From the NCBI GenBank assembly GCA_028683385.1, contig JAQUIJ010000002.1, forward strand, positions 186,001-250,000: a DNA stretch of 64,000 bases. The letters are read 5' to 3'. This stretch comes from Prolixibacteraceae bacterium (GTDB lineage: Bacteria > Bacteroidota > Bacteroidia > Bacteroidales > Prolixibacteraceae). Below, one piece after another: positions 1-64,000 of the stretch. The position numbers and the translations under genes are program-made. The first letter of the stretch is position 1. The number at the start of each line of letters is the position of its first letter. Under the pieces are notes generated by a model that worked only from the letters and a program-made list of their open reading frames with translations, did not search any database and had not been told where the DNA came from.

Positions 1-1
1 G

Positions 2-658
2 GATATCTATTATCCTGAAAATGTGGATAGTTTTACAACGGTGGTTTGGTTTCATGGTGGTGGTTTAACTGGCGGTGAAAAATCAATTCCGGAAAGATTA
101 AAAAACCGAAAATTGGCTGTTGTGGCAGTGAATTACCGGTTGAGTCCAAAAGTGAAAAGTCCGGCATACATCGATGATGCTGCTGCTGCGGTGGCCTGGG
201 TTTTCAAAAATATCAGTAAATATGGCGGTGATCCAAAGAAAATAGTGGTTTCAGGCCATTCTGCCGGCGGTTACCTTACCTGTATGATCGGACTTGATAA
301 GCATTACCTGGCGGCCTACGGAATTGATGCCAACGCTATTCAAAAACTGGTGCCTTTCAGTGGACAGATGATCACTCATTTTGAAATCCGTAAAGAGCGC
401 GGAATAAAGGATACTCAACCCATTGTCGATGAATTTGCTCCGCTCTTTCATGTTCGGGCTGATGCGCCGCCACTGTATTTAATCACCGGCGACCGTGAAC
501 TGGAAATGCTGGGCCGCTATGAAGAGAATGCTTATATGTGCCGCATGATGCGCCTTTCAGGACACAAACAAACAACTTTGTACGAATTGGATGGCTTCGA
601 CCATGGTGGAATGGCTCAGCCAGCATTTGATTTGCTATTGCGAATTCTGATGAAATAG
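2..658 (+). CDS. Alpha/beta hydrolase (esterase/lipase family), 5'-truncated by window edge
   Basis: The reading frame is open from the first bases of the window, so the true start lies upstream and only the C-terminal ~218 residues are here. An HGGG oxyanion-hole motif is followed by NYRLSP, and the nucleophile elbow is GHSAGG. The C-terminal DGFDHGG supplies the likely catalytic His. This layout is that of the alpha/beta hydrolase fold-3 / acetyl-esterase group. The substrate cannot be read from sequence. A GTG at 23 could be mistaken for the start, but codons before it (DIYYPEN) match the strand that precedes HGGG in this family. A terminator hairpin follows directly, so this is the last gene of its transcript. 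Confidence 0.85.
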   Translation, partial: DIYYPENVDSFTTVVWFHGGGLTGGEKSIPERLKNRKLAVVAVNYRLSPKVKSPAYIDDAAAAVAWVFKNISKYGGDPKKIVVSGHSAGGYLTCMIGLDKHYLAAYGIDANAIQKLVPFSGQMITHFEIRKERGIKDTQPIVDEFAPLFHVRADAPPLYLITGDRELEMLGRYEENAYMCRMMRLSGHKQTTLYELDGFDHGGMAQPAFDLLLRILMK

Positions 659-678
659 AAGATTGTTATTTTACAAGG

Positions 679-720
679 AAACTCATTCGTTGGACTACAA
701 TCCAGAGAATGAGTTTTTCT
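679..720 (+). terminator. Rho-independent terminator after the esterase gene
   Basis: AAACTCATTC (679-688) pairs with GAATGAGTTT (707-716) over a perfect 10-bp stem, followed by a run of T. It separates the esterase transcript from the hydrogenase operon. Confidence 0.8.
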
Positions 721-1054
721 ATTTTCACGAAACCCAATTGATTCTATCTCCGATAAGAGCAGGAGGTAAAGGTTCTCCACATTTTCAAATTAGTTTTATT
801 ACATTTCCTTGTCATTCAATGTGCTGAATATGTCGAATAACACCTAAATGCGATGATATTCTGGTTCATAACCATAGTTTATCTCTTTCTACTTCCTTAA
901 ATTTAGACGAGTTGATCTTCTTCCTGAATCTTCTTTCCGTTTCGGAAAATATACTGAAGAACGAAATGATCCGGCTGTTTTATCAGCACTTCTGAACATC
1001 GCCAATCGTTTGTTTTCTTACATCCAGAATCTATTTCTCATGATTGCATCGATA
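721..1054. other. Intergenic stretch without a recognisable gene
   Basis: No convincing gene. One frame is open from 878 to 1057 on the plus strand (59 codons, ends TAA). It has a protein-like composition with segments such as RVDLLPESS and DPAVLSALLNIANR, but no start codon near its beginning. It may be a gene remnant or chance. The right end carries the promoter of the hydrogenase operon. Confidence 0.5.
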
Positions 1055-1062
1055 TAATTTTG
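1055..1062 (+). promoter_or_regulatory. Bacteroidota -7 box of the hydrogenase operon
   Basis: TAATTTTG matches the Bacteroidota -7 consensus TAnnTTTG. Transcription would begin near 1069, so the in-frame TTG at 1060 cannot be the translation start and ATG 1114 becomes the natural one. No clear TTTG -33 element lies 19-21 bp upstream. Confidence 0.5.
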
Positions 1063-1113
1063 TATGGTTTCAGGAGAATCTCAGATATTCATCAACGAAT
1101 AAATCTTTTACAT

Positions 1114-1599
1114 ATGCACCCTGTTTCCGAATTGATCAAAAATCTGGCCGATCAGCATGGTCGTGAACGGCGCAATCTGCTACCGATTCTTCAGGGAGTT
1201 GTTGAGCAGGAAAAATACCTTTCAGAATTTTCAATGATTGAAATTGCCCGTGAATTGGATCTGCCAGCTGCCGAAGTATATGGTACTGCTACTTTCTATT
1301 CTTTTCTGGAATACAAAAAAATGGGCAAATATATCATTCGTGTCTGCAAAACCATTACCTGTTCCATGAAAGGGAAAAACCAAATCATGTTGGCCATTGA
1401 GGATATGTTGAAAATCAGTGCCGGTGAAACTACTCCTGATGGAAATTTCTCATTGCTTCAGACCAATTGCCTGGGGTTTTGCCACAAGGCACCTGCAATG
1501 CTTATTAACAACGAAATTTATACAGAGCTGACACCTGAAAAAGTACGTGAGATTTTAAGCTCATACCTGGAAAAGAAAGGAGGCTTGTATGACAACTAA
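1114..1599 (+). CDS. hydC: NuoE-like [2Fe-2S] subunit of NADH-linked [FeFe] hydrogenase
   Basis: The 161-residue product is a thioredoxin-fold [2Fe-2S] protein of the NuoE/HndA/HydC family. The four cluster ligands are visible as CKTITC and, further on, CLGFC, the usual C-x4-C and C-x3-C pairs. It passes electrons between the flavin subunit and the hydrogenase subunit in the cytoplasm. ATG 1114 (MHPVSELI) is chosen because the longer frame starts inside the -7 box and family members begin about here. Its end overlaps hydB by 11 bases, and the hydB ribosome-binding site (AAAGGAGG) lies in its last codons, which implies translational coupling. The symbol follows Thermotoga HydABC naming; HndA would be equivalent. 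Confidence 0.9.
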   Translation: MHPVSELIKNLADQHGRERRNLLPILQGVVEQEKYLSEFSMIEIARELDLPAAEVYGTATFYSFLEYKKMGKYIIRVCKTITCSMKGKNQIMLAIEDMLKISAGETTPDGNFSLLQTNCLGFCHKAPAMLINNEIYTELTPEKVREILSSYLEKKGGLYDN

Positions 1600-2773
1600 T
1601 TACCAACTTAGAAGGGTTGATTTCATTTTTAAAAATGAAAACGATTGGGAAGAAGTGCTGAGTAAAAGCATCAGCCGAACTCCCCAGGAATTGATAAACG
1701 AACTGATCAGTTCAGAATTGAAGGGAAGGGGAGGCGCCGGATTTCCCACCGGATTAAAATGGAAACTTTCGTCGGAAGCGGTTGATGATATTAAATACGT
1801 GATTTGCAATGCCGATGAGGGAGAGCCAGGAACTTTTAAGGATCGGGAGATTTTGTCGAGGGTGCCATTTAAAGTTTTGACTGCCATGGCAGTATGCGGT
1901 CATGTGATTGGTGCAAAAGAAGGATACATTTACCTGCGCGGCGAATACTTTTTTCTTCAGCCTGAACTAAAAAAGGCGATTAGCGAGTTTGAGTACTTTT
2001 GCAAAGAGATTAATCTGGATTTTAAAATCAGGATATTTATGGGAAGCGGGGCCTACATCTGTGGCGAAGAAACTGCACTTTTCGAATCGATGGAAGGCAA
2101 GCGCGGCGAGCCCCGGAATAAACCGCCGTATCCTTCATCGTATGGATACATGGGAAAACCAACCGTAATTAATAATGTGGAGACACTGGCTCATACCTTC
2201 ACGATCTTCAAATACGGGGCAAAACGATTTTACGACTTGGGAGTCCAGTATTCTCGTGGATCGAAGTTGTTTTCGGTTTCTGGAGATACGCCCAAACCGG
2301 GAATTTATGAGCTGGAACTGGGAATGAGTCTGGCCGATTTTGTGGATGAGTTCGGCGATGGTGATACCAAAGCCGTGCAAGTGGGTGGCGCCTCTGGATT
2401 TTTGGTTCCCCGGAAACGTTTCGGAGAAACGGCGATCGGATTTCAGGGGAAATTGACCGGAATTTCGCTGCCTACCGGTGGATCCATGATGCTTTTCAAT
2501 AGTTCGCGATCCATGTTCAATGTACTCGACAACTACCTTGAATTCTTCAGAGAAGAATCGTGCGGACAATGTACCCCTTGCCGTGTTGGTTGCCAGCAAT
2601 TGCTGAAAGGAATCAAAGCCGTAAAGCGTGGTGAAAAGAATGCACACTATCTCGACAAGTTGCTACGGTTGACCGAAACAATGCAGCTCACAGCCAAATG
2701 TGGGTTGGGGCAATCGGTGGCTAATTCGTTTTCGTCGATTGTCGAAAATTTCAGAGAAGAAATGATTTACTAA
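1589..2773 (+). CDS. hydB: NuoF-like NADH/FMN subunit of NADH-linked [FeFe] hydrogenase
   Basis: The 394-residue protein oxidises or reduces NAD(H). The glycine-rich NADH site GRGGAGFPTG and the FMN-region motif NADEGEPGTFKDR are present, then GSGAYICGEETAL, and near the C-terminus CGQCTPCRVGC plus a further Cys (TAKCG) for one [4Fe-4S] cluster. The length is that of plain NuoF. The N-terminal thioredoxin-like [2Fe-2S] domain and the C-terminal two-[4Fe-4S] ferredoxin domain of the bifurcating Thermotoga-type HydB are absent. It has a strong AAAGGAGG site 8-15 bases before ATG 1589. It lies between hydC (overlap) and hydA (20-bp gap). The missing clusters suggest an NADH-only rather than a ferredoxin-confurcating enzyme; that is inference. 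Confidence 0.93.
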   Translation: MTTNYQLRRVDFIFKNENDWEEVLSKSISRTPQELINELISSELKGRGGAGFPTGLKWKLSSEAVDDIKYVICNADEGEPGTFKDREILSRVPFKVLTAMAVCGHVIGAKEGYIYLRGEYFFLQPELKKAISEFEYFCKEINLDFKIRIFMGSGAYICGEETALFESMEGKRGEPRNKPPYPSSYGYMGKPTVINNVETLAHTFTIFKYGAKRFYDLGVQYSRGSKLFSVSGDTPKPGIYELELGMSLADFVDEFGDGDTKAVQVGGASGFLVPRKRFGETAIGFQGKLTGISLPTGGSMMLFNSSRSMFNVLDNYLEFFREESCGQCTPCRVGCQQLLKGIKAVKRGEKNAHYLDKLLRLTETMQLTAKCGLGQSVANSFSSIVENFREEMIY

Positions 2774-2793
2774 CTCTGCAAAACAGGACAGCT

Positions 2794-4584
2794 ATGACTA
2801 AAAATATTAAAATAACCATAAATGGAGTTTCGGTTGAAATTGAAGAGGGAACAACAATTCTTGATGCAGCGCGTAAGGCCGGAGTAATTATTCCAACGCT
2901 TTGTTACCACAAAGATCTTTGTGTAGCTGGAAATTGCCGGGTTTGTATTACTGAAATTGTCGGACAAAAACGGTTGACAGCAGCCTGTGCAACGCCATGC
3001 GAGGATGGAATGGAGGTTTTGACTAATTCGCTGAAAGTCAGGAATTCGCGAAAGCACATTGTCGAATTGCTGCTTTCGGAACATAATGCTGATTGTACCA
3101 GATGCTACAAAAACGGGAATTGTGAATTACAGCATCTGGCTTCAGAGTATAAAATTATGACTCAGGATTTTATCCGCCTTGCGCCGATGAAAAAGTATAC
3201 CATTGATATGTTTTCACCGTCGATTGTGAAAGACGACAGCAAATGTGTACGTTGCCAACGGTGCGTCCGGACCTGTGTTGAGTTGCAGGGTGTTAATGCC
3301 TTAACGGTTGCGCACAAAGGCGATCAGATGAAGATCACCACTTTCTTCGAGAAATTGATAAGTGACGTGGTTTGTACTACCTGCGGCCAATGTATCAATC
3401 ACTGTCCGACTGGTGCATTGGTCGAAAAAAACTACATCGAAGAAGTATGGGATGCCATTGCCGATACAACCAAACATGTGGTTGTTCAGACAGCTCCTGC
3501 TGTTCGGGTTGGTTTGGGCGAGGAACTGGGTTTTGAAACCGGGACTCGGGTGACTGGTAAAATGGTAGCTGCATTAAAGCGATTGGGGTTTGATGCTGTG
3601 ATGGATACCGATTTCACTGCCGATTTGACCATTATGGAAGAAGGCACCGAATTACTTACCCGCCTGAAAAAGGTACTGGTCGATCATGATCCGGAGGTGA
3701 AACTGCCGATGGCAACCTCTTGTTCCCCGGGCTGGATTAAGTATATCGAACATATGTTCCCTGATTATCTGGAACATTTGTCAACTTGTAAATCGCCGCA
3801 GCAAATGTTTGGTGCATTGGCAAAAACTTACTATGCCAAAGCTCGAAATCTTGATCCGGAGACCATTGTATCGGTATCAATCATGCCTTGCACTGCCAAG
3901 AAATTTGAAGCCAACCGCCCTGAAATGCACGACAGTGGTTACCGCGATGTGGATTATGTGCTGACCACGCGCGAATTGGCCATCATGATTAAACAGGCAG
4001 GCATCGACTTTATGAAACTGGAGGATATGCATTATGACCGTCTGATGGGTGAGTCAACAGGTGCTGGTGTAATTTTTGGAGCAACCGGTGGAGTAATGGA
4101 AGCCGCATTGCGAACCGCATACGAATTAGTTACCGGTCGCGAAGTTCCGTTCGAAAACCTGAACATTATACCAGTTCGTGGAATGGAAGGAGTAAAAGAG
4201 GCTACCGTAAAAATTGAAAATCCTTTGAAGGAATGGGCGTTTTTGGATGGAGTTGAACTAAAGTGTGCCGTTGCACATGGTTTGGTAAATGCCGGGAAAG
4301 TCATGGAGTCAATCCGGAAAGGTGAGGCCAATTATCATTTTATCGAATTTATGGCTTGTCCTGGGGGATGTTTGGGTGGTGGCGGACAGCCAATTCCAAC
4401 CAGTCCGGAAATTCGCCAGAAACGTGCTGAGGCTATTTATGCTGAAGACGCCGGAATGCCACTTCGGAAATCGCATCAGAATCAGGAAATTATCAAGATT
4501 TACAAAGATTTTCTCGATCATCCTTTGAGTGAGAAATCGCACCATTTGCTACACACGCATTACACTGCACGCGAAAGATTTTAA
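2794..4584 (+). CDS. hydA: [FeFe] hydrogenase catalytic subunit
   Basis: The 596-residue protein makes or consumes H2 at an H-cluster. Domains in order: N-terminal [2Fe-2S] ferredoxin-like domain (residues 1-80, CxxxxCxxxGNCRVC pattern); His-ligated [4Fe-4S] domain (about 80-120, HNADCTRCYKNGNC); two [4Fe-4S] motifs (CVRCQRCVRTC and CTTCGQCINHCP); H-domain from about 220. The L1 motif reads TSCSPGW (Cys310, Ser311), L2 MPCTAKKFE (Cys366), L3 EFMACPGGCLGGGGQP (Cys522, Cys526). The C-terminal small-subunit-like segment is included. Classical enzymes have TSCCPxW at L1, so the Ser is noted separately. It is the last gene of hydCBA and ends before a terminator. Maturase hydE is 3.5 kb downstream on the other strand. 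Confidence 0.95.
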   Translation: MTKNIKITINGVSVEIEEGTTILDAARKAGVIIPTLCYHKDLCVAGNCRVCITEIVGQKRLTAACATPCEDGMEVLTNSLKVRNSRKHIVELLLSEHNADCTRCYKNGNCELQHLASEYKIMTQDFIRLAPMKKYTIDMFSPSIVKDDSKCVRCQRCVRTCVELQGVNALTVAHKGDQMKITTFFEKLISDVVCTTCGQCINHCPTGALVEKNYIEEVWDAIADTTKHVVVQTAPAVRVGLGEELGFETGTRVTGKMVAALKRLGFDAVMDTDFTADLTIMEEGTELLTRLKKVLVDHDPEVKLPMATSCSPGWIKYIEHMFPDYLEHLSTCKSPQQMFGALAKTYYAKARNLDPETIVSVSIMPCTAKKFEANRPEMHDSGYRDVDYVLTTRELAIMIKQAGIDFMKLEDMHYDRLMGESTGAGVIFGATGGVMEAALRTAYELVTGREVPFENLNIIPVRGMEGVKEATVKIENPLKEWAFLDGVELKCAVAHGLVNAGKVMESIRKGEANYHFIEFMACPGGCLGGGGQPIPTSPEIRQKRAEAIYAEDAGMPLRKSHQNQEIIKIYKDFLDHPLSEKSHHLLHTHYTARERF

Positions 4585-4590
4585 TAGAAC

Positions 4591-4615
4591 AAGTCCGGTC
4601 TTCACCGGACTTTTG
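4591..4615 (+). terminator. Terminator of the hydCBA operon
   Basis: AAGTCCGGT (4591-4599) pairs with ACCGGACTT (4604-4612) around a 4-base loop and runs into T residues, only seven bases after the hydA stop. Confidence 0.85.
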
Positions 4616-4627
4616 TACTTTTGGAGT

Positions 4628-5107
4628 ATGCAATATCAAACCTCGTTCAAAAGTCCTTTAGGATTTCTGATTCTGAAGTCAGACGGACAATCAATAACAT
4701 CTGTTTCTTTTTCTGAAAACGAACTTCAGGAACAAAACTCGTGCGAAGTTTTGGAATCATGCAAAGCACAACTAAACGATTATTTCGCAGGAAATTTGAG
4801 GACTTTTGATTTGCCGCTTTCTCCTGAAGGAACTGAATTTCAGCAAAAAGTATGGGCCGAATTACTTAAAATTCCATACGGCGAAACCATTACCTACATG
4901 GATATGGCGGTTCGACTTGGCGATCCAAAATGCATTAGGGCGGCAGGTACAGCCAACGGTAAAAACCCGATTGCCATTATCATTCCATGCCACCGTGTGA
5001 TTGGCGCCGGAAACAAGCTGACGGGTTATGCCGGTGGAATCTGGCGGAAAAAGATATTGCTGGAACTGGAAATGAAACACAATCCCACCAAACGAACACT
5101 TTTCTAA
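4628..5107 (+). CDS. ogt: Methylated-DNA--protein-cysteine methyltransferase
   Basis: The 159-residue suicide enzyme removes alkyl groups from O6-alkylguanine. The active-site motif is IPCHRV with acceptor Cys121, preceded by GTANGKNP and followed by LTGYAGG, as in Ogt/AdaB. The N-terminal half is the short ribonuclease-H-like domain. ATG 4628 gives the usual length; the frame is open further upstream but overlaps hydA and its terminator. It is followed two bases after its stop by cutC, so the two are probably co-transcribed. No Ada-type regulator domain is present. Confidence 0.95.
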   Translation: MQYQTSFKSPLGFLILKSDGQSITSVSFSENELQEQNSCEVLESCKAQLNDYFAGNLRTFDLPLSPEGTEFQQKVWAELLKIPYGETITYMDMAVRLGDPKCIRAAGTANGKNPIAIIIPCHRVIGAGNKLTGYAGGIWRKKILLELEMKHNPTKRTLF

Positions 5108-5109
5108 AA

Positions 5110-5733
5110 ATGGATACTACTTTGATTTTTGAAGCCTGCGTTGAAACGCTGGAAGATGCTTTAATAGCCGAAAAACGAGGTGCAAATCGCATCGAACTTT
5201 GTTCTGCACTCGATCAGGACGGATTAACACCTTCGCCTGAATTAACCTTACAGTGTATTCAGAACTTATCAATTCCGGTGATGGCTATGGTTCGTCCGCG
5301 CGGCGGAAATTTTGTTTATACCGAAGATGAAATTCAGCTTATGGAAGCTGAAATAGTGTACTTCAAAGAATCTGGAGTTGCTGGTGTCGTGTTCGGATTG
5401 CTTACCGATGACGGTGCTGTTGATGTTGAAAATACCCGACGATTGGCCAACCTGGCGGCTCCGTTGGAAATCACTTTTCACAAAGCCATCGACTACTCCA
5501 ATGATATTCTGAAATCGTTTCAGGAATTGAATGCCATTGATGGAATTACGCGAGTGCTGACTTCCGGAGGAATGGACACGGCATGGAATGGCCGCCATAT
5601 TCTGAAGCAGATGCAGGATTTACCGGGTCGACAGATTAAAATCATTGCTGCCGGGAAAGTTCTACCGGAGAACCGCACTCAGATTGCTGAATTTACCGGA
5701 GCAACCGAGTTACACGGGAAACGGATCGTTTAA
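5110..5733 (+). CDS. cutC: CutC family protein
   Basis: The 207-residue TIM-barrel protein shows the family landmarks: ANRIELCSAL near the N-terminus, MVRPRGGNFVY in the middle, then TFHKAID, RVLTSGG and a C-terminal IIAAGKV. CutC was first linked to copper tolerance in E. coli, but its enzymatic role is unsettled, so only the family name is claimed. ATG 5110 begins two bases after ogt ends and gives MDTTLIFEACVET, the normal family start. The longer frame to 4987 overlaps ogt and is rejected. Confidence 0.93.
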   Translation: MDTTLIFEACVETLEDALIAEKRGANRIELCSALDQDGLTPSPELTLQCIQNLSIPVMAMVRPRGGNFVYTEDEIQLMEAEIVYFKESGVAGVVFGLLTDDGAVDVENTRRLANLAAPLEITFHKAIDYSNDILKSFQELNAIDGITRVLTSGGMDTAWNGRHILKQMQDLPGRQIKIIAAGKVLPENRTQIAEFTGATELHGKRIV

Positions 5734-5918
5734 TCACGCCATTGTTTTCAGCAGATTTTCGTTGGTTAAGTCGTTTGATTTCAATGGTATCTCCATGCTT
5801 GAAATCTAAAGTTTTACACATTTTTTTAGTAATTTCGTTGTCAATGTTAATTTATTAAAACATTTTCGTTCTGAATTCGAAAAATATGACAAAACCTTGC
5901 TTTTATTTTTCAGGAAAT

Positions 5919-5947
5919 ACTTAAAATTGCATCATCAAATTTTAAGT
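5919..5947 (+). promoter_or_regulatory. Palindrome upstream of the 5977 barrel gene
   Basis: ACTTAAAATT (5919-5928) and AATTTTAAGT (5938-5947) form a perfect 10-bp inverted repeat with a 9-base spacer, 29 bases before the start codon. It could be an operator or a 5'-leader hairpin; no T run follows, so it is not a normal terminator. Confidence 0.4.
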
Positions 5948-5976
5948 AAGTCATTCATTAATTGAAAATAATAGGT

Positions 5977-6534
5977 ATGAAAACAATTAAGAGAATTTCA
6001 GTTTTATTGCTCGCATGCATGCTGACAAGTTTAAGTTGGGCTCAGGAAAAAACGACCGATAATAAAAGTCTTTATAAAGCATTCGAAATGTCGGTTAGCG
6101 AAGGATTGAATCTTCAGGCAACTGCAAAGGTTGGAATTAAACCGGTGTATGGCATTTTTAGTGTAGGAACTCAATTTCTGGCCGAAAACTACAAATGGGC
6201 TTTTGGGGCAGGCGTTGGAACTCACCTGATGAAAACAGAGGATCACTCTATGAATCTTGAATACATGATTTTTCATGTGAACGAAAACGAAATATGGACT
6301 GATAATTACAACAACTTCCAGCAGATCAGATTGCTATATAGTAAACGTTTGGGCGAAAAGATTAGCATTTTTGGCGGACCAAGCCTCAATTTAAATATTG
6401 CTGAAAACAAACAGAGCTTTGGTCACACGTTCGAAAGTACTTTCCCTCCATATGATATGTACTCGCATGTTGGCGATAATCATACTGCTAAAGGTTGGAT
6501 TGGCTTTACTTTAGGTATCCGCTTCGATAAATAA
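5977..6534 (+). CDS. Small outer-membrane beta-barrel protein
   Basis: The 185-residue protein has a signal peptide (KTIKRISVLLLACML, cut probable after SWA, before QE). The mature part shows alternating hydrophobic strands with aromatic ends and Gly-rich turns (VGIKPVYGIFSVG, FGAGVGTHL, ISIFGGPSLNL) and closes with GWIGFTLGIRFDK, a typical final barrel strand with an aromatic residue near the end. I do not recognise a specific family, and function is unknown. ATG 5977 is preferred over TTG 5962 because it begins the positively charged signal-peptide n-region directly. It is monocistronic, with a strong terminator after it. Confidence 0.75.
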   Translation: MKTIKRISVLLLACMLTSLSWAQEKTTDNKSLYKAFEMSVSEGLNLQATAKVGIKPVYGIFSVGTQFLAENYKWAFGAGVGTHLMKTEDHSMNLEYMIFHVNENEIWTDNYNNFQQIRLLYSKRLGEKISIFGGPSLNLNIAENKQSFGHTFESTFPPYDMYSHVGDNHTAKGWIGFTLGIRFDK

Positions 6535-6555
6535 GAAAAACCAGCACGTATTACA

Positions 6556-6595
6556 GAAAAGGCCTGTCAGCATTTAAAACTGACAGGCCTCTTCG
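6556..6595. terminator. Bidirectional terminator between convergent genes
   Basis: AGGCCTGTCAG (6560-6570) pairs perfectly with CTGACAGGCCT (6580-6590). It sits between the barrel gene (plus strand) and the oxidoreductase (minus strand) and can serve both. Confidence 0.85.
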
Positions 6596-6617
6596 TTGTA
6601 CCCTATTGCTGAATCGA

Positions 6618-7985
6618 TCAAAGGTTCTCACCATATGAAAATCCATCTCTCATCGGTTCCTTGATGTAGGCATCCAATTCCGGATGATTGGTAACTTTCA
6701 TGTTGGCTGCATCATATTCGATGCGGGTATTGAAGCGCTGAGCCAAAACTCCGGTAAGCGACATCTCTACCAATTTTGTAGCGTAATCAAAATTCGATCC
6801 ACATACACCACCGTTTTTAATGGCTTCAACCCATTCGCGTTGCGGGTTTTCGTCGAAAGTGCGAGGTATTGTTTGTGCGGGTGGATTCTTCAGGAATTCT
6901 TTCCATTCGTCATCTTTCATCAAAAGTCGCGGTTCATTGGGGCGTCCGCCGGTCATCAGGCACTGTTTGTCTCCAACCATGATCATGCCACTTCCAGGTA
7001 ATTTTTCCAAATTCCACTCCGGACGATTTTCTGGTTTTAGTTTTCCTTCGTACCAACGCATGGTTACAGGTGTTTTGTTTCCACGAGCCGGAAAATCCCA
7101 GCGAATAATGGCCTGATCGGAAACAAACCCGGTGTCTGGCACCGGAGATTTAAATTCAGCTTCAACTACATTTGGCATACCCAGATCGAGTGACCAGAAA
7201 GGAGCATCGAGCGTGTGGCAACACCAGTCGCCAAGTTCGCCATTGCCAAAATCGAACCATCCACGCCATGTTTTTGGGGCATATATTCCATTGTATGGGC
7301 GGTTGGCTGCAGGTCCCAGCCATAAATCCCAGTCGAAATACTCCGGAATGGGTTGTTCTGCAGGAGGAAAGCTTTCAGGTTTATTAAAATATTTTCCGGG
7401 TCCAAAATCCGGTCCGTCGAACCACGCAATTACTTCAGTTACATTGCCCAATAATCCCGCTTCGTACCATTCTTTAATCAGCCTGATGCCGTTGGTGGCA
7501 TGTCCCTGGTTAGCCATTTGTGTGATTACGTTGTAATGTTTGGCTGCTTTTTGAAGGGTGCGCAATTGCCAGATGTTGTGCGCCAGTGGTTTTTCAACGA
7601 TGACGTGTTTGCCCAGTTGCATGGCGGCCATGGCTGCCGGAAAATGCGAATGATCAGGAGTACAGACCATCACTGCATCAATTTCTTTGTGCATTTGGTC
7701 GAACATCACACGGTAATCTTTGAAACGCTTGGCGTTTGGCATTACCCGAAATGCTTCAGCAGCCCGTTTGTCGTCAACATCGCACAAGGCAACAATATTC
7801 TCGTTCCATTTGGGATCTTTCTGATTAATCAGTTTGCTCCAATTGGCCATTCCCTGTCCGCCCACACCAATAACCGCAATATTTAGACGGTTCGATGGAG
7901 AACAACTCATAAGATTTGGAATGAAAAATGCACCAGCCGAAAACACTGAGGCCGATTTAAGAAAATCTCTTCTGGTAGGTTTCAT
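6618..7985 (-). CDS. Gfo/Idh/MocA family oxidoreductase with Tat signal
   Basis: The 455-residue protein starts with a twin-arginine signal (PTRRDFLKSASVFSAGAFF), so it is exported folded, probably with its NAD(P) cofactor already bound. A Rossmann fold begins at NIAVIGVGGQGMANW. The dinucleotide/catalytic segment VEKPLAHN is the family's EKP motif. The C-terminal sheet domain follows, with GDWCCHTLDAPFW. Such secreted oxidoreductases are abundant in Bacteroidota that degrade glycans. ATG 7985 is chosen because it opens the Tat signal; the frame extends 51 codons further but that extension has no family features. No sugar-utilisation gene is adjacent, so the substrate is unknown. Confidence 0.88.
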   Translation of the reverse strand: MKPTRRDFLKSASVFSAGAFFIPNLMSCSPSNRLNIAVIGVGGQGMANWSKLINQKDPKWNENIVALCDVDDKRAAEAFRVMPNAKRFKDYRVMFDQMHKEIDAVMVCTPDHSHFPAAMAAMQLGKHVIVEKPLAHNIWQLRTLQKAAKHYNVITQMANQGHATNGIRLIKEWYEAGLLGNVTEVIAWFDGPDFGPGKYFNKPESFPPAEQPIPEYFDWDLWLGPAANRPYNGIYAPKTWRGWFDFGNGELGDWCCHTLDAPFWSLDLGMPNVVEAEFKSPVPDTGFVSDQAIIRWDFPARGNKTPVTMRWYEGKLKPENRPEWNLEKLPGSGMIMVGDKQCLMTGGRPNEPRLLMKDDEWKEFLKNPPAQTIPRTFDENPQREWVEAIKNGGVCGSNFDYATKLVEMSLTGVLAQRFNTRIEYDAANMKVTNHPELDAYIKEPMRDGFSYGENL

Positions 7986-8082
7986 GGTAGGTTTAGTATT
8001 TAGTTTAAGTGAGTTAAATGTAGGAAATATTTTTAATAGGCTTTGCATCATCCTAAAAAAAATACCAGAACAGAACGGTTGG

Positions 8083-9162
8083 CTATTTATTCTTTGAAAA
8101 ATGTTTCGAATCGCCCCACTCTCCATAACCAATTTCACAACCAGACAATTCTATACGGGCTTCCAGGCAATTCCGGCACAGTTCCGCATCTTCCTCCAGA
8201 CAAGGTTTGTCTTCGTAGAGCTGGTATTCTTTACGGTAATCGCAGGGAGTAAGGTTTGGCATCAGGATATTGGCACCAATCGTTAGCGCTTTTTCACGCC
8301 CAGCAGGATCGATAGCTTGCAATGCAGTGGCAGCCGCAATATTAATATCGGGCATAAGCAATCGCAGAGTTGCCACCATTTTAAGCGCAAGGTCAAAGCG
8401 CTCCTGTTTGGTTTTCAATAGATTTCTGAATTTGTATAGCGGCGTGTCTTCGTGCTCAATGTAAGGTCCCATTCCAACCATGTCAATATCAAGTTGTTTC
8501 AGAAACAAAAGGTCATTGGCCAAATCTTCGGTGGTTTGAAACGGCAGTCCGATCATCACTCCGGTTCCTACCTGATAACCGGAAACTTTTAAATCATTTA
8601 ATGCCTGAAGGCGGCGATCGAAATTATGAAAACTATTATCCGGATGGATTTTTCGATACAATTCAGGATTGGAACTTTCAATTCGGAGTAAATACCGATG
8701 CGCACCGCTTTCGCGCCATTGACTGTAGGTTTCGAGACTTTGCTCACCACAGGAAAGCGTAATTCCCAATTCGTTGTTCGATAGTTGTTTAATTTTCCGA
8801 AGCAGCAAATCAACCCGATTTACGAATGCAGGAGAGGACCGTTCTCCGGATTGAAGCACGACAGAACCATAGCGATTCAGCCAGGCAAATCGACAAGCTT
8901 CCAGAATTTCGTCATCCGAAGCTTCGTACCGGATCACTTTTTCGTTGCTTTTCCGGATTCCGCAGTACAGGCAATCTTTCGCGCAAATGTTTGAGAATTC
9001 AACCAATCCGCGGAAATACACTTTGTTGCCAATCGTTTGTAGTTTGACCGATTGAGCGCGCTGAAAGAGCTGATGCCGCTCATCTTCTTCGGCCGAAAGT
9101 AAAGTCACCAGGTCGTCGTGCGAAAAATCGGTCTGAAGTAATATGTCCTGAAAGTTCTTCAT
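8083..9162 (-). CDS. hydE: [FeFe] hydrogenase H-cluster maturation radical SAM enzyme HydE
   Basis: The 359-residue radical SAM protein carries the CX3CX2C cluster motif as NICAKDCLYCG in its N-terminal third, then SCGEQSLETY and IGLPFQTTEDL typical of HydE/BioB-like barrels. Near the C-terminus, C-x7-C-x2-C (CLEEDAELCRNC) provides the second, variable cluster site seen in many HydE. HydE helps build the diiron subcluster of HydA, so it serves the hydrogenase encoded at 2794-4584. ATG 9162 (MKNFQDIL) gives the normal length; the upstream 16-codon extension is unsupported. HydF and HydG are not in this window. Confidence 0.93.
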   Translation of the reverse strand: MKNFQDILLQTDFSHDDLVTLLSAEEDERHQLFQRAQSVKLQTIGNKVYFRGLVEFSNICAKDCLYCGIRKSNEKVIRYEASDDEILEACRFAWLNRYGSVVLQSGERSSPAFVNRVDLLLRKIKQLSNNELGITLSCGEQSLETYSQWRESGAHRYLLRIESSNPELYRKIHPDNSFHNFDRRLQALNDLKVSGYQVGTGVMIGLPFQTTEDLANDLLFLKQLDIDMVGMGPYIEHEDTPLYKFRNLLKTKQERFDLALKMVATLRLLMPDINIAAATALQAIDPAGREKALTIGANILMPNLTPCDYRKEYQLYEDKPCLEEDAELCRNCLEARIELSGCEIGYGEWGDSKHFSKNK

Positions 9163-9262
9163 CAGTGCGAAGATACAAAATATTGGCAGTGGGCGCAGGG
9201 CAAAGGGCATGGAGTCAGAGAAACTACCAAATCAATAAAAATATTAAACAGCCTGATGTATT

Positions 9263-9286
9263 GTTAGAACAATCTAACTACATTTG
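9263..9286 (+). promoter_or_regulatory. MarR operator and -7 box of the marR-like gene
   Basis: GTTAGA-ACAA-TCTAAC (9263-9278) is a perfect inverted repeat. It abuts TACATTTG (9279-9286), a match to the TAnnTTTG -7 box, five bases before ATG 9291. A regulator bound here would block the promoter. A near copy lies at 9724-9739. Confidence 0.65.
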
Positions 9287-9290
9287 TGGC

Positions 9291-9707
9291 ATGGATAAAC
9301 TCGTTGAAATAATTGCAAAACTATTGCTCGAAATTGGACGGATGGAAGAATCGGCCAAAGAACAGTTCAATTTTAACGAGTTGACGCTTACCCAAATGAA
9401 TTACCTGGAAACCATCAATAACCTTCACAATCCCAACCTTACCGAGCTGGCAGCCGAAATGAATTTGACAAAACCTACCGTTAAAGTTGCTATCGATAAA
9501 TTGATTGAGAAGGACTTCATTTATCGGGTGAAGTCGGATGATGACCGTCGAAGTGCTCATTTGCATCTTACTGTCAAAGGAAAGGTAATCAATCATATGC
9601 ACGATTTTGCGCACAAACAAATGGCCAAGCTGATTTCCGCGAAATTGGATCAGACCGAAGTCAAACTCATGGAAATGTTGTTCGACAAAGTATTTCAGAA
9701 AGCTTAA
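9291..9707 (+). CDS. MarR family transcriptional regulator
   Basis: The 138-residue winged-helix protein shows the MarR core: LTLTQMNYLETI, then the recognition region NLTELAAEMNLTKPTVKVAIDKLIEKDFIYR and the wing SDDDRRSAHLHLT with the conserved DxR (DDRR). The C-terminal helices serve dimerisation. ATG 9291 follows the operator and -7 box directly; the longer frame to 9165 reads through the promoter and is rejected. The same palindrome stands before this gene and before the P-type ATPase 63 bp downstream, so it probably represses itself and the ATPase. The ligand is unknown. Confidence 0.88.
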   Translation: MDKLVEIIAKLLLEIGRMEESAKEQFNFNELTLTQMNYLETINNLHNPNLTELAAEMNLTKPTVKVAIDKLIEKDFIYRVKSDDDRRSAHLHLTVKGKVINHMHDFAHKQMAKLISAKLDQTEVKLMEMLFDKVFQKA

Positions 9708-9723
9708 AAAATTTAGTAATATA

Positions 9724-9739
9724 GTTAGAATACTCTAAT
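9724..9739 (+). promoter_or_regulatory. Second MarR operator, upstream of the P-type ATPase
   Basis: GTTAGA-ATAC-TCTAAT repeats the 9263-9278 operator, with only the last base differing in the arms and the same 4-base spacer. It stands 31 bases before the ATPase start codon. Confidence 0.6.
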
Positions 9740-9769
9740 TAAAAACCCGAATATACAGGAGGTTAAATT

Positions 9770-12316
9770 ATGCCAGTTGACTTAAAATCAGAAAAATTTC
9801 ACGGATTAAGTGAAGAAACTGTAAACGAAAAAATAGCAAAGGAAGGTTTTAACGAGTTGCCATCGTCGAAACCAAAGAGTCTGCTGACATTGGCTTGGGG
9901 AGTAGTTAAAGAACCCATGTTTCTGCTCCTGGTTGCTTGCGGAACTTTATACCTGGTGCTTGGCGATGTTCAGGAAGGACTGATGTTGCTTGGTTTTGTA
10001 TTCGTCATTATGGGCATCGAGTTTTATCAGGAGAAAAAGACCGAAAAAGCGCTGGATGCCCTGAAAGATCTGGCAAGTCCGCGAGCTCTGGTGATTCGTA
10101 ACGGTATTGAAAAACGAATTGCCGGTCGCGATGTGGTTACTGACGACCTTGTTATTTTGCAGGAAGGTGACCGCGTTCCGGCCGATGCTACCGTTTTGTA
10201 TTCGGTAAATCTGAGTGCCGACGAATCACTGCTTACCGGAGAATCTGTACCTGTAAGCAAATCGGAATGGAATGGTACTGACAAAAATATTCAACCTGGA
10301 GGCGATGACCTGCCTTTTGTTTATTCGGGATCGATGATTGTGCAGGGAAATGGCATTGTGAAGGTGACTGCCATTGGTTCAAATACCGAAATCGGGAAAA
10401 TCGGGAAAGCGCTCGAATCAGTTGTGGAAGAACCTACCAAGCTGAAAACGGAAATGGGAATTTTGGTCAAAAGGTTGGCCATTATTGGAGTGTTACTTTG
10501 TGTCGTGGTCATCGTTGTTTTTACGCTCACCCGCGCCGATTTACTGAAAGGGTTTCTCGCCGGTATTACATTGGCGATGGCTATGCTGCCCGAAGAATTT
10601 CCGGTGGTATTAACCGTTTTTATGGCTTTGGGTGCCTGGCGAATGTCGAAGAAGAATGTACTGACCCGAAAACCTTCGGCAGTTGAAACGCTCGGTTCAG
10701 CAACTGTTTTGTGTACCGATAAAACGGGCACGCTCACTCAAAATAAAATGACAGTTACCCGTCTGTACAACGGTTCCGATTTCTTTAAAGTGAATAAGTG
10801 TACCAAATTTCCGGAGGAGTTTCACGAAATCATAGAATACGGTATTTTATCGAGCCAAACCAATCCGTTCGACCCCATGGAACGTGCTATCACCAATATG
10901 GGCGACGTGTATCTGAAGAATACGGAACACATTCATACCGAATGGCAAATGGTGAAAGAATATTCGCTGTCGAAAGATTTGCTTGCCATGTCAAGGGTTT
11001 TTATCGATCCTGAAAATCAACAGAAAACCATTGCTGCCAAAGGCGCTCCTGAAGCTGTTTTTGATTTATGTCACCTTTCAGATGAAGAAAAAGAAAAATA
11101 TGCCAATGCAGTTGCTGAAATGGCTTCCGAAGGATTGAGGGTGCTTGGTGTTGCAAAATCCATGATCGCAAAAGACAATTTGCCTGAAATTCAGCATGAC
11201 TTCGACTTCGACTTTATTGGTTTGATTGCCTTGTCTGATCCAATTCGGGAGACGGTTCCCGAAGCCGTACGCGAATGTTACCAGGCTGGCATTCGGGTGA
11301 TCATGATCACAGGCGATTATCCGGTAACAGCAATGAATATTGCGCGCGAGATTGGGCTTAAAAATCATCAGGTATCCATCAGTGGTTCTGAACTTCAGGA
11401 GATGACCGAAGAGGAATTGGCTGAGCGAATTAAAGAAGTAAATGTATTTGCACGGGTTGTTCCGGAGCAGAAACTGAAGATTGTAAATGCACTGAAGCGA
11501 AATCATGAAATTGTTGCTATGACTGGTGATGGAGTGAACGATGCCCCTGCGTTGAAGGCCGCAAACATTGGAATTGCCATGGGCGAAAAAGGAACTGATG
11601 TAGCGCGCGAAGCTTCGTCGTTGGTGCTGATGGACGATAATTTTGCTTCGATTGTAGGCGCGGTAAAAATGGGACGACGCATTTTCGACAACCTGCAAAA
11701 GGCATTGGGGTACATTTTTGCAATCCATGTTCCAATTGCCGGATTGTCGCTTATTCCTGTGTTTTTTGCCGATTGGCCATTGTTGCTTTGGCCAGTGCAT
11801 ATTGTTTTTCTCGAATTGATTATCGACCCGGCATGCTCCATTATTTTTGAAGCTGAGAAAGAAGAAAAAAATGTAATGAACCGGCCGCCGAAAGACATTA
11901 ATGAACCATTTTTTGGCGCCGGGAAAATTTGGTTGAGTTGTTCACAGGGAATCGGAATTCTGGTCATGGTTTTTGCTGTGTATTTCTTCGGACTTCGAAT
12001 AAATTATTCTGAACAGGAAGTTCGTGCATTGGCTTTTACTACGCTGATTGCAGCGAACATTGCCGTTATTCTGTCGAACCGCTCATGGACACGAAATATT
12101 TTCCAGATTTTAATGACATCGAATAAAACGGTCAAATATGTTGTTGGTGGTGCAGCATTTTTCCTGATTCTGGTACTGAATGTGCCTTTCCTTTTGAGTC
12201 TGTTTCAATTTGAGAAGATCAGTTTATTGGAATCGCTGGTTTGTGTGGTGCTTGGATTTTCGAGCATCATTTGGTTCGAGATGTATAAGGTGCTGACGAA
12301 TAGGGAAAGGAATTAA
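9770..12316 (+). CDS. P2-like cation-transporting P-type ATPase
   Basis: The 848-residue inner-membrane pump has the P-type ATPase parts in order: N-terminal cation-ATPase segment, two membrane helices, actuator motif TGES, M4 motif PEEFPV, phosphorylation site DKTGTLT (Asp317), nucleotide domain with KGAPE, hinge TGDGVNDAP, and six C-terminal helices. Overall layout is that of Ca2+/Mn2+-type P2 pumps, but M4 reads PEEFP rather than PEGLP, and M6 reads ELIIDPACS instead of the N-x-x-T/x-D arrangement of SERCA-like pumps. The transported ion therefore stays open. It has an AGGAGG ribosome-binding site before ATG 9770. Control by the upstream MarR protein is inferred from the shared palindrome. 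Confidence 0.9.
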   Translation: MPVDLKSEKFHGLSEETVNEKIAKEGFNELPSSKPKSLLTLAWGVVKEPMFLLLVACGTLYLVLGDVQEGLMLLGFVFVIMGIEFYQEKKTEKALDALKDLASPRALVIRNGIEKRIAGRDVVTDDLVILQEGDRVPADATVLYSVNLSADESLLTGESVPVSKSEWNGTDKNIQPGGDDLPFVYSGSMIVQGNGIVKVTAIGSNTEIGKIGKALESVVEEPTKLKTEMGILVKRLAIIGVLLCVVVIVVFTLTRADLLKGFLAGITLAMAMLPEEFPVVLTVFMALGAWRMSKKNVLTRKPSAVETLGSATVLCTDKTGTLTQNKMTVTRLYNGSDFFKVNKCTKFPEEFHEIIEYGILSSQTNPFDPMERAITNMGDVYLKNTEHIHTEWQMVKEYSLSKDLLAMSRVFIDPENQQKTIAAKGAPEAVFDLCHLSDEEKEKYANAVAEMASEGLRVLGVAKSMIAKDNLPEIQHDFDFDFIGLIALSDPIRETVPEAVRECYQAGIRVIMITGDYPVTAMNIAREIGLKNHQVSISGSELQEMTEEELAERIKEVNVFARVVPEQKLKIVNALKRNHEIVAMTGDGVNDAPALKAANIGIAMGEKGTDVAREASSLVLMDDNFASIVGAVKMGRRIFDNLQKALGYIFAIHVPIAGLSLIPVFFADWPLLLWPVHIVFLELIIDPACSIIFEAEKEEKNVMNRPPKDINEPFFGAGKIWLSCSQGIGILVMVFAVYFFGLRINYSEQEVRALAFTTLIAANIAVILSNRSWTRNIFQILMTSNKTVKYVVGGAAFFLILVLNVPFLLSLFQFEKISLLESLVCVVLGFSSIIWFEMYKVLTNRERN

Positions 12317-12371
12317 AAGATTTTTATACATTTGTTTGATAATAAGCCATTCGGGTTGAATTTTATTTCAG

Positions 12372-12668
12372 ATGACCACAAAAGATTACATATTAGCTTC
12401 AATTAAAAAACACCGATCCGATCTTTCAGTGTTCGGAGTTCAGTCTGTTGGTCTTTTTGGTTCGTATGTTCGCAACGAACAAACGGAAAAAAGCGATATT
12501 GATCTGTTGATCGATTTTGACCCTGAAAAAGAAACTTTTGATAATTACATGGCATTGTGCGATTATCTGGATTCGCTTTTTCGAAACGAAAAGGTTGAAA
12601 TCGTTACCAAAAACGGTTTGAGCCCTCACATCGGGCCTACTATTTTGAGGGAGGTTCAGTATGTCTAA
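12372..12668 (+). CDS. mntA: MntA-type nucleotidyltransferase antitoxin
   Basis: The 98-residue minimal nucleotidyltransferase shows the signature GSX10DXD as GSYVRNEQTEKSDID, followed by the third acidic strand region VEIVTK. In MntA/HepT (type VII) toxin-antitoxin pairs this enzyme AMPylates and silences the HEPN RNase toxin. The next gene is such a HEPN protein and starts inside this gene's end (ATG 12661, overlap 8 bases), which is the standard arrangement. Stand-alone nucleotidyltransferases of other function exist, but the partner makes the antitoxin call likely. Confidence 0.85.
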   Translation: MTTKDYILASIKKHRSDLSVFGVQSVGLFGSYVRNEQTEKSDIDLLIDFDPEKETFDNYMALCDYLDSLFRNEKVEIVTKNGLSPHIGPTILREVQYV

Positions 12669-13013
12669 AGAGCCTTTAGAATATCTTAGACATATTCAGG
12701 ATGAATGCATTTTTGTTTTATCTGTAATTGGTGCAGAAACGGATAAGAAGTGTTGCTTTCCGATGAGACACTAAAGAGGGCAGTTGTCAGAAGTCTTGAA
12801 ATTATTGGTGAAACGACGAAGAAAATTCCAGTTGATTTTAAACTGAAATGGGATTCCATTAACTGGAAAAACATGGCTGGAATGAGAGATCGACTTATAC
12901 ATGATTACATGGGGGTAAACTATTCTATCGTTTGGGATGTGGTAAAAAATAAAATTCCGGAGTTATCTATTCAAGTACAGGAAGTGATTGATTCCGAAGA
13001 ATCTGTCAAATAG
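12661..13013 (+). pseudogene. hepT: HepT-like HEPN toxin, frameshifted
   Basis: From ATG 12661 the frame gives MSKEPLEYLRHIQDE, the normal HepT start, but meets TAA after 38 codons at about 12775. The rest of the protein continues in another frame from about 12750: LLSDETLKRAVVRSLEIIGE and later MRDRLIHDY, which holds the HEPN RNase motif R-x4-H. One base is missing near 12743-12749 (GATAAGAAGTG); one more A would give D-K-E-V-L-L-S-D and join both parts. As written the toxin is inactive, unless the lesion is a sequencing error in the A-rich run. Confidence 0.8.
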
Positions 13014-13048
13014 CCCTCTTTTTTATTTGATTGCTTTGAGAATCTGTT

Positions 13049-13447
13049 TCAGAAATGCACCCCAGAAACATACACCCATATTCCATTCTCGCGCTGGAAA
13101 AGTGATTTCTCGTGAATTTGTTGCGGCTTCCCATTTTCAAGGTAAAGCGCTTTGAATTCTACATACCCGATCTCATCGTTCGCACCTCCAGCTTGAGTTT
13201 GAATGATCGTCAATCCCATCCAGTTTACCGATCTGGCCCATTTTTCGATGCTTTTCCGTTCTTTTATTGGTCGTGTTTTTGCTGAATGGCTGCGCATCAA
13301 ATAATCGACATTGGCTTGTGTAAAAGCAGTGTAGCGCGACCGCATTAACTCTTGTGCTGTTAAAGATTCTTTCTTTCCGGATATGATGGGTTCGCAGCAA
13401 TTGGCATAGGTCAGGCCGGAGCCGCATGGACAAAGATTTTGCATCAT
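13049..13447 (-). CDS. YchJ-like SEC-C motif protein
   Basis: The 132-residue protein begins with a zinc-binding SEC-C-type motif, CPCGSGLTYANCC, and continues with the YchJ/UPF0225 core (QELMRSRYTAF, DYLMRSH, VEFKALY, EKSLFQRENGIWVYV). Function of the family is not established; the fold is NTF2-like. The start is one of two adjacent Met codons (13447 or 13444). It lies four bases from the end of the DUF2293 gene on the same strand, so they are likely one transcript. Confidence 0.85.
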   Translation of the reverse strand: MMQNLCPCGSGLTYANCCEPIISGKKESLTAQELMRSRYTAFTQANVDYLMRSHSAKTRPIKERKSIEKWARSVNWMGLTIIQTQAGGANDEIGYVEFKALYLENGKPQQIHEKSLFQRENGIWVYVSGVHF

Positions 13448-13451
13448 CGGA

Positions 13452-14129
13452 TTAATGAAGTTTATTCAATGCATTTTGAAGCGGACAATTCTCAGATGCT
13501 GGCCGACCTTCGTGGTAATTAGCAAGCAATTCAACCGATTGTTGAGCCAACGATCTGCGCACTGCACGGCGCTCTCCTTTAACACGGGCAATTTTCAGAT
13601 TGTCGTAGGCCGTGGTTTGATGGCGCATCCAGGCAATAACGGCACGAGCGGCGCGCTCTTCGATCGGAATCAGTTGTGTGCGGGCAACGGTACCACTTCC
13701 AACCGGAATGGCATGAATGGTAACCGCCTTTGCCAGCTTTTTCTCCAACTCTTTGTGATTGCTATGAAAATTCAGAAAGGATTCAATGGCCAAACAGAAC
13801 TCAGTCTCGTATTCGGTTTGTTCCCTTTCCCTTCGTTTGGCAGCATAGGTTTGCTTGTTTTTATATTCATCGGTAAGGCGAATCTGCTGAACGTCGCGTT
13901 GTGCCTGCGAGATAGTTGTCGCCGGAGCCCAAATTCCCAGTGAAATGGTCCGTCGTCCCTTTTTTACTTCAACGCGCCAGAATGCATTTTTTGAAGTTAC
14001 TTTACGGGTAACTCCGGCATCACCGGCAGGTAAAAATATCCAATCTGTCGGCGGTTTTAGCGTTTCGCCATTCGGGCCGATTAGTCCACCGTGAGCACCA
14101 GGTTTTACGATGCGGATGTTGCTTTCCAT
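13452..14129 (-). CDS. DUF2293 domain protein
   Basis: The 225-residue protein ends in the DUF2293 region: VTIHAIPVGSGTVARTQLIP, RAVIAWMRHQTTAYDNL and a run of Arg (RVKGERRAVRRSLAQQS). It is very basic overall and could bind nucleic acid, which is inference. The function is unknown. The frame continues to 14177, with alternative Met codons at 14144 and 14177. ATG 14129 (MESNIRIVKPG) is preferred because it limits the overlap with rlmF to 25 bases. The gene follows rlmF and precedes the SEC-C gene on one strand. Confidence 0.75.
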   Translation of the reverse strand: MESNIRIVKPGAHGGLIGPNGETLKPPTDWIFLPAGDAGVTRKVTSKNAFWRVEVKKGRRTISLGIWAPATTISQAQRDVQQIRLTDEYKNKQTYAAKRREREQTEYETEFCLAIESFLNFHSNHKELEKKLAKAVTIHAIPVGSGTVARTQLIPIEERAARAVIAWMRHQTTAYDNLKIARVKGERRAVRRSLAQQSVELLANYHEGRPASENCPLQNALNKLH

Positions 14130-15124
14130 CTGGTATTCTTCCATTGATTTTGTTCTTCGGTGTTCAGGAATGTCCATGCCACAATCCGGCTGATTTTGTT
14201 TCCTTGTCCCATCGGAATGGTTTCTGTTCCAAAAACTTCGGCCTTTTCCAGCGCTTTGTAAACGCTTCGCAGGTTCGATTCTTTTGAAATCATGGTCGAA
14301 AAGCAGAAGCAGTTTCCGGCGAATTTCTTGCTTTGTTGGATCATGCTGTGCACAAATTTTTCTTCACCGCCATCGCACCACAGTTCGTGATTCTGTCCGC
14401 CAAAATTCAGGATTGGTGCAGCTTTTTTATCCAGATGCAAATTGTGGATTTTCCGGAGTGAGCCAGCTTGTGCTTCTTTTTCTGAAGCATGGAACGGCGG
14501 ATTGCAGATAGATAAATCAATATGTTCGTCTTTCCGGATTATTCCGTAGAAAAAGTCTTTCTGATTGGTTTGAAGTTTACACTCTACTTTTCCTTGCAGC
14601 ACGGGATTGGATGCAATAATTTGGTTTGCCGACTCAATGGCCGTCGGGTCGATATCAGACCCAATAAACGACCAGCCGTATTCCTGAACTCCAATGATGG
14701 GATAAATGCAACTGGCGCCAATCCCAACATCCATGCACCTGATTTTTGGTCCAGTTGGAATTTTCCCGTAATTGTTGCGGCATAGAAAGTCTGCAATATG
14801 ATGGATGTAATCAGCTCTTCCCGGAATAGGCGGACACAAATAACCTTCAGGAATATCCCAGTGGCTAATGCCGTAGTGATGCAACAACAAAGCCTTGTTT
14901 AGCGCTTTTACTGCATCCGGATTCGCAAAATCGATCGATTCGTCACCGTAAGGGTTGGGCTTGACAAAAGAAGCCAGTTCGGGATAGCTTTCAATTAATT
15001 TTTTGAAATCGTAGCGTTCGCGGTTTTTATTCCGGGGATGCAGTTTCGTTTTTTCTTTAGGGTGTTCTCTTTTATTCTGAAGCATGGAATGTTGTCTCTG
15101 ATTTGCGGCGGTAAATTTAGACAT
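14105..15124 (-). CDS. rlmF: 23S rRNA (adenine(1618)-N6)-methyltransferase RlmF
   Basis: The 339-residue protein is a SAM-dependent methyltransferase with the N6-adenine motif NPPF (ICNPPFHAS), a SAM-binding GIGASCIYP, and the family N-terminal LHPRNKNRERYDF, all typical of RlmF/YbiN. It methylates A1618 of 23S rRNA. Start 15124 gives 13 extra residues compared with Met at 15085 (MLQNKREH); neither has a Shine-Dalgarno sequence, which is common in this phylum. It is the first gene of a minus-strand run with DUF2293 and SEC-C. Confidence 0.92.
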   Translation of the reverse strand: MSKFTAANQRQHSMLQNKREHPKEKTKLHPRNKNRERYDFKKLIESYPELASFVKPNPYGDESIDFANPDAVKALNKALLLHHYGISHWDIPEGYLCPPIPGRADYIHHIADFLCRNNYGKIPTGPKIRCMDVGIGASCIYPIIGVQEYGWSFIGSDIDPTAIESANQIIASNPVLQGKVECKLQTNQKDFFYGIIRKDEHIDLSICNPPFHASEKEAQAGSLRKIHNLHLDKKAAPILNFGGQNHELWCDGGEEKFVHSMIQQSKKFAGNCFCFSTMISKESNLRSVYKALEKAEVFGTETIPMGQGNKISRIVAWTFLNTEEQNQWKNTRWKATSAS

Positions 15125-15292
15125 TAAAAACTGAAAGCATCTACCAAAATAACAGAGCTTTCGAACTGTTGCTGTTTTTATGGCCGATAAATTGAATCAG
15201 ATGTATTTTGCGTGACTATTCACTTCATATCGAATTCGTTTTTGGAAATTTTACAGTGGAATAATGTCTGATTTGCAAATAGTTTAAGGTTT

Positions 15293-15327
15293 TGTGATCT
15301 TTCTGTGACATCTGCTGTTTACTTTTG
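15293..15327 (+). promoter_or_regulatory. Direct-repeat box and -7 element of the two-component operon
   Basis: TGTGA at 15293 and again at 15304 are spaced 11 bp (TGTGATCTTTC, TGTGACATCTG), the spacing used by OmpR/PhoB-type regulators. TACTTTTG at 15320-15327 matches the TAnnTTTG -7 box. The same arrangement occurs at 17576-17610. Confidence 0.6.
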
Positions 15328-15346
15328 AAAGTTTAGAAATCATAAC

Positions 15347-16045
15347 ATGGATAAAGCGCTAATCATTGAGGATGATCAGGATATAGCCAATCTGATCTCG
15401 ATACACCTTTCCGACATGGAATTTGAAGTTGACAAGGCTTTTGATGGAAAAGATGGATTACTGAAAGCATTAAACAACCCATACAAGATCATCATTTTGG
15501 ACATCAGGCTGCCGGGAATGGACGGGTTTGAAGTGTGCAAAAAGTTGCGTCTGGAGAAAGTTCAAACGCCAATCCTGATTGTGACTTCCAAATCGGAAGA
15601 GATTGACAAAATAATTGGACTGGAGTTTGGCGCCGACGATTACATTACCAAGCCATTCAGTATTCGCGAACTGATGGCACGTGTAAAAGCCATTCTGCGT
15701 CGCGCCGAAATTGCCAAACAGGCCGTTCAATCCAATGAAAATCACGAAATCCATTCCGATGGATTGTACATTAATGTGACCCTTCGCATTGTTGAGGTGC
15801 ACGGGAAACGAATCGAATTATCGCCAAAGGAGTTTGATCTGCTGGTGCTTTTTGCTTCAAATCCCGGGCGAACATATACGCGGGTTCACTTGCTCGAACA
15901 GGTTTGGGGTTATCAGTTCGAAGGATACGAGCATACGGTGAATTCGCACATTAACCGGCTGCGGTCAAAAATTGAATCCAACCTGAATGCTCCGGAGTTT
16001 ATTCTCACAACCTGGGGAGTTGGATACAAATTCAGAGAAAAATAA
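15347..16045 (+). CDS. OmpR/PhoB family response regulator
   Basis: The 232-residue protein has a receiver domain (acidic pocket IEDDQD, phospho-acceptor Asp52 in ILDIRLPGMDG, Lys in YITKPFS) and a C-terminal OmpR-type winged helix (ELSPKEFDLL, RTYTRVHLLEQVWG, VNSHINRLRSKIE, GVGYKF). It is the partner of the sensor kinase that starts 26 bases downstream. An 11-bp-spaced TGTGA direct repeat upstream of its own promoter suggests autoregulation. The signal is not known from sequence, although the repeat spacing recalls PhoB. Confidence 0.92.
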   Translation: MDKALIIEDDQDIANLISIHLSDMEFEVDKAFDGKDGLLKALNNPYKIIILDIRLPGMDGFEVCKKLRLEKVQTPILIVTSKSEEIDKIIGLEFGADDYITKPFSIRELMARVKAILRRAEIAKQAVQSNENHEIHSDGLYINVTLRIVEVHGKRIELSPKEFDLLVLFASNPGRTYTRVHLLEQVWGYQFEGYEHTVNSHINRLRSKIESNLNAPEFILTTWGVGYKFREK

Positions 16046-16071
16046 TTGTCAAAAGATAAAATGGAAGTGCC

Positions 16072-17550
16072 ATGAATCAGAAACCAACATTGTTTTTTAG
16101 TCGCCTTTACTGGAAGATATCTGCCATATTTATATTGATTTTGGTGCTTTTTGCAGGTATCACCTTATATATTTCAGTGCGTTCTGCCAATAATTATTCG
16201 ATTGAAGTAAACCAGAAACTAAATTGGGAACTGGCGGCAACAACTGTTGATTTAATCAAGCCAAAATTTCAAAATGGAACGGTAAACAAGGAAGCGATTG
16301 CTGACATTATGCATTCGATGATGGTAATTAATCCGAGTTTGGAAGTTTATCTGATTGATCCGGAAGGAAAAATACTGAGTTACGTGGCACCCGAAAAAGT
16401 AGTTAAACTCGATAAAGTGTCGCTTGAGCCCATCGAAAGCTTTTTTACCAACATCAAACACAATCTGATTTTGGGAGATGATCCGCGGAATCCGGGCGAG
16501 AAAAAAACATTTTCGGCAGCCAAAGTCATCGATCAGGGCAAGTTAACCGGTTACATTTATATTGTGCTGGCAAGTCAGGAATACGTTTCAGCCGCCCAAA
16601 TGTTGATTGGTAGTTACATCCTCGGACTTTCCATTCGTTCCATAATCATTATCCTGATTATTTCAGCGCTGGTCGGTTTATTCTTTATTTGGTTCATTAC
16701 AAAAAAGCTGAATGCAATTGTTCTTGGAATCAGGGAGTTTCAATCCGGCAATTTTAATGCCCGTATTCCGGTGAAAAATCAAGACGAATTGGATAATATT
16801 GGTTTGGTTTTCAACGAAATGGCCGGAACAATCTCGAAAAATATCAGGGAACTAAAAGAAACCGACGAATTCAGGAAAGAACTGATTAGCAATGTTTCAC
16901 ACGATTTACGAACACCCGTTGCTTCCATTCAGGGATACGCCGAAACGCTTTTGCTGAAAAAGGATAAAATTGCTCCGGAAGAACAAACCAAATATCTCGA
17001 AATCATCTATTCGAGCTGCGAGCGGCTAAAAACGCTGGTGAGCGAACTGTTCGAACTTTCCAAACTGCAAACCAATCAGGTGAAACTTAATCCTGAACCT
17101 TTTTCGATTGCTGAACTGGTCTCGGATATTGCAAATAAATACCGGATTATTTCGCAAAAGAAAGGCATTAGTATCAATGCGTTTGTACCAAAAGAGAATA
17201 CAATCGTTGAAGCCGACATTCTGCTGATCGACCGCGTCTTGCAGAACCTGATCGATAACGCAATCCGTTTTTGTCGTGAAGGCGACTACATCAACATTGA
17301 AATCCATTCGCAAGGCGAGGGAAAGATTGAAGTTAAAATTGCCGATTCAGGAGAAGGAATTAATGCCGATGAACTGCCTTTTATTTTTGAGCGCTATTAC
17401 AAAGGCAAAAAGTACAGCGAAAGTACAGGGTTAGGTTTAGCCATTGTCAAAAAGATCATCGATCTGCATCATTCCAACATTCAGGTTTTCAGCCAGCCAG
17501 GAAAAGGAACAACTTTTATATTTCAACTTCCGGAGATTAGCGTTGCATAA
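16072..17550 (+). CDS. Sensor histidine kinase
   Basis: The 492-residue inner-membrane kinase has a first membrane helix at about residues 15-35, a periplasmic sensor part of about 150 residues, a second helix at about 190-212, and a HAMP linker. The HisKA dimerisation domain has the phospho-acceptor His277 in SNVSHDLRTP. The HATPase has N box LIDNAIRF, G1 DSGEGI, F box FERYYKG and G2 GLGLAI. The periplasmic part contains a PAS-like stretch (LEVYLIDPEGKILSYVAP). It forms an operon with the response regulator. The stimulus is unknown. Confidence 0.92.
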   Translation: MNQKPTLFFSRLYWKISAIFILILVLFAGITLYISVRSANNYSIEVNQKLNWELAATTVDLIKPKFQNGTVNKEAIADIMHSMMVINPSLEVYLIDPEGKILSYVAPEKVVKLDKVSLEPIESFFTNIKHNLILGDDPRNPGEKKTFSAAKVIDQGKLTGYIYIVLASQEYVSAAQMLIGSYILGLSIRSIIIILIISALVGLFFIWFITKKLNAIVLGIREFQSGNFNARIPVKNQDELDNIGLVFNEMAGTISKNIRELKETDEFRKELISNVSHDLRTPVASIQGYAETLLLKKDKIAPEEQTKYLEIIYSSCERLKTLVSELFELSKLQTNQVKLNPEPFSIAELVSDIANKYRIISQKKGISINAFVPKENTIVEADILLIDRVLQNLIDNAIRFCREGDYINIEIHSQGEGKIEVKIADSGEGINADELPFIFERYYKGKKYSESTGLGLAIVKKIIDLHHSNIQVFSQPGKGTTFIFQLPEISVA

Positions 17551-17575
17551 AAAGATGATACAAACGTGAATTTCC

Positions 17576-17610
17576 TGTGATACTTCTGTGATACTGTTGC
17601 CCGTACTTTG
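17576..17610 (+). promoter_or_regulatory. Second direct-repeat box and -7-like element
   Basis: TGTGA at 17576 and 17587 (TGTGATACTTC, TGTGATACTGT) repeats with 11-bp spacing. TACTTTG at 17604-17610 lies at nearly the same distance as the -7 box of the response-regulator promoter (17 versus 16 bases from the second TGTGA). Confidence 0.55.
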
Positions 17611-17637
17611 TTGGTATAAATTTTAAAACAGTATGCT

Positions 17638-17802
17638 ATGAAGACAAAATTAATTGCTTTAGATTTAGTAATCTCAAGATTTACAAACACTTTATTAAAG
17701 GATGATGCCATGACTCTGCCGGCATTTAATTCTGGAATTGCCGGTTATGTTTTTGTTGACCGGTTTGTAAGTGCATTTGAAAGGTTATCCTTAGTCAACT
17801 AA
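17638..17802 (+). CDS. 54-residue orphan ORF behind a regulated promoter
   Basis: ATG 17638 opens a 54-codon frame (MKTKLIALDLVISRF ... FERLSLVN) ending TAA at 17800-17802. No signal peptide, strong membrane helix or known motif is visible, and I recognise no family. It is called because a promoter with the same 11-bp-spaced TGTGA boxes as the two-component operon ends about 27 bases before it, giving a short leader. The transcript might instead be a small regulatory RNA. A region without other genes follows up to 17975. Confidence 0.4.
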   Translation: MKTKLIALDLVISRFTNTLLKDDAMTLPAFNSGIAGYVFVDRFVSAFERLSLVN

Positions 17803-17974
17803 CCTGATTTTGATTTGTTTAGTTAATAAAACGAACAAAGCCATGAAATAGCCATATGTACCAAAGTTCAAACCAACTGACAATGCAAAAATGGCTATTC
17901 CATTCATCGAAATTTTAATTGATGAACTGATATTGATACGAAAGTTATGGAACCATAATTGAAAACGAAAACAA

Positions 17975-18931
17975 ATGAAAACAATTTTTTTAATCATTTC
18001 AATTGTCTTTTTCGGACTTCAGGGTTGCACCCAAAATGCGCCTAAAAGTTCTAAAATAGAAAGTAAAACATCGAATACCAAATACAATCAGCTCACTTCG
18101 GAAGAAGCTGCGGTAATTCTCCATAAAGGTACAGAGGGGGCTTTTACCGGAAAGTACACTGACTTTTCAGAAAAAGGAACCTACGTTTGCAAGCAATGCA
18201 ATGCGCCTTTGTACCGGTCTTCCGATAAGTTTAAGTCGGACTGCGGTTGGCCCAGTTTCGATGATGAAATTCCGGGTGCGGTAAAACGCATTCCTGATGC
18301 AGATGGTATGCGAACCGAAATTGTTTGTGCCAACTGTGGAGCGCATTTGGGGCATGTGTTTTTAGGTGAAGGCTTTACCGCGAAAGACACCAGGCATTGT
18401 GTCAATTCTATTTCCCTGAATTTCATTCCGGCAGGTTCACAAAAGGCTGCAGCTGATACTGCCATTTTTGCCGGAGGTTGCTTTTGGGGTGTTGAATATT
18501 ACATGCACAAAGCGCCGGGAGTGATTTCTACTGAAGTGGGCTATATTGGAGGACATGATTCGAAGCCCACCTACGAACAGGTTTGCAGCCACACAACCGG
18601 ATATGCCGAAGCAGTTAGAATAATTTTCGATCCGAAGAAAACCAGTTATGAAAATGTAGCCAAACTTTTCTTCGAAATCCACGACCCAACACAGGTAAAC
18701 CGGCAAGGACCCGATATTGGCGATCAATACCGTTCGGCTGTTTTCTACCTGAATTCGGAACAGAAAACGACAGCCGAAAAACTGGTTGGCATTTTACGAA
18801 TCAAGGGTTACGATGTGGCAACTGTAATTGTACCTGCAACTAAATTCTGGAAAGCTGAAGAATACCATCAGCAATACTACGCAAAAGAAAACGGAACACC
18901 TTATTGCCACCGATATGAAAAAAGATTTTAG
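17975..18931 (+). CDS. msrBA: Lipoprotein MsrB-MsrA fusion methionine sulfoxide reductase
   Basis: The 318-residue bifunctional enzyme repairs both R- and S-methionine sulfoxide. It begins with a lipoprotein signal (IVFFGLQGC, lipobox Cys), so it acts anchored in the envelope. The MsrB half comes first, with two CxxC zinc pairs (CKQC, CANC), CGWPSF and catalytic Cys142 in RHCVNS. The MsrA half follows with GGCFWG (Cys169), GYIGGH, and DPTQVNRQGPDIGDQYRS. The order B-A is the reverse of the common A-B fusion. A Met-rich metal-binding protein follows, which would itself need methionine repair under oxidative stress. Confidence 0.93.
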   Translation: MKTIFLIISIVFFGLQGCTQNAPKSSKIESKTSNTKYNQLTSEEAAVILHKGTEGAFTGKYTDFSEKGTYVCKQCNAPLYRSSDKFKSDCGWPSFDDEIPGAVKRIPDADGMRTEIVCANCGAHLGHVFLGEGFTAKDTRHCVNSISLNFIPAGSQKAAADTAIFAGGCFWGVEYYMHKAPGVISTEVGYIGGHDSKPTYEQVCSHTTGYAEAVRIIFDPKKTSYENVAKLFFEIHDPTQVNRQGPDIGDQYRSAVFYLNSEQKTTAEKLVGILRIKGYDVATVIVPATKFWKAEEYHQQYYAKENGTPYCHRYEKRF

Positions 18932-18992
18932 CAAACATATTGACACAGAAGCAGTTATAGCATAAAAGTATTCACAACTTAAAATTAGACAC

Positions 18993-19388
18993 ATGAAAAA
19001 CAAGACTTTAGTTTCAGTAATCATGGTAGTTGGATTATTCCTTGCTACCACTGCGAGTAATGATCTAAGAGCTCAGGTTGCCAAAGTAAATACAGAAATG
19101 GCAACGACCAAGAAATATACTTGTCCTCACCATCCTGACCAGGTAAGCGACAAACCTGGAAAATGTGGCGTTTGTGGTATGGATTTGGTTGAAGTAAAAG
19201 ATATGGGTAAAAAAAACATGTCGAAAAAAATGGATCCGATGCATGATAAAATGAAGATGGAAGGCGACACCCAAAAAATGAATATGGATAAAATGAAAAA
19301 GGACGCCAACAATATGAAAATGGATATGAAGAATAACATGAATGAAATGAAGATGGATTCGTCGAAAATGACAAAGAAAAAGATGTAG
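18993..19388 (+). CDS. Secreted Met-rich heavy-metal-binding-domain protein
   Basis: The 131-residue protein has a signal peptide (residues 1-28), then a small heavy-metal-binding domain YTCPHHPDQVSDKPGKCGVCGMDLV with Cys/His ligands like those on copper exporters. A low-complexity tail follows, built only of Met, Lys, Asp, Asn and Glu (DKMKMEGDTQKMNMDKMKK and similar), with more than 20 Met. Met-rich tails bind Cu(I) or Ag(I); periplasmic copper buffering is an inference. It lies directly behind msrBA and before a strong terminator. Confidence 0.75.
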   Translation: MKNKTLVSVIMVVGLFLATTASNDLRAQVAKVNTEMATTKKYTCPHHPDQVSDKPGKCGVCGMDLVEVKDMGKKNMSKKMDPMHDKMKMEGDTQKMNMDKMKKDANNMKMDMKNNMNEMKMDSSKMTKKKM

Positions 19389-19431
19389 AAGGATTATTAA
19401 AATTGTATTTCGAATTTTAATTTCGAAAATG

Positions 19432-19478
19432 AAGTTGTGAAGCAGGAATGTAATGTTCTGAACTTCACAACTTTTTTA
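19432..19478 (+). terminator. Terminator after the Met-rich protein gene
   Basis: AAGTTGTGAAG (19432-19442) pairs with CTTCACAACTT (19463-19473) in a perfect 11-bp stem followed by TTTTTT. Confidence 0.85.
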
Positions 19479-19509
19479 TTTGAATGGGTGAAGTTTTTAT
19501 GTTAGGATT

Positions 19510-20682
19510 CTAAAAACTCCATTTCAACCTTCCAAAAGCAATCTGGCCAATGTCGCCAAATTCGGTTCCCGAGTCCCCAAAAAAGAGTTGTCCGGTGAGC
19601 ATCAGTTCCAGATTATTTAACAGCGAGTAGGTGAACGCTGGTCCAACATAAAACGAACCATCCGATGGGTTTACGATTCCGGAAAAGCTTCCGGAGAGTA
19701 GGGGAGTGATGGGTTTGGAAACCTGTCCAAACAGTGAATATCGCGCAAGCGACAATTGTTTAGCCGACATATCCGGATTAAAGAGTACGTTCATTCCTCC
19801 GGCCTTGCCAGTTTTACCGTTGCTGCTGTATAGAAAACTGGTGTGAATATACCAGCTATTAGAAAACGTGTAATCAGCTGAAACCGAAGCTACCGTCGCC
19901 CGAATAGAAAAATCATTTCTTGGTTCGAAATGGGTAAGTTCGCCACGGAATCCAGCGCCATAAATATCGCCCGACCAGCCACAACCCATAACCCAGTCGT
20001 TCCCGGCCTGACCTCCAAGAAACTGAAAATCATAATCCCACCTTGAAAATTTGTACATTCCTGCAATTGCTGAATGAGCCTGATCACGGCCTGGTTTGTA
20101 CACCAATTCAGCAGAAGAAGTGGTTCCGGTGTAATACTGAATACGAATTGCATCTGTTCCCGGGCGTTCTTCGTAGTCGAAATCGAAGTATGAAAAGGTG
20201 TTGAAAATATCGTTTGGATTCCAGACCAGGTTGACACCCCAATTGACACGTTGCCGCCCTGCGCGGATTTGCCATTTGCCTGAAGAATAATCCAGATATG
20301 CACGATCGAACATGGAATGCACAAACCAACCTGTTCCCTGAGCCGTGATCCACGACATATTTACAAGACCATTATCTACATTCACTGTCGATTGATAATC
20401 GGGATAGTCTTTCACCAAATTGCCAAACATCAGGCGGTTTCGCATTTCGATAACCGTTGTCAGTTTTTTACTGGTGTACCATTTGAAATTAAGACGGTTG
20501 TGAAGGATATTCATGCCCAGGTTATTGACATCAAATCCCGGAATGGGTGTTTTAGGCGAATAAAACATGTACAATTCCTTCACATAGCCATTCAGGCTCA
20601 CTTTGCTTTCCTGAACAAATGCCTGCAGTGGCATAAACATCATCAGTATCAGCAGAAGTTTGGTGTATTTTGAGTTGTTCAT
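19510..20682 (-). CDS. Outer-membrane beta-barrel protein (porin-like)
   Basis: The 390-residue protein has a signal peptide (TKLLLILMMFMPLQAF) and a mature part made of alternating strands rich in Tyr, Trp and Phe with Arg-Gly turns (WQIRAGRQRVNWGVNLVWNP, YFDFDYEERPGTDAIR). It ends in GRLKWSF with a terminal Phe, the usual outer-membrane assembly signal. The RAGRQRVNWG stretch resembles DUF1302/alginate-porin-like barrels, but I cannot assign a family with certainty. ATG 20682 is chosen because it begins the signal peptide; the 14-codon extension is unsupported. It appears monocistronic. Confidence 0.7.
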   Translation of the reverse strand: MNNSKYTKLLLILMMFMPLQAFVQESKVSLNGYVKELYMFYSPKTPIPGFDVNNLGMNILHNRLNFKWYTSKKLTTVIEMRNRLMFGNLVKDYPDYQSTVNVDNGLVNMSWITAQGTGWFVHSMFDRAYLDYSSGKWQIRAGRQRVNWGVNLVWNPNDIFNTFSYFDFDYEERPGTDAIRIQYYTGTTSSAELVYKPGRDQAHSAIAGMYKFSRWDYDFQFLGGQAGNDWVMGCGWSGDIYGAGFRGELTHFEPRNDFSIRATVASVSADYTFSNSWYIHTSFLYSSNGKTGKAGGMNVLFNPDMSAKQLSLARYSLFGQVSKPITPLLSGSFSGIVNPSDGSFYVGPAFTYSLLNNLELMLTGQLFFGDSGTEFGDIGQIAFGRLKWSF

Positions 20683-20835
20683 TGATTTATTCCTGTTTTT
20701 CTTTAAACTTTCTCCAATCTCCAATCTCCCTTTCCCTCTTAAAACCTAGCAAGTTTTAACGACTTCGATTTTTAAAATATGTCCTAATTTCAGAATTTTA
20801 TCTGAGATATCATCTGTTTCGTTGGAACAAACAAA

Positions 20836-21744
20836 TCAAAGATAAGCAGATAGATAATCATATATATTGGCCAGTACTTTTTCTGAAAGCCGGGATTGTG
20901 CTTCGAGTGTAAATCCAGAAGACCGGTCGGATAGAATGATGTTCGGATATTTCGAAAATTCTTCGGAATGCTCCCCAACTCCCGGACCGTCGAAAATGGC
21001 AAATGAAGTTGGATCACCGGAAAGCCAGGAAAGAAATGCATCTTTATCGAAAGTCAGGCCTATGGAGGTATTCACCAGGATTGAATTTGGCTTTTTATGA
21101 CGAAACTCAGCCTCACCCATCACATTCGAATTCTTTGGCAAATGCGTGCTGATTACATCACAGGTTTCCAGCAATTCGTTCAATGGCAAATAGCCAAACC
21201 CTTCGGCTTCCAATTCAGGTTTCCGGCTTCGGTTGAAATAAAATACATTCATTCCGAAATGTTTGGCCGTGCGTGCAACCATTGTTCCCAACGTTCCCAT
21301 TCCAATGATGCCTATCGTTTTGCCACGTAGTTCGCGATTTTCGGCTTGCCACCTGCGGTTTCCGAGTCCTTTCATCAGATAAATCAGTTCGGCAAAAATG
21401 AATTCGAGCGTTCCATCGTCACCATAATCGCGTACTCCTTTCACCACGATTCCTTGTTTTCGAGCCTGTGCAATGTCCACATTGGCAGCTTTTTCGTCGT
21501 ACAAACTGCAACACATACCAATGTATTTCAGATTTGGAGCTGCCTGAATTACATCGGCATTTACTTTGGTATGCCAACTTACCAGCATACAGTCCGAGTC
21601 GGCAATCCGATTCAGGATTTCTGCATCGCTGCCCGGAAAATCATTGTAAATAATGATTGGAGATTTGGAAAGCTGGGCAATTTGCTCCAATACCGGAATG
21701 GTCAGTCCACAGGAATCTATAATTGTTATTTTTTGAAAAGTCAT
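20836..21744 (-). CDS. D-isomer-specific 2-hydroxyacid dehydrogenase
   Basis: The 302-residue NAD-dependent dehydrogenase has the Rossmann motif IGIIGMGTLGTMVARTAKHFG in the middle, the downstream strand VFYFNRSRKPE, then STHLPK and NSILVNTSIG. A His/Glu catalytic pair is less clear than in classical members: the expected C-terminal His appears replaced by DRSSGFT near the end, so activity or chemistry may differ. The substrate is unknown. It is the last gene of a minus-strand run after the DUF3052 gene (11-base gap). Confidence 0.82.
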   Translation of the reverse strand: MTFQKITIIDSCGLTIPVLEQIAQLSKSPIIIYNDFPGSDAEILNRIADSDCMLVSWHTKVNADVIQAAPNLKYIGMCCSLYDEKAANVDIAQARKQGIVVKGVRDYGDDGTLEFIFAELIYLMKGLGNRRWQAENRELRGKTIGIIGMGTLGTMVARTAKHFGMNVFYFNRSRKPELEAEGFGYLPLNELLETCDVISTHLPKNSNVMGEAEFRHKKPNSILVNTSIGLTFDKDAFLSWLSGDPTSFAIFDGPGVGEHSEEFSKYPNIILSDRSSGFTLEAQSRLSEKVLANIYDYLSAYL

Positions 21745-21755
21745 GGTCTAAATGT

Positions 21756-22157
21756 TTATTTTCCTACTAACTCCGGATCTCGCCCTCGAAGGGCACTCCA
21801 TTTTTCGTCGATAGCAATTTGCGAAACCGGACGTAATCCTATTAATCCTAGCGCATCCCAAATGGTATTTCGGTTCAGATCGTATTTTATTTTACCGGAG
21901 CCTTTCGGGTAGCAGGCCCAAAACAGGCAATCGTACTTTCCGGCATTTGCCACACTTTTTATCAGCTCTTCCATTTCTGCTTGTGACGAAGCAAAAACCT
22001 GCACGAAATCGTATTTCCCCAATTTAGCATCTTCCAAAATAGTATCGAATTTGGCACCTGCTAAAATCGAAAGATAATCTTCCGGAGCATTTACAATAAG
22101 GTTTTCAACTGAAATGTCAAACTTCAATTTTTTGGAAACAGCTTCTTTATCCATCAT
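21756..22157 (-). CDS. DUF3052 family protein
   Basis: The 133-residue cytoplasmic protein shows the family pattern KKLKFDISVENLIVNAPEDY at the N-terminus, VQVFASSQAEMEELI in the middle, and the diagnostic end YPKGSGKIKYDLNR, GLRPVSQIAIDEKWSALR. Function is unknown. Tandem Met codons at 22157 and 22154 are the natural start; the frame to 22208 adds 17 unsupported residues and overlaps the upstream gene. It precedes the 2-hydroxyacid dehydrogenase on the same strand. Confidence 0.82.
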   Translation of the reverse strand: MMDKEAVSKKLKFDISVENLIVNAPEDYLSILAGAKFDTILEDAKLGKYDFVQVFASSQAEMEELIKSVANAGKYDCLFWACYPKGSGKIKYDLNRNTIWDALGLIGLRPVSQIAIDEKWSALRGRDPELVGK

Positions 22158-22198
22158 AGTTAATCCATTTTGTAACGTATAGATAAATTTTTCCGACA

Positions 22199-23314
22199 TT
22201 ATTCCCATGAAATCGGGTAGTAAAATTCGTATTCTTCAAGATGATTCCAAAAGGAAGCTTGACAACAAACAAGATCAGAATCACTTTGACCAATATATAG
22301 CTGAATTTTATTGGCAGAACATACGGTCGGTCTATATGATTTATCATCGACTGGTAATGTGCCAATTGTAAACATTGATTTTCCTGTTGCCCAAATTTTG
22401 GGGTTTTGATGATATTGATGTGAAGAATCATCCCTGTCTGCTGGTCTCATTGTAATGTTGTAATGCTCTTTCTTGTCTCTATTCAACAATACCTCAAGCT
22501 CACAATATTCACCAACATGATATGTTCTCCGCTGACCTTTTTTAGCTAATACAATAACATCTTTTTTGTCGTTCACATAAAGAACCGAATATCCATTGGA
22601 TAACAACTTCTTTGAAAGCTTATATTTAGAAGAATAATCTATAATTTTTTCTTGATATGCATTTTCAGAACATCTTATCTCCGTCGTTTTCAGTTTATTC
22701 TCCAAATTATAAATGATTGAATCTGTACGAAAAGTTTTAACAAAGTAAGAAGGAATCCAATCGATGGGAAAAAGAAGATGCTTTTGAGAATAGTCATCAA
22801 TTATATAGTCTAAACTTTGACGATTGCTCATTCCTAAAAGATTATCATGATTTTGTCGAAGTCTGATGTATTCAGAAGGATACCTTTTTATTAGCTCGTC
22901 ATTAATTCTCATTTTCCAGGTATTATATTCTTCATTTTCTCTTCTAACTGAAATGATTTTGATAATAGAGTCAGTTCTCGTTTTTTCATCAATAAAGCTG
23001 ATCAGTTTTTGATATGACTTCTCAAAATTATCTCTACCTTCTTGCAATTTAGGTACAGACTCCCAATACATCTTTACCTTTTCCCAACCTAAATAACCAA
23101 TCGGTGGGGAAAGCGATCTCTTCTTGCAAATTTCGGAATACTTGACGGCTATCAGGTGATTAATTTGAACTTTCAGTTCTTGCTTTAATTTTTGACAATC
23201 GATTGAATCAGTAGGGGCAATTTCATTCACATTTTCAGTTAGACCCCAACTGATAGCGGAATGACAGCAAAACATAAATATGAAAAATGAAAAAAAAAGA
23301 CTTTTGTTTAGCAT
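22199..23314 (-). CDS. Hypothetical exported protein, A+T-rich
   Basis: The 371-residue protein has a signal peptide-like start (KSLFFSFFIFMFCCHSAIS). The mature part is charged, rich in Lys, Ile, Tyr and Asn, with no motif I recognise. Cys residues occur in pairs late in the chain (VCCQ). The gene is visibly more A+T-rich than its neighbours and uses more AT-ending codons, which fits recent acquisition or weak constraint. ATG 23314 begins the signal peptide; 12 upstream codons are excluded. Function is not assigned. Confidence 0.6.
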   Translation of the reverse strand: MLNKSLFFSFFIFMFCCHSAISWGLTENVNEIAPTDSIDCQKLKQELKVQINHLIAVKYSEICKKRSLSPPIGYLGWEKVKMYWESVPKLQEGRDNFEKSYQKLISFIDEKTRTDSIIKIISVRRENEEYNTWKMRINDELIKRYPSEYIRLRQNHDNLLGMSNRQSLDYIIDDYSQKHLLFPIDWIPSYFVKTFRTDSIIYNLENKLKTTEIRCSENAYQEKIIDYSSKYKLSKKLLSNGYSVLYVNDKKDVIVLAKKGQRRTYHVGEYCELEVLLNRDKKEHYNITMRPADRDDSSHQYHQNPKIWATGKSMFTIGTLPVDDKSYRPTVCSANKIQLYIGQSDSDLVCCQASFWNHLEEYEFYYPISWE

Positions 23315-23430
23315 GGCGGTTGTCTTCAGGAGATCGCAATATAGATTCAAAAGATAAATTTAAAGCAATATGTTGAATTACAAAATCTATTACAATTAAG
23401 TTCTTAATTTTTAGTTCAAATGATATTTAT

Positions 23431-25326
23431 TCAATACGGTTTATACACGGCATTCATCACATTCAACGTTTGTTTGATCCAAACCCGGTACCGCGATTCG
23501 TAAGTCCAGGTATTTCCAGCTGAAGCAAAATCGCAGAAATGGATTTGTTTGGGATTGCGGCCTTCGCCTTCTAAATCTGTACCCAAAACCAGGGGAGCAG
23601 TGAACGACATCCATACATGATCAGGTTTTTTGCTTGTAGGAACCAAATCAACATGATTTCCCTTGTTTTGAATTACAGCGGCTTCATCCACAAAACCATC
23701 GCCAAAACGCGAATCGCGCGCCAGCAAAACAGGGCCGCGCATAATCGCCTGATAGCCGTTGAGTGTGATCAATCGCCCGCTCAAATCCAATTTCAGAACC
23801 ACTTTGTCGTCTTTCTTCCATTCACGATTAATTCTGAAATAATTACCCGATTGAACTCCTTCCGCCGGAACACCATTGACCGAAACTGAAGATTGAAGGC
23901 TCCATGCCGGAATTCGCAAAGCAAGCGTAAAATTCTCCAATTTTTCAGGCTGAAGGGAAATTTCAATTTGATCGGTTTCAGGATAAGTCGTTGTTTGCAA
24001 AACGGTCACTTTATTTTTTGGACTGAGCTGAATGGTTGCAGACGATTGGCTGTACATATTGATCAAAATTTCGTTTTTACCGGTCATCAAAGCCAATTTG
24101 GGTAAAAGTGCGAATGCTCGTGGTCCGTTGGCATTGCAGCAGTTGATGTGCATTCCGCACTGCTCTTCGCCTTCGTGGCGCATTCCTTCGAGCGGACTGT
24201 ATTTGGCAATCTGCGAACCATCAAATTTCATGGAAGCCATCAGCGCATTGTAAACCGTTTTTTCAATCTGGTCGGCATACATCGGATTGGCAGTTAACCG
24301 TAGCAAGTTGTTGCACAGTTTAATCCACGTAAAGGTTACACAAGTTTCCATGGTGTGATATGTTGGTTCGGTTTGGCGCTGCCCGCCATGGTAAAAACAT
24401 TCGAAAGCCGTGCCCGAACCGGCCACGTTAATTTCGGTATCGATAATATTCTGAACCGCCATTTCTGCTGATTTCAGGTAAGTTGATTCGCCGGTAATGT
24501 GGTAAAGTTCGAGCAATCCTTCGTAACACGACATCATCTCATAGGCTTTTTGCCCATTGTCCCACGACCACCAGGTCTTCGGAAACGGGAAACGGTCGGC
24601 AACATTCACTCCGTCCAGCGCTTTGCTCATTAGTTTCGGACCATCGGCAGTTTCCCATTGTGCAACTATATATTTGGCAAAATCGAGGTAACGACTTTCT
24701 CCGGTGTGCCGGTACAATAAAACCATAGGTTCCAGAATGGAACTGCTTGGCATTCCGCGGTAATTGCCGGTTTTTACAATATTGGCTTTGTCCGGACCTA
24801 CCTGGGTTAACAAGTGATCAGCCAATTTTTTCGCAGCATCCAGCACTTTGGGGTCGGCTGAAATGTCGTAATAGGCCAGTAATCCAAGTAGCGTATATTT
24901 TCTGCCCCAAATGTCCCACTGCTGCAACTGTGCTTCTTTTGAGTAGTTGCTGATGTAGCCATCAGGAGTTTGAGTCGCAATCAACCCTGAAACGGCATTT
25001 TGAATAATTGACAGCATTTCCGGATCGCGATTGTATTCGTAGGAAGCAATGGCCGAGAGAATCCATTTACCCCAAAATTCGGTTTGCCACAAACGGGTTT
25101 CGTTGCGGGTTTTAAAAGGCTCAATCAAATGCTGAACGTCTTGTTTTTTGATACGCTGGCTGATGCATAAATCGATCTTTTCGCCCAAATACCCATTGAT
25201 TTGGATATCAGAAGGCTTCCAGGCTTCAATCAAATCAGTTTTCGCAGGTTGTACCTGAACCGGTTTTGACTTCGAAAAAGAGAAAAAAGGAATCAGAAAA
25301 AGTGAAATAATCAGGAATTGTTTCAT
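23431..25326 (-). CDS. GH127-like glycoside hydrolase (beta-L-arabinofuranosidase family)
   Basis: The 631-residue secreted protein has a signal peptide (KQFLIISLFLIPFFSFS). It belongs to the DUF1680/GH127 family: an (alpha/alpha)6 barrel with WGRKYTLLGLLAYY and GRYLDFAK-like helices, then a C-terminal beta domain. The zinc/catalytic Cys residues of GH127 are matched by METC (Glu327, Cys329) and NCCN (Cys396, Cys397). All known active-site positions therefore appear intact. Characterised members cleave beta-L-arabinofuranosides; related GH127 families differ in substrate. It lies 91 bp downstream of a Gfo/Idh oxidoreductase on the same strand, with a hairpin between. Confidence 0.85.
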   Translation of the reverse strand: MKQFLIISLFLIPFFSFSKSKPVQVQPAKTDLIEAWKPSDIQINGYLGEKIDLCISQRIKKQDVQHLIEPFKTRNETRLWQTEFWGKWILSAIASYEYNRDPEMLSIIQNAVSGLIATQTPDGYISNYSKEAQLQQWDIWGRKYTLLGLLAYYDISADPKVLDAAKKLADHLLTQVGPDKANIVKTGNYRGMPSSSILEPMVLLYRHTGESRYLDFAKYIVAQWETADGPKLMSKALDGVNVADRFPFPKTWWSWDNGQKAYEMMSCYEGLLELYHITGESTYLKSAEMAVQNIIDTEINVAGSGTAFECFYHGGQRQTEPTYHTMETCVTFTWIKLCNNLLRLTANPMYADQIEKTVYNALMASMKFDGSQIAKYSPLEGMRHEGEEQCGMHINCCNANGPRAFALLPKLALMTGKNEILINMYSQSSATIQLSPKNKVTVLQTTTYPETDQIEISLQPEKLENFTLALRIPAWSLQSSVSVNGVPAEGVQSGNYFRINREWKKDDKVVLKLDLSGRLITLNGYQAIMRGPVLLARDSRFGDGFVDEAAVIQNKGNHVDLVPTSKKPDHVWMSFTAPLVLGTDLEGEGRNPKQIHFCDFASAGNTWTYESRYRVWIKQTLNVMNAVYKPY

Positions 25327-25371
25327 TTAGTTTTGGTTTAGGTCGGTTTCGAGGAGGAAAATGAGAACAGA

Positions 25372-25406
25372 TATTCATCGGGTGACTTCGAGTCACCCGA
25401 TGAATA
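25372..25406 (-). other. Perfect 16-bp intercistronic hairpin
   Basis: TATTCATCGGGTGACT (25372-25387) and its exact complement (25391-25406) flank a TCG loop. It lies 12 bases after the stop of the upstream oxidoreductase and 46 before the GH127 start, both on the minus strand. No T run follows in the direction of transcription, so it could be an mRNA-stabilising or attenuating hairpin rather than a full terminator. Confidence 0.7.
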
Positions 25407-25417
25407 AAAAGAACTTA

Positions 25418-26737
25418 TTATACTTTAGGCAACGACCACGGAGCTCTGTAGTTTGCTTTGGTCAAGGCATTGGCTTCCGGATCATTCAGGAATTCTTGTT
25501 TTTCAGCATCCCAGGTCAGTTTTCGCCCCAGACGATACGAAATATTTCCCATTTGCGAGAAACGGGCAATGTGTGCTCCAATTTCGATGTCGCAATTTGG
25601 TTTATTGCGGGTTTTAATGCAATCGATAAAATTGGCTGTATGCAAATCGAGTCCGGTTCCTGTTCCTTTTTGGATGGGCACATCGGCAAAACCTTCCTTT
25701 GCACTGGTGCTTTTGTTTTCGGCCATCACTTCCCAGCCGGCACGATCAACTATAAGTGTTCCGTACTCACCCACAAAAGCTACCCCATGTCCGCGCCGTT
25801 TGAACTGAGCGCCATAAATGCCAATGGTGTGATCCCACAAAACACCGAAATCGCCAAAATCGTACATGGCCATCATGGTATCAGGCGTTTCCATCGCGTC
25901 AGTTGGAAAAGCATATTTTCCTCCTGAAGAGCTGATGGCTTTCGGAATGTACTGGTTCATTCCGAACAAAGCATAATCGAGCAAGTGAACGCCCCAGTCG
26001 GTCATTACACCACCGGCATAATCCCAATACCAACGCCAGCTTGCATGAAAACGATTGCTGTTAAATTCGCGTTCCGGACGTGGTCCCAACCACATGTTGT
26101 AATCGACACCGGCAGGAGCAGCGCTGTCGGCAACAACTGGAATCGACTTTTTCCAGCCTACATAAGACCAGGCGCGAACCGAACGCACACGCCCCAGATT
26201 TCCAGCCTGAATGTATTTCACAGCATCGAGCCAATGCGGGTCGCTGCGTTGCCACTGACCAACCTGAACCACTTTATTGTATCTTTTTGTCGCTTTCACC
26301 ATCAGGTTGCATTCCTCAATGGTATATCCAACCGGTTTTTCGCAATACACATCTTTCCCGGCTTCCATGGCGTAAATCATCGGAATGCAATGCCAGTGAT
26401 CGGGTGTTCCAATAATTACGGCATCAATATCTTTTTGCTCCAGCACTTTCCTGAAATCGCTGTAAAGTGCAGGTTTTTTACCAGTCATTTTTTCAAGTTC
26501 GGCAGCCCGTTTGTTGAGCACATTCTGGTCAACATCGCACAGAGCGGCACATTCCACATGTGGTAATTTCAGAAGTGAAACTAAATCGACCCATCCCTGG
26601 TTATTGCATCCAATTAGTGCCACCACTACTTTTTCGTTGGCACCGACACAGCTGGCATTCATGATGGTTGGGAAAATGCTTACGGCAGCAGCCATTGTAG
26701 CCGATTGTTTAATAAAAGTTCTGCGATCGTTCGTCAT
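25418..26737 (-). CDS. Gfo/Idh/MocA family oxidoreductase with Tat signal
   Basis: The 439-residue exported NAD(P)-dependent oxidoreductase has a twin-arginine signal (NDRRTFIKQSATMAAAVSIF), a Rossmann motif VALIGCNNQGW, the family EKP motif in VYCEKPVGYT, and a C-terminal domain with DWGVHLLDYALFG. Exported members of this family often act on sugars or modified glycosides. ATG 26737 (or 26743, two codons earlier) opens the Tat signal; the 27-30-codon extension is unsupported. It is probably co-transcribed with GH127 downstream and is divergent from the creatininase-like gene (about 200 bp between starts). Confidence 0.88.
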   Translation of the reverse strand: MTNDRRTFIKQSATMAAAVSIFPTIMNASCVGANEKVVVALIGCNNQGWVDLVSLLKLPHVECAALCDVDQNVLNKRAAELEKMTGKKPALYSDFRKVLEQKDIDAVIIGTPDHWHCIPMIYAMEAGKDVYCEKPVGYTIEECNLMVKATKRYNKVVQVGQWQRSDPHWLDAVKYIQAGNLGRVRSVRAWSYVGWKKSIPVVADSAAPAGVDYNMWLGPRPEREFNSNRFHASWRWYWDYAGGVMTDWGVHLLDYALFGMNQYIPKAISSSGGKYAFPTDAMETPDTMMAMYDFGDFGVLWDHTIGIYGAQFKRRGHGVAFVGEYGTLIVDRAGWEVMAENKSTSAKEGFADVPIQKGTGTGLDLHTANFIDCIKTRNKPNCDIEIGAHIARFSQMGNISYRLGRKLTWDAEKQEFLNDPEANALTKANYRAPWSLPKV

Positions 26738-26936
26738 TATCATTGTTTTAGTTGGTTTATTTCTAATTTTAGGTTTTGAAATCTGGCATAAAGGTATCAA
26801 ACCAAGGCAAAAGTAAAAAGGCAAAAGGCTATAATTTCTGATTTATGCATTCGATTGCATTACGCCATGCATTCATCAGTAAAATACATCTTTTCAAAAC
26901 ATAGATAAGACAAATATAAACCTAATAAACCCGAAT

Positions 26937-27698
26937 ATGAGACCGTATATTTTAGCTGAGACCAATTGGAAAATTGTAAAAGAAGAACATTATCAACTTG
27001 TTGTGTTGCCTTGGGGAGCAACTGAAGCACACAATTATCACCTTCCATATGCAACTGACAACATAGAAGCCGAAGCCATAGCGGTTGAATCTGCCCGTAT
27101 TGCATGGGAAAAGGGCGGTAAGGTTATTGTTTTACCAGGCATTCCGTTTGGAGTGAATACGGGTCAGTTTGATGTGACACTCGACATGAACCTGAATCCT
27201 TCCACTCAGTTTGCTATTCTGAATGATGTGATTGAAACCCTTAACCGTCAGGGAATATACAAACTTGTGATACTGAACAGCCATGGAGGAAACGATTTCA
27301 GGCAAATGCTTCGTGAACTGGGATTGAAATACCCCAAAATGTTTCTATCAGAAGTGAATTGGTACAAAATGAAAAGTGCCAAACCTATTTTTGACGATCA
27401 GGGCGAACATGCCGGTGAAACAGAAACCAGCCTGATGATGTACCTGAAACCCGAATTGGTTTTACCACTTTCGGAAGCTGGAGATGGCGCTGCCAAAAAA
27501 TACAAGTTCAGTGCGATGAACGAAGGCTGGGGATGGGCAGAACGCCGTTGGACAAGTGTTACAAAAGATACAGGAATTGGCAATCCGGCTAAAGCCACAA
27601 CCGATAAAGGAGAACGTTTTTTTAAACACCTGACCGAAAAAATTGGTGAGTTTTTCTATGAAGTGGCTATTACGGATAGAAATGATTATTACGAATAA
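26937..27698 (+). CDS. Creatininase family protein (creatinine amidohydrolase-like)
   Basis: The 253-residue cytoplasmic metalloenzyme-like protein shows the family metal site: GATEAHNYHLPYATD (Glu, His and Asp), NSHGGND, and EHAGETETS with a further Glu. The family includes creatininase, MftE and various amidohydrolases, so the substrate cannot be fixed. ATG 26937 gives the normal family start (WGATEAH near residue 28). It is transcribed away from the Gfo/Idh-GH127 pair, which suggests a joint sugar or sugar-amide pathway by context only. Confidence 0.85.
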   Translation: MRPYILAETNWKIVKEEHYQLVVLPWGATEAHNYHLPYATDNIEAEAIAVESARIAWEKGGKVIVLPGIPFGVNTGQFDVTLDMNLNPSTQFAILNDVIETLNRQGIYKLVILNSHGGNDFRQMLRELGLKYPKMFLSEVNWYKMKSAKPIFDDQGEHAGETETSLMMYLKPELVLPLSEAGDGAAKKYKFSAMNEGWGWAERRWTSVTKDTGIGNPAKATTDKGERFFKHLTEKIGEFFYEVAITDRNDYYE

Positions 27699-27784
27699 CG
27701 TTCAGGATGTATTTGAGCAGTGAAAATTTTTAAGATTCAATCCCAATAAAAGAGTTACATTCTGCTTCAAAATTTATACAAGCT

Positions 27785-27823
27785 GCCTGTTTAGCGGAGA
27801 TTCTGCTATTCAGGCTGTTTTTT
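27785..27823 (+). terminator. Terminator of the creatininase-like gene
   Basis: GCCTG pairs with CAGGC and, inside, TAGCGGA with TCTGCTA around a GAT loop, with a symmetric TT/TT internal loop. A run of seven T follows, overlapping the 3' end of the convergent MFS gene. Confidence 0.7.
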
Positions 27824-28999
27824 TATCCGGAGTGCAATTAGGTACAACAGGAACATCATAATCAGGAGAATGCCAATCATAAAAAAGGCAAAGCTCGAAA
27901 TCTGATACTTCTCGAAAATAAATCCACCGAGGGCATTCAGCATGGCGTTCCCACTCAGTGCAATGAACAAAACCAAACTAAACGCGGCGCCCGAAATTTC
28001 AGGATACATAGAGCCCACATATCCCAACATAACCGGGAAAGCTGCCGCTGCGCCAAATCCAAGCAGGCTAATGCCAATCATTCCTGCCAAATACGAAGTT
28101 CCAAGTCGCATGATGAGCAAACCAAATATGGTGATGAGCAAGCCTGCCAGTAATACTTTCCAGTTTTCAAATTTTTTCAGGAGATAGCCCAGCAGAAGGC
28201 GCGAAACAGTCAAGCTGATGCTCATCGCGGTCAAAGACAGTAGTGCTGTTTGAGTGTCTGACAAATACCTGTCAAGAAAATATTTGGGAGTCCAGGTGGT
28301 CGTCAATGTTTCGAATCCGCTCTGGAAAAACAGGAAAAATCCGATAAGAAGAATAGTTGGGTTCTTAATCATGCTTAGGTATTTTCGATACGGAATGCCT
28401 CCTGAATTTTTGGGTGGTGGACATTTCAAAACCAAAAACATCGCGATCGGAACCAGCGTGAGTAATCCGATTAAGATCAAAATGGATGAATAATTCATTC
28501 CCTGATTCAATAAAATTGAAGTTGCCAGGGGAAAACTTAAAGCGCCTACTCCCCAAAAGACACCAAGGATACTTAGGTATGCTCCTTTTTTCTCAGGATA
28601 CAAGTCGGATACCAACGCGCTGGTGCCGCCATTGATGATTCCACCTCCCAATCCAAAGAGAAAAATTACGATTCGAATTGCATTCAACTGGCTGGTTCGT
28701 CCAATCACTTCGAATCCGGAAAAAAGAAAAATTAAGCTGACAATCAGGATAAATTTATACCCAAAGCGATCGACAATGGGGCCAAAGGAGACCGAGCCAA
28801 TCAACGCTCCGGCCGCGAACAATGAAGCCAGCAGTCCGATAAAGATTTTGTCAACTGCAAACGAAATAGTCAGGTATTCGCTGATTGTGCCAATGGCAAC
28901 GCAGGTTATTCCGAACATGACGATGGCCAGGCAGGCAGCAACCAATAAAAGATTTCGGCTATAGGTCGGAGTTGTGTTTCCAGAGTTAAATTCTTTCAT
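27806..28999 (-). CDS. Major facilitator superfamily transporter
   Basis: The 397-residue inner-membrane protein has twelve predicted hydrophobic segments. A loop 2-3 motif GPIVDRFGYKFILIV is the MFS signature, and the pattern FGLGGGIINGG in helix 4-5 resembles sugar/fucose-permease-like members. The C-terminus is short and cytoplasmic. Neighbouring glycosidase and oxidoreductase genes suggest a sugar or sugar-acid substrate; that is inference. It is convergent with the creatininase-like gene. Confidence 0.85.
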   Translation of the reverse strand: MKEFNSGNTTPTYSRNLLLVAACLAIVMFGITCVAIGTISEYLTISFAVDKIFIGLLASLFAAGALIGSVSFGPIVDRFGYKFILIVSLIFLFSGFEVIGRTSQLNAIRIVIFLFGLGGGIINGGTSALVSDLYPEKKGAYLSILGVFWGVGALSFPLATSILLNQGMNYSSILILIGLLTLVPIAMFLVLKCPPPKNSGGIPYRKYLSMIKNPTILLIGFFLFFQSGFETLTTTWTPKYFLDRYLSDTQTALLSLTAMSISLTVSRLLLGYLLKKFENWKVLLAGLLITIFGLLIMRLGTSYLAGMIGISLLGFGAAAAFPVMLGYVGSMYPEISGAAFSLVLFIALSGNAMLNALGGFIFEKYQISSFAFFMIGILLIMMFLLYLIALRIKKQPE

Positions 29000-29190
29000 C
29001 TGATTTCTGAAATGATAACTAAGGCAAACATACTAATTCCATTTCCAGGATCAATTAATAAATCATCAAATCCTTTGGTTGCTATTGATTTCGATCTTAA
29101 AAATTCTGTGAACTAATGTGCAACATGCTCATCTTGATTGGCATGTTGTCATTTTAATGTTTAAATTTAGAATCTTTAAAACGTAACGTT

Positions 29191-29934
29191 ATGAGAATCT
29201 TCTTTTTATTTTTTCAGTTTATCCTTTTCAGCACAATCGTTTCGGCTCAGGACATCAAGGAAATTGTCCGGAAGTCAGATGAAAAATTCAGAGGAACATC
29301 AAGCACCGGAAGCTTCTCGATGACCATACAGCGCCCAACCTGGTCACGAACCATTTCAATGAAAAGCTGGTCGTTGGGTACCGATTATTCGCTCATTTAC
29401 GTCACGGCTCCTGCTAAAGAGAAAGGGCAGGTTTTCCTGAAACGGAAGAACGAAATGTGGAACTGGGTGCCAACAATCGAACGAATGGTAAAAGTGCCGC
29501 CATCAATGATGATGCAGTCGTGGATGGGGTCTGATTTTACCAACGATGACCTGGTGCGTGAATCGTCAATTGTGAAAGATTACACACACAAACTGCTGGG
29601 AGAAGAAACTATCGACGGTTATCCTTGCTTCAAAGCCGAGCTTACTCCGCTCGAAAATGCGCCGGTAGTTTGGGGAAAAGTGCTGATGTGGGTGAGCAAG
29701 CAGGATTTTCTGTGGTTAAAAGCCGAGTTTTACGATGAAGATGGTGTATTGGTCAACACCGAAATTTTGAGCGACATCAAAAAAATGGATGACCGGGTAA
29801 TCCCAACCCGTATGGAAATGATTCCGGCCGACAAAAAAGGTCAAAAAACGATCATGATTTTTGAAGACACCAAATTCAATGTTCCACTGAAGGAAGATTT
29901 TTTCTCGATTCAGAATATGAAGAAAATAAAGTAG
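29191..29934 (+). CDS. LolA-like outer-membrane lipoprotein-sorting protein
   Basis: The 247-residue periplasmic protein has a signal peptide (residues 1-19, cut after VSA, before QD). The mature part fits the LolA/LolB-like half barrel: repeated strand pairs such as GSFSMTIQR, FLKRKNEMWNWVP, KAELTPLENAP and TRMEMIPADKKGQKT. It precedes two FtsX-like permeases and an ABC ATPase, the same partner set as LolA-LolCDE. Escort of a lipid or lipoprotein across the periplasm is inferred from family and neighbours. Confidence 0.82.
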   Translation: MRIFFLFFQFILFSTIVSAQDIKEIVRKSDEKFRGTSSTGSFSMTIQRPTWSRTISMKSWSLGTDYSLIYVTAPAKEKGQVFLKRKNEMWNWVPTIERMVKVPPSMMMQSWMGSDFTNDDLVRESSIVKDYTHKLLGEETIDGYPCFKAELTPLENAPVVWGKVLMWVSKQDFLWLKAEFYDEDGVLVNTEILSDIKKMDDRVIPTRMEMIPADKKGQKTIMIFEDTKFNVPLKEDFFSIQNMKKIK

Positions 29935-29945
29935 AACACAATATG

Positions 29946-30051
29946 AACCACGAAGATCACCAGGAAAGACACAAAGCAACACCAAGAGATAAAACACCAG
30001 ATAATTAATCTTCGTGAAACTTAGTGACAACTTAGTGTTCTTTGTGGTTAA
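29946..30051. repeat. Palindromic intergenic element built of CACnAAG units
   Basis: The left arm reads AACCACGAAG-AT-CACCAGG with further CACAAAG and CACCAAG units. The right arm read on the minus strand begins TTAACCACAAAG and continues CACTAAG, CACTAAG, CACGAAG. The arms are imperfect inverted copies of one another. Similar AACCACnAAG runs are scattered in many genomes as small dispersed repeats; that is from memory. Confidence 0.6.
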
Positions 30052-30069
30052 ATAATTGAAAATGAACTT

Positions 30070-31290
30070 ATGACTACAAATATGAGACTTGCATGGCGAA
30101 ACATCTGGCGAAACAAGCGCCGGACACTGATTACGGTGGCTTCCATCTTTTTCGGGGTATTGCTCAGCACGTTCATGACTTCGATGCAGGAAGGAACCTA
30201 TTCGAAAATGATCGACAATGTGGTGGGTTTTTATTCCGGCTACATTCAGGTTCACCACCCGGAATACTGGGAGAACAAAACCATCGATTATACTTTCACG
30301 CCGAACGATTCGCTCGAACAGGCGTTGAAAAATAATCCGTCCATCACCTCGTATGTTCAGCGGCTCGAATCGTTTACGCTGATGTCGTACAAAACAAGTA
30401 CAAAGGGAGCCGCGCTGATTGGTATCGATCCGGAGAAAGAAAATAAAATGAGCAATTTGTCGCATTGGATTGAAAAAGGCTCGTACCTGAAACCGGGCGA
30501 CGATGGGATTATTCTGGCAGTCAATCTGGCCAAAAACCTAGGAGTAGATGTTGGAGATACGCTCGTGCTGATCAGTCAGGGTTACCACGGAGCAACGGCT
30601 GCGGCACTTTTCCCGGTTCGCGGAATCCTGAAATTTCCGGCGCCAACCATGAATAGCCTGGGCGGATATATCGATATTCAGCATGCACAAAACTTTTTCT
30701 CTGTTCCGGGGAAATACACATCGTTGGTGCTAATGGTGAACGATTATGGCAAAGTGAACCAAATAAAACACCGGCTGAAAGCTGAGTTGGGCAAGCAATT
30801 CGAAATCATGACCTGGGACGAAATGGACCCGGTGACGAAAAACATGATCGACGCCGATCGGTCCGGCGCCTACATTACGAAAGGAATTTTGTACACGCTG
30901 GTCGGTTTCGGAATATTTGGCACAATCATTATGATGATGGCCGAACGCCGCAAAGAAATGGGAATCATGGTTGCGATTGGCATGCAAAAAAGCCGGCTCA
31001 GCAAAATTTTGTTCTACGAAACTACATTGCTAGGTTTTGTAGGTGTTTTGGCTGGTTTTGCCGTAAGCTTACCGCTAGTCCTCTACCTGGTCTACCATCC
31101 GATTCCCATTACCGGAGAGGCTGCGAAGGCTTATGAACAATTTGGTTTCGAAGCGGCTATGTTCTTCTCAGCGCAATGGTTTGTCTTTGCGCGCCAGTTG
31201 CTCATTATTTTTATCATCACCTTGACGGTGTATATCTATCCTTTGGTTAAAACGCTCAATTTGAAGCTGATCAAAGCGCTCCATTCATAA
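30070..31290 (+). CDS. FtsX-like ABC transporter permease, first of two
   Basis: The 406-residue inner-membrane protein has one N-terminal helix (RTLITVASIFFGVLLSTF), a large periplasmic MacB-type domain (about residues 45-260), and three C-terminal FtsX helices (YTLVGFGIFGTIIMMMA, LLGFVGVLAGFAVSLPLVLYL and the last near 375-395). This is the LolC/LolE/MacB topology without a fused ATPase. It has the RNxWRNKRRT N-terminal motif typical of FtsX-like permeases. The gene is 17 bases before its partner permease. Confidence 0.88.
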   Translation: MTTNMRLAWRNIWRNKRRTLITVASIFFGVLLSTFMTSMQEGTYSKMIDNVVGFYSGYIQVHHPEYWENKTIDYTFTPNDSLEQALKNNPSITSYVQRLESFTLMSYKTSTKGAALIGIDPEKENKMSNLSHWIEKGSYLKPGDDGIILAVNLAKNLGVDVGDTLVLISQGYHGATAAALFPVRGILKFPAPTMNSLGGYIDIQHAQNFFSVPGKYTSLVLMVNDYGKVNQIKHRLKAELGKQFEIMTWDEMDPVTKNMIDADRSGAYITKGILYTLVGFGIFGTIIMMMAERRKEMGIMVAIGMQKSRLSKILFYETTLLGFVGVLAGFAVSLPLVLYLVYHPIPITGEAAKAYEQFGFEAAMFFSAQWFVFARQLLIIFIITLTVYIYPLVKTLNLKLIKALHS

Positions 31291-31307
31291 ACTTAAACTT
31301 GTAAATC

Positions 31308-32528
31308 ATGATTTTAGCAGTTGCCTGGAGAAATATCTGGAGAAGTAAAACCCGAAGTCTGGTGATTTTGGTGGCTATTTGCCTGGGGCTTGCTTCCGGA
31401 GTTTTTTACATGGGTTTTTATCAGGGAATGGTCGATCAGCGCATCAACACGGCTATCAAAACCGAAGCATCGCACATACAAATTCATCACAAGGAATACC
31501 TGAATAATCCGGATAAAAAGTTTGTGATTGCCGATGCCGATTCGGTCACCAAAGTCATTCGGTCGGTTTCAGGGGTAAAAGCTACAACCAGCCGGATTAT
31601 TATGAATACGATGATTCAGTCGCCAACAACCAGTTCGGGAGTTAAAGTCACCGGCATTAATCCTGAAGACGAAAAGCAGGTGACTAACCTTTACACACGC
31701 CTGATTGAAGGAACTTATTTTGAAGAAGGAAAGCGAAATCCAATCGTCATCGGCAAAAAACTTGCGGATAAACTGAAAGTGAAATTGAAGTCGAAAGTGG
31801 TGATCACCCTTCAGGACATGGAAGGGAACATGACTGGAGCTTCGTTCAAGGTGGAAGGCATTTTCGAAACTTCAAATACGGCGTTTGACGAAAATTGTGT
31901 GTTCGTCAGGAATGATGACATAAGCCGGGTAATGGCGATGGATCCAAATTCCTGCCATGAAATTGCGGTTTTTTTGGATAACAACGAAGAACTTGACTTG
32001 GCAGATCAGACTATTCAAAGCAAACTTTCGGGTCTCGATGTAAAAACCTGGCGCGAAATTATGCCTGATGTCAGCCTGGTTGAAAGCAGTTTCGGCCTGA
32101 CGATGATGATTTTTATAGGTGTCATTTTGCTGGCCTTGCTTTTCGGAATCATCAACACCATGCTGATGGCAGTTCTTGAACGAACCAAAGAATTGGGCAT
32201 GCTGATGGCTATCGGGATGAACCGAATTCGTGTATTTATGATGATTTTACTTGAGACAGTGATGCTTTCGCTGGTTGGCGGAGCCTGCGGCATTTTGCTG
32301 GGGTGGTTGCTAAACCTGTATTTCGGAGTGAAAGGAATTGATTTGGGAACCTGGTCAACAGCCTACAAATCGATGGGGTTCGACACCCTGGTTTACACCA
32401 AACTTTCATGGTCCATTTCGTTTGAAATATCAGTAATGGTAATTGTTACCGGAATAATTGCCGCGATTTATCCGGCCATGAAAGCGCTAAAATTAAAACC
32501 CGCAGAAGCCGTGAGGATTGATATGTGA
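31308..32528 (+). CDS. FtsX-like ABC transporter permease, second of two
   Basis: The 406-residue protein has the same length and topology as its upstream neighbour: N-terminal helix (SLVILVAICLGLASGVFYMGF), periplasmic domain, and three C-terminal helices (LTMMIFIGVILLALLFGIIN, LLETVMLSLVGGACGILLGWLL and the last before PAMKALKLKPAEAV). The pair would form a heterodimer like LolC/LolE. The ATPase gene lies 101 bases downstream across a palindrome. Confidence 0.88.
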   Translation: MILAVAWRNIWRSKTRSLVILVAICLGLASGVFYMGFYQGMVDQRINTAIKTEASHIQIHHKEYLNNPDKKFVIADADSVTKVIRSVSGVKATTSRIIMNTMIQSPTTSSGVKVTGINPEDEKQVTNLYTRLIEGTYFEEGKRNPIVIGKKLADKLKVKLKSKVVITLQDMEGNMTGASFKVEGIFETSNTAFDENCVFVRNDDISRVMAMDPNSCHEIAVFLDNNEELDLADQTIQSKLSGLDVKTWREIMPDVSLVESSFGLTMMIFIGVILLALLFGIINTMLMAVLERTKELGMLMAIGMNRIRVFMMILLETVMLSLVGGACGILLGWLLNLYFGVKGIDLGTWSTAYKSMGFDTLVYTKLSWSISFEISVMVIVTGIIAAIYPAMKALKLKPAEAVRIDM

Positions 32529-32547
32529 TGGGAGTTACGAGATACGG

Positions 32548-32596
32548 GTTGCGCGTTGCAAGACGTGCCCGCAACATGTAACCTGCAACGCGCAAC
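32548..32596. repeat. 13-bp perfect inverted repeat between permease and ATPase genes
   Basis: GTTGCGCGTTGCA (32548-32560) and TGCAACGCGCAAC (32584-32596) are exact complements with a 23-base spacer. The G+C-rich arms contrast with the A+T-rich flanks. No T run follows, so read-through into the ATPase gene is expected. Confidence 0.65.
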
Positions 32597-32629
32597 AATT
32601 TAATAATGAAACTTGAAACTTAAATAGAT

Positions 32630-33313
32630 ATGAACGTCATTGAAGTAAAAAACCTGAAAAAGATTTACAACAGTTCGGAAGTGAAAGTCAATGCACTGAA
32701 TGGCATTGACCTGACGATTGAACAAGGTGAATTCACGGCCATTGTCGGGCCGTCAGGTTCAGGAAAAACTACTTTTTTAAATATGCTCGGTGGTCTTGAT
32801 TCGCCAACCGAAGGCGAAATTGCGATTGGCGGAACCGATATCCAGCATTTGTCGTCGTCGGAACTGATCGACTTCCGGCTTCGGAATATTGGCTTTGTAT
32901 TTCAGGCCTATAACCTGATACCGGTTTTAACAGCCATCGAAAATGTGGAATTCATTATGCAGATGCAGGGTGTTTCGAAACCCGAGCGGTTGCAACGAGC
33001 CAAAGAATTACTCACACAGGTCGGGCTTGGAGATCGGGTCAACAGTCGTCCTTCAAAGCTTTCAGGAGGACAGCAACAGCGTGTTGCGGTTGCCCGTGCG
33101 CTTGCGTCGAAACCCAAATTTGTTTTGGCCGACGAACCAACCGCCAACCTCGATAGTAAATCAACCGAAAATCTGCTGGATATTATGGAAGAACTCAATA
33201 GAAAAGAAAATATCACGTTTATTTTCAGTACGCACGATCAGCGGGTGGTAAACAAGGCGCGGCGCGTGATTACTCTCGAAGACGGAAAGATTATCAGTGA
33301 TGTACAAAAATAA
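32630..33313 (+). CDS. LolD/MacB-like ABC transporter ATPase
   Basis: The 227-residue cytoplasmic ATPase has Walker [11 protein letters not shown]-loop FVFQAYNL, signature [15 protein letters not shown], Walker [13 protein letters not shown] and the switch His in FSTHD. Length and the [15 protein letters not shown] stretch are those of the LolD/MacB/FtsE group. It completes a LolA-permease-permease-ATPase set starting at 29191. Its substrate is probably a lipoprotein or envelope lipid; antibiotic efflux of the MacB kind is a less likely alternative because no periplasmic adaptor (MacA) is present. Confidence 0.92.
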
Positions 33314-33325
33314 TTGAACCGTATA

Positions 33326-33363
33326 GTCACATAGAACACATTTTTAATATTTTCCTATGTGAC
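33326..33363. repeat. Inverted repeat after the ABC ATPase gene
   Basis: GTCACATAG (33326-33334) and CTATGTGAC (33355-33363) are exact complements with a 20-base A+T-rich spacer. It may act as a weak terminator or be a small dispersed palindrome. Confidence 0.5.
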
Positions 33364-33406
33364 CAATGTTCCTAAAGTATAAATAAACAGAAATTCAGAT
33401 TTCAGT

Positions 33407-34078
33407 ATGCAACACTTATTACTTCTATTCTTCTCAATCTTTTTCTGGACTGGTGCTACTGATAAGCTTCAGGATGAAACGCCATGGCCCGACGAACTAA
33501 ATACTGCCAAAGGCGCGTCCTATCTGAATGAGTCGGAAAGGGAAGTCATTTTTGAATTGAATAAAGTCCGGTCAGATCCAAAACGATACTCCAAAGAATA
33601 CCTTGAAGATCTTTATACGGCCTATAAAGGGAAAGTATTTGCCTATCCGGGACAGGAATCAACGCTCACCAAAGAAGGCAATGGCGCACTCATGGAGTGC
33701 ATACAGGTTTTAAGAAATACGGCACCCGTGCCTATCCTCAATCCGGCTGAAGGCTTGGCAAAAGCATCGAAACTACTGGTTAACGACCAGCAGTTTGGAG
33801 GAATAGGTCATATTACGAGAAAGGGCTTAACGCCACAGGATCGAATGGAAAAATATGGAGAGTGGAACATTTGTTCGGGTGAAGATATTACCTATGGAAA
33901 CTTCGAAGCTCGCCAAATTGTGATTTCCTTGTTGATCGATGATGGTGTTCCTGACCGCGGTCATCGTAATAATATTTTGAATCCGAAATCCAGATATGTA
34001 GGCGTATCGTTTGGAAAGCATCCAAGTTATCGAGCGATGTGTGTTATTGATTATGCGGGCGATTTCAAAACAAAATAG
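33407..34078 (+). CDS. Secreted CAP (SCP/PR-1 family) domain protein
   Basis: The 223-residue exported protein has an N-terminal signal (HLLLLFFSIFFWTG). The CAP domain has NKVRSDPKRYSKEYL, the central GHITRKGLTP, SGEDITYG with the conserved Glu and His, and RGHRNNILNPKSRYVGVSFG. Bacterial CAP proteins have no fixed function; cell-envelope binding or stress roles are proposed. It follows the Lol-like ABC set after a 93-bp gap with a palindrome, so it may not belong to that operon. Confidence 0.85.
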   Translation: MQHLLLLFFSIFFWTGATDKLQDETPWPDELNTAKGASYLNESEREVIFELNKVRSDPKRYSKEYLEDLYTAYKGKVFAYPGQESTLTKEGNGALMECIQVLRNTAPVPILNPAEGLAKASKLLVNDQQFGGIGHITRKGLTPQDRMEKYGEWNICSGEDITYGNFEARQIVISLLIDDGVPDRGHRNNILNPKSRYVGVSFGKHPSYRAMCVIDYAGDFKTK

Positions 34079-34108
34079 CGTTAACTAATAAAACCTAAAA
34101 TAAAAACT

Positions 34109-34489
34109 ATGGGACTCTTTTCAGCATTAATGGGCAACGCAGGGGTTGTCAGTCAGGAAGAATTAATACGCGACTACGGTAAACTACTTACTGAAGGTGA
34201 AGCAATCGATTTGGGGTTCAAGTTAATTCGTGATACTTTCATTTTTACAAACAAACGACTTATTCTGGTCGATAAACAAGGATTGACGGGAAGTAAAACG
34301 GAATACCTATCGATTAATTACAAGCAAATTTCGAGGTTCAGCGTTGAGACTGCCGGTCATTTCGATTTGGAAGCGGAACTTAAAATCTGGATTTCGATTG
34401 AAACAATGCCCAGCATCACCAAGAAGTTTAATAAATCAGTTAATGTTTACGATGTGCAAAAGGTATTGGCCCATCACGTATTGAAATAA
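34109..34489 (+). CDS. PH domain-containing protein (bacterial pleckstrin-like)
   Basis: The 126-residue cytoplasmic protein fits the bPH family: LLTEGEAIDLGFKLIRDTFIFTNKRLILVDKQG, then SINYKQISRFSVETAG and a C-terminal helix (VYDVQKVLAHHVL). Family members are often membrane- or stress-associated, but function is not defined. It starts 30 bases after the CAP gene; the following genes encode another membrane-linked small protein. Confidence 0.82.
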   Translation: MGLFSALMGNAGVVSQEELIRDYGKLLTEGEAIDLGFKLIRDTFIFTNKRLILVDKQGLTGSKTEYLSINYKQISRFSVETAGHFDLEAELKIWISIETMPSITKKFNKSVNVYDVQKVLAHHVLK

Positions 34490-34592
34490 ATTCAGGTTTT
34501 AAAAATCAGTCACCTTGTGGTCTCTATTTCTTTAACAAGTGGTAGTTTCTGATTAGATTTGTTCTGCTAAAAATTCAGAATAATAATCCCGT

Positions 34593-35063
34593 ATGATTAG
34601 AACTCAAAATATAAGAATTTCAGCGAACGAATTCTTTCGGTTAATTTTATCAATTTATCTGAAAAAGCGATGGTGGTTGGTCGCATGGATCTGGATTTTG
34701 ATCATCATTCTTTTATTCAGCGGGCATATCGGGCTGGTCGAAATTATACTTCTCGCTCTTATCCTGTTATTTCAGGTAATTATTGTTGCCCAATATTGGA
34801 TTTATGCACATTCGAAGGATAACCGGCTTTATCTTTTGTCCAGATATTATGAAATAGATTCCAGTCAGGTTGTTGAACAGATGGAAGATGGAACAACTTC
34901 GACAATTAGAAACGAACGCTTCATCAAAGTGATGAAAACCAGCAAATATTACCTCTTGTATGTTGCCCGAAACGAATATATTTATTTGCCTGTTGTCGCT
35001 TTTGCAAGTTTGGCTGATCAGGAATGGTTTGAAGAAGAATTTGTAAAGAAGATTGGGGTATAA
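34593..35063 (+). CDS. YcxB-like membrane protein
   Basis: The 156-residue protein has two adjacent membrane helices (WWLVAWIWILIIILLFS and VEIILLALILLFQVIIVA) and a C-terminal cytoplasmic PH-like domain: NRLYLLSRYYEIDSS, TIRNERFIKVMKTSKYYLLYVARNEYIYLPVVAF, matching the YcxB-like pattern. Function is unknown. It follows a PH-domain protein, so two related folds sit side by side. Confidence 0.75.
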   Translation: MIRTQNIRISANEFFRLILSIYLKKRWWLVAWIWILIIILLFSGHIGLVEIILLALILLFQVIIVAQYWIYAHSKDNRLYLLSRYYEIDSSQVVEQMEDGTTSTIRNERFIKVMKTSKYYLLYVARNEYIYLPVVAFASLADQEWFEEEFVKKIGV

Positions 35064-35138
35064 TGTTGGAACTGCTTTTTGCACGTTATAATAGTGCTAT
35101 TGGGCAGCGAATCTATTAAGTCTAATGAATACACATCT

Positions 35139-35729
35139 ATGAAAGCATTAGCTTTTTTTATTTTGTTCTTTGGAATACTTTTTATTCCAAAGAATTTATT
35201 TGCACGGAAAGGAAATGTACTCGAGAAGAAAATTCACTTTTTTTCAAGCGTTACGGAAGTAGATACTTTTAAGCTATTCTATAATGCTGATAATTTGCAG
35301 GATACAATCGTTTTTGAAATTATTTCGTCGAAGGGTTATTTAATTTATCAGGAGAAATTTCCTGGCTCGGCTTTGTTTGATTACGGAAAACCAAGCTATA
35401 TGTTTATCAGTGATAAAGATTGGAAGCCTAAAGATTATTTTAGAAATGCGAAAGACAGTATCGTCAAAACAGACAGCTTGAAAATTGAGGATGATCGTTA
35501 CTTAAGATCAAGAATTGCCGGTTTTTTTGATGAAAAGAGATTTTCCAGAAATCCGATTCCTAAGTTATTGAAAGAGAATAAGGATAATCTGATTGTAGGG
35601 AGTTACGAAACCTTGTTAAATGATCCGGATGTGATTGGATTTTCCTTTCATTTAGATGCAGAGGATGGACGAATGATCGCATTTTCACGGAAGAAAAATA
35701 ATGTTGTTAAGTTTTGGAGATGCTGCTAG
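35139..35729 (+). CDS. Hypothetical exported protein
   Basis: The 196-residue product has a signal peptide (KALAFFILFFGILFIPKNLFA). The mature part is charged, with strands such as DTIVFEIISSKGYLIYQEKF and DVIGFSFHLDAEDGRMIAFSR, but I recognise no family. ATG 35139 starts the signal peptide; the frame to 35079 adds 20 unlikely residues. It sits between the YcxB-like and the 544-residue membrane gene on the same strand. Confidence 0.6.
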   Translation: MKALAFFILFFGILFIPKNLFARKGNVLEKKIHFFSSVTEVDTFKLFYNADNLQDTIVFEIISSKGYLIYQEKFPGSALFDYGKPSYMFISDKDWKPKDYFRNAKDSIVKTDSLKIEDDRYLRSRIAGFFDEKRFSRNPIPKLLKENKDNLIVGSYETLLNDPDVIGFSFHLDAEDGRMIAFSRKKNNVVKFWRCC

Positions 35730-35856
35730 GCAATAGAAATCAGTTCGGTGAAGGATGATTCTCTGAAGTTTGTGATTGATTTTGATAACTTAAATTAGCC
35801 TATATTTACTGTTTAAAGCTTCAGTTATAAAAGCGAAGCAACTCAAATAACCAATT

Positions 35857-37491
35857 ATGAAGACAATCAATAATCTGCTGGTCTTAATCGCAGCGGCATT
35901 TTTAATCGTTTATTTTTCATTACCAGTTGTTAATTATGGCTTCACCGATCTGGCGTTGTTGTTAATTGTGCTGACCGGTTTGTGGATTTTGCTAAACCGG
36001 CCAATACATCCAAACTCAACACCTCAGGAAATTGTATTTCAATTGAAATCGAACAAGGTTAAAGGTCCGGTTACCTTCATGGTGGTATTGGGACTGTACA
36101 TAACCGTATTGCCAATGCTGACATCTTTGGCGGTCTTCAGGAGTGACGATTACCGTGATTTAATTGGCAAAGTTGAGGTGGGCGAAAGCTTGTCGGATCA
36201 CATGGCGCCAATCTCGATCGAAAAAATTCGGGTAGTCGATCAGGCGCTGGCTAATTTATTAGGCGACAAAGTGCTTGGCGCGCAGGCTGCTTTGGGAAGT
36301 CAGGTCAGATTAGGCACATTCAACATACAGAAAGTAGGAACCGAACTTTATTGGGTTGCGCCACTTTTGCATTCCGGATTTTTTATGTGGCAGAAGAACA
36401 GCCAGGGAACGCCAGGCTATGTCATGGTTAATGCGACCAACGAACGGGATGTCAAATTGGTTCAGGAGGTAAAAGGTAAAAGAGTACTGATCAAATACCA
36501 GCCTGAAGCTTTTTTCTTCAGCAATTTGGAACGACATACCTATTTTGAAGGCTATTTTACCTGCGGATTAACTGATTACTCGTTCGAGATTGACGATGAT
36601 GGAAATCCATATTGGGTGATCACGAAGTTTAAAAAGAAAATAGGTTTTAATGGTAGCGATGCAGTTGGTGTGGTAATCGTTGACCCACAAACCGGTGAAA
36701 CTAAAGATTATTCCATCGAAAACACTCCTGCTTGGGTTGACAGGATTCAGCCTGATCGGTTTATTGAAACTCAGTTGAACGATTGGGGTCAATATGTAAA
36801 AGGTTATTGGAATTTCTCAAACCAGGATAAGCTGCAGATTACTGAAAGTGTGTCGCTGGTTTATGGTGAAGACAACAGGGCATATTGGTACACCGGATTG
36901 ACTTCGGTGGGCGCCGATGAAGCAACCGTTGGTTTTGTATTGGTTGATACACGCACCAAAAAAGCGGTTTGGTACCGGCAAAGTGGGGCAACTGAATATG
37001 CCGCAAAGAATTCGGCTATTGGTAAAATTCAGGAAAAGCGTTATTCGGCATCAGCGCCAATTCCTTATAATATTAATGGTATCCCGACTTATGTAATGAC
37101 TTTGAAAGATGACGGTGGGCTGGTTAAAATGTTTGCCATGGTGGCCATTGAAGATTATACCATTGTAGGCGTTGGCAACACTTTGCGCGAAACGCTGATG
37201 GCCTACAAAAACGCTTTCAACATGACGAGCAATAAGTTGAATACAAAGAATACCGCTCAGAAAACAACACTCAAATCGATAGTAACCCGCATCAACAATG
37301 ATGTAAAAAATGGCAATAGTTTCTATTATTTCACGGTGAAAGACTTTCCCAATATTTTTATTGGTTCATCACAAATATCAAATGCACTGCCTGTTTCCAG
37401 CATCGGCGACAGCATCGAAATTAGTTTCGACAGTGACACGCAGGGAATTATTGATATCTCCAGTTTCAAGAATATGACCCTCAAGAAATAG
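35857..37491 (+). CDS. 544-residue membrane-anchored protein of unknown function
   Basis: The protein has three N-terminal hydrophobic segments (LLVLIAAAFLIVYFSLPVV, LALLLIVLTGLWILL and TFMVVLGLYITVLPMLTSL), then a long soluble domain. Three stretches repeat with about 85 residues spacing: GYVMVNATNERD (~186), VGVVIVDPQTGETKDY (~269) and VGFVLVDTRTKKAVWY (~357). They look like copies of one beta-strand module. No enzyme motif is visible. It precedes the kdp operon but is separated by a terminator and by two KdpE-like boxes. Confidence 0.65.
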   Translation: MKTINNLLVLIAAAFLIVYFSLPVVNYGFTDLALLLIVLTGLWILLNRPIHPNSTPQEIVFQLKSNKVKGPVTFMVVLGLYITVLPMLTSLAVFRSDDYRDLIGKVEVGESLSDHMAPISIEKIRVVDQALANLLGDKVLGAQAALGSQVRLGTFNIQKVGTELYWVAPLLHSGFFMWQKNSQGTPGYVMVNATNERDVKLVQEVKGKRVLIKYQPEAFFFSNLERHTYFEGYFTCGLTDYSFEIDDDGNPYWVITKFKKKIGFNGSDAVGVVIVDPQTGETKDYSIENTPAWVDRIQPDRFIETQLNDWGQYVKGYWNFSNQDKLQITESVSLVYGEDNRAYWYTGLTSVGADEATVGFVLVDTRTKKAVWYRQSGATEYAAKNSAIGKIQEKRYSASAPIPYNINGIPTYVMTLKDDGGLVKMFAMVAIEDYTIVGVGNTLRETLMAYKNAFNMTSNKLNTKNTAQKTTLKSIVTRINNDVKNGNSFYYFTVKDFPNIFIGSSQISNALPVSSIGDSIEISFDSDTQGIIDISSFKNMTLKK

Positions 37492-37516
37492 CGGATTTAC
37501 TTTTTTCATAAAATTT

Positions 37517-37560
37517 TAATACCTCCGGAGTTTCCAGAACTTTGGAGGTATTTTATTTTT
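37517..37560 (+). terminator. Terminator upstream of the kdp operon
   Basis: AATACCTCC (37518-37526) pairs with GGAGGTATT (37544-37552) and is followed by a T-rich run, ending the 544-residue protein transcript. Confidence 0.8.
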
Positions 37561-37641
37561 TACCTGATCAGGAAAATATTGAACGATTATCTTTTTGTGG
37601 CTTTATCCATCGGTACAGATTCGTCATATCAACCTATCTTT

Positions 37642-37709
37642 CTTTATAAAATCTTTATGCTGGCCGATCCATTCCTTATAAAACCTTTATAGAATCCGGT
37701 GCAAATTTG
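37642..37709 (+). promoter_or_regulatory. Twin KdpE-like direct-repeat boxes and -7 element of kdp
   Basis: CTTTAT occurs at 37642 and 37653 (11-bp step), and CCTTAT/CTTTAT at 37674 and 37685 (11-bp step). The two boxes are 32 bp apart, about three helix turns. CAAATTTG at 37702-37709 resembles TAnnTTTG. E. coli KdpE also binds a TTTATA-type repeat, and kdpE lies at the end of this cluster. Promoter activity is inferred. Confidence 0.6.
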
Positions 37710-37800
37710 TATTGTTCAAATATGAAACGATATGAAGACAATGAATTTTATAACTGGGATTGTGCTGGTTGACTTGAATGGCGGCACAAAGGCGTTGGAA

Positions 37801-37896
37801 ATGAACAGTATATCGTGGTATGTGGCAGGTGCTTTAATTGCTCTTCTTTTGCTTGCGTACCTGCTGTATTCGCTTATTAAACCCGAAAAATTTTAA
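37801..37896 (+). CDS. kdpF: KdpF small subunit of the potassium ATPase
   Basis: ATG 37801 opens a 31-residue single-helix protein: WYVAGALIALLLLAYLLYSLIKPEKF. The length and the closing YLLYSLIKPEKF fit KdpF, which stabilises the KdpABC complex. An in-frame ATG at 37732 would add 23 residues without KdpF features. The stop is four bases before kdpA. Too short for standard gene finders. Confidence 0.85.
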   Translation: MNSISWYVAGALIALLLLAYLLYSLIKPEKF

Positions 37897-37899
37897 GCG

Positions 37900-39591
37900 A
37901 TGACAACCCTCGACTTTATACAGATTATCATGTATTTCGCCTTGTTGATAGGACTTACACCTGTTTTGGGCAATTACATGAGCCGGGTTTTTAGCGGACA
38001 AAAACATTTTATGTCGCCCGTTTTCGGCTGGCTCGAAAAGTTGATCTATAAATTTTCAGGAATTAATCCTGATGAAGAAACCAATTGGAAAACATACACT
38101 TTTAGCCTTTTGGCGTTTAATGCAATTGGATTGCTGTTTGTTTTTCTGTTGCAGGTTTCTCAATCCTATCTGCCACTGAACCCGGCACAGTTACCAAATG
38201 TCAGCTGGCATTCGGCCATCAATACTGCTATTAGTTTTGCTACCAATACGAACTGGCAAGGCTATTCAGGTGAAACCACCATGAGCTATTTGGTTCAGAT
38301 GATGGGGCTGACTGTTCAGAATTTTGTGAGTGCAGCGACTGGAATCGCCGTTTTGCTGGCACTGATCAAAGGCCTTTCGCGCAGATCATCAGCTACAATC
38401 GGGAATTTTTGGACCGATCTTACGCGATCAACAATATACGTGCTTTTACCAATGGCAATCTTATTTTCCATTGTTTTGGTTGGTCAGGGTGTGATCCAAA
38501 ATTTTCATTCGTACCAAACGGTACATACATTACAGGGAACAGAACAGGTACTTCCAATGGGACCGGCGGCTTCTCAAATTGCGATTAAACAAATCGGAAC
38601 AAATGGCGGAGGTTATTTCAATGCCAATAGCGCACATCCATTCGAAAATCCAACTCCATTCAGTAATTTTTTAGAGATGCTGACCATTTTGTTAATTCCG
38701 GCTGCGCTTACATATACCTACGGAAAGATGGTCGGCTCAGTCCGTCAGGGATGGACAATCTTTTCGGTAATGCTCATACTTTTGCTGACCGGATTGGCTA
38801 TTTCGCTCTACGGCGAATACTCGGGAAATCCTGTTTTTGGACAGTTGCACCTGATGGAAGGCAAAGAAACTCGGTTTGGAATCACCAATAGTGTTCTTTG
38901 GTCAACAACGACCACGGCGGCATCTAATGGCTCAGTAATTTCAATGCACGACAGTTTGTCTCCACTGGCCGGGATGGTTGCAATGATAAATATCATGTTG
39001 GGCGAGGTCATTTTTGGAGGAGTTGGTGCAGGCCTTTACGGCATGATCATCTTTGTTATTCTCACTGTTTTCATAGCTGGTCTGATGGTTGGCCGTTCTC
39101 CGGAATATCTCGGTAAAAAGGTCGAAGCCTTTGAGGTTCAGATGTCAATTATCGCAGTTTTGGCACCAAGTCTCGTGATTCTCTTGTTTACTGCATGGGC
39201 CGCCGTGAGTCCGTATGGACTTTCAAGCCTGAATAACCAGGGGCCTCATGGTTTTTCTGAAATTTTGTATGCCTATAGTTCTGCTGCTGGCAATAATGGG
39301 AGTGCATTTGCCGGATTAAATGCCAATACTGTTTTCTACAATCTTACCCTCGGAATTGGAATGCTCATTGGCCGGTTCGGAATCATAATTCCTGTTCTGG
39401 CAATTGCCGGAAATATGGCACGAAAGAATATAACACCATCATCATCGGGTACATTTCGTACCGATAATGGGTTGTTTTCAGGACTTCTCATTGCTGTAAT
39501 CCTGATTGTTGGAGGCTTGACTTTTTTTCCGGCTTTGTCATTGGGGCCAATTGTTGAGCATTTATTGCTGAACCATGGTATCACTTTTTAA
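37900..39591 (+). CDS. kdpA: Potassium-transporting ATPase K+-channel subunit KdpA
   Basis: The 563-residue integral membrane protein has about ten hydrophobic segments and the selectivity-filter loops [38 protein letters not shown] and [12 protein letters not shown]. It binds and conducts K+ within KdpFABC. It begins four bases after kdpF and is followed 11 bases later by kdpB. Confidence 0.97.
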
Positions 39592-39602
39592 ATTTTACGA
39601 AA

Positions 39603-41687
39603 ATGAGTAACAAACAAGATACAAGCCTTTTCAGGAAAGACCTTTTCGTGCAGGCTTTAAAAGATAGTTTTATCAAGCTGAACCCCGCTTTGCTGATCAA
39701 AAATCCTGTAATTTTTATCGTAGGAATAGGTTCTGTTTTAACTACGATAACCGTCATCAGCGGAATTTTTTCCGGTACATTCTCCTCTTTCAATTTCCAG
39801 ATCGCAGTATGGTTGTGGTTTACCGTGCTGTTTGCCAATTTTTCAGAAGCAATTGCTGAGGGTCGGGGAAAGGCTCAGGCCGAAAGTTTAAAGAAAAACA
39901 GAACACAGACTTTAGCCCGGAAAATGGTAGGCAACAAAGAAGAAAAAGTTGCAGCGCCTGAGCTAAAGAAAGGCGATGTTGTGGTGTGCGAAGCTGGCGA
40001 CATCATTCCGTCGGACGGCGAAGTGATTGACGGAATTGCAAGTGTCGACGAATCGGCAATAACCGGAGAATCGGCTCCTGTTATCCGCGAAAGCGGTGGC
40101 GATCGCTCGGCTGTAACAGGAGGTACGAAGGTAATTAGCGACTGTATTTTAATTCGTATTACTTCGGAACCAGGCGATACTTTCATCGATCGGATGATCG
40201 CTTTGGTGGAAGGCGCTCAACGCCAGAAAACTCCGAATGAAATTGCGCTGTCGATTCTTCTTTCCGGTTTATCAATCATCTTTTTGCTGGCAGTTGTCAC
40301 ATTACCTGCATTCTTCGGATACAGCCTTTCCGCTTCAGGATTGCCACAGTCGCAAAACCTCACAATACCGGTGCTGATCGCATTGCTGGTTTGCCTGATT
40401 CCAACTACCATTGGCGGTTTATTGAGCGCCATTGGCATTAGCGGCATGGACAGGCTTTTGCAGCGAAATGTAATTGCAACCAGTGGTCGCGCTATTGAGG
40501 CTGCCGGCGATGTGGATGTACTTTTGCTTGATAAAACCGGTACCATCACTTTGGGCAACCGGATGGCAACCGACTTTTTCCCTGCCGACGAAGTCCGGGA
40601 AACTGATTTGGCGCATGCAGCGCAGCTTTCTTCGTTGTCTGACGAAACTCCTGAAGGTCGTTCCATCGTGATTCTGGCCAAAGAAAAATTCGGATGGCGC
40701 GGACACGATATTCACCAGAAAAGTGTGGTTTTTATTCCTTTCACTGCCCAATCAAAGATGAGCGGAGTCGATATAACCGATGGGAAAGGAATCGTTCATC
40801 AAATTCGCAAAGGGTCGTCCGAGGCTATTCGCTCGTTTGTGCTGAATGGAAATGGCTTCTTTCCAAAAAAAATGGAAGAGAAAGTATCAGAACTTGCCCG
40901 AATGGGAGCAACGCCACTAGTTGTTGCCGAAGACAATAAAGTTTTGGGAGTTATTCAGTTGAAAGACATTGTAAAGGGCGGTATCAAACAACGGTTTGCT
41001 CAGTTGCGAACCATGGGAATCAGAACTGTGATGATTACCGGCGACAATGTTTTGACAGCCGCTGCCATTGCTGCTGAAGCCGGGGTGGATGATTTTATGG
41101 CCGAAGCAACGCCTGAAGACAAGCTCATGAGAATCCGCGAAGAACAGGCCAATGGTCATTTAGTCGGAATGATTGGCGACGGAACAAACGATGCTCCGGC
41201 GCTGGCACAGGCTGATATTGGCATTGCAATGAATTCAGGAACACAAGCTGCCCGTGAAGCCGGGAACATGGTCGATCTGGACAGCAATCCAACTAAACTA
41301 ATTGAAGTGGTTGAGGTTGGCAAACAATTGTTGATGACACGTGGTGCACTAACCACGTTCAGCATTGCCAACGATGTGGCCAAGTATTTCGCCATCATTC
41401 CGGCGATTGCAGTCTTCCTTTATGCAAAAGGAAACGATGTCGGTCCACTTTCAGCATTAAACGTGATGCACCTGGGTTCTCCTGAAAGCGCCATCCTGAG
41501 TGCGGTTATTTTCAATGCAATTATCATTGTCATGCTGATACCATTGGCTTTAAAGGGAGTCAGTTATGTTCCTATGTCGGCCAATAAAGCGTTGATAAAG
41601 AACTTATTTATATATGGTTTAGGTGGTGTAATTGCCCCTTTTGCGGGTATTAAGCTAATTGATTTGATTATCAATTTATTTGCCTAA
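39603..41687 (+). CDS. kdpB: Potassium-transporting ATPase ATP-binding subunit KdpB
   Basis: The 694-residue P-type ATPase has the actuator motif TGES, M4 [16 protein letters not shown], phosphorylation site DKTGTIT (Asp310), hinge [14 protein letters not shown], and the family's closing [11 protein letters not shown]. It energises K+ uptake by KdpA. It is followed three bases later by an unusual small ORF instead of kdpC. Confidence 0.97.
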
Positions 41688-41689
41688 TA

Positions 41690-41893
41690 ATGGAATCACT
41701 GATAAAAAAATTGATCGAGCGACTTTCAAACCGGAAAAGAAGTGAAATGGCCTGGTTTGAGAAATACAAACGAGAAGATCTTCGGGATTTAATGTTGATT
41801 TCATCAGGGAAAATAATGGAGATCGATCATATAATCAGCGAATTAAAAATTCTGATTAAAAACAAACCAAAGAATAAAAATTATTACTCATGA
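41690..41893 (+). CDS. 67-residue ORF inserted between kdpB and kdpC
   Basis: ATG 41690 starts two bases after the kdpB stop. The product is charged, helix-forming and without membrane segments: LIKKLIERLSNRKRSEMAW, then LRDLMLISSGKIMEIDHIIS. No family is recognised. Its stop shares ATGA (41890-41893) with a second small ORF that in turn overlaps kdpC by ATGA. Such coupling suggests real translation. The normal kdp order has no gene here. Confidence 0.6.
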   Translation: MESLIKKLIERLSNRKRSEMAWFEKYKREDLRDLMLISSGKIMEIDHIISELKILIKNKPKNKNYYS

Positions 41894-41982
41894 AACGAGC
41901 ATGTTCGTTACAAACACAAACACGGATGAATATTCACATGCGAGTTCCATCCGACCTTAAAAAACAAATTATATTCGGATGA
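41890..41982 (+). CDS. 30-residue ORF linking the 67-residue ORF to kdpC
   Basis: ATG 41890 lies in the stop of the preceding ORF (ATGA), and its own stop overlaps the kdpC start (ATG 41979, TGA 41980-41982). The peptide MKRACSLQTQTRMNIHM... is basic and has no known motif. It may serve only to carry ribosomes to kdpC, or be a small regulator. The double ATGA overlap is the only support. Confidence 0.4.
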   Translation: MKRACSLQTQTRMNIHMRVPSDLKKQIIFG

Positions 41983-42575
41983 AAACTCAAATAAAGATTG
42001 CCTTAAAAATATTCATTCTGTTCACGGTGCTTTTAGGTGGAATTTATCCATTGGTAATCACTGGGGTAGCTCAGTTGGTATTTCCTGAAAAAGCAAATGG
42101 CAGTTTGATCGCAGTTGATAACAAAGTTGTTGGCAGTAAATTGATAGGTCAAAAATTCAACAGTGATATTTATTTTAGTTCACGTCCTTCTGCAACTGAT
42201 TATAACCCACTTCCATCAGGAGGTTCAAATTTAGGACTTACAAGTGAAAAGCTCAAACAGCAAGTAGATGAACGGAAATTGCAGTTTGTGAAAGTTAACC
42301 AGCTTGATGAAAATGAACCTATTCCATCGGAAATGCTTTTTGCATCGGCCAGCGGTCTTGATCCTCATATTTCGCCCGATGCAGCAATTATACAAGTGGG
42401 AAGAATTGAAAATGCCCGAAATTTCAATAGTACTCAAAAGCAACAACTGTTTCAGGCGATAAATCGATTGACGGAAGAACCTCAGTTTTTGTTTCTTGGC
42501 GAAGCGCGAATAAATGTATTGCAATTAAACCTTGAATTGGACAAGATTGATGTGAATCACATCCGTAATAATTAA
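41979..42575 (+). CDS. kdpC: Potassium-transporting ATPase KdpC subunit
   Basis: The 198-residue protein has one N-terminal helix (LKIFILFTVLLGGIYPLVITGVAQL) and the periplasmic domain with FSSRPSATDYNPLPSGGSN and ASGLDPHISPDAA. It is the KdpC chaperone-like subunit of KdpFABC. The start overlaps the stop of the 30-residue ORF. Confidence 0.95.
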   Translation: MKTQIKIALKIFILFTVLLGGIYPLVITGVAQLVFPEKANGSLIAVDNKVVGSKLIGQKFNSDIYFSSRPSATDYNPLPSGGSNLGLTSEKLKQQVDERKLQFVKVNQLDENEPIPSEMLFASASGLDPHISPDAAIIQVGRIENARNFNSTQKQQLFQAINRLTEEPQFLFLGEARINVLQLNLELDKIDVNHIRNN

Positions 42576-42796
42576 AATCTGGAACACCTGAAATCTTCAA
42601 TTCGCCTGAAATTTGTACTTGCGATGGTGTCAAAAATGTCAGTACTTTTAGCTGATGATTTTGAAAATGATACCAGTTCTCATGATCTTTGGGTGCTGAT
42701 ATCAAATATTGAAAGAGCAACGGATTTGAAGATTTGAAAATGAATGGTAAAATGGTTGTATGCTTTAAATAGATAGAAAGTAAAAACTTGTACTGA

Positions 42797-45466
42797 ATGG
42801 ACTTCACAGATAATCGCCCAAATCCTGATGATTTGCTTGCTTCATTGAAGGATGAAGAAGAAAAAAGCAAACGTGGAAAGCTGAAAATATTTTTTGGTAT
42901 GTGTGCCGGTGTTGGCAAAACATATTCGATGCTTCAGGCAGCTCACCTCGAAAAGCAAAAGGGCAATGATGTCATTATCGGTTATGTTGAAACCCACAAC
43001 CGCAAAGAAACCAATCAATTGGTAAAGGGTTTTGAGCTGATTTCGCGTAAAATATTTAATTACAAGGGCACTGCCGTTCAGGAGATGGATACCGATGCCA
43101 TCATTGCCCGCAAACCGCAAGTGGTACTGGTCGACGAGCTTGCACATACCAATGCACCCGGAAGTCGCCATACCAAGAGGTTTCAGGATGTTCAGGAAAT
43201 TCTGAACAATGGGATTGATGTTTATACCACTGTAAATGTTCAGCACCTCGAAAGCCGCGCCGACACCGTTGCCCAGATAACAGGTATTGTTGTGCGGGAA
43301 TCGATTCCCGACGAAATTTTTGAAAAATCGGATGAAGTTGAATTGATTGATCTCACTCCTGACGAATTACTCCAGCGATTGACTGATGGAAAAATATATA
43401 CCGCTGATCGTTCGGCTGAGGCCATTCAAAATTTTTTCAGGAAAGGAAACATCACCGCATTGCGTGAAATGGCTTTGCGAATTGTGGCTGATCGTGTCGA
43501 TAAGCAGTTGCACGATTACATGCAGCTCAAGCGCATCAAAGGGCCGTGGAAATCGGGAATGCATTTGCTGGTTGCTGTTGGTTATTCCGAACAGTCGGCC
43601 AGGTTGCTTCGGTGGTCTAAAAACCTTGCATATTCGATGGGTGCCACTATTCAGGCCATTTATGTTGAAACATCTCATGAGCTTACCGGAAATGAACATG
43701 AGCAGTTGGATAAGAACATCGTTCTGGCCAAACAATTGGGCATCGATTTCAGGATAACAACCCATCCGGATGTCGTAAAGGCCATTGTTGATTTTGCCCA
43801 GAAGGAAAATACAACACACATCATTATCGGGAAACCAAATCGTCAGAACGCATTTTCATTTTTTCGACTTGGTAATTTCGTAAACAAGTTGATCAGGCAG
43901 AGCGGAAATATAGATGTTTATATTTTGGGTACCGACGATTTGCTGCGAACCCAGCCGGGAAAGAAGTTCACTTTACCTGTGTTTACATCGCCGTTGACTC
44001 AATATATTATCACATCGCTAAGTGTAGTTTTTACGGCCATGTTATGCTTTTTGCTCAAGGGATATATGGGTTATCAGGTTGTCTCGTTTATTTTGCTTTG
44101 TCTCGTTTCAATTCTGGCAGTTTTCTTTGGCACCGGGCCAATTTTAATTGCGGCTTTCCTTAGCTCTTTAATCTGGGATTTCTTTTTTATTCCACCTTTT
44201 TATACTTTTCATGTTGAACGAACAGAAGACATGCTCATGCTGGCCATGTTTTTTATAATTGCCTTGCTGAATGGCGTTTTGACTTCAGGAGTGAGAAGGC
44301 AGGAAAAAAAGATCAGGGTTCGCGAAGAACGTACCCATGCGGTATATCAACTTACAAAAGAACTTTCAAATGCTTCAGGAATTACAGAGGTTTTAGCAAT
44401 TGCAACGAGCGATATCCTGAAATCGTTTCAACTTGAATGTGCAATTATTTTAAAGGATGAAAATGGCCTGCTAAGAGATAAAATTGAGCATGAAACGACT
44501 ATTCATCTCTCCGGAAATGATTGGAGCGTTGCATTATGGACCTGCCAGCATTCGACCAAAGCCGGAAAATTTACCAACACGCTGCCTTCGGGTAATTTTA
44601 CATTTTATCCGCTTATCGGGAACCGGATCACATTGGGTGTTATTGCGGTTGAGCACCATAAGGTTTTCACACAGGGCGAAGATCAGTTCTGGGATACATT
44701 TCTTTCGCAAATTGCCAGCAAATTGGAGCGTGAGTTTTTGCGCGATGCCGCCCGCAAGGCTTATGTCTTGAAAGAATCAGACAAATTATACAAAACACTT
44801 TTTAATTCAATCTCGCACGAATTGCGCATCCCGGTTGCTACCATCATGGGCGCTTCTGACGCCTTGCTGGGCAAAGACTATGCGCCCGAAACCAGGAGCG
44901 CCTTGTATAACGAAATTAATATCGCATCAGTCCGCTTAAACCGTTTGATCGAAAATTTACTAAACATGTCACGGCTCGATTCCGGGCGCATTTCACCTCA
45001 TTTAGATTGGTGCGATTTGCACGATCTGATCAATAAAGTTACCGAAACACTTTCAATCGAATTAAAGCCATTCAATGTTCATTGCGTTTTGGCTGATGAC
45101 ATGCCTCTGGTAAAATTAGACTTTGGCCTGATGGAACAGGTATTACACAATTTGATGCTGAATGCAACACAACATGCACCTGAAGGAACCAGTATCAGGG
45201 TTAAATTCTTCTACGACAATGGTTTTTTGACGATTGAGATAATGGATCGCGGACCCGGTTTCTCATCAGCCGACTTGAGCATGGTATTTAATAAATTTTA
45301 CCGGGGCGAATCAGCAGTTGCCGGTGGTACTGGTTTGGGCTTGTCAATTGTGAAAGGCTTTGTTGAAGCGCACAATGGGACAATTACTGCTGAAAACCGC
45401 ATAAATGGAGGTGCCCGGTTCGTCATTAAAATACCTACCGAAATTTCAGATATCTTTAATGTTTAA
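42797..45466 (+). CDS. kdpD: Osmosensitive K+ channel sensor histidine kinase KdpD
   Basis: The 889-residue sensor has an N-terminal KdpD domain with Walker A-like GMCAGVGKT and DELAHTNAPGSRHTKR, then a universal-stress-protein-like domain (LLVAVGYSEQSARLLRWSK ... THIIIGKPNR). Four close membrane helices follow (about residues 395-500), then a GAF-like part, HisKA with His674 in SISHELRIP, and HATPase motifs NLMLNATQHAP, DRGPGF and GTGLGLSI. It senses low K+ or turgor and controls kdpE. It is 221 bp after kdpC and 14 bp before kdpE. Confidence 0.96.
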   Translation: MDFTDNRPNPDDLLASLKDEEEKSKRGKLKIFFGMCAGVGKTYSMLQAAHLEKQKGNDVIIGYVETHNRKETNQLVKGFELISRKIFNYKGTAVQEMDTDAIIARKPQVVLVDELAHTNAPGSRHTKRFQDVQEILNNGIDVYTTVNVQHLESRADTVAQITGIVVRESIPDEIFEKSDEVELIDLTPDELLQRLTDGKIYTADRSAEAIQNFFRKGNITALREMALRIVADRVDKQLHDYMQLKRIKGPWKSGMHLLVAVGYSEQSARLLRWSKNLAYSMGATIQAIYVETSHELTGNEHEQLDKNIVLAKQLGIDFRITTHPDVVKAIVDFAQKENTTHIIIGKPNRQNAFSFFRLGNFVNKLIRQSGNIDVYILGTDDLLRTQPGKKFTLPVFTSPLTQYIITSLSVVFTAMLCFLLKGYMGYQVVSFILLCLVSILAVFFGTGPILIAAFLSSLIWDFFFIPPFYTFHVERTEDMLMLAMFFIIALLNGVLTSGVRRQEKKIRVREERTHAVYQLTKELSNASGITEVLAIATSDILKSFQLECAIILKDENGLLRDKIEHETTIHLSGNDWSVALWTCQHSTKAGKFTNTLPSGNFTFYPLIGNRITLGVIAVEHHKVFTQGEDQFWDTFLSQIASKLEREFLRDAARKAYVLKESDKLYKTLFNSISHELRIPVATIMGASDALLGKDYAPETRSALYNEINIASVRLNRLIENLLNMSRLDSGRISPHLDWCDLHDLINKVTETLSIELKPFNVHCVLADDMPLVKLDFGLMEQVLHNLMLNATQHAPEGTSIRVKFFYDNGFLTIEIMDRGPGFSSADLSMVFNKFYRGESAVAGGTGLGLSIVKGFVEAHNGTITAENRINGGARFVIKIPTEISDIFNV

Positions 45467-45480
45467 TAAAACGGTATTTT

Positions 45481-46164
45481 ATGCCTGAAAGCGAAACCAT
45501 ACTGATTATTGATGATGAGGTACAAATCCGGCGTTTGCTCGAAATAACACTTTCGTCCAGCGGGTACAAAATATTTTCAGCAGCCACAGGAAAGGAAGGA
45601 ATTACCAAGGCCGTAACCCACACTCCGGTACTGATAATTCTCGACCTGGGACTTCCTGATGCCGATGGACTTGAAATTCTGAAAAGTTTGCGCGAATGGT
45701 ATCAGAAATCGATCATCATTCTTTCGGTTCGAAGTTCAGAAGAGGATATTGTGAAAGCCCTTGATTACGGCGCGAACGATTATCTCACCAAGCCATTCAG
45801 AACCGGCGAATTATTGGCTCGTATCCGAGCGTCCATTCGTCAAAAACCGGGAGCAACCGATAATCCACGTTTGGTTTTTGGTTCGCTTGAAGTTGATTTG
45901 GCTAACCACATTGCCCGAAAAAACAATGAAATCATAAAACTTACATCTACCGAATTCTCGCTGCTGGCTTTGTTGGCAAAGAACCAGGGACGGGTTTTAA
46001 CCCACCAGTTTATCCTGAAAGAAATTTGGGGAATGGGCTATCTGGAACAAACACAATATTTGCGTGTTTTCATGGCCCAGTTGCGCAAAAAGATCGAAGA
46101 TGAGCCCAATAAACCAAAATTACTGATTACCGAATCGGGTATTGGTTACCGGTTTGGCAGTTGA
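45481..46164 (+). CDS. kdpE: KDP operon response regulator KdpE
   Basis: The 227-residue OmpR-family regulator has receiver motifs IIDDEVQ, ILDLGLPDADG (Asp55) and YLTKPFR, and a winged helix with KLTSTEFSLLALL, RVLTHQFILKEIWG and GIGYRF. It lies directly behind kdpD. Its likely targets are the twin 11-bp-spaced boxes at 37642-37690 before kdpFABC. Confidence 0.95.
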   Translation: MPESETILIIDDEVQIRRLLEITLSSSGYKIFSAATGKEGITKAVTHTPVLIILDLGLPDADGLEILKSLREWYQKSIIILSVRSSEEDIVKALDYGANDYLTKPFRTGELLARIRASIRQKPGATDNPRLVFGSLEVDLANHIARKNNEIIKLTSTEFSLLALLAKNQGRVLTHQFILKEIWGMGYLEQTQYLRVFMAQLRKKIEDEPNKPKLLITESGIGYRFGS

Positions 46165-46309
46165 TGTGAAATTCAGAATCCCCATTCTTCCGTTGATGTT
46201 CAATTTTATCTTAAGTTTTTCCCAAACAATCAGAACTTAAAGAGAGTAAATGATTTGAATTGAGAGATTTTATTAAATTTCGCACTCAAAAATTACCAAA
46301 AATCATCAC

Positions 46310-46666
46310 ATGTTAAATTCGCATTTTAAGATTGCATACAACCAGATTGATGATGATGTACAAATCAAAATTCTTCATCATGACGATTCAATGGTTATGA
46401 CTGAATTCATGATTCAAAAAGGTGCTATTTTACCTGAACATGTTCATCAGAGTGATCATTCAGCTTATTTGCTTCAAGGCAAAATACGTCTGATTGCTGG
46501 TGATGTTATTTCTGAATTTGTTAAAGGAGATAGCTGGTGTATGAAGAAAAACACTTGCCATCATACTGAAGCTTTGGAAAATTCGATAGTACTCGAAGTA
46601 TTCAGTCATGATGGAGATATTGAAGGCTTTCGTATTCGCCAAAGTTCAGTTCAGGAAGAAAGATAA
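46310..46666 (+). CDS. Cupin domain protein
   Basis: The 118-residue single cupin shows the motif-1 metal residues in LPEHVHQSDHSAYLLQGKIRL and motif 2 around GDSWCMKKNTCHHTEAL. His and Glu ligands are in place, so it probably binds a metal. Function and substrate are unknown. It is monocistronic between kdpE and the ThuA-like gene. Confidence 0.82.
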   Translation: MLNSHFKIAYNQIDDDVQIKILHHDDSMVMTEFMIQKGAILPEHVHQSDHSAYLLQGKIRLIAGDVISEFVKGDSWCMKKNTCHHTEALENSIVLEVFSHDGDIEGFRIRQSSVQEER

Positions 46667-46727
46667 ACTATTTTTTCTGACAGAATTGTGCCCTGAAAAT
46701 TCATGGTAATGCAAACAAAAACGACCT

Positions 46728-47555
46728 ATGCCAAACCTAAAAAGACTGTTTAATACGCTGTTTTTGGTAATTACTGTTTTTACAGTGCATGCCAAAACTC
46801 CTTCCAAAATATTTAACGTAATTGCGTTTTATACCGCCAAAAACGATCAGGCTCATATCAGTTTTGTGAACGAAGCCAACCACTGGTTTTCTGAAATAAG
46901 CGCGAAACAACGGTTTCGGTATGTGTCGACCAACGATTGGAGCAAGCTAAACTCGGATACGCTTTCTAATTATCAGGTGGTGATTTTCCTGGATACCCGA
47001 CCAGAGGTGTCCGGTCAGCGAAAAGCATTTGAACAATACATGGAAAACAGTGGAGCTTTTATGGGCTTCCATTTTTCGGCGTTTGCATTAACTCCTTCAG
47101 ATTTTCCGCAGAACTGGGACTGGTTTCATAACCAATTTTTGGGTTCAGGCGAATATGTCAGCAATACATGGAGACCAACTTCAGCCATTTTAAAAGTGGA
47201 AGACCGGAAGCATCCTGCGACTAAATACTTGCCAGCAAGATTTAAGTCTCAGCCCAACGAATGGTACCGTTGGCAAAACGATTTGCGAACCAATCCGGAT
47301 ATAAAAATACTGGTATCCATCGATTCAACGAGCTTTCCTTTGGGTACAGGTCCAAAGCCAAATGAGATTTGGCATTCCGGCTATTATCCGGTAGTGTGGA
47401 CCAATACAAAGTACCGGATGATTTACATCAATATGGGTCACAATGACATTGATTACGAACATCATACCAATCATGAATTGTCGCTTACCTTCACAAATAA
47501 AGTTCAAAATCGTTTGATTATTGATGCTTTGAAGTGGCTGGGAACGAAAAATTAA
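46728..47555 (+). CDS. ThuA-like domain protein, secreted
   Basis: The 275-residue protein has a signal peptide (residues 1-22, ends HAK). The mature part matches the ThuA-like class I glutamine-amidotransferase fold: VVIFLDTRPEVSGQRKAFEQYMENSGAFMGFHFSAF, KVEDRKHPATKYLP, and VVWTNTKYRMIYINMGHNDIDYE. ThuA proteins are linked to trehalose or other disaccharide use; in Bacteroidota they often accompany glycan genes. Here GH78 and GH43-like genes follow. Confidence 0.82.
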   Translation: MPNLKRLFNTLFLVITVFTVHAKTPSKIFNVIAFYTAKNDQAHISFVNEANHWFSEISAKQRFRYVSTNDWSKLNSDTLSNYQVVIFLDTRPEVSGQRKAFEQYMENSGAFMGFHFSAFALTPSDFPQNWDWFHNQFLGSGEYVSNTWRPTSAILKVEDRKHPATKYLPARFKSQPNEWYRWQNDLRTNPDIKILVSIDSTSFPLGTGPKPNEIWHSGYYPVVWTNTKYRMIYINMGHNDIDYEHHTNHELSLTFTNKVQNRLIIDALKWLGTKN

Positions 47556-47633
47556 GTTCAGAAAAGTGGTTGACTTCAGAATTTTTGGCAGCTTTGTTGG
47601 CCTATTGTTAAACTTCTGTAATTATTCGGAACA

Positions 47634-47939
47634 ATGAGAAAATCTTTCATTCTTTCGGTTCTGTTTGCTTGTGTTTTCGGAATTGCAATTGCATGGATTG
47701 ACTCTCAACCCAATTGGGATGATTCGGGGATTTCGGCATTCACGGTTTTACTGGTATCCATGCTTGCAGGATATATGGCCGAAAGCAAACCCTGGCTAAT
47801 TGCATTGGCAGTTGGCATTTGGATTCCAATCTATGGAATAATTTCTGTGCAAAATTTTGGAAGCCTGCTTGTATTATTACCTGGATTCATTGGCGCATAT
47901 ACAGGTTGGTGGATTGAAAAAATATTGACGGCTGAATAG
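47634..47939 (+). CDS. Small membrane protein, three helices
   Basis: The 101-residue protein has three hydrophobic segments (FILSVLFACVFGIAIAW, FTVLLVSMLAGYMA and a final SLLVLLPGFIGAYTGWWI). No motif or family is recognised. It lies between the ThuA-like and GH78 genes on the same strand. Confidence 0.6.
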   Translation: MRKSFILSVLFACVFGIAIAWIDSQPNWDDSGISAFTVLLVSMLAGYMAESKPWLIALAVGIWIPIYGIISVQNFGSLLVLLPGFIGAYTGWWIEKILTAE

Positions 47940-47996
47940 TCGAAAATTGTAATTGTAGCTTTTGCTGAAAACCAAAAACAAATAAACCAACCAATA

Positions 47997-50294
47997 ATGA
48001 ACCTAATATCAAAAATATCATTTAATATTTTCCTGATTTTTCTATTTTGTGGAATGTGTTTTCAGCTTCAAAGTGCTGTTCCTGAAAAGAATCAACCATC
48101 TGGTCTTTCCATCAATTTTTTGACGCATGCCGATCTGGTCTTCCTGAATGGTTATCCAACAAACACTCCGTTAGTTCAGGCTATTGGCCGAAGAGAGAAT
48201 TTTCAGTTTGCCGAAATTGCCCAAAAGCGACCATTCTTCGGTTGGGTAGTTAATTCCGATCAGAACAATACGGTTCAGATTGCCTATCAAATCATAGTCG
48301 CTTCAAGTTTGGAAAATATCCAAAGAAACCATGGCGATTTCTGGGATTCAGGAAAAGCCGAAAGTGGCGAATCTCAAAATGTTAGTTATTTGGGGAAGGA
48401 ACTTCAGCCCAATTCGGTGTACTTCTGGAAAGTAAAAACATGGGACAATCATGGCAGTGAATCATCATACTCCACAGTTTCCCAGTTTAAAACTGCCGCA
48501 AAGCTTGTCGATTATGCAACAGCTCAGTATCCCTTACAAAAGCAGGATGTTTATCCGGCTACCATAAAATCCATTTCAGCATCCGAAACATTCATCGATT
48601 TTGGGAAAGCTGCGTTTGGCCGAATCCGATTGACGTTATTTGGCAAGTCTGGTTCTGATACAGTTACTGTTCATTTGGGCGAGGCGCAAAAAGACGGTAG
48701 AATTAACCGAACCCCGGGTGGAACTATTCGATATTCGGTATATAATCTGGCGCTGAAAAGAGGTTGGAATACTTATGAGATCGCCATCAATCCTGACAAA
48801 CGGAACACTGGCCCGAATGCGATTCTGATGCCCGAATACATTGGCGAAGTCACTCCTTTCAGGTATTGCGAAATTGAAGGATACAGCGAGCCAATCCATA
48901 AAAATCAAGTCATTCAGGAAATCGTATTTTATCCGTTCGATGAAACTGAATCGTATTTTAACAGTTCAGATTCGGTACTCAATCAGGTTTGGATTTTGTG
49001 CAAGTATTCGATAAAAGCCACTTCGTTTTGCGGAACGTATGTCGATGGCGACCGCGAGCGCATTCCTTACGAAGCCGATGCTTACATCAATCAATTGGGG
49101 CATTACGGAGTTGCGCGCGAATACAGCATGGCGCGCCATTCCGAAGAATACCTGATCAATCGGCCAACCTGGCCAACTGAATGGATTTTGCAGTCGGTGC
49201 TGATGGCCTGGAACGATTATCTGTACACCGGAAATAAAGAGTCGCTGCAGCATTTTTATACCGATCTGAAAGCAAAAGCGTTGCTGCCATTGACCGACGA
49301 ATCCGGACTCATCAGCACTAAAACCGGAAAAGTTACTCAGGAAGTATTGGAATCTATCCATTTTGCAGGAACGCTTAAAGATATTGTCGACTGGCCACAA
49401 ACCGGAATTCTTGGGTTAGGGAAGAACGAACCTGGAGAGACTGATGGATTTGTGTTCAAAGACTTAAATACAGTGGTGAATGCTTATCATTATCAGGCAG
49501 TCAATCAATTGGCGCAAATAGCAAAGGTTTTGAATCAGGAATCAGATGAAAAGCAATTTGCAGCTCAGGCATTGAAAATAAAAACTGCGTTCAACAATAA
49601 ACTGCTGGATAAAAAGAATGGTGTTTATTTCGATGGAATTGGAACTGATCATTCTTCATTGCATGCCAATATGTTCCCGCTCACATTTGGGCTTGTTCCT
49701 GAAAAATCGGTAAGTAAAGTAAGCCGCTTTGTGCAAACGCGCGGAATGACTTGTAGTGTTTACGGATCGCAGTTTTTGATGGACGCCGTTTACGATGGAA
49801 ACAATGCTGATTACGGATTGGAACTTCTTTCGTCGACTTCTGAACGGAGTTGGTACAACATGATTCGCGTTGGATCGACCATTTCGCTCGAAGCCTGGGA
49901 TAATAAATACAAGCCAAACCAAGACTGGAACCATGCCTGGGGCGCTGCACCGGCCAATATCATTCCGCGCAAACTGATGGGAATTGAACCGCTTGAACCC
50001 GGTTTTCGGAAAATACGCGTTAATCCACAACCCTCCTCACTCGAACATGCTGAAATCAAGTTCCCGACTATTCGTGGCGATGTGCTGATGTCGTTCCAAA
50101 ACAAGCCACAGCAATCGTTTTCCATGAATCTGATCCTTCCGGCAAACACTACTGCCGATGTTTATTTGCCATTCTGGTCGAAATCGCAAAAAGTGACAAT
50201 GAACGGGAATGCGGTAAAATATCGTCAGGAAGGAAGTTTTATAATTCTTGAAGGAGTTGGCTCCGGAAATTCAGTATTTGAAGTTTCGAAATAG
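47997..50294 (+). CDS. GH78-like alpha-L-rhamnosidase
   Basis: The 765-residue secreted enzyme has a signal peptide (residues 1-25), an N-terminal fibronectin-like part (IAYQIIVASSL, NSVYFWKVKTWD), a beta-sandwich with FIDFGKAAFGRIRL, and the (alpha/alpha)6 catalytic barrel with DGDRERIPYEADAYINQLGHYG, holding the acidic residues of GH78, then SLEAWDNKYKPNQDWNHAWG. It should remove alpha-L-rhamnosyl groups from plant or bacterial glycans. The GH43-like gene follows 56 bp later. Confidence 0.88.
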   Translation: MNLISKISFNIFLIFLFCGMCFQLQSAVPEKNQPSGLSINFLTHADLVFLNGYPTNTPLVQAIGRRENFQFAEIAQKRPFFGWVVNSDQNNTVQIAYQIIVASSLENIQRNHGDFWDSGKAESGESQNVSYLGKELQPNSVYFWKVKTWDNHGSESSYSTVSQFKTAAKLVDYATAQYPLQKQDVYPATIKSISASETFIDFGKAAFGRIRLTLFGKSGSDTVTVHLGEAQKDGRINRTPGGTIRYSVYNLALKRGWNTYEIAINPDKRNTGPNAILMPEYIGEVTPFRYCEIEGYSEPIHKNQVIQEIVFYPFDETESYFNSSDSVLNQVWILCKYSIKATSFCGTYVDGDRERIPYEADAYINQLGHYGVAREYSMARHSEEYLINRPTWPTEWILQSVLMAWNDYLYTGNKESLQHFYTDLKAKALLPLTDESGLISTKTGKVTQEVLESIHFAGTLKDIVDWPQTGILGLGKNEPGETDGFVFKDLNTVVNAYHYQAVNQLAQIAKVLNQESDEKQFAAQALKIKTAFNNKLLDKKNGVYFDGIGTDHSSLHANMFPLTFGLVPEKSVSKVSRFVQTRGMTCSVYGSQFLMDAVYDGNNADYGLELLSSTSERSWYNMIRVGSTISLEAWDNKYKPNQDWNHAWGAAPANIIPRKLMGIEPLEPGFRKIRVNPQPSSLEHAEIKFPTIRGDVLMSFQNKPQQSFSMNLILPANTTADVYLPFWSKSQKVTMNGNAVKYRQEGSFIILEGVGSGNSVFEVSK

Positions 50295-50349
50295 TAAAGT
50301 CAATCATAATTCTTTCCGATTGAAAATTAATTTACACAAATCAAATAAC

Positions 50350-51279
50350 ATGACCAGATTTCTAACAGTACTTCTTGTATTTCTTTCTTTAACTGCAATG
50401 GCTCAGAAAGAAGTTTATTTGTTCTCGTATTTTGTCGATAACGGGCAGGATGGTTTGCATCTGGCATTCAGCAACGATGGCCTGAAATGGACTCCACTGA
50501 ACGAGGGCAAATCCTATCTGACTCCAACTGTGGGGAAAGACAAACTCATGCGCGATCCGTTTGTTTTACAGGGAAATGATGGCATGTTTCACATGGTTTG
50601 GACTAGCGGTTGGTGGGATAAACAAATTGGTTATTCCGAGTCGAAAGATTTAATTCATTGGTCGGAACAAAAAGGAATTCCGGTTATGGAATACGAACCG
50701 ACAGCCAAAAACAGTTGGGCGCCTGAGATGGTTTACGATCCTGAAAATAAGGAATACATCATCTTTTGGGCAACCACAATACCCGGACGACACTCTGATG
50801 TGTCAGATTCAGAGCACGAAAAGGGACTCAATCACCGGATGTACTGCACTAAAACGAAAGATTTCAAGACTTTCAGCCCTGCCGAGTTGTTTTTTAATCC
50901 TGATTTCAGCACTATTGATGCCACGATCCTTCCAAAGAACAACAAGTTTTACATGTTTCTGAAGAATGAAAATCCAAATCCGCCGCAGAAAAATATTCGC
51001 ATAACTATTGCTGATCATGCATCAGGACCCTATCCGGTAAAAGTCTCGGAGCCAATTACAGGGAAATATTGGGCTGAAGGTCCAACTTGTCTGGAAGTGG
51101 GTGAATACGTGTATGTTTACTTTGACAAATACATGAACCACGAATATGGCGCAGTCCGGTCGAAAAATATGGTTGACTGGGAAGATGTTTCCGATCAGGT
51201 TTCTTTCCCGACTGGGGTAAGGCACGGAACCGCATTTAAGGTTAGTGAGGCAATTATGAAATTGCTGAAAAACAATTAG
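50350..51279 (+). CDS. Secreted GH43-like five-bladed propeller glycosidase
   Basis: The 309-residue protein has a signal peptide (RFLTVLLVFLSLTAMAQ) and five-blade propeller repeats: DGLHLAFSNDGLKWTPL, MRDPFVLQGNDGMFHMVWTSG, NSWAPEMVYDPENKEYIIFWAT, STIDATILPKNNKFYMFLKN and YWAEGPTCLEVGEYVYVYFD. The RDPF Asp and the AEGP Glu fit GH43-type catalytic acids. Arabinofuranosidase or xylosidase activity is plausible, but the subfamily is not fixed. ATG 50350 opens the signal peptide; the longer frame overlaps GH78. Confidence 0.8.
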   Translation: MTRFLTVLLVFLSLTAMAQKEVYLFSYFVDNGQDGLHLAFSNDGLKWTPLNEGKSYLTPTVGKDKLMRDPFVLQGNDGMFHMVWTSGWWDKQIGYSESKDLIHWSEQKGIPVMEYEPTAKNSWAPEMVYDPENKEYIIFWATTIPGRHSDVSDSEHEKGLNHRMYCTKTKDFKTFSPAELFFNPDFSTIDATILPKNNKFYMFLKNENPNPPQKNIRITIADHASGPYPVKVSEPITGKYWAEGPTCLEVGEYVYVYFDKYMNHEYGAVRSKNMVDWEDVSDQVSFPTGVRHGTAFKVSEAIMKLLKNN

Positions 51280-51307
51280 TAAGAATTCGCTTATTGACGA
51301 TTTCAAA

Positions 51308-51340
51308 AGAAAACCGATTGAAAGATTCAGTCGGTTTTTT
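51308..51340. terminator. Bidirectional terminator between GH43-like gene and pgl
   Basis: AAACCGA (51311-51317) pairs with TCGGTTT (51331-51337), with an extended loop region TTGAA/TTCAG, and is flanked by A and T runs. It ends the plus-strand sugar genes and the minus-strand pgl. Confidence 0.8.
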
Positions 51341-52069
51341 CTATTTGATGAGTTGTGCGGCTGGTTCGTCGATATACCATTCCAAAAGTCCGTTTCCTGG
51401 TTTGAGTTGTGTCGCTGGTAGTGATTTTGCTTTCTCCGGATTGTTCCTGATTTCTGACAGCCTTTCGGCCTTGTTTGAGCCAGTTACAAGGAAGCAAACC
51501 CTTAACGCATTGCTGATTGCCTTTCCAGTCAAAGTGACGCGTTTTTGGCCGCTCTGCGGTTGCGTAGCTACTTCGCAGATGTGTTCCGATTCAAGCAAGT
51601 GCATTTGGTCAGGAAAAATCGACGCTGTGTGCCCATCATCGCCCATTCCAAGTAGAATCAGATCGAAGACTGGCCACTCATTTTTTAGCGGAACATTTTT
51701 CTGAATTTGAGCAGAGTAGGAGAGTGCTTCAGTTTCCGGAATATTTTCACCTTTTATGCGATGGATGTTTGCTTCAGGAATGGTAATATGCCTGAAGAGT
51801 AATTTTTGTGCAACGCCAAAATTGCTTTCCGGATGAGTTGGTGGAACCATTCGCTCGTCGACCCACCAAAAATGAATTTTTTGCCAAAGTGTTGAATCTG
51901 CATATTTTAACGCAAGCACTGAAAACAGCAAATCCGGTGTTTTCCCTCCTGAAATGGCTAAATGAAAGGCATTTCCAGAGCGATTCTCAACCCAACTCAT
52001 CATTAGATTGGCAAACTGATTGGCCAATTCCTCCGGACTTTTAAAAATATGCAGATATGTTTTCTTCAT
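51341..52069 (-). CDS. pgl: 6-phosphogluconolactonase
   Basis: The 242-residue enzyme hydrolyses 6-phosphogluconolactone in the oxidative pentose phosphate pathway. It shows the family motifs AISGGKTP, WVDERMVPPTHPESN, LLGMGDDGHTASIFP and RVTLT. ATG 52069 gives MKKTYLHIF, the usual family start; the ten upstream codons are excluded. It follows zwf by 38 bases on the same strand, so the two act in one operon. Confidence 0.95.
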   Translation of the reverse strand: MKKTYLHIFKSPEELANQFANLMMSWVENRSGNAFHLAISGGKTPDLLFSVLALKYADSTLWQKIHFWWVDERMVPPTHPESNFGVAQKLLFRHITIPEANIHRIKGENIPETEALSYSAQIQKNVPLKNEWPVFDLILLGMGDDGHTASIFPDQMHLLESEHICEVATQPQSGQKRVTLTGKAISNALRVCFLVTGSNKAERLSEIRNNPEKAKSLPATQLKPGNGLLEWYIDEPAAQLIK

Positions 52070-52107
52070 AACTTTAAACTTTAAACCTTGAACCTGCAAC
52101 TCACATC

Positions 52108-53619
52108 CTAGAGTTCACAATATTCTCCATCGTGCGACAGGTTTTTGCATGGATAACGCCACATGCCCTCTTCCATCAAATCATCTACTACTTCTGGTCC
52201 CCAGGTTCCGGCGGGATATCCGTAAACCGGAATTTCCGGATTATTTTGCCATGCATTCAGGATAGGCTGAACAAATTCCCATGCTTTTTCAACGGCATCT
52301 CCGCGCGAATAAAGCGTGGCGTCGCCTTGCATGCAATCGAGTAATAAACGTCCATATGCGGAAGGAAGATAAACATCTGATAGCTCAGAATAGTGAAAAT
52401 CCATATTCACAGTCTGAACATGAAATCCGGCTCCCGGAACTTTCATTCCGAATTTCAGTAAAATGCCTTCGTCGGGCTGAATGCGAAGAACCAATTGGTT
52501 ATTTATTGCATCAGCGTTGTCAGTATTTCCAAACAGGTGGTGTGGCGTATTTTTGAAATGAATAACGACTTCGGTAACCCGGGCTGGTAATTTCTTGCCA
52601 GTGCGTATATAAAAAGGAACTCCGGCCCACCTGAAATTGTCGATGAAAAATTTCATGGCCAGATAAGTTTCAGTCTTCGATTGCGGATCGACACCGTGTT
52701 CTTCGCGGTAACCAATCACCGGCTCTTTACCATGGTTAGACCGGATATATTGTCCTCTGATCACATTTTTTGCAACTTCGGCTTCCGTGATTGGACGTAG
52801 CGATTGAAATACTTTCAGCGTTTCGTTGCGAATGGCATCGGCTTCAATCACAACGGGTGGTTCCATCGCTACCAATCCAACCAACTGCATCAGGTGATTC
52901 TGAACCATGTCGCGCATGGCTCCCGAATGGTCGTAATAACCGCCACGGTCTTCCACACCAAGGGTTTCAGCCGATGTGATTTCAACGTGGTGGATGAAAT
53001 TGCGGTTCCAGATGGGTTCAAAGATGCCGTTCGAGAAACGGGTAACCAACATATTCTGGACGGTTTCTTTACCCAAATAATGATCAATGCGGTACAACTG
53101 ATCTTCGCTAAAGTAGTTGAGCAAGTTTTTATTGAGCTCTTTGGCACTTTTCAAATCCGTTCCAAATGGTTTTTCGATTATCAATCGTTTATAGCCATTT
53201 ACAGGTTCATTCAGCCCAACTTCAGCTAAACTTTGAGGAATAATCTCGTACAAATTGGGCGGTGTTGACAAGTAGAAAATATAATTTTCCGGAATCGACA
53301 GCTCTTTGCTCAGTAACTCAAGTCTTATTTTCAGGATTGGGTAATCTACCGCATCAGCAGTTGAAAGTGGTTGATAATACAGATGTTCCAGAAAAGCATC
53401 GATATCTTTTTGTGTGTGCTGCTGATCAGGCAAAAACTCTTTCATGTTTTCGCGAAACTCTAAATCAGTAAGTTTTGTTCGAGAAACTCCCAATACCGCT
53501 AATTTCTCAGGAAGAAGATTTTGAGCGTGCAATTCGTAAAGAGCAGGTATTAATTTTCGTTTGGTAAGGTCGCCCGATGCTCCGAAAATAACTAAAATAT
53601 GTGATTCTGGTTGTTTCAT
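52108..53619 (-). CDS. zwf: Glucose-6-phosphate 1-dehydrogenase
   Basis: The 503-residue NADP enzyme has the dinucleotide motif IFGASGDLTKRKL at the N-terminus, the active-site RIDHYLGKETVQN, EKPFG, and the C-terminal GYPAGTWGPEVVDDLM. It makes 6-phosphogluconolactone for pgl, the next gene downstream. No gnd gene lies in this window. Confidence 0.97.
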   Translation of the reverse strand: MKQPESHILVIFGASGDLTKRKLIPALYELHAQNLLPEKLAVLGVSRTKLTDLEFRENMKEFLPDQQHTQKDIDAFLEHLYYQPLSTADAVDYPILKIRLELLSKELSIPENYIFYLSTPPNLYEIIPQSLAEVGLNEPVNGYKRLIIEKPFGTDLKSAKELNKNLLNYFSEDQLYRIDHYLGKETVQNMLVTRFSNGIFEPIWNRNFIHHVEITSAETLGVEDRGGYYDHSGAMRDMVQNHLMQLVGLVAMEPPVVIEADAIRNETLKVFQSLRPITEAEVAKNVIRGQYIRSNHGKEPVIGYREEHGVDPQSKTETYLAMKFFIDNFRWAGVPFYIRTGKKLPARVTEVVIHFKNTPHHLFGNTDNADAINNQLVLRIQPDEGILLKFGMKVPGAGFHVQTVNMDFHYSELSDVYLPSAYGRLLLDCMQGDATLYSRGDAVEKAWEFVQPILNAWQNNPEIPVYGYPAGTWGPEVVDDLMEEGMWRYPCKNLSHDGEYCEL

Positions 53620-53699
53620 TGTTGACGTTTAAATTAATCAATAAACAGTTAAAAACGAATTTTGATCAAATGGAGTAACGATCTTTCAGTAGTTTTCGG

Positions 53700-54335
53700 C
53701 TATTCCCGAATAGGGGAATCGTTGGTAACCCAAACTAAACAGTGTTCAGAAATGAATTGATGATGAAGTTTGTAGATGGATTCTCTGCCAGAGGATATAA
53801 ATTTGGCAAAAAACTGGGTTTCAGACTCACGGATAATATGGATTTGTTGTTTGAATTCAACACCTTCGTCGTCAACCAACTTAAAAATGGCTTCTTTTGC
53901 GCACCAGTATAGACATTGCTGTTGTGGGTTTTTGTCAGTTTGCCTGATTTCGATGTCGGAAAGATATTTTTTTTCGATTCTGTTAAAGTCACGGGTTGTC
54001 TCCTCAATGTCGATTCCTACACTTAGTTGTTCATGAAGAATAATCGCGGCAAAGTTGCGCGAGTGGCTGATGGACAGATGTTTGAATTGGTGGTGCTTCA
54101 GGATTGGCTTTCCGGAGTTTAAATAGGAAATGGCGAAATCGGGACCAATTAATTGCCTGATTAAAACGCGGGTTACCAGCCATTCAACTTTACGCTTTTC
54201 GTACGTGTATTTCAGGAAATTGGGATCCGATAATTCGGTTTCTGAAAAAGATGGAAGCAATTCGGCTGTTGTTTCAGTGAACTTCCAAAGTCCGATCAGC
54301 CCTCCCGGGATTGGTATCGTTTTAAAAAGTGGCAT
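53700..54335 (-). CDS. 4'-phosphopantetheinyl transferase superfamily protein
   Basis: The 211-residue protein is of the Sfp-like type: SISHSRNFAAII, GIDIEE (Mg2+ binding Asp and Glu), and WCAKEAIFK. It transfers phosphopantetheine from CoA to carrier proteins. It starts directly next to the end of gldD; the cluster mutY-ssb-gldE-gldD-PPTase is a familiar Bacteroidota arrangement. Confidence 0.88.
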   Translation of the reverse strand: MPLFKTIPIPGGLIGLWKFTETTAELLPSFSETELSDPNFLKYTYEKRKVEWLVTRVLIRQLIGPDFAISYLNSGKPILKHHQFKHLSISHSRNFAAIILHEQLSVGIDIEETTRDFNRIEKKYLSDIEIRQTDKNPQQQCLYWCAKEAIFKLVDDEGVEFKQQIHIIRESETQFFAKFISSGRESIYKLHHQFISEHCLVWVTNDSPIRE

Positions 54336-54911
54336 CTAGTGTTTCCACTCCGTGGTTTCAATTAAACGAATAACATCAGGTGTCAGAAAGTCGATTACCG
54401 GTCGCAAGGAATCGATGTTGGGAACTTCACGGATGTATAAAGCCCCGCGTAGGAAGTTTTTGGTGCTGTCGGTGAGGTAAAATTGTAGTGGAGAGGCGGC
54501 ATTGCCTTCGATCATGTAGATCGTTCCATAGACTTTTTTTTCAGGATTGATAAAAATCCGTTCGTTGATGGCGTCAGCTTTGATGGTATGCTTGTACGCC
54601 AGCGTGCGCGAATCTTCGAGTAGTTTTGCAAGGTTCTTCTCGACCTTTTTATAACTGATATGTACTTCTGCTTTGTGAGCTGGTACTTTAAGGTTAATCC
54701 AATAGGGTTCGGCCAACCGGTCATGATCAGGTAAAGCTTTACCATAGTCTGGAATATCAAACTTATACGGTAACGCTGTTGAATCAAATGAGTGATATGT
54801 TTTTTTTTGAAAGTCGATGCGGAAATAACCGTGAGGTTTGGGCACATAATCCTGATGACAGGAAATTGTCAGAACAAGAATTAGGGCGAAGAGGTATGAA
54901 AATTTTGGCAT
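54336..54911 (-). CDS. gldD: Gliding motility lipoprotein GldD
   Basis: The 191-residue protein begins with a lipoprotein signal (FALILVLTISC, lipobox Cys at about 18). The mature part has the GldD pattern YVPKPHGYFRIDFQKKTYH, PYWINLKVPAHKAEVHISYK and GTIYMIEGNAASPLQFYLTDSTKNFLRGALY. GldD is needed for Flavobacterium gliding, although homologues occur in non-gliding species and it may serve envelope assembly. It lies five bases after gldE. Confidence 0.92.
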   Translation of the reverse strand: MPKFSYLFALILVLTISCHQDYVPKPHGYFRIDFQKKTYHSFDSTALPYKFDIPDYGKALPDHDRLAEPYWINLKVPAHKAEVHISYKKVEKNLAKLLEDSRTLAYKHTIKADAINERIFINPEKKVYGTIYMIEGNAASPLQFYLTDSTKNFLRGALYIREVPNIDSLRPVIDFLTPDVIRLIETTEWKH

Positions 54912-54916
54912 TGGAT

Positions 54917-56248
54917 TTAAACTTCCGGATTTTTTATTTCAACTTTTATCTGTTTAATCCTACGGTTGTCGACCGCTTCGATAGTGAAAACGTAATTTTT
55001 ACAGGTAATTGTATCGGTTTTAACCGGAAATTCACCTTTTAATTCTAAAATCAATCCGGCAAGAGTATCAGCTTCACCTTTAACATCATCAAATACAGTG
55101 TCTTTCAGTCCTAAAACTTTGTAGAAATCGTTGAGCATTGTTTTCCCATCGAAAAGGTATTTGTTTTCGCTGATTTTGGTGTAGAATTTTTCTTCTTCAT
55201 CAAATTCATCGGTTATTTCGCCAACAATTTCTTCCAAAACATCTTCAAGCGTAACAATTCCAGAAGTTCCTCCATACTCGTCAACAACAATAGCCATATG
55301 AACTTTATTTTTCTGAAACTCTTCAAGCAGGTCATCAATTTTCTTTGTTTCAGGAACATAAAATGGTGGCCTGATGATACTTTGCCAGCGGAACGACGCG
55401 CCTTTAAGCACATGAGGCAACAAATCTTTGATGTACAGGATGCCTTTAATATTGTCAAAGCTGTCAGAAAAAACGGGTATTCTTGAAAATCCGGTTTCGG
55501 TAATCAGTGTCATAATCTGACTATAGCTGGAATCGATATCGACCGAAACAACATCAACCCTTGAACGCATAATTTCAGCCACACTTTTATTCCCGAATTT
55601 CACGATGCCTTTTAATATCTCAGAATCATCCTTTAGTTCTGTTTGCGATGTGAGTTCAAGTGCCTGAGATAGTTCATCAACCGAAATGTGGTTGTTGTAG
55701 GCGTGAATTCGGCTGTTTAAAAATGAGGTCGAATAGATTAGTATCGAATTTACTGGCCGGAGAACTTTAATGGTGTAATGCATTGGCATTGCAATGAAGC
55801 GGGCAAATTTCATCGCATGATGGGTGGAATAAACTTTAGGTATAATTTCTCCGAAGAGTAAAATTACAAATGAAATAATGACCACCTGAACGATAAATCC
55901 CAGAATTGGTTCGTTGGAAAAATCCACAATGGAATCGACCGTAAAGCTGGAGAGGATGACGATACCAACATTAACAAAATTGTTGGCTACCAGAATAGTG
56001 GCCAACAATTGTTCTGGCGACTCCAGATTCTTTTGTATGTATGAATTCTTTTTTGACGAGGTCTTGAATATTTTGTGCTTTTCGGCCGGACTTAAAGAGA
56101 AATAAGCTACTTCAGATCCGGAAATGAAAGCTGAAAGCACTAGCAAAATCGCTATGACAAACAAGCTGATCGCAACGCCTGTAGTAAATGGGTGAAATTG
56201 AATATTCCAGTATATTGCGGTCAGCATGGGTAACGGGTCTGTTTCCAA
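54917..56248 (-). CDS. gldE: Gliding motility-associated membrane protein GldE (CNNM/CBS/CorC domains)
   Basis: The 443-residue protein has an N-terminal CNNM membrane domain with four helices, then a CBS pair (VAEIMRSRVDVVSVDID, RIPVFSDSFDNIKGILYIKDLL, VDEYGGTSGIVTLEDVLEEIVGEI) and a C-terminal CorC/HlyC domain (LAGLILELKGEFP). It acts with gldD, which follows. Ion transport has been proposed for CNNM/CBS/CorC proteins, but not shown here. Confidence 0.92.
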   Translation of the reverse strand: METDPLPMLTAIYWNIQFHPFTTGVAISLFVIAILLVLSAFISGSEVAYFSLSPAEKHKIFKTSSKKNSYIQKNLESPEQLLATILVANNFVNVGIVILSSFTVDSIVDFSNEPILGFIVQVVIISFVILLFGEIIPKVYSTHHAMKFARFIAMPMHYTIKVLRPVNSILIYSTSFLNSRIHAYNNHISVDELSQALELTSQTELKDDSEILKGIVKFGNKSVAEIMRSRVDVVSVDIDSSYSQIMTLITETGFSRIPVFSDSFDNIKGILYIKDLLPHVLKGASFRWQSIIRPPFYVPETKKIDDLLEEFQKNKVHMAIVVDEYGGTSGIVTLEDVLEEIVGEITDEFDEEEKFYTKISENKYLFDGKTMLNDFYKVLGLKDTVFDDVKGEADTLAGLILELKGEFPVKTDTITCKNYVFTIEAVDNRRIKQIKVEIKNPEV

Positions 56249-56267
56249 TTAACTATTATTTAGGTTA

Positions 56268-56696
56268 CTAAAATGGAAGATCGTCTTCTTCTGGTTGACT
56301 AAAATCTGGTTCACTTACACTCTGAACCGATTCGGTTTGCATTGGTTGTCCTACGGCTTCGGCTTGACCTTCGCGTCTGCCAAGCAATTGCATAGTGTCG
56401 GCATTAATTTCAGTAGCGTAGTGTTTTACACCATCTTTGTCATAGTCGCGTGTTCTGAGCCGACCTTCAATATAAAGTTGACTTCCTTTTTTTACATATT
56501 TTTCAACAACTTCGGCAAGGCCTCTCCATGCTACGATGTTGTGCCACTCGGTATTACTTACTTTTTCCCCAGTTTTTGAAGTGTAGTTTTCTGTAGTAGC
56601 AAGTGAAAACCTTGCAACTGCAACTCCCTTGTCCAAATGTCTGATTTCTGGGTCACGGCCCACGTTACCAACCAAAATTACTTTGTTAACTGACAT
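56268..56696 (-). CDS. ssb: Single-stranded DNA-binding protein
   Basis: The 142-residue protein has the OB-fold start VNKVILVGNVGRDPEIR, W-containing TEWHNIVAWRGLAEV, and GSQLYIEGRLRTRDYDKDG. The acidic tail ends DDLPF, the protein-interaction tip. It lies in the run mutY-ssb-gldE, 19 bases before gldE. Confidence 0.97.
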   Translation of the reverse strand: MSVNKVILVGNVGRDPEIRHLDKGVAVARFSLATTENYTSKTGEKVSNTEWHNIVAWRGLAEVVEKYVKKGSQLYIEGRLRTRDYDKDGVKHYATEINADTMQLLGRREGQAEAVGQPMQTESVQSVSEPDFSQPEEDDLPF

Positions 56697-56823
56697 GTTT
56701 GTATAGTTTTAATAGTTAGACAAAATTAAATTTACGACAAAATCTTTCATTTTTTTGATTTCAGGTCTCAAATTTTCTGAATTGGCCAAAAATCATTATG
56801 AATAACTGTTATTTAAATATGAA

Positions 56824-57885
56824 CTATACATTTTTCATGTACTCATCCAAATAAGTTTCCAATAGTTTCGGTACAGCAAAGTTAAAAATATCTTCCTTAT
56901 TCACTCTGATAAAATCTTTGGTTCCATTAATTTTATCGGTAAGTTGTATTCTGACAAAACGATAATGAATTCGCTGGTGACTCAGTATATGAATTTTCCA
57001 ATCGCTCACATTTTCAATGATCGCTTGATCCACTATTGAAATAATTTTGCGGAACTCAGTCAGAGTTGTCAGGTTTTCAATGCTGATTTCATCCTCCGTT
57101 TCAATAAATGGAAATTCGAAGAGATTCTTCCATATATCGTTCCCTTCTCGTTTTCTTATCCATGTATGGTTTTTATGCGAGATGACCAGATAATTAAAAT
57201 ACCGCTCGCGTTGTTTGGTCTTGTTTTGCTTAACGGGTAATTCCGCAATTTTTTCATTCAAAAAGGCAAAGCATCTTTCTTTTAATGGACATTGATTACA
57301 ATTTGGGCTTTTAGGTGTGCATTGCAATGCACCAAATTCCATTATTGCTTGATTATGCATTCCCGGATCGACCCCTTTGATTAATTCGATGGCTAAGTTG
57401 TTGAATATTTTCTTCCCGCTACTTGTGTCAATTGGGTCTGCAATACCAAAGAATCTGGATAATACACGATACACATTACCATCAACTGTTGGATATTCAA
57501 GATTAAACGAAATGGAGGCAATGGCCGCAGCTGTATATTCCCCAATCCCTTTCAATGAGCGTATTGCGTCGTAATTACCAGGGAAAATGCCATTGTAATT
57601 TTGCTGAATGAATTTTGCAGTAAAATGAAGGTTTCTTGCTCTGGAATAGTAGCCCAAACCTTGCCAAAGTTTCAGGATCTGATCCTCAGGGGCGTCGGCC
57701 AGAGCCGAAAGGGTTGGAAATTCAGCTGCAAATCGTGAATAATACGCCATTCCCTGATCAATTCGGGTCTGTTGAAGGATGATTTCAGATAGCCAGATTA
57801 AGTATGGATTACGTGTATTTCTCCATGGTAAATCGCGCTTGTATAAAGAATACCAGGAATGTACTGGTGCGTTGAAAAAGTCCAT
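56824..57885 (-). CDS. mutY: A/G-specific adenine glycosylase
   Basis: The 353-residue base-excision enzyme removes adenine opposite 8-oxoguanine. It shows the catalytic SEIILQQTRID (Glu), the helix-hairpin-helix LKGIGEYTAAAI, VDGNVYRV with the catalytic Asp, and the [4Fe-4S] cluster CTPKSPNCNQCPLKERC. The C-terminal NUDIX-like domain recognises 8-oxoG. It is first of the minus-strand gld run. Confidence 0.96.
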   Translation of the reverse strand: MDFFNAPVHSWYSLYKRDLPWRNTRNPYLIWLSEIILQQTRIDQGMAYYSRFAAEFPTLSALADAPEDQILKLWQGLGYYSRARNLHFTAKFIQQNYNGIFPGNYDAIRSLKGIGEYTAAAIASISFNLEYPTVDGNVYRVLSRFFGIADPIDTSSGKKIFNNLAIELIKGVDPGMHNQAIMEFGALQCTPKSPNCNQCPLKERCFAFLNEKIAELPVKQNKTKQRERYFNYLVISHKNHTWIRKREGNDIWKNLFEFPFIETEDEISIENLTTLTEFRKIISIVDQAIIENVSDWKIHILSHQRIHYRFVRIQLTDKINGTKDFIRVNKEDIFNFAVPKLLETYLDEYMKNV

Positions 57886-57964
57886 ATTTTACCTAACTGC
57901 TTTAAAATCTTTGCAAATTGCAAAAATAATCGAATCAGAATGTTTCTACTTTTTAAATAATTTA

Positions 57965-57972
57965 TATTTTTG
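57965..57972 (+). promoter_or_regulatory. -7 box of the HU gene
   Basis: TATTTTTG matches TAnnTTTG 53 bases before the HU start codon, in the divergent gap with mutY. Confidence 0.5.
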
Positions 57973-58024
57973 CACACCAATTGTTTCAGAAATATATATT
58001 GTTGAAAATTAAATATTTTAAGAG

Positions 58025-58309
58025 ATGACAAAAGCAGATATTGTTAACGAAGTTAGTAAGAACACTGGTATTGAGAAAGTGACAGTACAAAAAGCAGTTG
58101 AGGCTTTCATGGAAACTGTGAAAGATTCCCTGACCGAAGGTAGAAATGTGTATCTTCGCGGTTTCGGTAGTTTTATTGTAAAAAGAAGAGCTGAGAAGAC
58201 TGCACGTAATATTTCCAGAAATACTACAATCATTATTCCTGAGCATTTTATCCCTTCTTTCAAGCCAGCTAAAACCTTTGTAGCACAAGTTAAAGACCAA
58301 GTAAAATAA
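58025..58309 (+). CDS. HU/IHF family DNA-binding protein
   Basis: The 94-residue histone-like protein has the HU start TKADIVNEVSKNTG, central GRNVYLRGFGSFIVKRRAEKTARN and a proline-containing arm FIPSFKPAKTF. It bends DNA as a dimer. It is followed within six bases by a small basic protein gene and then RNase G, a common order in Bacteroidota. Confidence 0.94.
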   Translation: MTKADIVNEVSKNTGIEKVTVQKAVEAFMETVKDSLTEGRNVYLRGFGSFIVKRRAEKTARNISRNTTIIIPEHFIPSFKPAKTFVAQVKDQVK

Positions 58310-58315
58310 ATTATT

Positions 58316-58435
58316 ATGCCAAGCGGAAAAAAAAGAAAAAGACATAAGATGGCTACGCACAAGCGTAAGAAAAGACTAAGAAAAAATAGACATAAAAAGA
58401 AGAAATAGTCTTAGCTTTATAAGCATTAGCTTTTA
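58316..58435 (+). CDS. Conserved small basic protein, reading frame shifted near the end
   Basis: ATG 58316 gives MPSGKKRKRHKMATHKRKK, a Lys/Arg-rich peptide I recall as a widespread Bacteroidota ORF of about 30 residues between HU and RNase G. As written the frame ends KIDIKRRNSLS... at 58435. The frame one base off instead reads NRHKKKK and stops at 58405-58407, which is the expected family end. One A is missing from the run at 58381-58385. Either a sequencing indel or a real frameshift is present. Confidence 0.6.
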
Positions 58436-58450
58436 AAGACCTTTTTATTA

Positions 58451-58494
58451 TTAAACCTAAAGTGCTATTGTGCTTTAGGTTTAATCTGTTTTTA
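58451..58494 (+). terminator. Terminator after the HU transcript
   Basis: TTAAACCTAAAG (58451-58462) pairs with CTTTAGGTTTAA (58473-58484) in a perfect 12-bp stem; a T-rich run follows. Confidence 0.85.
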
Positions 58495-58532
58495 AGTCTG
58501 GTAATTGTAACTTGTAAAAAATATGGAACGTT

Positions 58533-60083
58533 GTGAGTAGCGATTTAATTGTAAATGTCTCTCCTTCGGAAGTCGTAATCGCTTTATTGGAAGATAAAGG
58601 GTTAGTTGAACTTAATAGGGAAATGACAGGGGCTAAATTTGCAGTCGGGGATATCTATCTTGGACGTGTGAAAAAGATAATGCCCAGCCTGAACGCTGCA
58701 TTCATTGACGTAGGATACGAAAAAGATGCTTTTCTGCATTACCTTGATATGGGACCACAGTTTTCAACGCTGAATAAGTTCTTGAAAATTGCCACATCAA
58801 AAAACAACAAAATCACCTCCATTTCTAAAATTCAGTCAGATCCTGACATTGATAAGGAGGGAAAAATCTCAGACATTCTTAAAGTTGGGCAAAATATTTT
58901 GGTGCAGGTGGCTAAAGAGCCAATCTCGACCAAAGGCCCTCGTTTAACCTCTGAATTGTCGATTGCGGGTCGTAACATGGTTTTGATGCCATTCAGCGAA
59001 AAAGTTAGTATTTCGCAAAAAATTGAATCCAATGAAGAAAAGAATAGACTGAAGAAGCTTATTCAGAGCATCAAACCACGAAAGTACGGAGTTATCGTTC
59101 GAACTGCCGCCGAAGACAAACGAGTTGCAGAACTCGATCAGGAGTTAAAACGGCTTGTTGCTAAATTTGAAACTACATTTCAGAAATTAAGAAGAGTAAA
59201 CGCTCCTGCTCTGATTGTAGGCGAACTTGGCAGAACAACCGCATTATTACGGGATATTTATAATCCCAACTTCAATAGTATCATCGTAAACGATCCTGTT
59301 GTATGTGAAGAAATTTCTGAATATCTGGGATCAATTGCCCCTGAGAAGAAGAAGACTGTGAAACTCTATAAGGGTAATCAGTCGATTTTTGAATATTATG
59401 GGGTTGATAAACAATTAAAAGCATCGTTTGGGAAAACAGTATCCTTCAAAAATGGAGCATACCTAATAATCGAACACACTGAAGCATTTCATGTTATTGA
59501 CGTGAACAGTGGAAATCGTTCGAAAGCTGGAATTGATCAGGAGACTAATGCTCTTGAAGTTAATCTGGCAGCTGCTGACGAGATCGCCCGCCAACTTAGG
59601 TTGAGAGATATGGGCGGTATTATTGTTGTCGATTTTATTGATATGCATCAAGCTGAAAATCGACATAAAGTTTATGAGAGGATGAAAGAGGCAATGGATG
59701 TTGATCGTACAAAGCACAACATTTTGCCATTGAGTAAGTTCTGTCTTTTGCAAATAACCCGTCAACGAGTTCGTCCTGAGGAGCATGTTGAAACGGCTGA
59801 AGTATGCCCAACCTGCAAGGGCACTGGAAAAATTACGCCAACGATTTTGTTGGTTGATGAATTGGAAAGTAAGGTTAAATATATTTTTAAAGAGCTAAAT
59901 AAGAATAAAGTTATAATCAAAACTCATCCTTATCTGGCAGCCTTTTTAAATAAAGGTTTTTGGTCTTTAAAAAATAAATGGGCTTTCAAATTTTTTAAAA
60001 GCATTAAAGTTGAGGATATGAGTTCATACTCACTGGCTGAGTATCATTTCTTCGATGAAAATCAGGAAGAGATTGTGTTTTAG
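58533..60083 (+). CDS. rng: Ribonuclease E/G family protein
   Basis: The 516-residue endoribonuclease has the S1-type domain GDIYLGRVKKIMPSLNAAFIDVGYEKDAFLHYLD, the catalytic DNase-I-like part with VIDVNSG and IIVVDFIDM, and the zinc-link CPTCKGTG. It matures rRNA and degrades mRNA. The start is GTG 58533 (SSDLIVNVSPSEVVIALLED), which gives the family's N-terminus; no better ATG lies nearby. Its length is that of RNase G without the long RNase E tail. Confidence 0.95.
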   Translation: MSSDLIVNVSPSEVVIALLEDKGLVELNREMTGAKFAVGDIYLGRVKKIMPSLNAAFIDVGYEKDAFLHYLDMGPQFSTLNKFLKIATSKNNKITSISKIQSDPDIDKEGKISDILKVGQNILVQVAKEPISTKGPRLTSELSIAGRNMVLMPFSEKVSISQKIESNEEKNRLKKLIQSIKPRKYGVIVRTAAEDKRVAELDQELKRLVAKFETTFQKLRRVNAPALIVGELGRTTALLRDIYNPNFNSIIVNDPVVCEEISEYLGSIAPEKKKTVKLYKGNQSIFEYYGVDKQLKASFGKTVSFKNGAYLIIEHTEAFHVIDVNSGNRSKAGIDQETNALEVNLAAADEIARQLRLRDMGGIIVVDFIDMHQAENRHKVYERMKEAMDVDRTKHNILPLSKFCLLQITRQRVRPEEHVETAEVCPTCKGTGKITPTILLVDELESKVKYIFKELNKNKVIIKTHPYLAAFLNKGFWSLKNKWAFKFFKSIKVEDMSSYSLAEYHFFDENQEEIVF

Positions 60084-60094
60084 TCTCTGAATAA

Positions 60095-60126
60095 AAAATC
60101 CCGGTACGAACTGCCGGGATTTTTTA
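60095..60126 (+). terminator. Terminator after rng
   Basis: AATCCCGG (60097-60104) pairs with CCGGGATT (60114-60121), followed by TTTTTT. Confidence 0.85.
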
Positions 60127-60144
60127 TTCTTACCCATCTGCATA

Positions 60145-60175
60145 TTTGACACTATTGGGAGAATCGTTATATTTA
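60145..60175 (+). promoter_or_regulatory. Promoter of the tRNA-Ser gene
   Basis: TTTG (60145-60148) and TATATTTA (60168-60175) are 19 bases apart, the optimal spacing of the Bacteroidota -33/-7 promoter; the -7 box differs from TAnnTTTG only in the last base. The tRNA begins 13 bases later. Confidence 0.65.
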
Positions 60176-60188
60176 TGCCGTTAAAACA

Positions 60189-60275
60189 GGAGAGTTGCCG
60201 GAGTGGTCGATCGGGGCAGACTCGAAATCTGTTGTACCCTTCGGGGTACCGGGGGTTCGAATCCCTCACTCTCCG
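60189..60275 (+). tRNA. tRNA-Ser(CGA)
   Basis: Acceptor strands GGAGAGT (60189-60195) and ACTCTCC (60268-60274) pair fully; discriminator G follows. The anticodon loop CTCGAAA gives anticodon CGA, which reads UCG serine. A long variable arm (GTACCC/GGGGTAC) and the T-arm with GGTTCGAATCC fit a class II tRNA-Ser. CCA is not encoded. Confidence 0.95.
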
Positions 60276-60298
60276 CAAATATAGGTGACAAAAAAGAA

Positions 60299-60321
60299 GG
60301 GAGGTCTTTTCAGAACCTCCC
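60299..60321 (-). terminator. Terminator of the proline dehydrogenase gene
   Basis: GGGAGGT and ACCTCCC form a 7-bp stem. Read on the minus strand it is followed by TTCTTTTTT, so it ends the minus-strand gene at 60341, not the tRNA. Confidence 0.75.
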
Positions 60322-60340
60322 TCGTCAATAACCCCTAAAA

Positions 60341-61252
60341 TTAACCCCTAAAAAAAAGTGCTTTTACAATGTGCGATGCCATCTTCGGATTTTCTTTTAA
60401 CCGTCGGGTTGAGTATCCGAACCAGTCTTTCCCGAATGGTACATAAACGCGCATTTTATGTCCTTGTTTTACAATACTGCTTCTGAGTTCCGGGGTGACA
60501 CCATAAAGCATCTGAAACTCGTATTTCGTCTTGTCAATGTTTTTCTCTTTAATAATATTCATCGCATTATCAATCTGGTATTTGTCGTGAGTTGCAATGC
60601 CTACATACATATTGTTGTCAAGCATGTATTGTAAATCGTCCAGATAATGTTCTCGTATTTCTTCAGGAGTTTTGAATGCAATGTGTTTGGGCTCTACGTA
60701 TATTCCTTTGCAGAGTCTGAAGTTTAGCGGATTGCCGTTAGTATGAATAGTGCTCATATTCATTAAATCATTTTTAGTACGGCGAAGGTAAGCCTGTATA
60801 ACCAAGCCAACGTTTGCCGGATACTTTTGCTGAAGTTTGCGATACATATCCAATTCGTCGTCCACGCATTGCGAATCTTCCATGTCGATGCGAATGAACG
60901 TTTTCTTTTCTACCGCTTTTAAAACAACTGCTTCAATATTTGAATAGCAAACATCCTTATCGATCAGTAATCCGAACGATGTAGGTTTTACTGAAAAGTG
61001 TCCAACAATACCTTCGGAGGTAAATCGTTCAATAAGTTCGATGTATTTATTTCGGTTTTCTTCAGCCTCTTTAATCGTCGAAATAAACTCACCCAGTAGA
61101 TCTACCGTTACTTCAATTCCTTGTTTATTTAACTCTTTTGATGCCTTAAGTCCGTCTTCAATTGTTTCTCCGGCAATATAGCGTTTTGAGAAAATCCAAA
61201 TCAATTTTTTTGGCATGTATGGAAGCGCATTTGCCAGTAATTTATTTAGCAT
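60341..61252 (-). CDS. Proline dehydrogenase family protein
   Basis: The 303-residue FAD enzyme is of the monofunctional PRODH type: strands of the TIM barrel with VTVDLLGEF, FIRIDMED, GLVIQAYLRRT, RLCKGIYVEP, VGIATHDKY, EFQMLYGV and the C-terminal RVYVPFGKDWFGYSTRRLKE, with the Arg residues that bind proline carboxylate. It oxidises proline to pyrroline-5-carboxylate, feeding electrons to quinone. No P5C dehydrogenase gene is adjacent. Confidence 0.93.
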   Translation of the reverse strand: MLNKLLANALPYMPKKLIWIFSKRYIAGETIEDGLKASKELNKQGIEVTVDLLGEFISTIKEAEENRNKYIELIERFTSEGIVGHFSVKPTSFGLLIDKDVCYSNIEAVVLKAVEKKTFIRIDMEDSQCVDDELDMYRKLQQKYPANVGLVIQAYLRRTKNDLMNMSTIHTNGNPLNFRLCKGIYVEPKHIAFKTPEEIREHYLDDLQYMLDNNMYVGIATHDKYQIDNAMNIIKEKNIDKTKYEFQMLYGVTPELRSSIVKQGHKMRVYVPFGKDWFGYSTRRLKENPKMASHIVKALFFRG

Positions 61253-61441
61253 TTTGTGTGATTTTCAGTTTATATTTCAGCAAATAAAAATACATCAGAC
61301 AGGTGGTCCGATTCAATGATGTTTATCACGGTGTATGTATGATTTTGCGCAGCTTTTATACTGTTTTTTCTTTCTAAAAGCTTATCTGCCTCCGTTCCTA
61401 AAAATAATCGAGTTAATTAGTGGATACTGGCAATAAATTTT

Positions 61442-61449
61442 TATTTTTG
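61442..61449 (+). promoter_or_regulatory. -7 box of the OmpH/Skp gene
   Basis: TATTTTTG matches TAnnTTTG 25 bases before ATG 61475. No clear -33 TTTG at the optimal distance. Confidence 0.45.
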
Positions 61450-61474
61450 GCAAAATTTTATTGATAACGGGTAT

Positions 61475-62074
61475 ATGAAAAACACATCAATAGTTCTATT
61501 TGCTGTTTTGTTTTTGTCGGTTGCAGGACTTTATATTCTGCATTTTAGTGGAAGTAAATCACATGTTTCAGGGAAAAGTGGTGTAAGCGGAGAGAGTGAA
61601 AGCTCAGAGTTGAGCATCGCATATATCAAGGTTGATTCTTTAGCTGTGAACTACGATTTTGCACAGGAAATGCATGATGGTTTCGTCAAACAACAAGAGG
61701 CTTTTACAAAAGAATATGGAGAAAAACGGACCCGTTTTGAATCTCAGGCTGCTGCTTTTCAGGAAAAAGTTCAACGGGGTGGTTTCCTTAGCCAGGAGCG
61801 TGCCATGCAAGAGCGTGATCGTTTGATGGGTGAAGAACAGCAAATCACCAAGCTTGATCAGGAATTGTCTGCCAAACTCGCTCAAATACAAACTGATAAT
61901 AACAAACAGTTGCTCGATAGCATTATGGGTTACCTTAAAGTTTACAATAAGGATAAAAAATACAGTTATATTCTTAATGCCGGTGAAGTTTTAATTGGCG
62001 ATGAAGCAAGTAATATCACGAAAGAGGTATTGGTTGGTTTAAATGCAAGATATTCGAAAGCTAAATTGAAATAA
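61475..62074 (+). CDS. OmpH/Skp family periplasmic chaperone-like protein
   Basis: The 199-residue protein has an N-terminal hydrophobic helix (SIVLFAVLFLSVAGLYIL), serving as a signal anchor, then IAYIKVDSLAVNYDFA, and a long coiled coil (about residues 65-150: TRFESQAAAFQEKVQRGGFLSQERAM) and a final KKYSYILNAGEVLI. Skp holds unfolded outer-membrane proteins in the periplasm. It is monocistronic with its own -7 box and a terminator. Confidence 0.88.
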   Translation: MKNTSIVLFAVLFLSVAGLYILHFSGSKSHVSGKSGVSGESESSELSIAYIKVDSLAVNYDFAQEMHDGFVKQQEAFTKEYGEKRTRFESQAAAFQEKVQRGGFLSQERAMQERDRLMGEEQQITKLDQELSAKLAQIQTDNNKQLLDSIMGYLKVYNKDKKYSYILNAGEVLIGDEASNITKEVLVGLNARYSKAKLK

Positions 62075-62097
62075 TTCAATTCTGAGATATGATCTGA

Positions 62098-62127
62098 AAA
62101 ATCCGAAGCAATTCGGATTTTTTTGTT
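62098..62127 (+). terminator. Terminator after the OmpH/Skp gene
   Basis: AAATCCGAA and TTCGGATTT form a 9-bp stem around a short loop (62099-62120), followed by TTTTTG. Confidence 0.85.
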
Positions 62128-62157
62128 TAATGTAACTTCTACCTAAATTTTCTTATC

Positions 62158-63354
62158 ATGTTTGCTGATCGGTATATCAATAAAAATATTGTTTATCCTG
62201 AATTCATTGATGCTGTCGTTTCACCTGAGGTATCAATGATTGTAATGATACCCTGTTTGAACGAACCTGAGATTTTCCGTACGTTGGAATCTTTGTGGTC
62301 TTGTGATCCGATCAAATCTAGCTGTGAGGTGATTGTAGTTGTTAATGAATCTGAAAACAGTACTCTGGCTGTTAAGAACTTTAATCAGGAGACTTACAAT
62401 AAATTGTTTGACTGGAAACGGGAAAATGATCGGGAGAACTTGATTTTACACCCCATTTACGCGCAATCAGTAAATGCAAAGCATGCAGGAGCGGGAATGG
62501 CTCGAAAGATTGGTATGGATGAGGTTATTCGTCGTTTTAATGCATTGAACCGACCCGATGGTGTCATTATTTCTTTGGATGCAGATTGTTTGGTTTCATC
62601 TAATTACTTGCAGAGAATCGAATCCGTTTTTAATAAGAATAAATCATGTTTCGCTGCAACGCTAAATTTTAAGCATCGTGCTGAAGACATGGATGATCCC
62701 AAACAAAAATTGGGAATTCAACTTTACGAAGATTACCTCCATTACTATAAAAAAGCCTTGGATTTTGCGGGTTTCCCGGATTCAATTTATACCATCGGAT
62801 CAGCATTTGCAGTTCGGGCTGAAGCATACGTAAAACAAGGCGGAATGAACCGAAGGCAGGCTGGCGAAGATTTTTATTTTCTCAATAAACTAACCAAGCT
62901 TGGGCCCATTACTGAAATTAATGACGCCTTTGTTTATCCTTCGGCCAGGGTTTCAGACAGGGTGCCTTTTGGTACAGGTGCAGCAATGACCAAGTGGATG
63001 AACGAAGATGGAGACTTAACGGTAACCTATAATTTTGCGGCCTTTCTCGATTTGAAAGTTTTGTTTGATCAGGTCGATACACTTTTCCGGAATAGTGCAG
63101 ATGAGGTATTCATGGCCTCATTACCTCCTTCTGTACAGGAATACCTACAAGTGCTTGAATTCCCCATTAAACTGGCTGAAATTAATCAGAACAGCTCTTC
63201 TTTATCAGCATTCAGGAAACGGTTTTTTCAGTTCTTCGATGGATTTATTATTCTGCGCTTCCTGAATCTGGCTCATCAAAAATACTATTCACAGCAAAAT
63301 CTTTCGGAAGCAATAGAACAGTTGATGGAATGCGCTTTGGGTGAAAGAAAATAA
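62158..63354 (+). CDS. Family 2 glycosyltransferase-like protein
   Basis: The 398-residue protein has the GT-A start MIVMIPCLNEPEIFRTLESLW, the metal-binding motif SLDADCLVSSNYL (DxD), and a later GEDFYFLNKLTKLG with the ED catalytic region. No membrane helices are visible, so it is probably cytoplasmic. The acceptor sugar is unknown. It ends at a terminator shared with araA on the other strand. Confidence 0.85.
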   Translation: MFADRYINKNIVYPEFIDAVVSPEVSMIVMIPCLNEPEIFRTLESLWSCDPIKSSCEVIVVVNESENSTLAVKNFNQETYNKLFDWKRENDRENLILHPIYAQSVNAKHAGAGMARKIGMDEVIRRFNALNRPDGVIISLDADCLVSSNYLQRIESVFNKNKSCFAATLNFKHRAEDMDDPKQKLGIQLYEDYLHYYKKALDFAGFPDSIYTIGSAFAVRAEAYVKQGGMNRRQAGEDFYFLNKLTKLGPITEINDAFVYPSARVSDRVPFGTGAAMTKWMNEDGDLTVTYNFAAFLDLKVLFDQVDTLFRNSADEVFMASLPPSVQEYLQVLEFPIKLAEINQNSSSLSAFRKRFFQFFDGFIILRFLNLAHQKYYSQQNLSEAIEQLMECALGERK

Positions 63355-63356
63355 AA

Positions 63357-63384
63357 AAGCCGAAGAAAATTTCTCCGGCTCTTT
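63357..63384. terminator. Bidirectional terminator between the glycosyltransferase gene and araA
   Basis: GCCGAAGAAA pairs imperfectly with TTTCTCCGGC (one mismatch) and is flanked by A and T runs, suiting both convergent genes. Confidence 0.75.
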
Positions 63385-63411
63385 ATCGGGGGATGCTGTT
63401 TAAACTTAAAT

Positions 63412-64000
63412 CTATCTTACTCCACTTGATAAAAGGTAATACAAATCATTCCATTTCAATTCTTTCTTGAAATCAGAAATCGATGTATTTTTATTGATCT
63501 GAACAAGTTCAATTCCTGCCATATCGCAGAAATCTTCAATGTATTCGGCAGTTACAGCCTGGCTGAATGCATTGTGGTGAGCACCACCTGCATAAATCCA
63601 TGCAGCAGCACCAGTTTTAAGGTCAGGCATTGGAGTCCATAATGCGCTGGCAACTGGTAATTTTTCGAGTTTTGCTTCCGGAGCAACACATTCAACATCG
63701 TGTACTACCATCCGGAAGCGGGTTCCCATATCGATAAGGCTAGTGCATGTAGCAGGGCCTGTCTGAGTATTAAATACCAAACGGGCAGGAGCCTCTTTTC
63801 CACCAATTCCTAATGGATGAACTTCAATTTTAGCTTTGCCATCAGCAATCGATGGACAAATTTCAAGCATGTGCGAGCCTAAAGCTTTATATCCGGTTAT
63901 TGGGTTGAGGTGATAGGTGTAATCTTCCATGAATGAGCAACCGCCTTTCAATCCAATACCCATTACTTTTACGGCACGAACCAATGCGGCGTGTTTCCAG
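63412..64000 (-). CDS. araA: L-arabinose isomerase, 5'-truncated by window edge
   Basis: Only the C-terminal ~196 residues are present; the frame is open to the window end and the start lies beyond 64000. The visible part fits Ara[27 protein letters not shown] (metal His), [29 protein letters not shown] and GGAHHNAFS. It converts L-arabinose to L-ribulose. Together with the GH127 and GH43-like enzymes it suggests arabinose use. Confidence 0.95.

Follow-up and report, generated by a model that had tools for sequence, protein, structure and literature searches.

Autoregulated systems of the OmpR/PhoB family with direct-repeat operators are known, PhoB with its Pho box among others. The E. coli Pho box is an 11-bp direct repeat with the half-site TGTCA, and TGTGA is the half-site of CRP. 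HprSR/MsrPQ and similar systems are envelope oxidative-stress systems. At sigma-A promoters of Bacteroidota the published −7 box is TAnnTTTG, and the box of the alternative sigma-factor motif SM5 of Flavobacterium psychrophilum is TAnnTTGY (PMC9723704).

We analysed a stretch of 64,000 nucleotides from a Prolixibacteraceae bacterium, called the window below, in which the following features are arranged around a two-component system:

15293–15308, plus strand: tandem operator TGTGATCTTTCTGTGA, an exact repeat 5' of the response regulator gene, placed for putative autoregulation
15320–15327, plus strand: TACTTTTG, a perfect TAnnTTTG −7 box, judged from the sequence, the PMC9723704 consensus and the same register in relatives
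15347–16045, plus strand: response regulator of the OmpR/PhoB type, 232 amino acids, with Response_reg and Trans_reg_C (Pfam)
16072–17550, plus strand: sensor histidine kinase, 492 amino acids, with a PAS/Cache-like periplasmic sensor, HAMP, HisKA and HATPase_c
17565–17591, plus strand: CGTGA-N6-TGTGA-N6-TGTGA, three half-sites in 11-bp steps, the putative operator of a lost output gene
17604–17610, plus strand: TACTTTG, its TTTG 15 bases from the operator as at the regulator promoter
17638–17802, plus strand: 54-codon open frame, very probably what is left of the 5' end of a decaying DUF7482-like lipoprotein gene of 312 codons (homology to the same-genus genome G012, and dN/dS)
17975–18931, plus strand: MsrAB-type methionine sulfoxide reductase lipoprotein, 318 amino acids, with PMSR and SelR (Pfam), the next gene after the relic

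Elsewhere, the window carries an MNT/HepT-type toxin–antitoxin pair (12372–13013, plus strand) consisting of an NTP_transf_2 protein of 98 amino acids and a HepT-like protein of 87; the HepT match starts at profile position 21, and the start of the HepT-like gene may be mis-called or damaged.

Taken as a whole, the locus is, we are confident, best explained by an operator of the two-component system at 15347–17550 and by the loss of a 312-residue output, other outputs most likely surviving in the genome. The regulator has both expected domains (Response_reg, E = 1.4e-27; Trans_reg_C, E = 3.3e-27), and the adjoining kinase carries HisKA and HATPase_c, as a two-component system of the OmpR/PhoB family requires. 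An AF2 model of kinase residues 1–207 (mean pLDDT 74) had the sensor domains of WalK and Tlp3 as its nearest folds, with modest TM-scores. Against PhoB and all other listed NCBIfam equivalogs the regulator scored under every curated cut-off. The PhoB Bacteroidota model gave 192.7 bits (cut-off 270) and the PhoR model 147.2 (cut-off 500); by the equivalog cut-offs, regulator and kinase are not the PhoB/PhoR phosphate system.

The initial annotation had described TGTGA repeats with 11-bp steps before both the regulator and the 54-codon frame, each followed by a TACTTT(T)G element, and this description was accurate. TGTGA begins at 15293 and 15304 and again at 17576 and 17587, where an extra CGTGA half-site at 17565 adds one more step upstream. 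The promoter elements, TACTTTTG at 15320 and TACTTTG at 17604, lie 16 and 17 bases past the point where the second TGTGA starts, in agreement with the earlier description, and the spacing from operator to TTTG core is even identical (15 bases at both sites). Compared with dinucleotide-preserving shuffles of the window, the arrangement is far above chance: exact TGTGA-N6-TGTGA occurs twice against 0.14 expected (1 of 100 shuffles reaches two), and the same repeat with TTTG at the fixed spacing occurs twice against 0.01 expected, a number that no shuffle reaches. A mismatch-tolerant operator search of the window and the genome was dropped as too unspecific. The second operator (17565–17591) differs from that of G012 by a single base, and 60 of the first 61 bases of the relic promoter are identical there, compared with 86–87% of the surrounding coding DNA. 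The sequence TACTTTGT (17604–17611, plus strand) also fits TAnnTTGY, but at the other output promoters the TTTG register is the better fit.

We extended the comparison to 80 named Bacteroidota loci, chosen with the conserved kinase sensor as query, from Prolixibacteraceae and relatives (Sunxiuqinia, Mariniphaga, Draconibacterium and Mangrovibacterium), Algoriphagus, Saprospiraceae and others. The motif [T/C]GTGA-N6-[T/C]GTGA stood upstream of the regulator gene in 65 of 73 loci. Over both strands of these loci (727 kb) the tandem motif occurred 138 times at a spacing of 6, a count of half-site pairs in which triple repeats enter twice; spacings of 3–5 and 7–12 gave 0–3 occurrences each, and the reversed motif at spacing 6 gave one. 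The inverted motif TGTGA-N6-TCACA was absent from the 727 kb at this spacing, leaving direct repeats only. By a simple open-reading-frame test all 138 matches are intergenic, and 131 precede either the regulator gene (66) or one of five output families, namely RskA_C-like (21), Spond (18), DM13-like (15), DUF7482-like (6) and MsrAB (5); some of the matches behind the names Spond, DM13 and DUF7482 are under Pfam cut-offs. The genes behind the other seven include further secreted proteins. Triple-repeat operators precede secreted proteins outside the five families on the minus strand of two loci (L143 and L133). At a fixed distance from the operator the consensus reads TA..TTT for regulator promoters and ggA..TTTG for output promoters.

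The operator also tracks the kinase. Among 148 related genomes, 14 carried the strict pattern and none the reversed one; the kinase was present in 13 of the 14, and the exception (G025) matches the consensus poorly. The operator stays with output genes that are unlinked to the kinase, preceding Spond genes in the window genome (G000), G056, G062 and G030 and a gene of the 312-residue type in G061. In G030 it stands as well before a redoxin/AhpC-TSA gene followed by a DsbD-like gene (L080, G030:C1:519652), a possible unlinked redox output. Conversely, G034 has a Spond homologue and lacks both kinase and operator. This behaviour, tracking the kinase and following unlinked outputs, is what one would expect of an operator recognised by this regulator. 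Given its conservation before the regulator, its strict spacing and its association with regulator and output families, the tandem repeat is, on this comparative evidence, very probably the operator of the two-component regulator encoded beside it, and its conservation extends across Bacteroidota. The earlier inference that both promoters in the window answer to one regulator is very probably right too; the same operator very probably marks outputs across the phylum.

The second part of that interpretation, in which the 54-residue open reading frame was the dedicated output of the system, did not stand. The frame is genuinely open from its ATG (17638–17802), but the homologue search that had been proposed for its product returned, in 149 related genomes, one match besides the window itself, and that gene, in G012, continues to 312 codons. 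No short form was found in these genomes, so a conserved small protein was rejected. The intact gene (G012:C1:3590937–3591872) is 58% identical over relic residues 1–52 and is flanked by the same kinase on one side and the same MsrAB on the other. In the DNA alignment, homology with G012 runs from the kinase to about codon 50, is interrupted by a gap of about 813 bases and resumes at 17806 into MsrAB; about 0.81 kb of the 312-codon gene is missing from the window. When the 312-residue protein was used as query, long genes were recovered in G012, G030 and G061, and the window yielded residues 1–65 with three stops. For this family AF2 gave no usable model (mean pLDDT 32). The deletion could conceivably be an assembly error, but the substitutions in the stump argue otherwise.

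The deletion raises the question of what the promoter at 17565–17610 does now. It may serve MsrAB through read-through of the relic, the leader then being about 365 bases long, a reading that is compatible with the best explanation and to which we give a little less than an even chance. MsrAB lies directly behind the operator in several relatives, a simple scan for terminators on the plus strand came up empty from 17610 to 17975, and the order of relic or lipoprotein gene followed by MsrAB is common to the window genome and G012. Such read-through would account for the continued conservation of the promoter; so would a recent date of the deletion, and MsrAB could have a promoter of its own. 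In addition, a strong stem is predicted in the stretch that separates the relic from msrAB (AAUAGCCAU/AUGGCUAUU; 17804–17925, plus strand; z = −4.6 in the window) and might impede read-through; its bases are kept in G012, where the whole fold is not unusual (z = −0.45). MsrAB is a candidate second output, perhaps reached by read-through. Behind it, a protein of 131 amino acids (18993–19388, plus strand), in which a heavy-metal-binding domain is combined with a tail rich in Met, Lys and Asp, is likewise kept in G012.

Much less probable is that the truncated gene has been retained as a new small protein or RNA, the 54-residue product or a transcript from its promoter being a functional, dedicated output. 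The operator and promoter shared with the regulator, the 54 open codons and the conserved promoter block would fit such a product, and the promoter, better conserved than coding DNA, looks as if it were still used. However, besides the missing short homologues, amino-acid changes accumulated 6 to 9 times faster than in the neighbours. The relic differs from G012 by 28.5 nonsynonymous differences in 50 codons, against a maximum of 12.5 per 50-codon window in regulator, kinase and MsrAB, a contrast that is inflated by fast signal-peptide evolution. Its dN/dS is 0.36, compared with 0.04 (regulator), 0.06 (kinase) and 0.05 (MsrAB), at the same dS (0.82; neighbours 0.74–0.84); a ratio below 1 fits constraint before the deletion but may instead reflect weak constraint now. 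In the mature part, G012 is matched by the relic at 16 of 31 residues and by L086, which is more distant, at 23 of 31, opposite to the order given by kinase identity (91% and 74%, respectively). Where six intact homologues all have the lipobox Cys (Cys19), the relic has Leu, and its signal-peptide core is broken by an Asp. Having lost this Cys and its full length, both kept in G012 and relatives, the relic was not counted as a member of the DUF7482-like lipoprotein family. An Rfam scan of the window matched only a tRNA and nothing in the relic region; a small RNA from the relic promoter is conceivable, and nothing we found calls for one. From its homology to the G012 gene, the excess of changes, the lost Cys and the Asp in the signal-peptide core, we conclude by sequence comparison that the 54-codon frame is a pseudogene, the stump that a deleted lipoprotein gene has left behind.

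The genome scan for repeat plus promoter that the initial annotation had suggested bears on the outputs. Genome-wide statements here rest on pattern searches. Exact operator-plus-TTTG sites proved to be rare, with only three in the 5.9-Mb genome, before the regulator, the relic and one further gene; the third site drives, by position, an intact lipoprotein gene:

G000:C45:134325–135644: spondin-type lipoprotein, 440 residues, intact, identified by direct comparison with relatives

The site (G000:C45:135674–135708) begins 64 bases before this gene. Five relatives have spondin-type lipoproteins with 55–71% identity to this protein across about 430 residues. A Pfam Spond_N search of the genome gave no match, and the C45 protein had none at E = 0.05 or better; one protein of the spondin-type group reaches the Spond_N cut-off. 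The spondin-type gene is absent from G012. As G012 kept the 312-residue gene and has no spondin-type gene, and the window genome shows the converse, the two appear to hold alternative outputs, and the C45 lipoprotein is most likely the best candidate output of the system in the window genome.

That the repeats are bound by another regulator, PhoB at a Pho box or a CRP/Fnr protein, is very improbable: direct repeats of TGTGA in 11-bp steps are similar to the E. coli Pho box and contain the CRP half-site, but three exact sites in the genome are too few for either protein, the sites track the presence of this kinase, the 727 kb hold no inverted TGTGA-N6-TCACA, and the regulator falls under the PhoB cut-offs.

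The conservation, spacing and gene association of the operator, like the homology and decay of the relic, are computed results; binding by this regulator, activation and a role in envelope redox stress are inferred. In the proposed operator mechanism, the kinase would sense an envelope signal through its PAS/Cache-like domain, as its modelled fold suggests, and phosphorylate the regulator, which would bind [T/C]GTGA-N6-[T/C]GTGA as a tandem dimer just upstream of a TAnnTTTG-type promoter. Bound next to a promoter whose −7 box is weak, it would activate transcription; its targets would be its own operon and a few envelope lipoprotein outputs. The 312-residue lipoprotein would once have been an output encoded directly after the kinase; with about 0.81 kb deleted and the remainder decaying, an intact promoter would be left before a meaningless 54-codon frame. 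Surviving outputs would be the C45 lipoprotein and perhaps MsrAB. The occurrence of MsrAB, redoxin and DsbD among the genes behind the operator hints that the regulon may serve against envelope redox damage.

We lean towards a broader reading, in which the kinase and regulator define a regulon, so far undescribed, that extends across Bacteroidota: it would have a single, very specific operator and an output slot whose occupant can change, with unrelated secreted proteins (spondin-type, RskA_C-like, DM13-like, DUF7482-like and MsrAB) being swapped under the same promoter. The window would then capture one such replacement, the 312-residue output dying and the spondin-type output residing elsewhere. 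A literature search, with subscription journals outside its coverage, found the operator sequence in no paper and no link between spondin or DM13 proteins and a Bacteroidota two-component system. A vague motif could in this way become a testable regulon, with a strictly spaced operator and one sensor-kinase family across Bacteroidota, and five envelope protein families of largely unknown function would be placed under common regulation and gain a lead to their signal. The stump also counsels caution, as a short open reading frame behind a good promoter should not be called an output until relatives have been checked for a longer gene.

Compared with the described systems, the locus resembles those of the PhoB type in its receiver and winged-helix regulator, its HAMP/HisKA kinase, and a tandem operator with 11-bp steps before both the regulator's own promoter and the adjoining output gene. 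It differs from the Pho box in its half-site, TGTGA rather than TGTCA, and from PhoB in its outputs, which are secreted lipoproteins of several unrelated families; nor is the regulator a PhoB by NCBIfam cut-offs. Its promoters are like those of Bacteroidota sigma-A in that the regulator has TACTTTTG exactly and the outputs have TTTG in the same register, but the outputs lack a clean TA (GTACTTTG, GGAACTTTG), which would fit promoters that depend on an activator. Although the reductase is MsrAB and the phylum another, the system resembles HprSR/MsrPQ in that its outputs probably include a methionine sulfoxide reductase, joined in one genome by a redoxin and DsbD.
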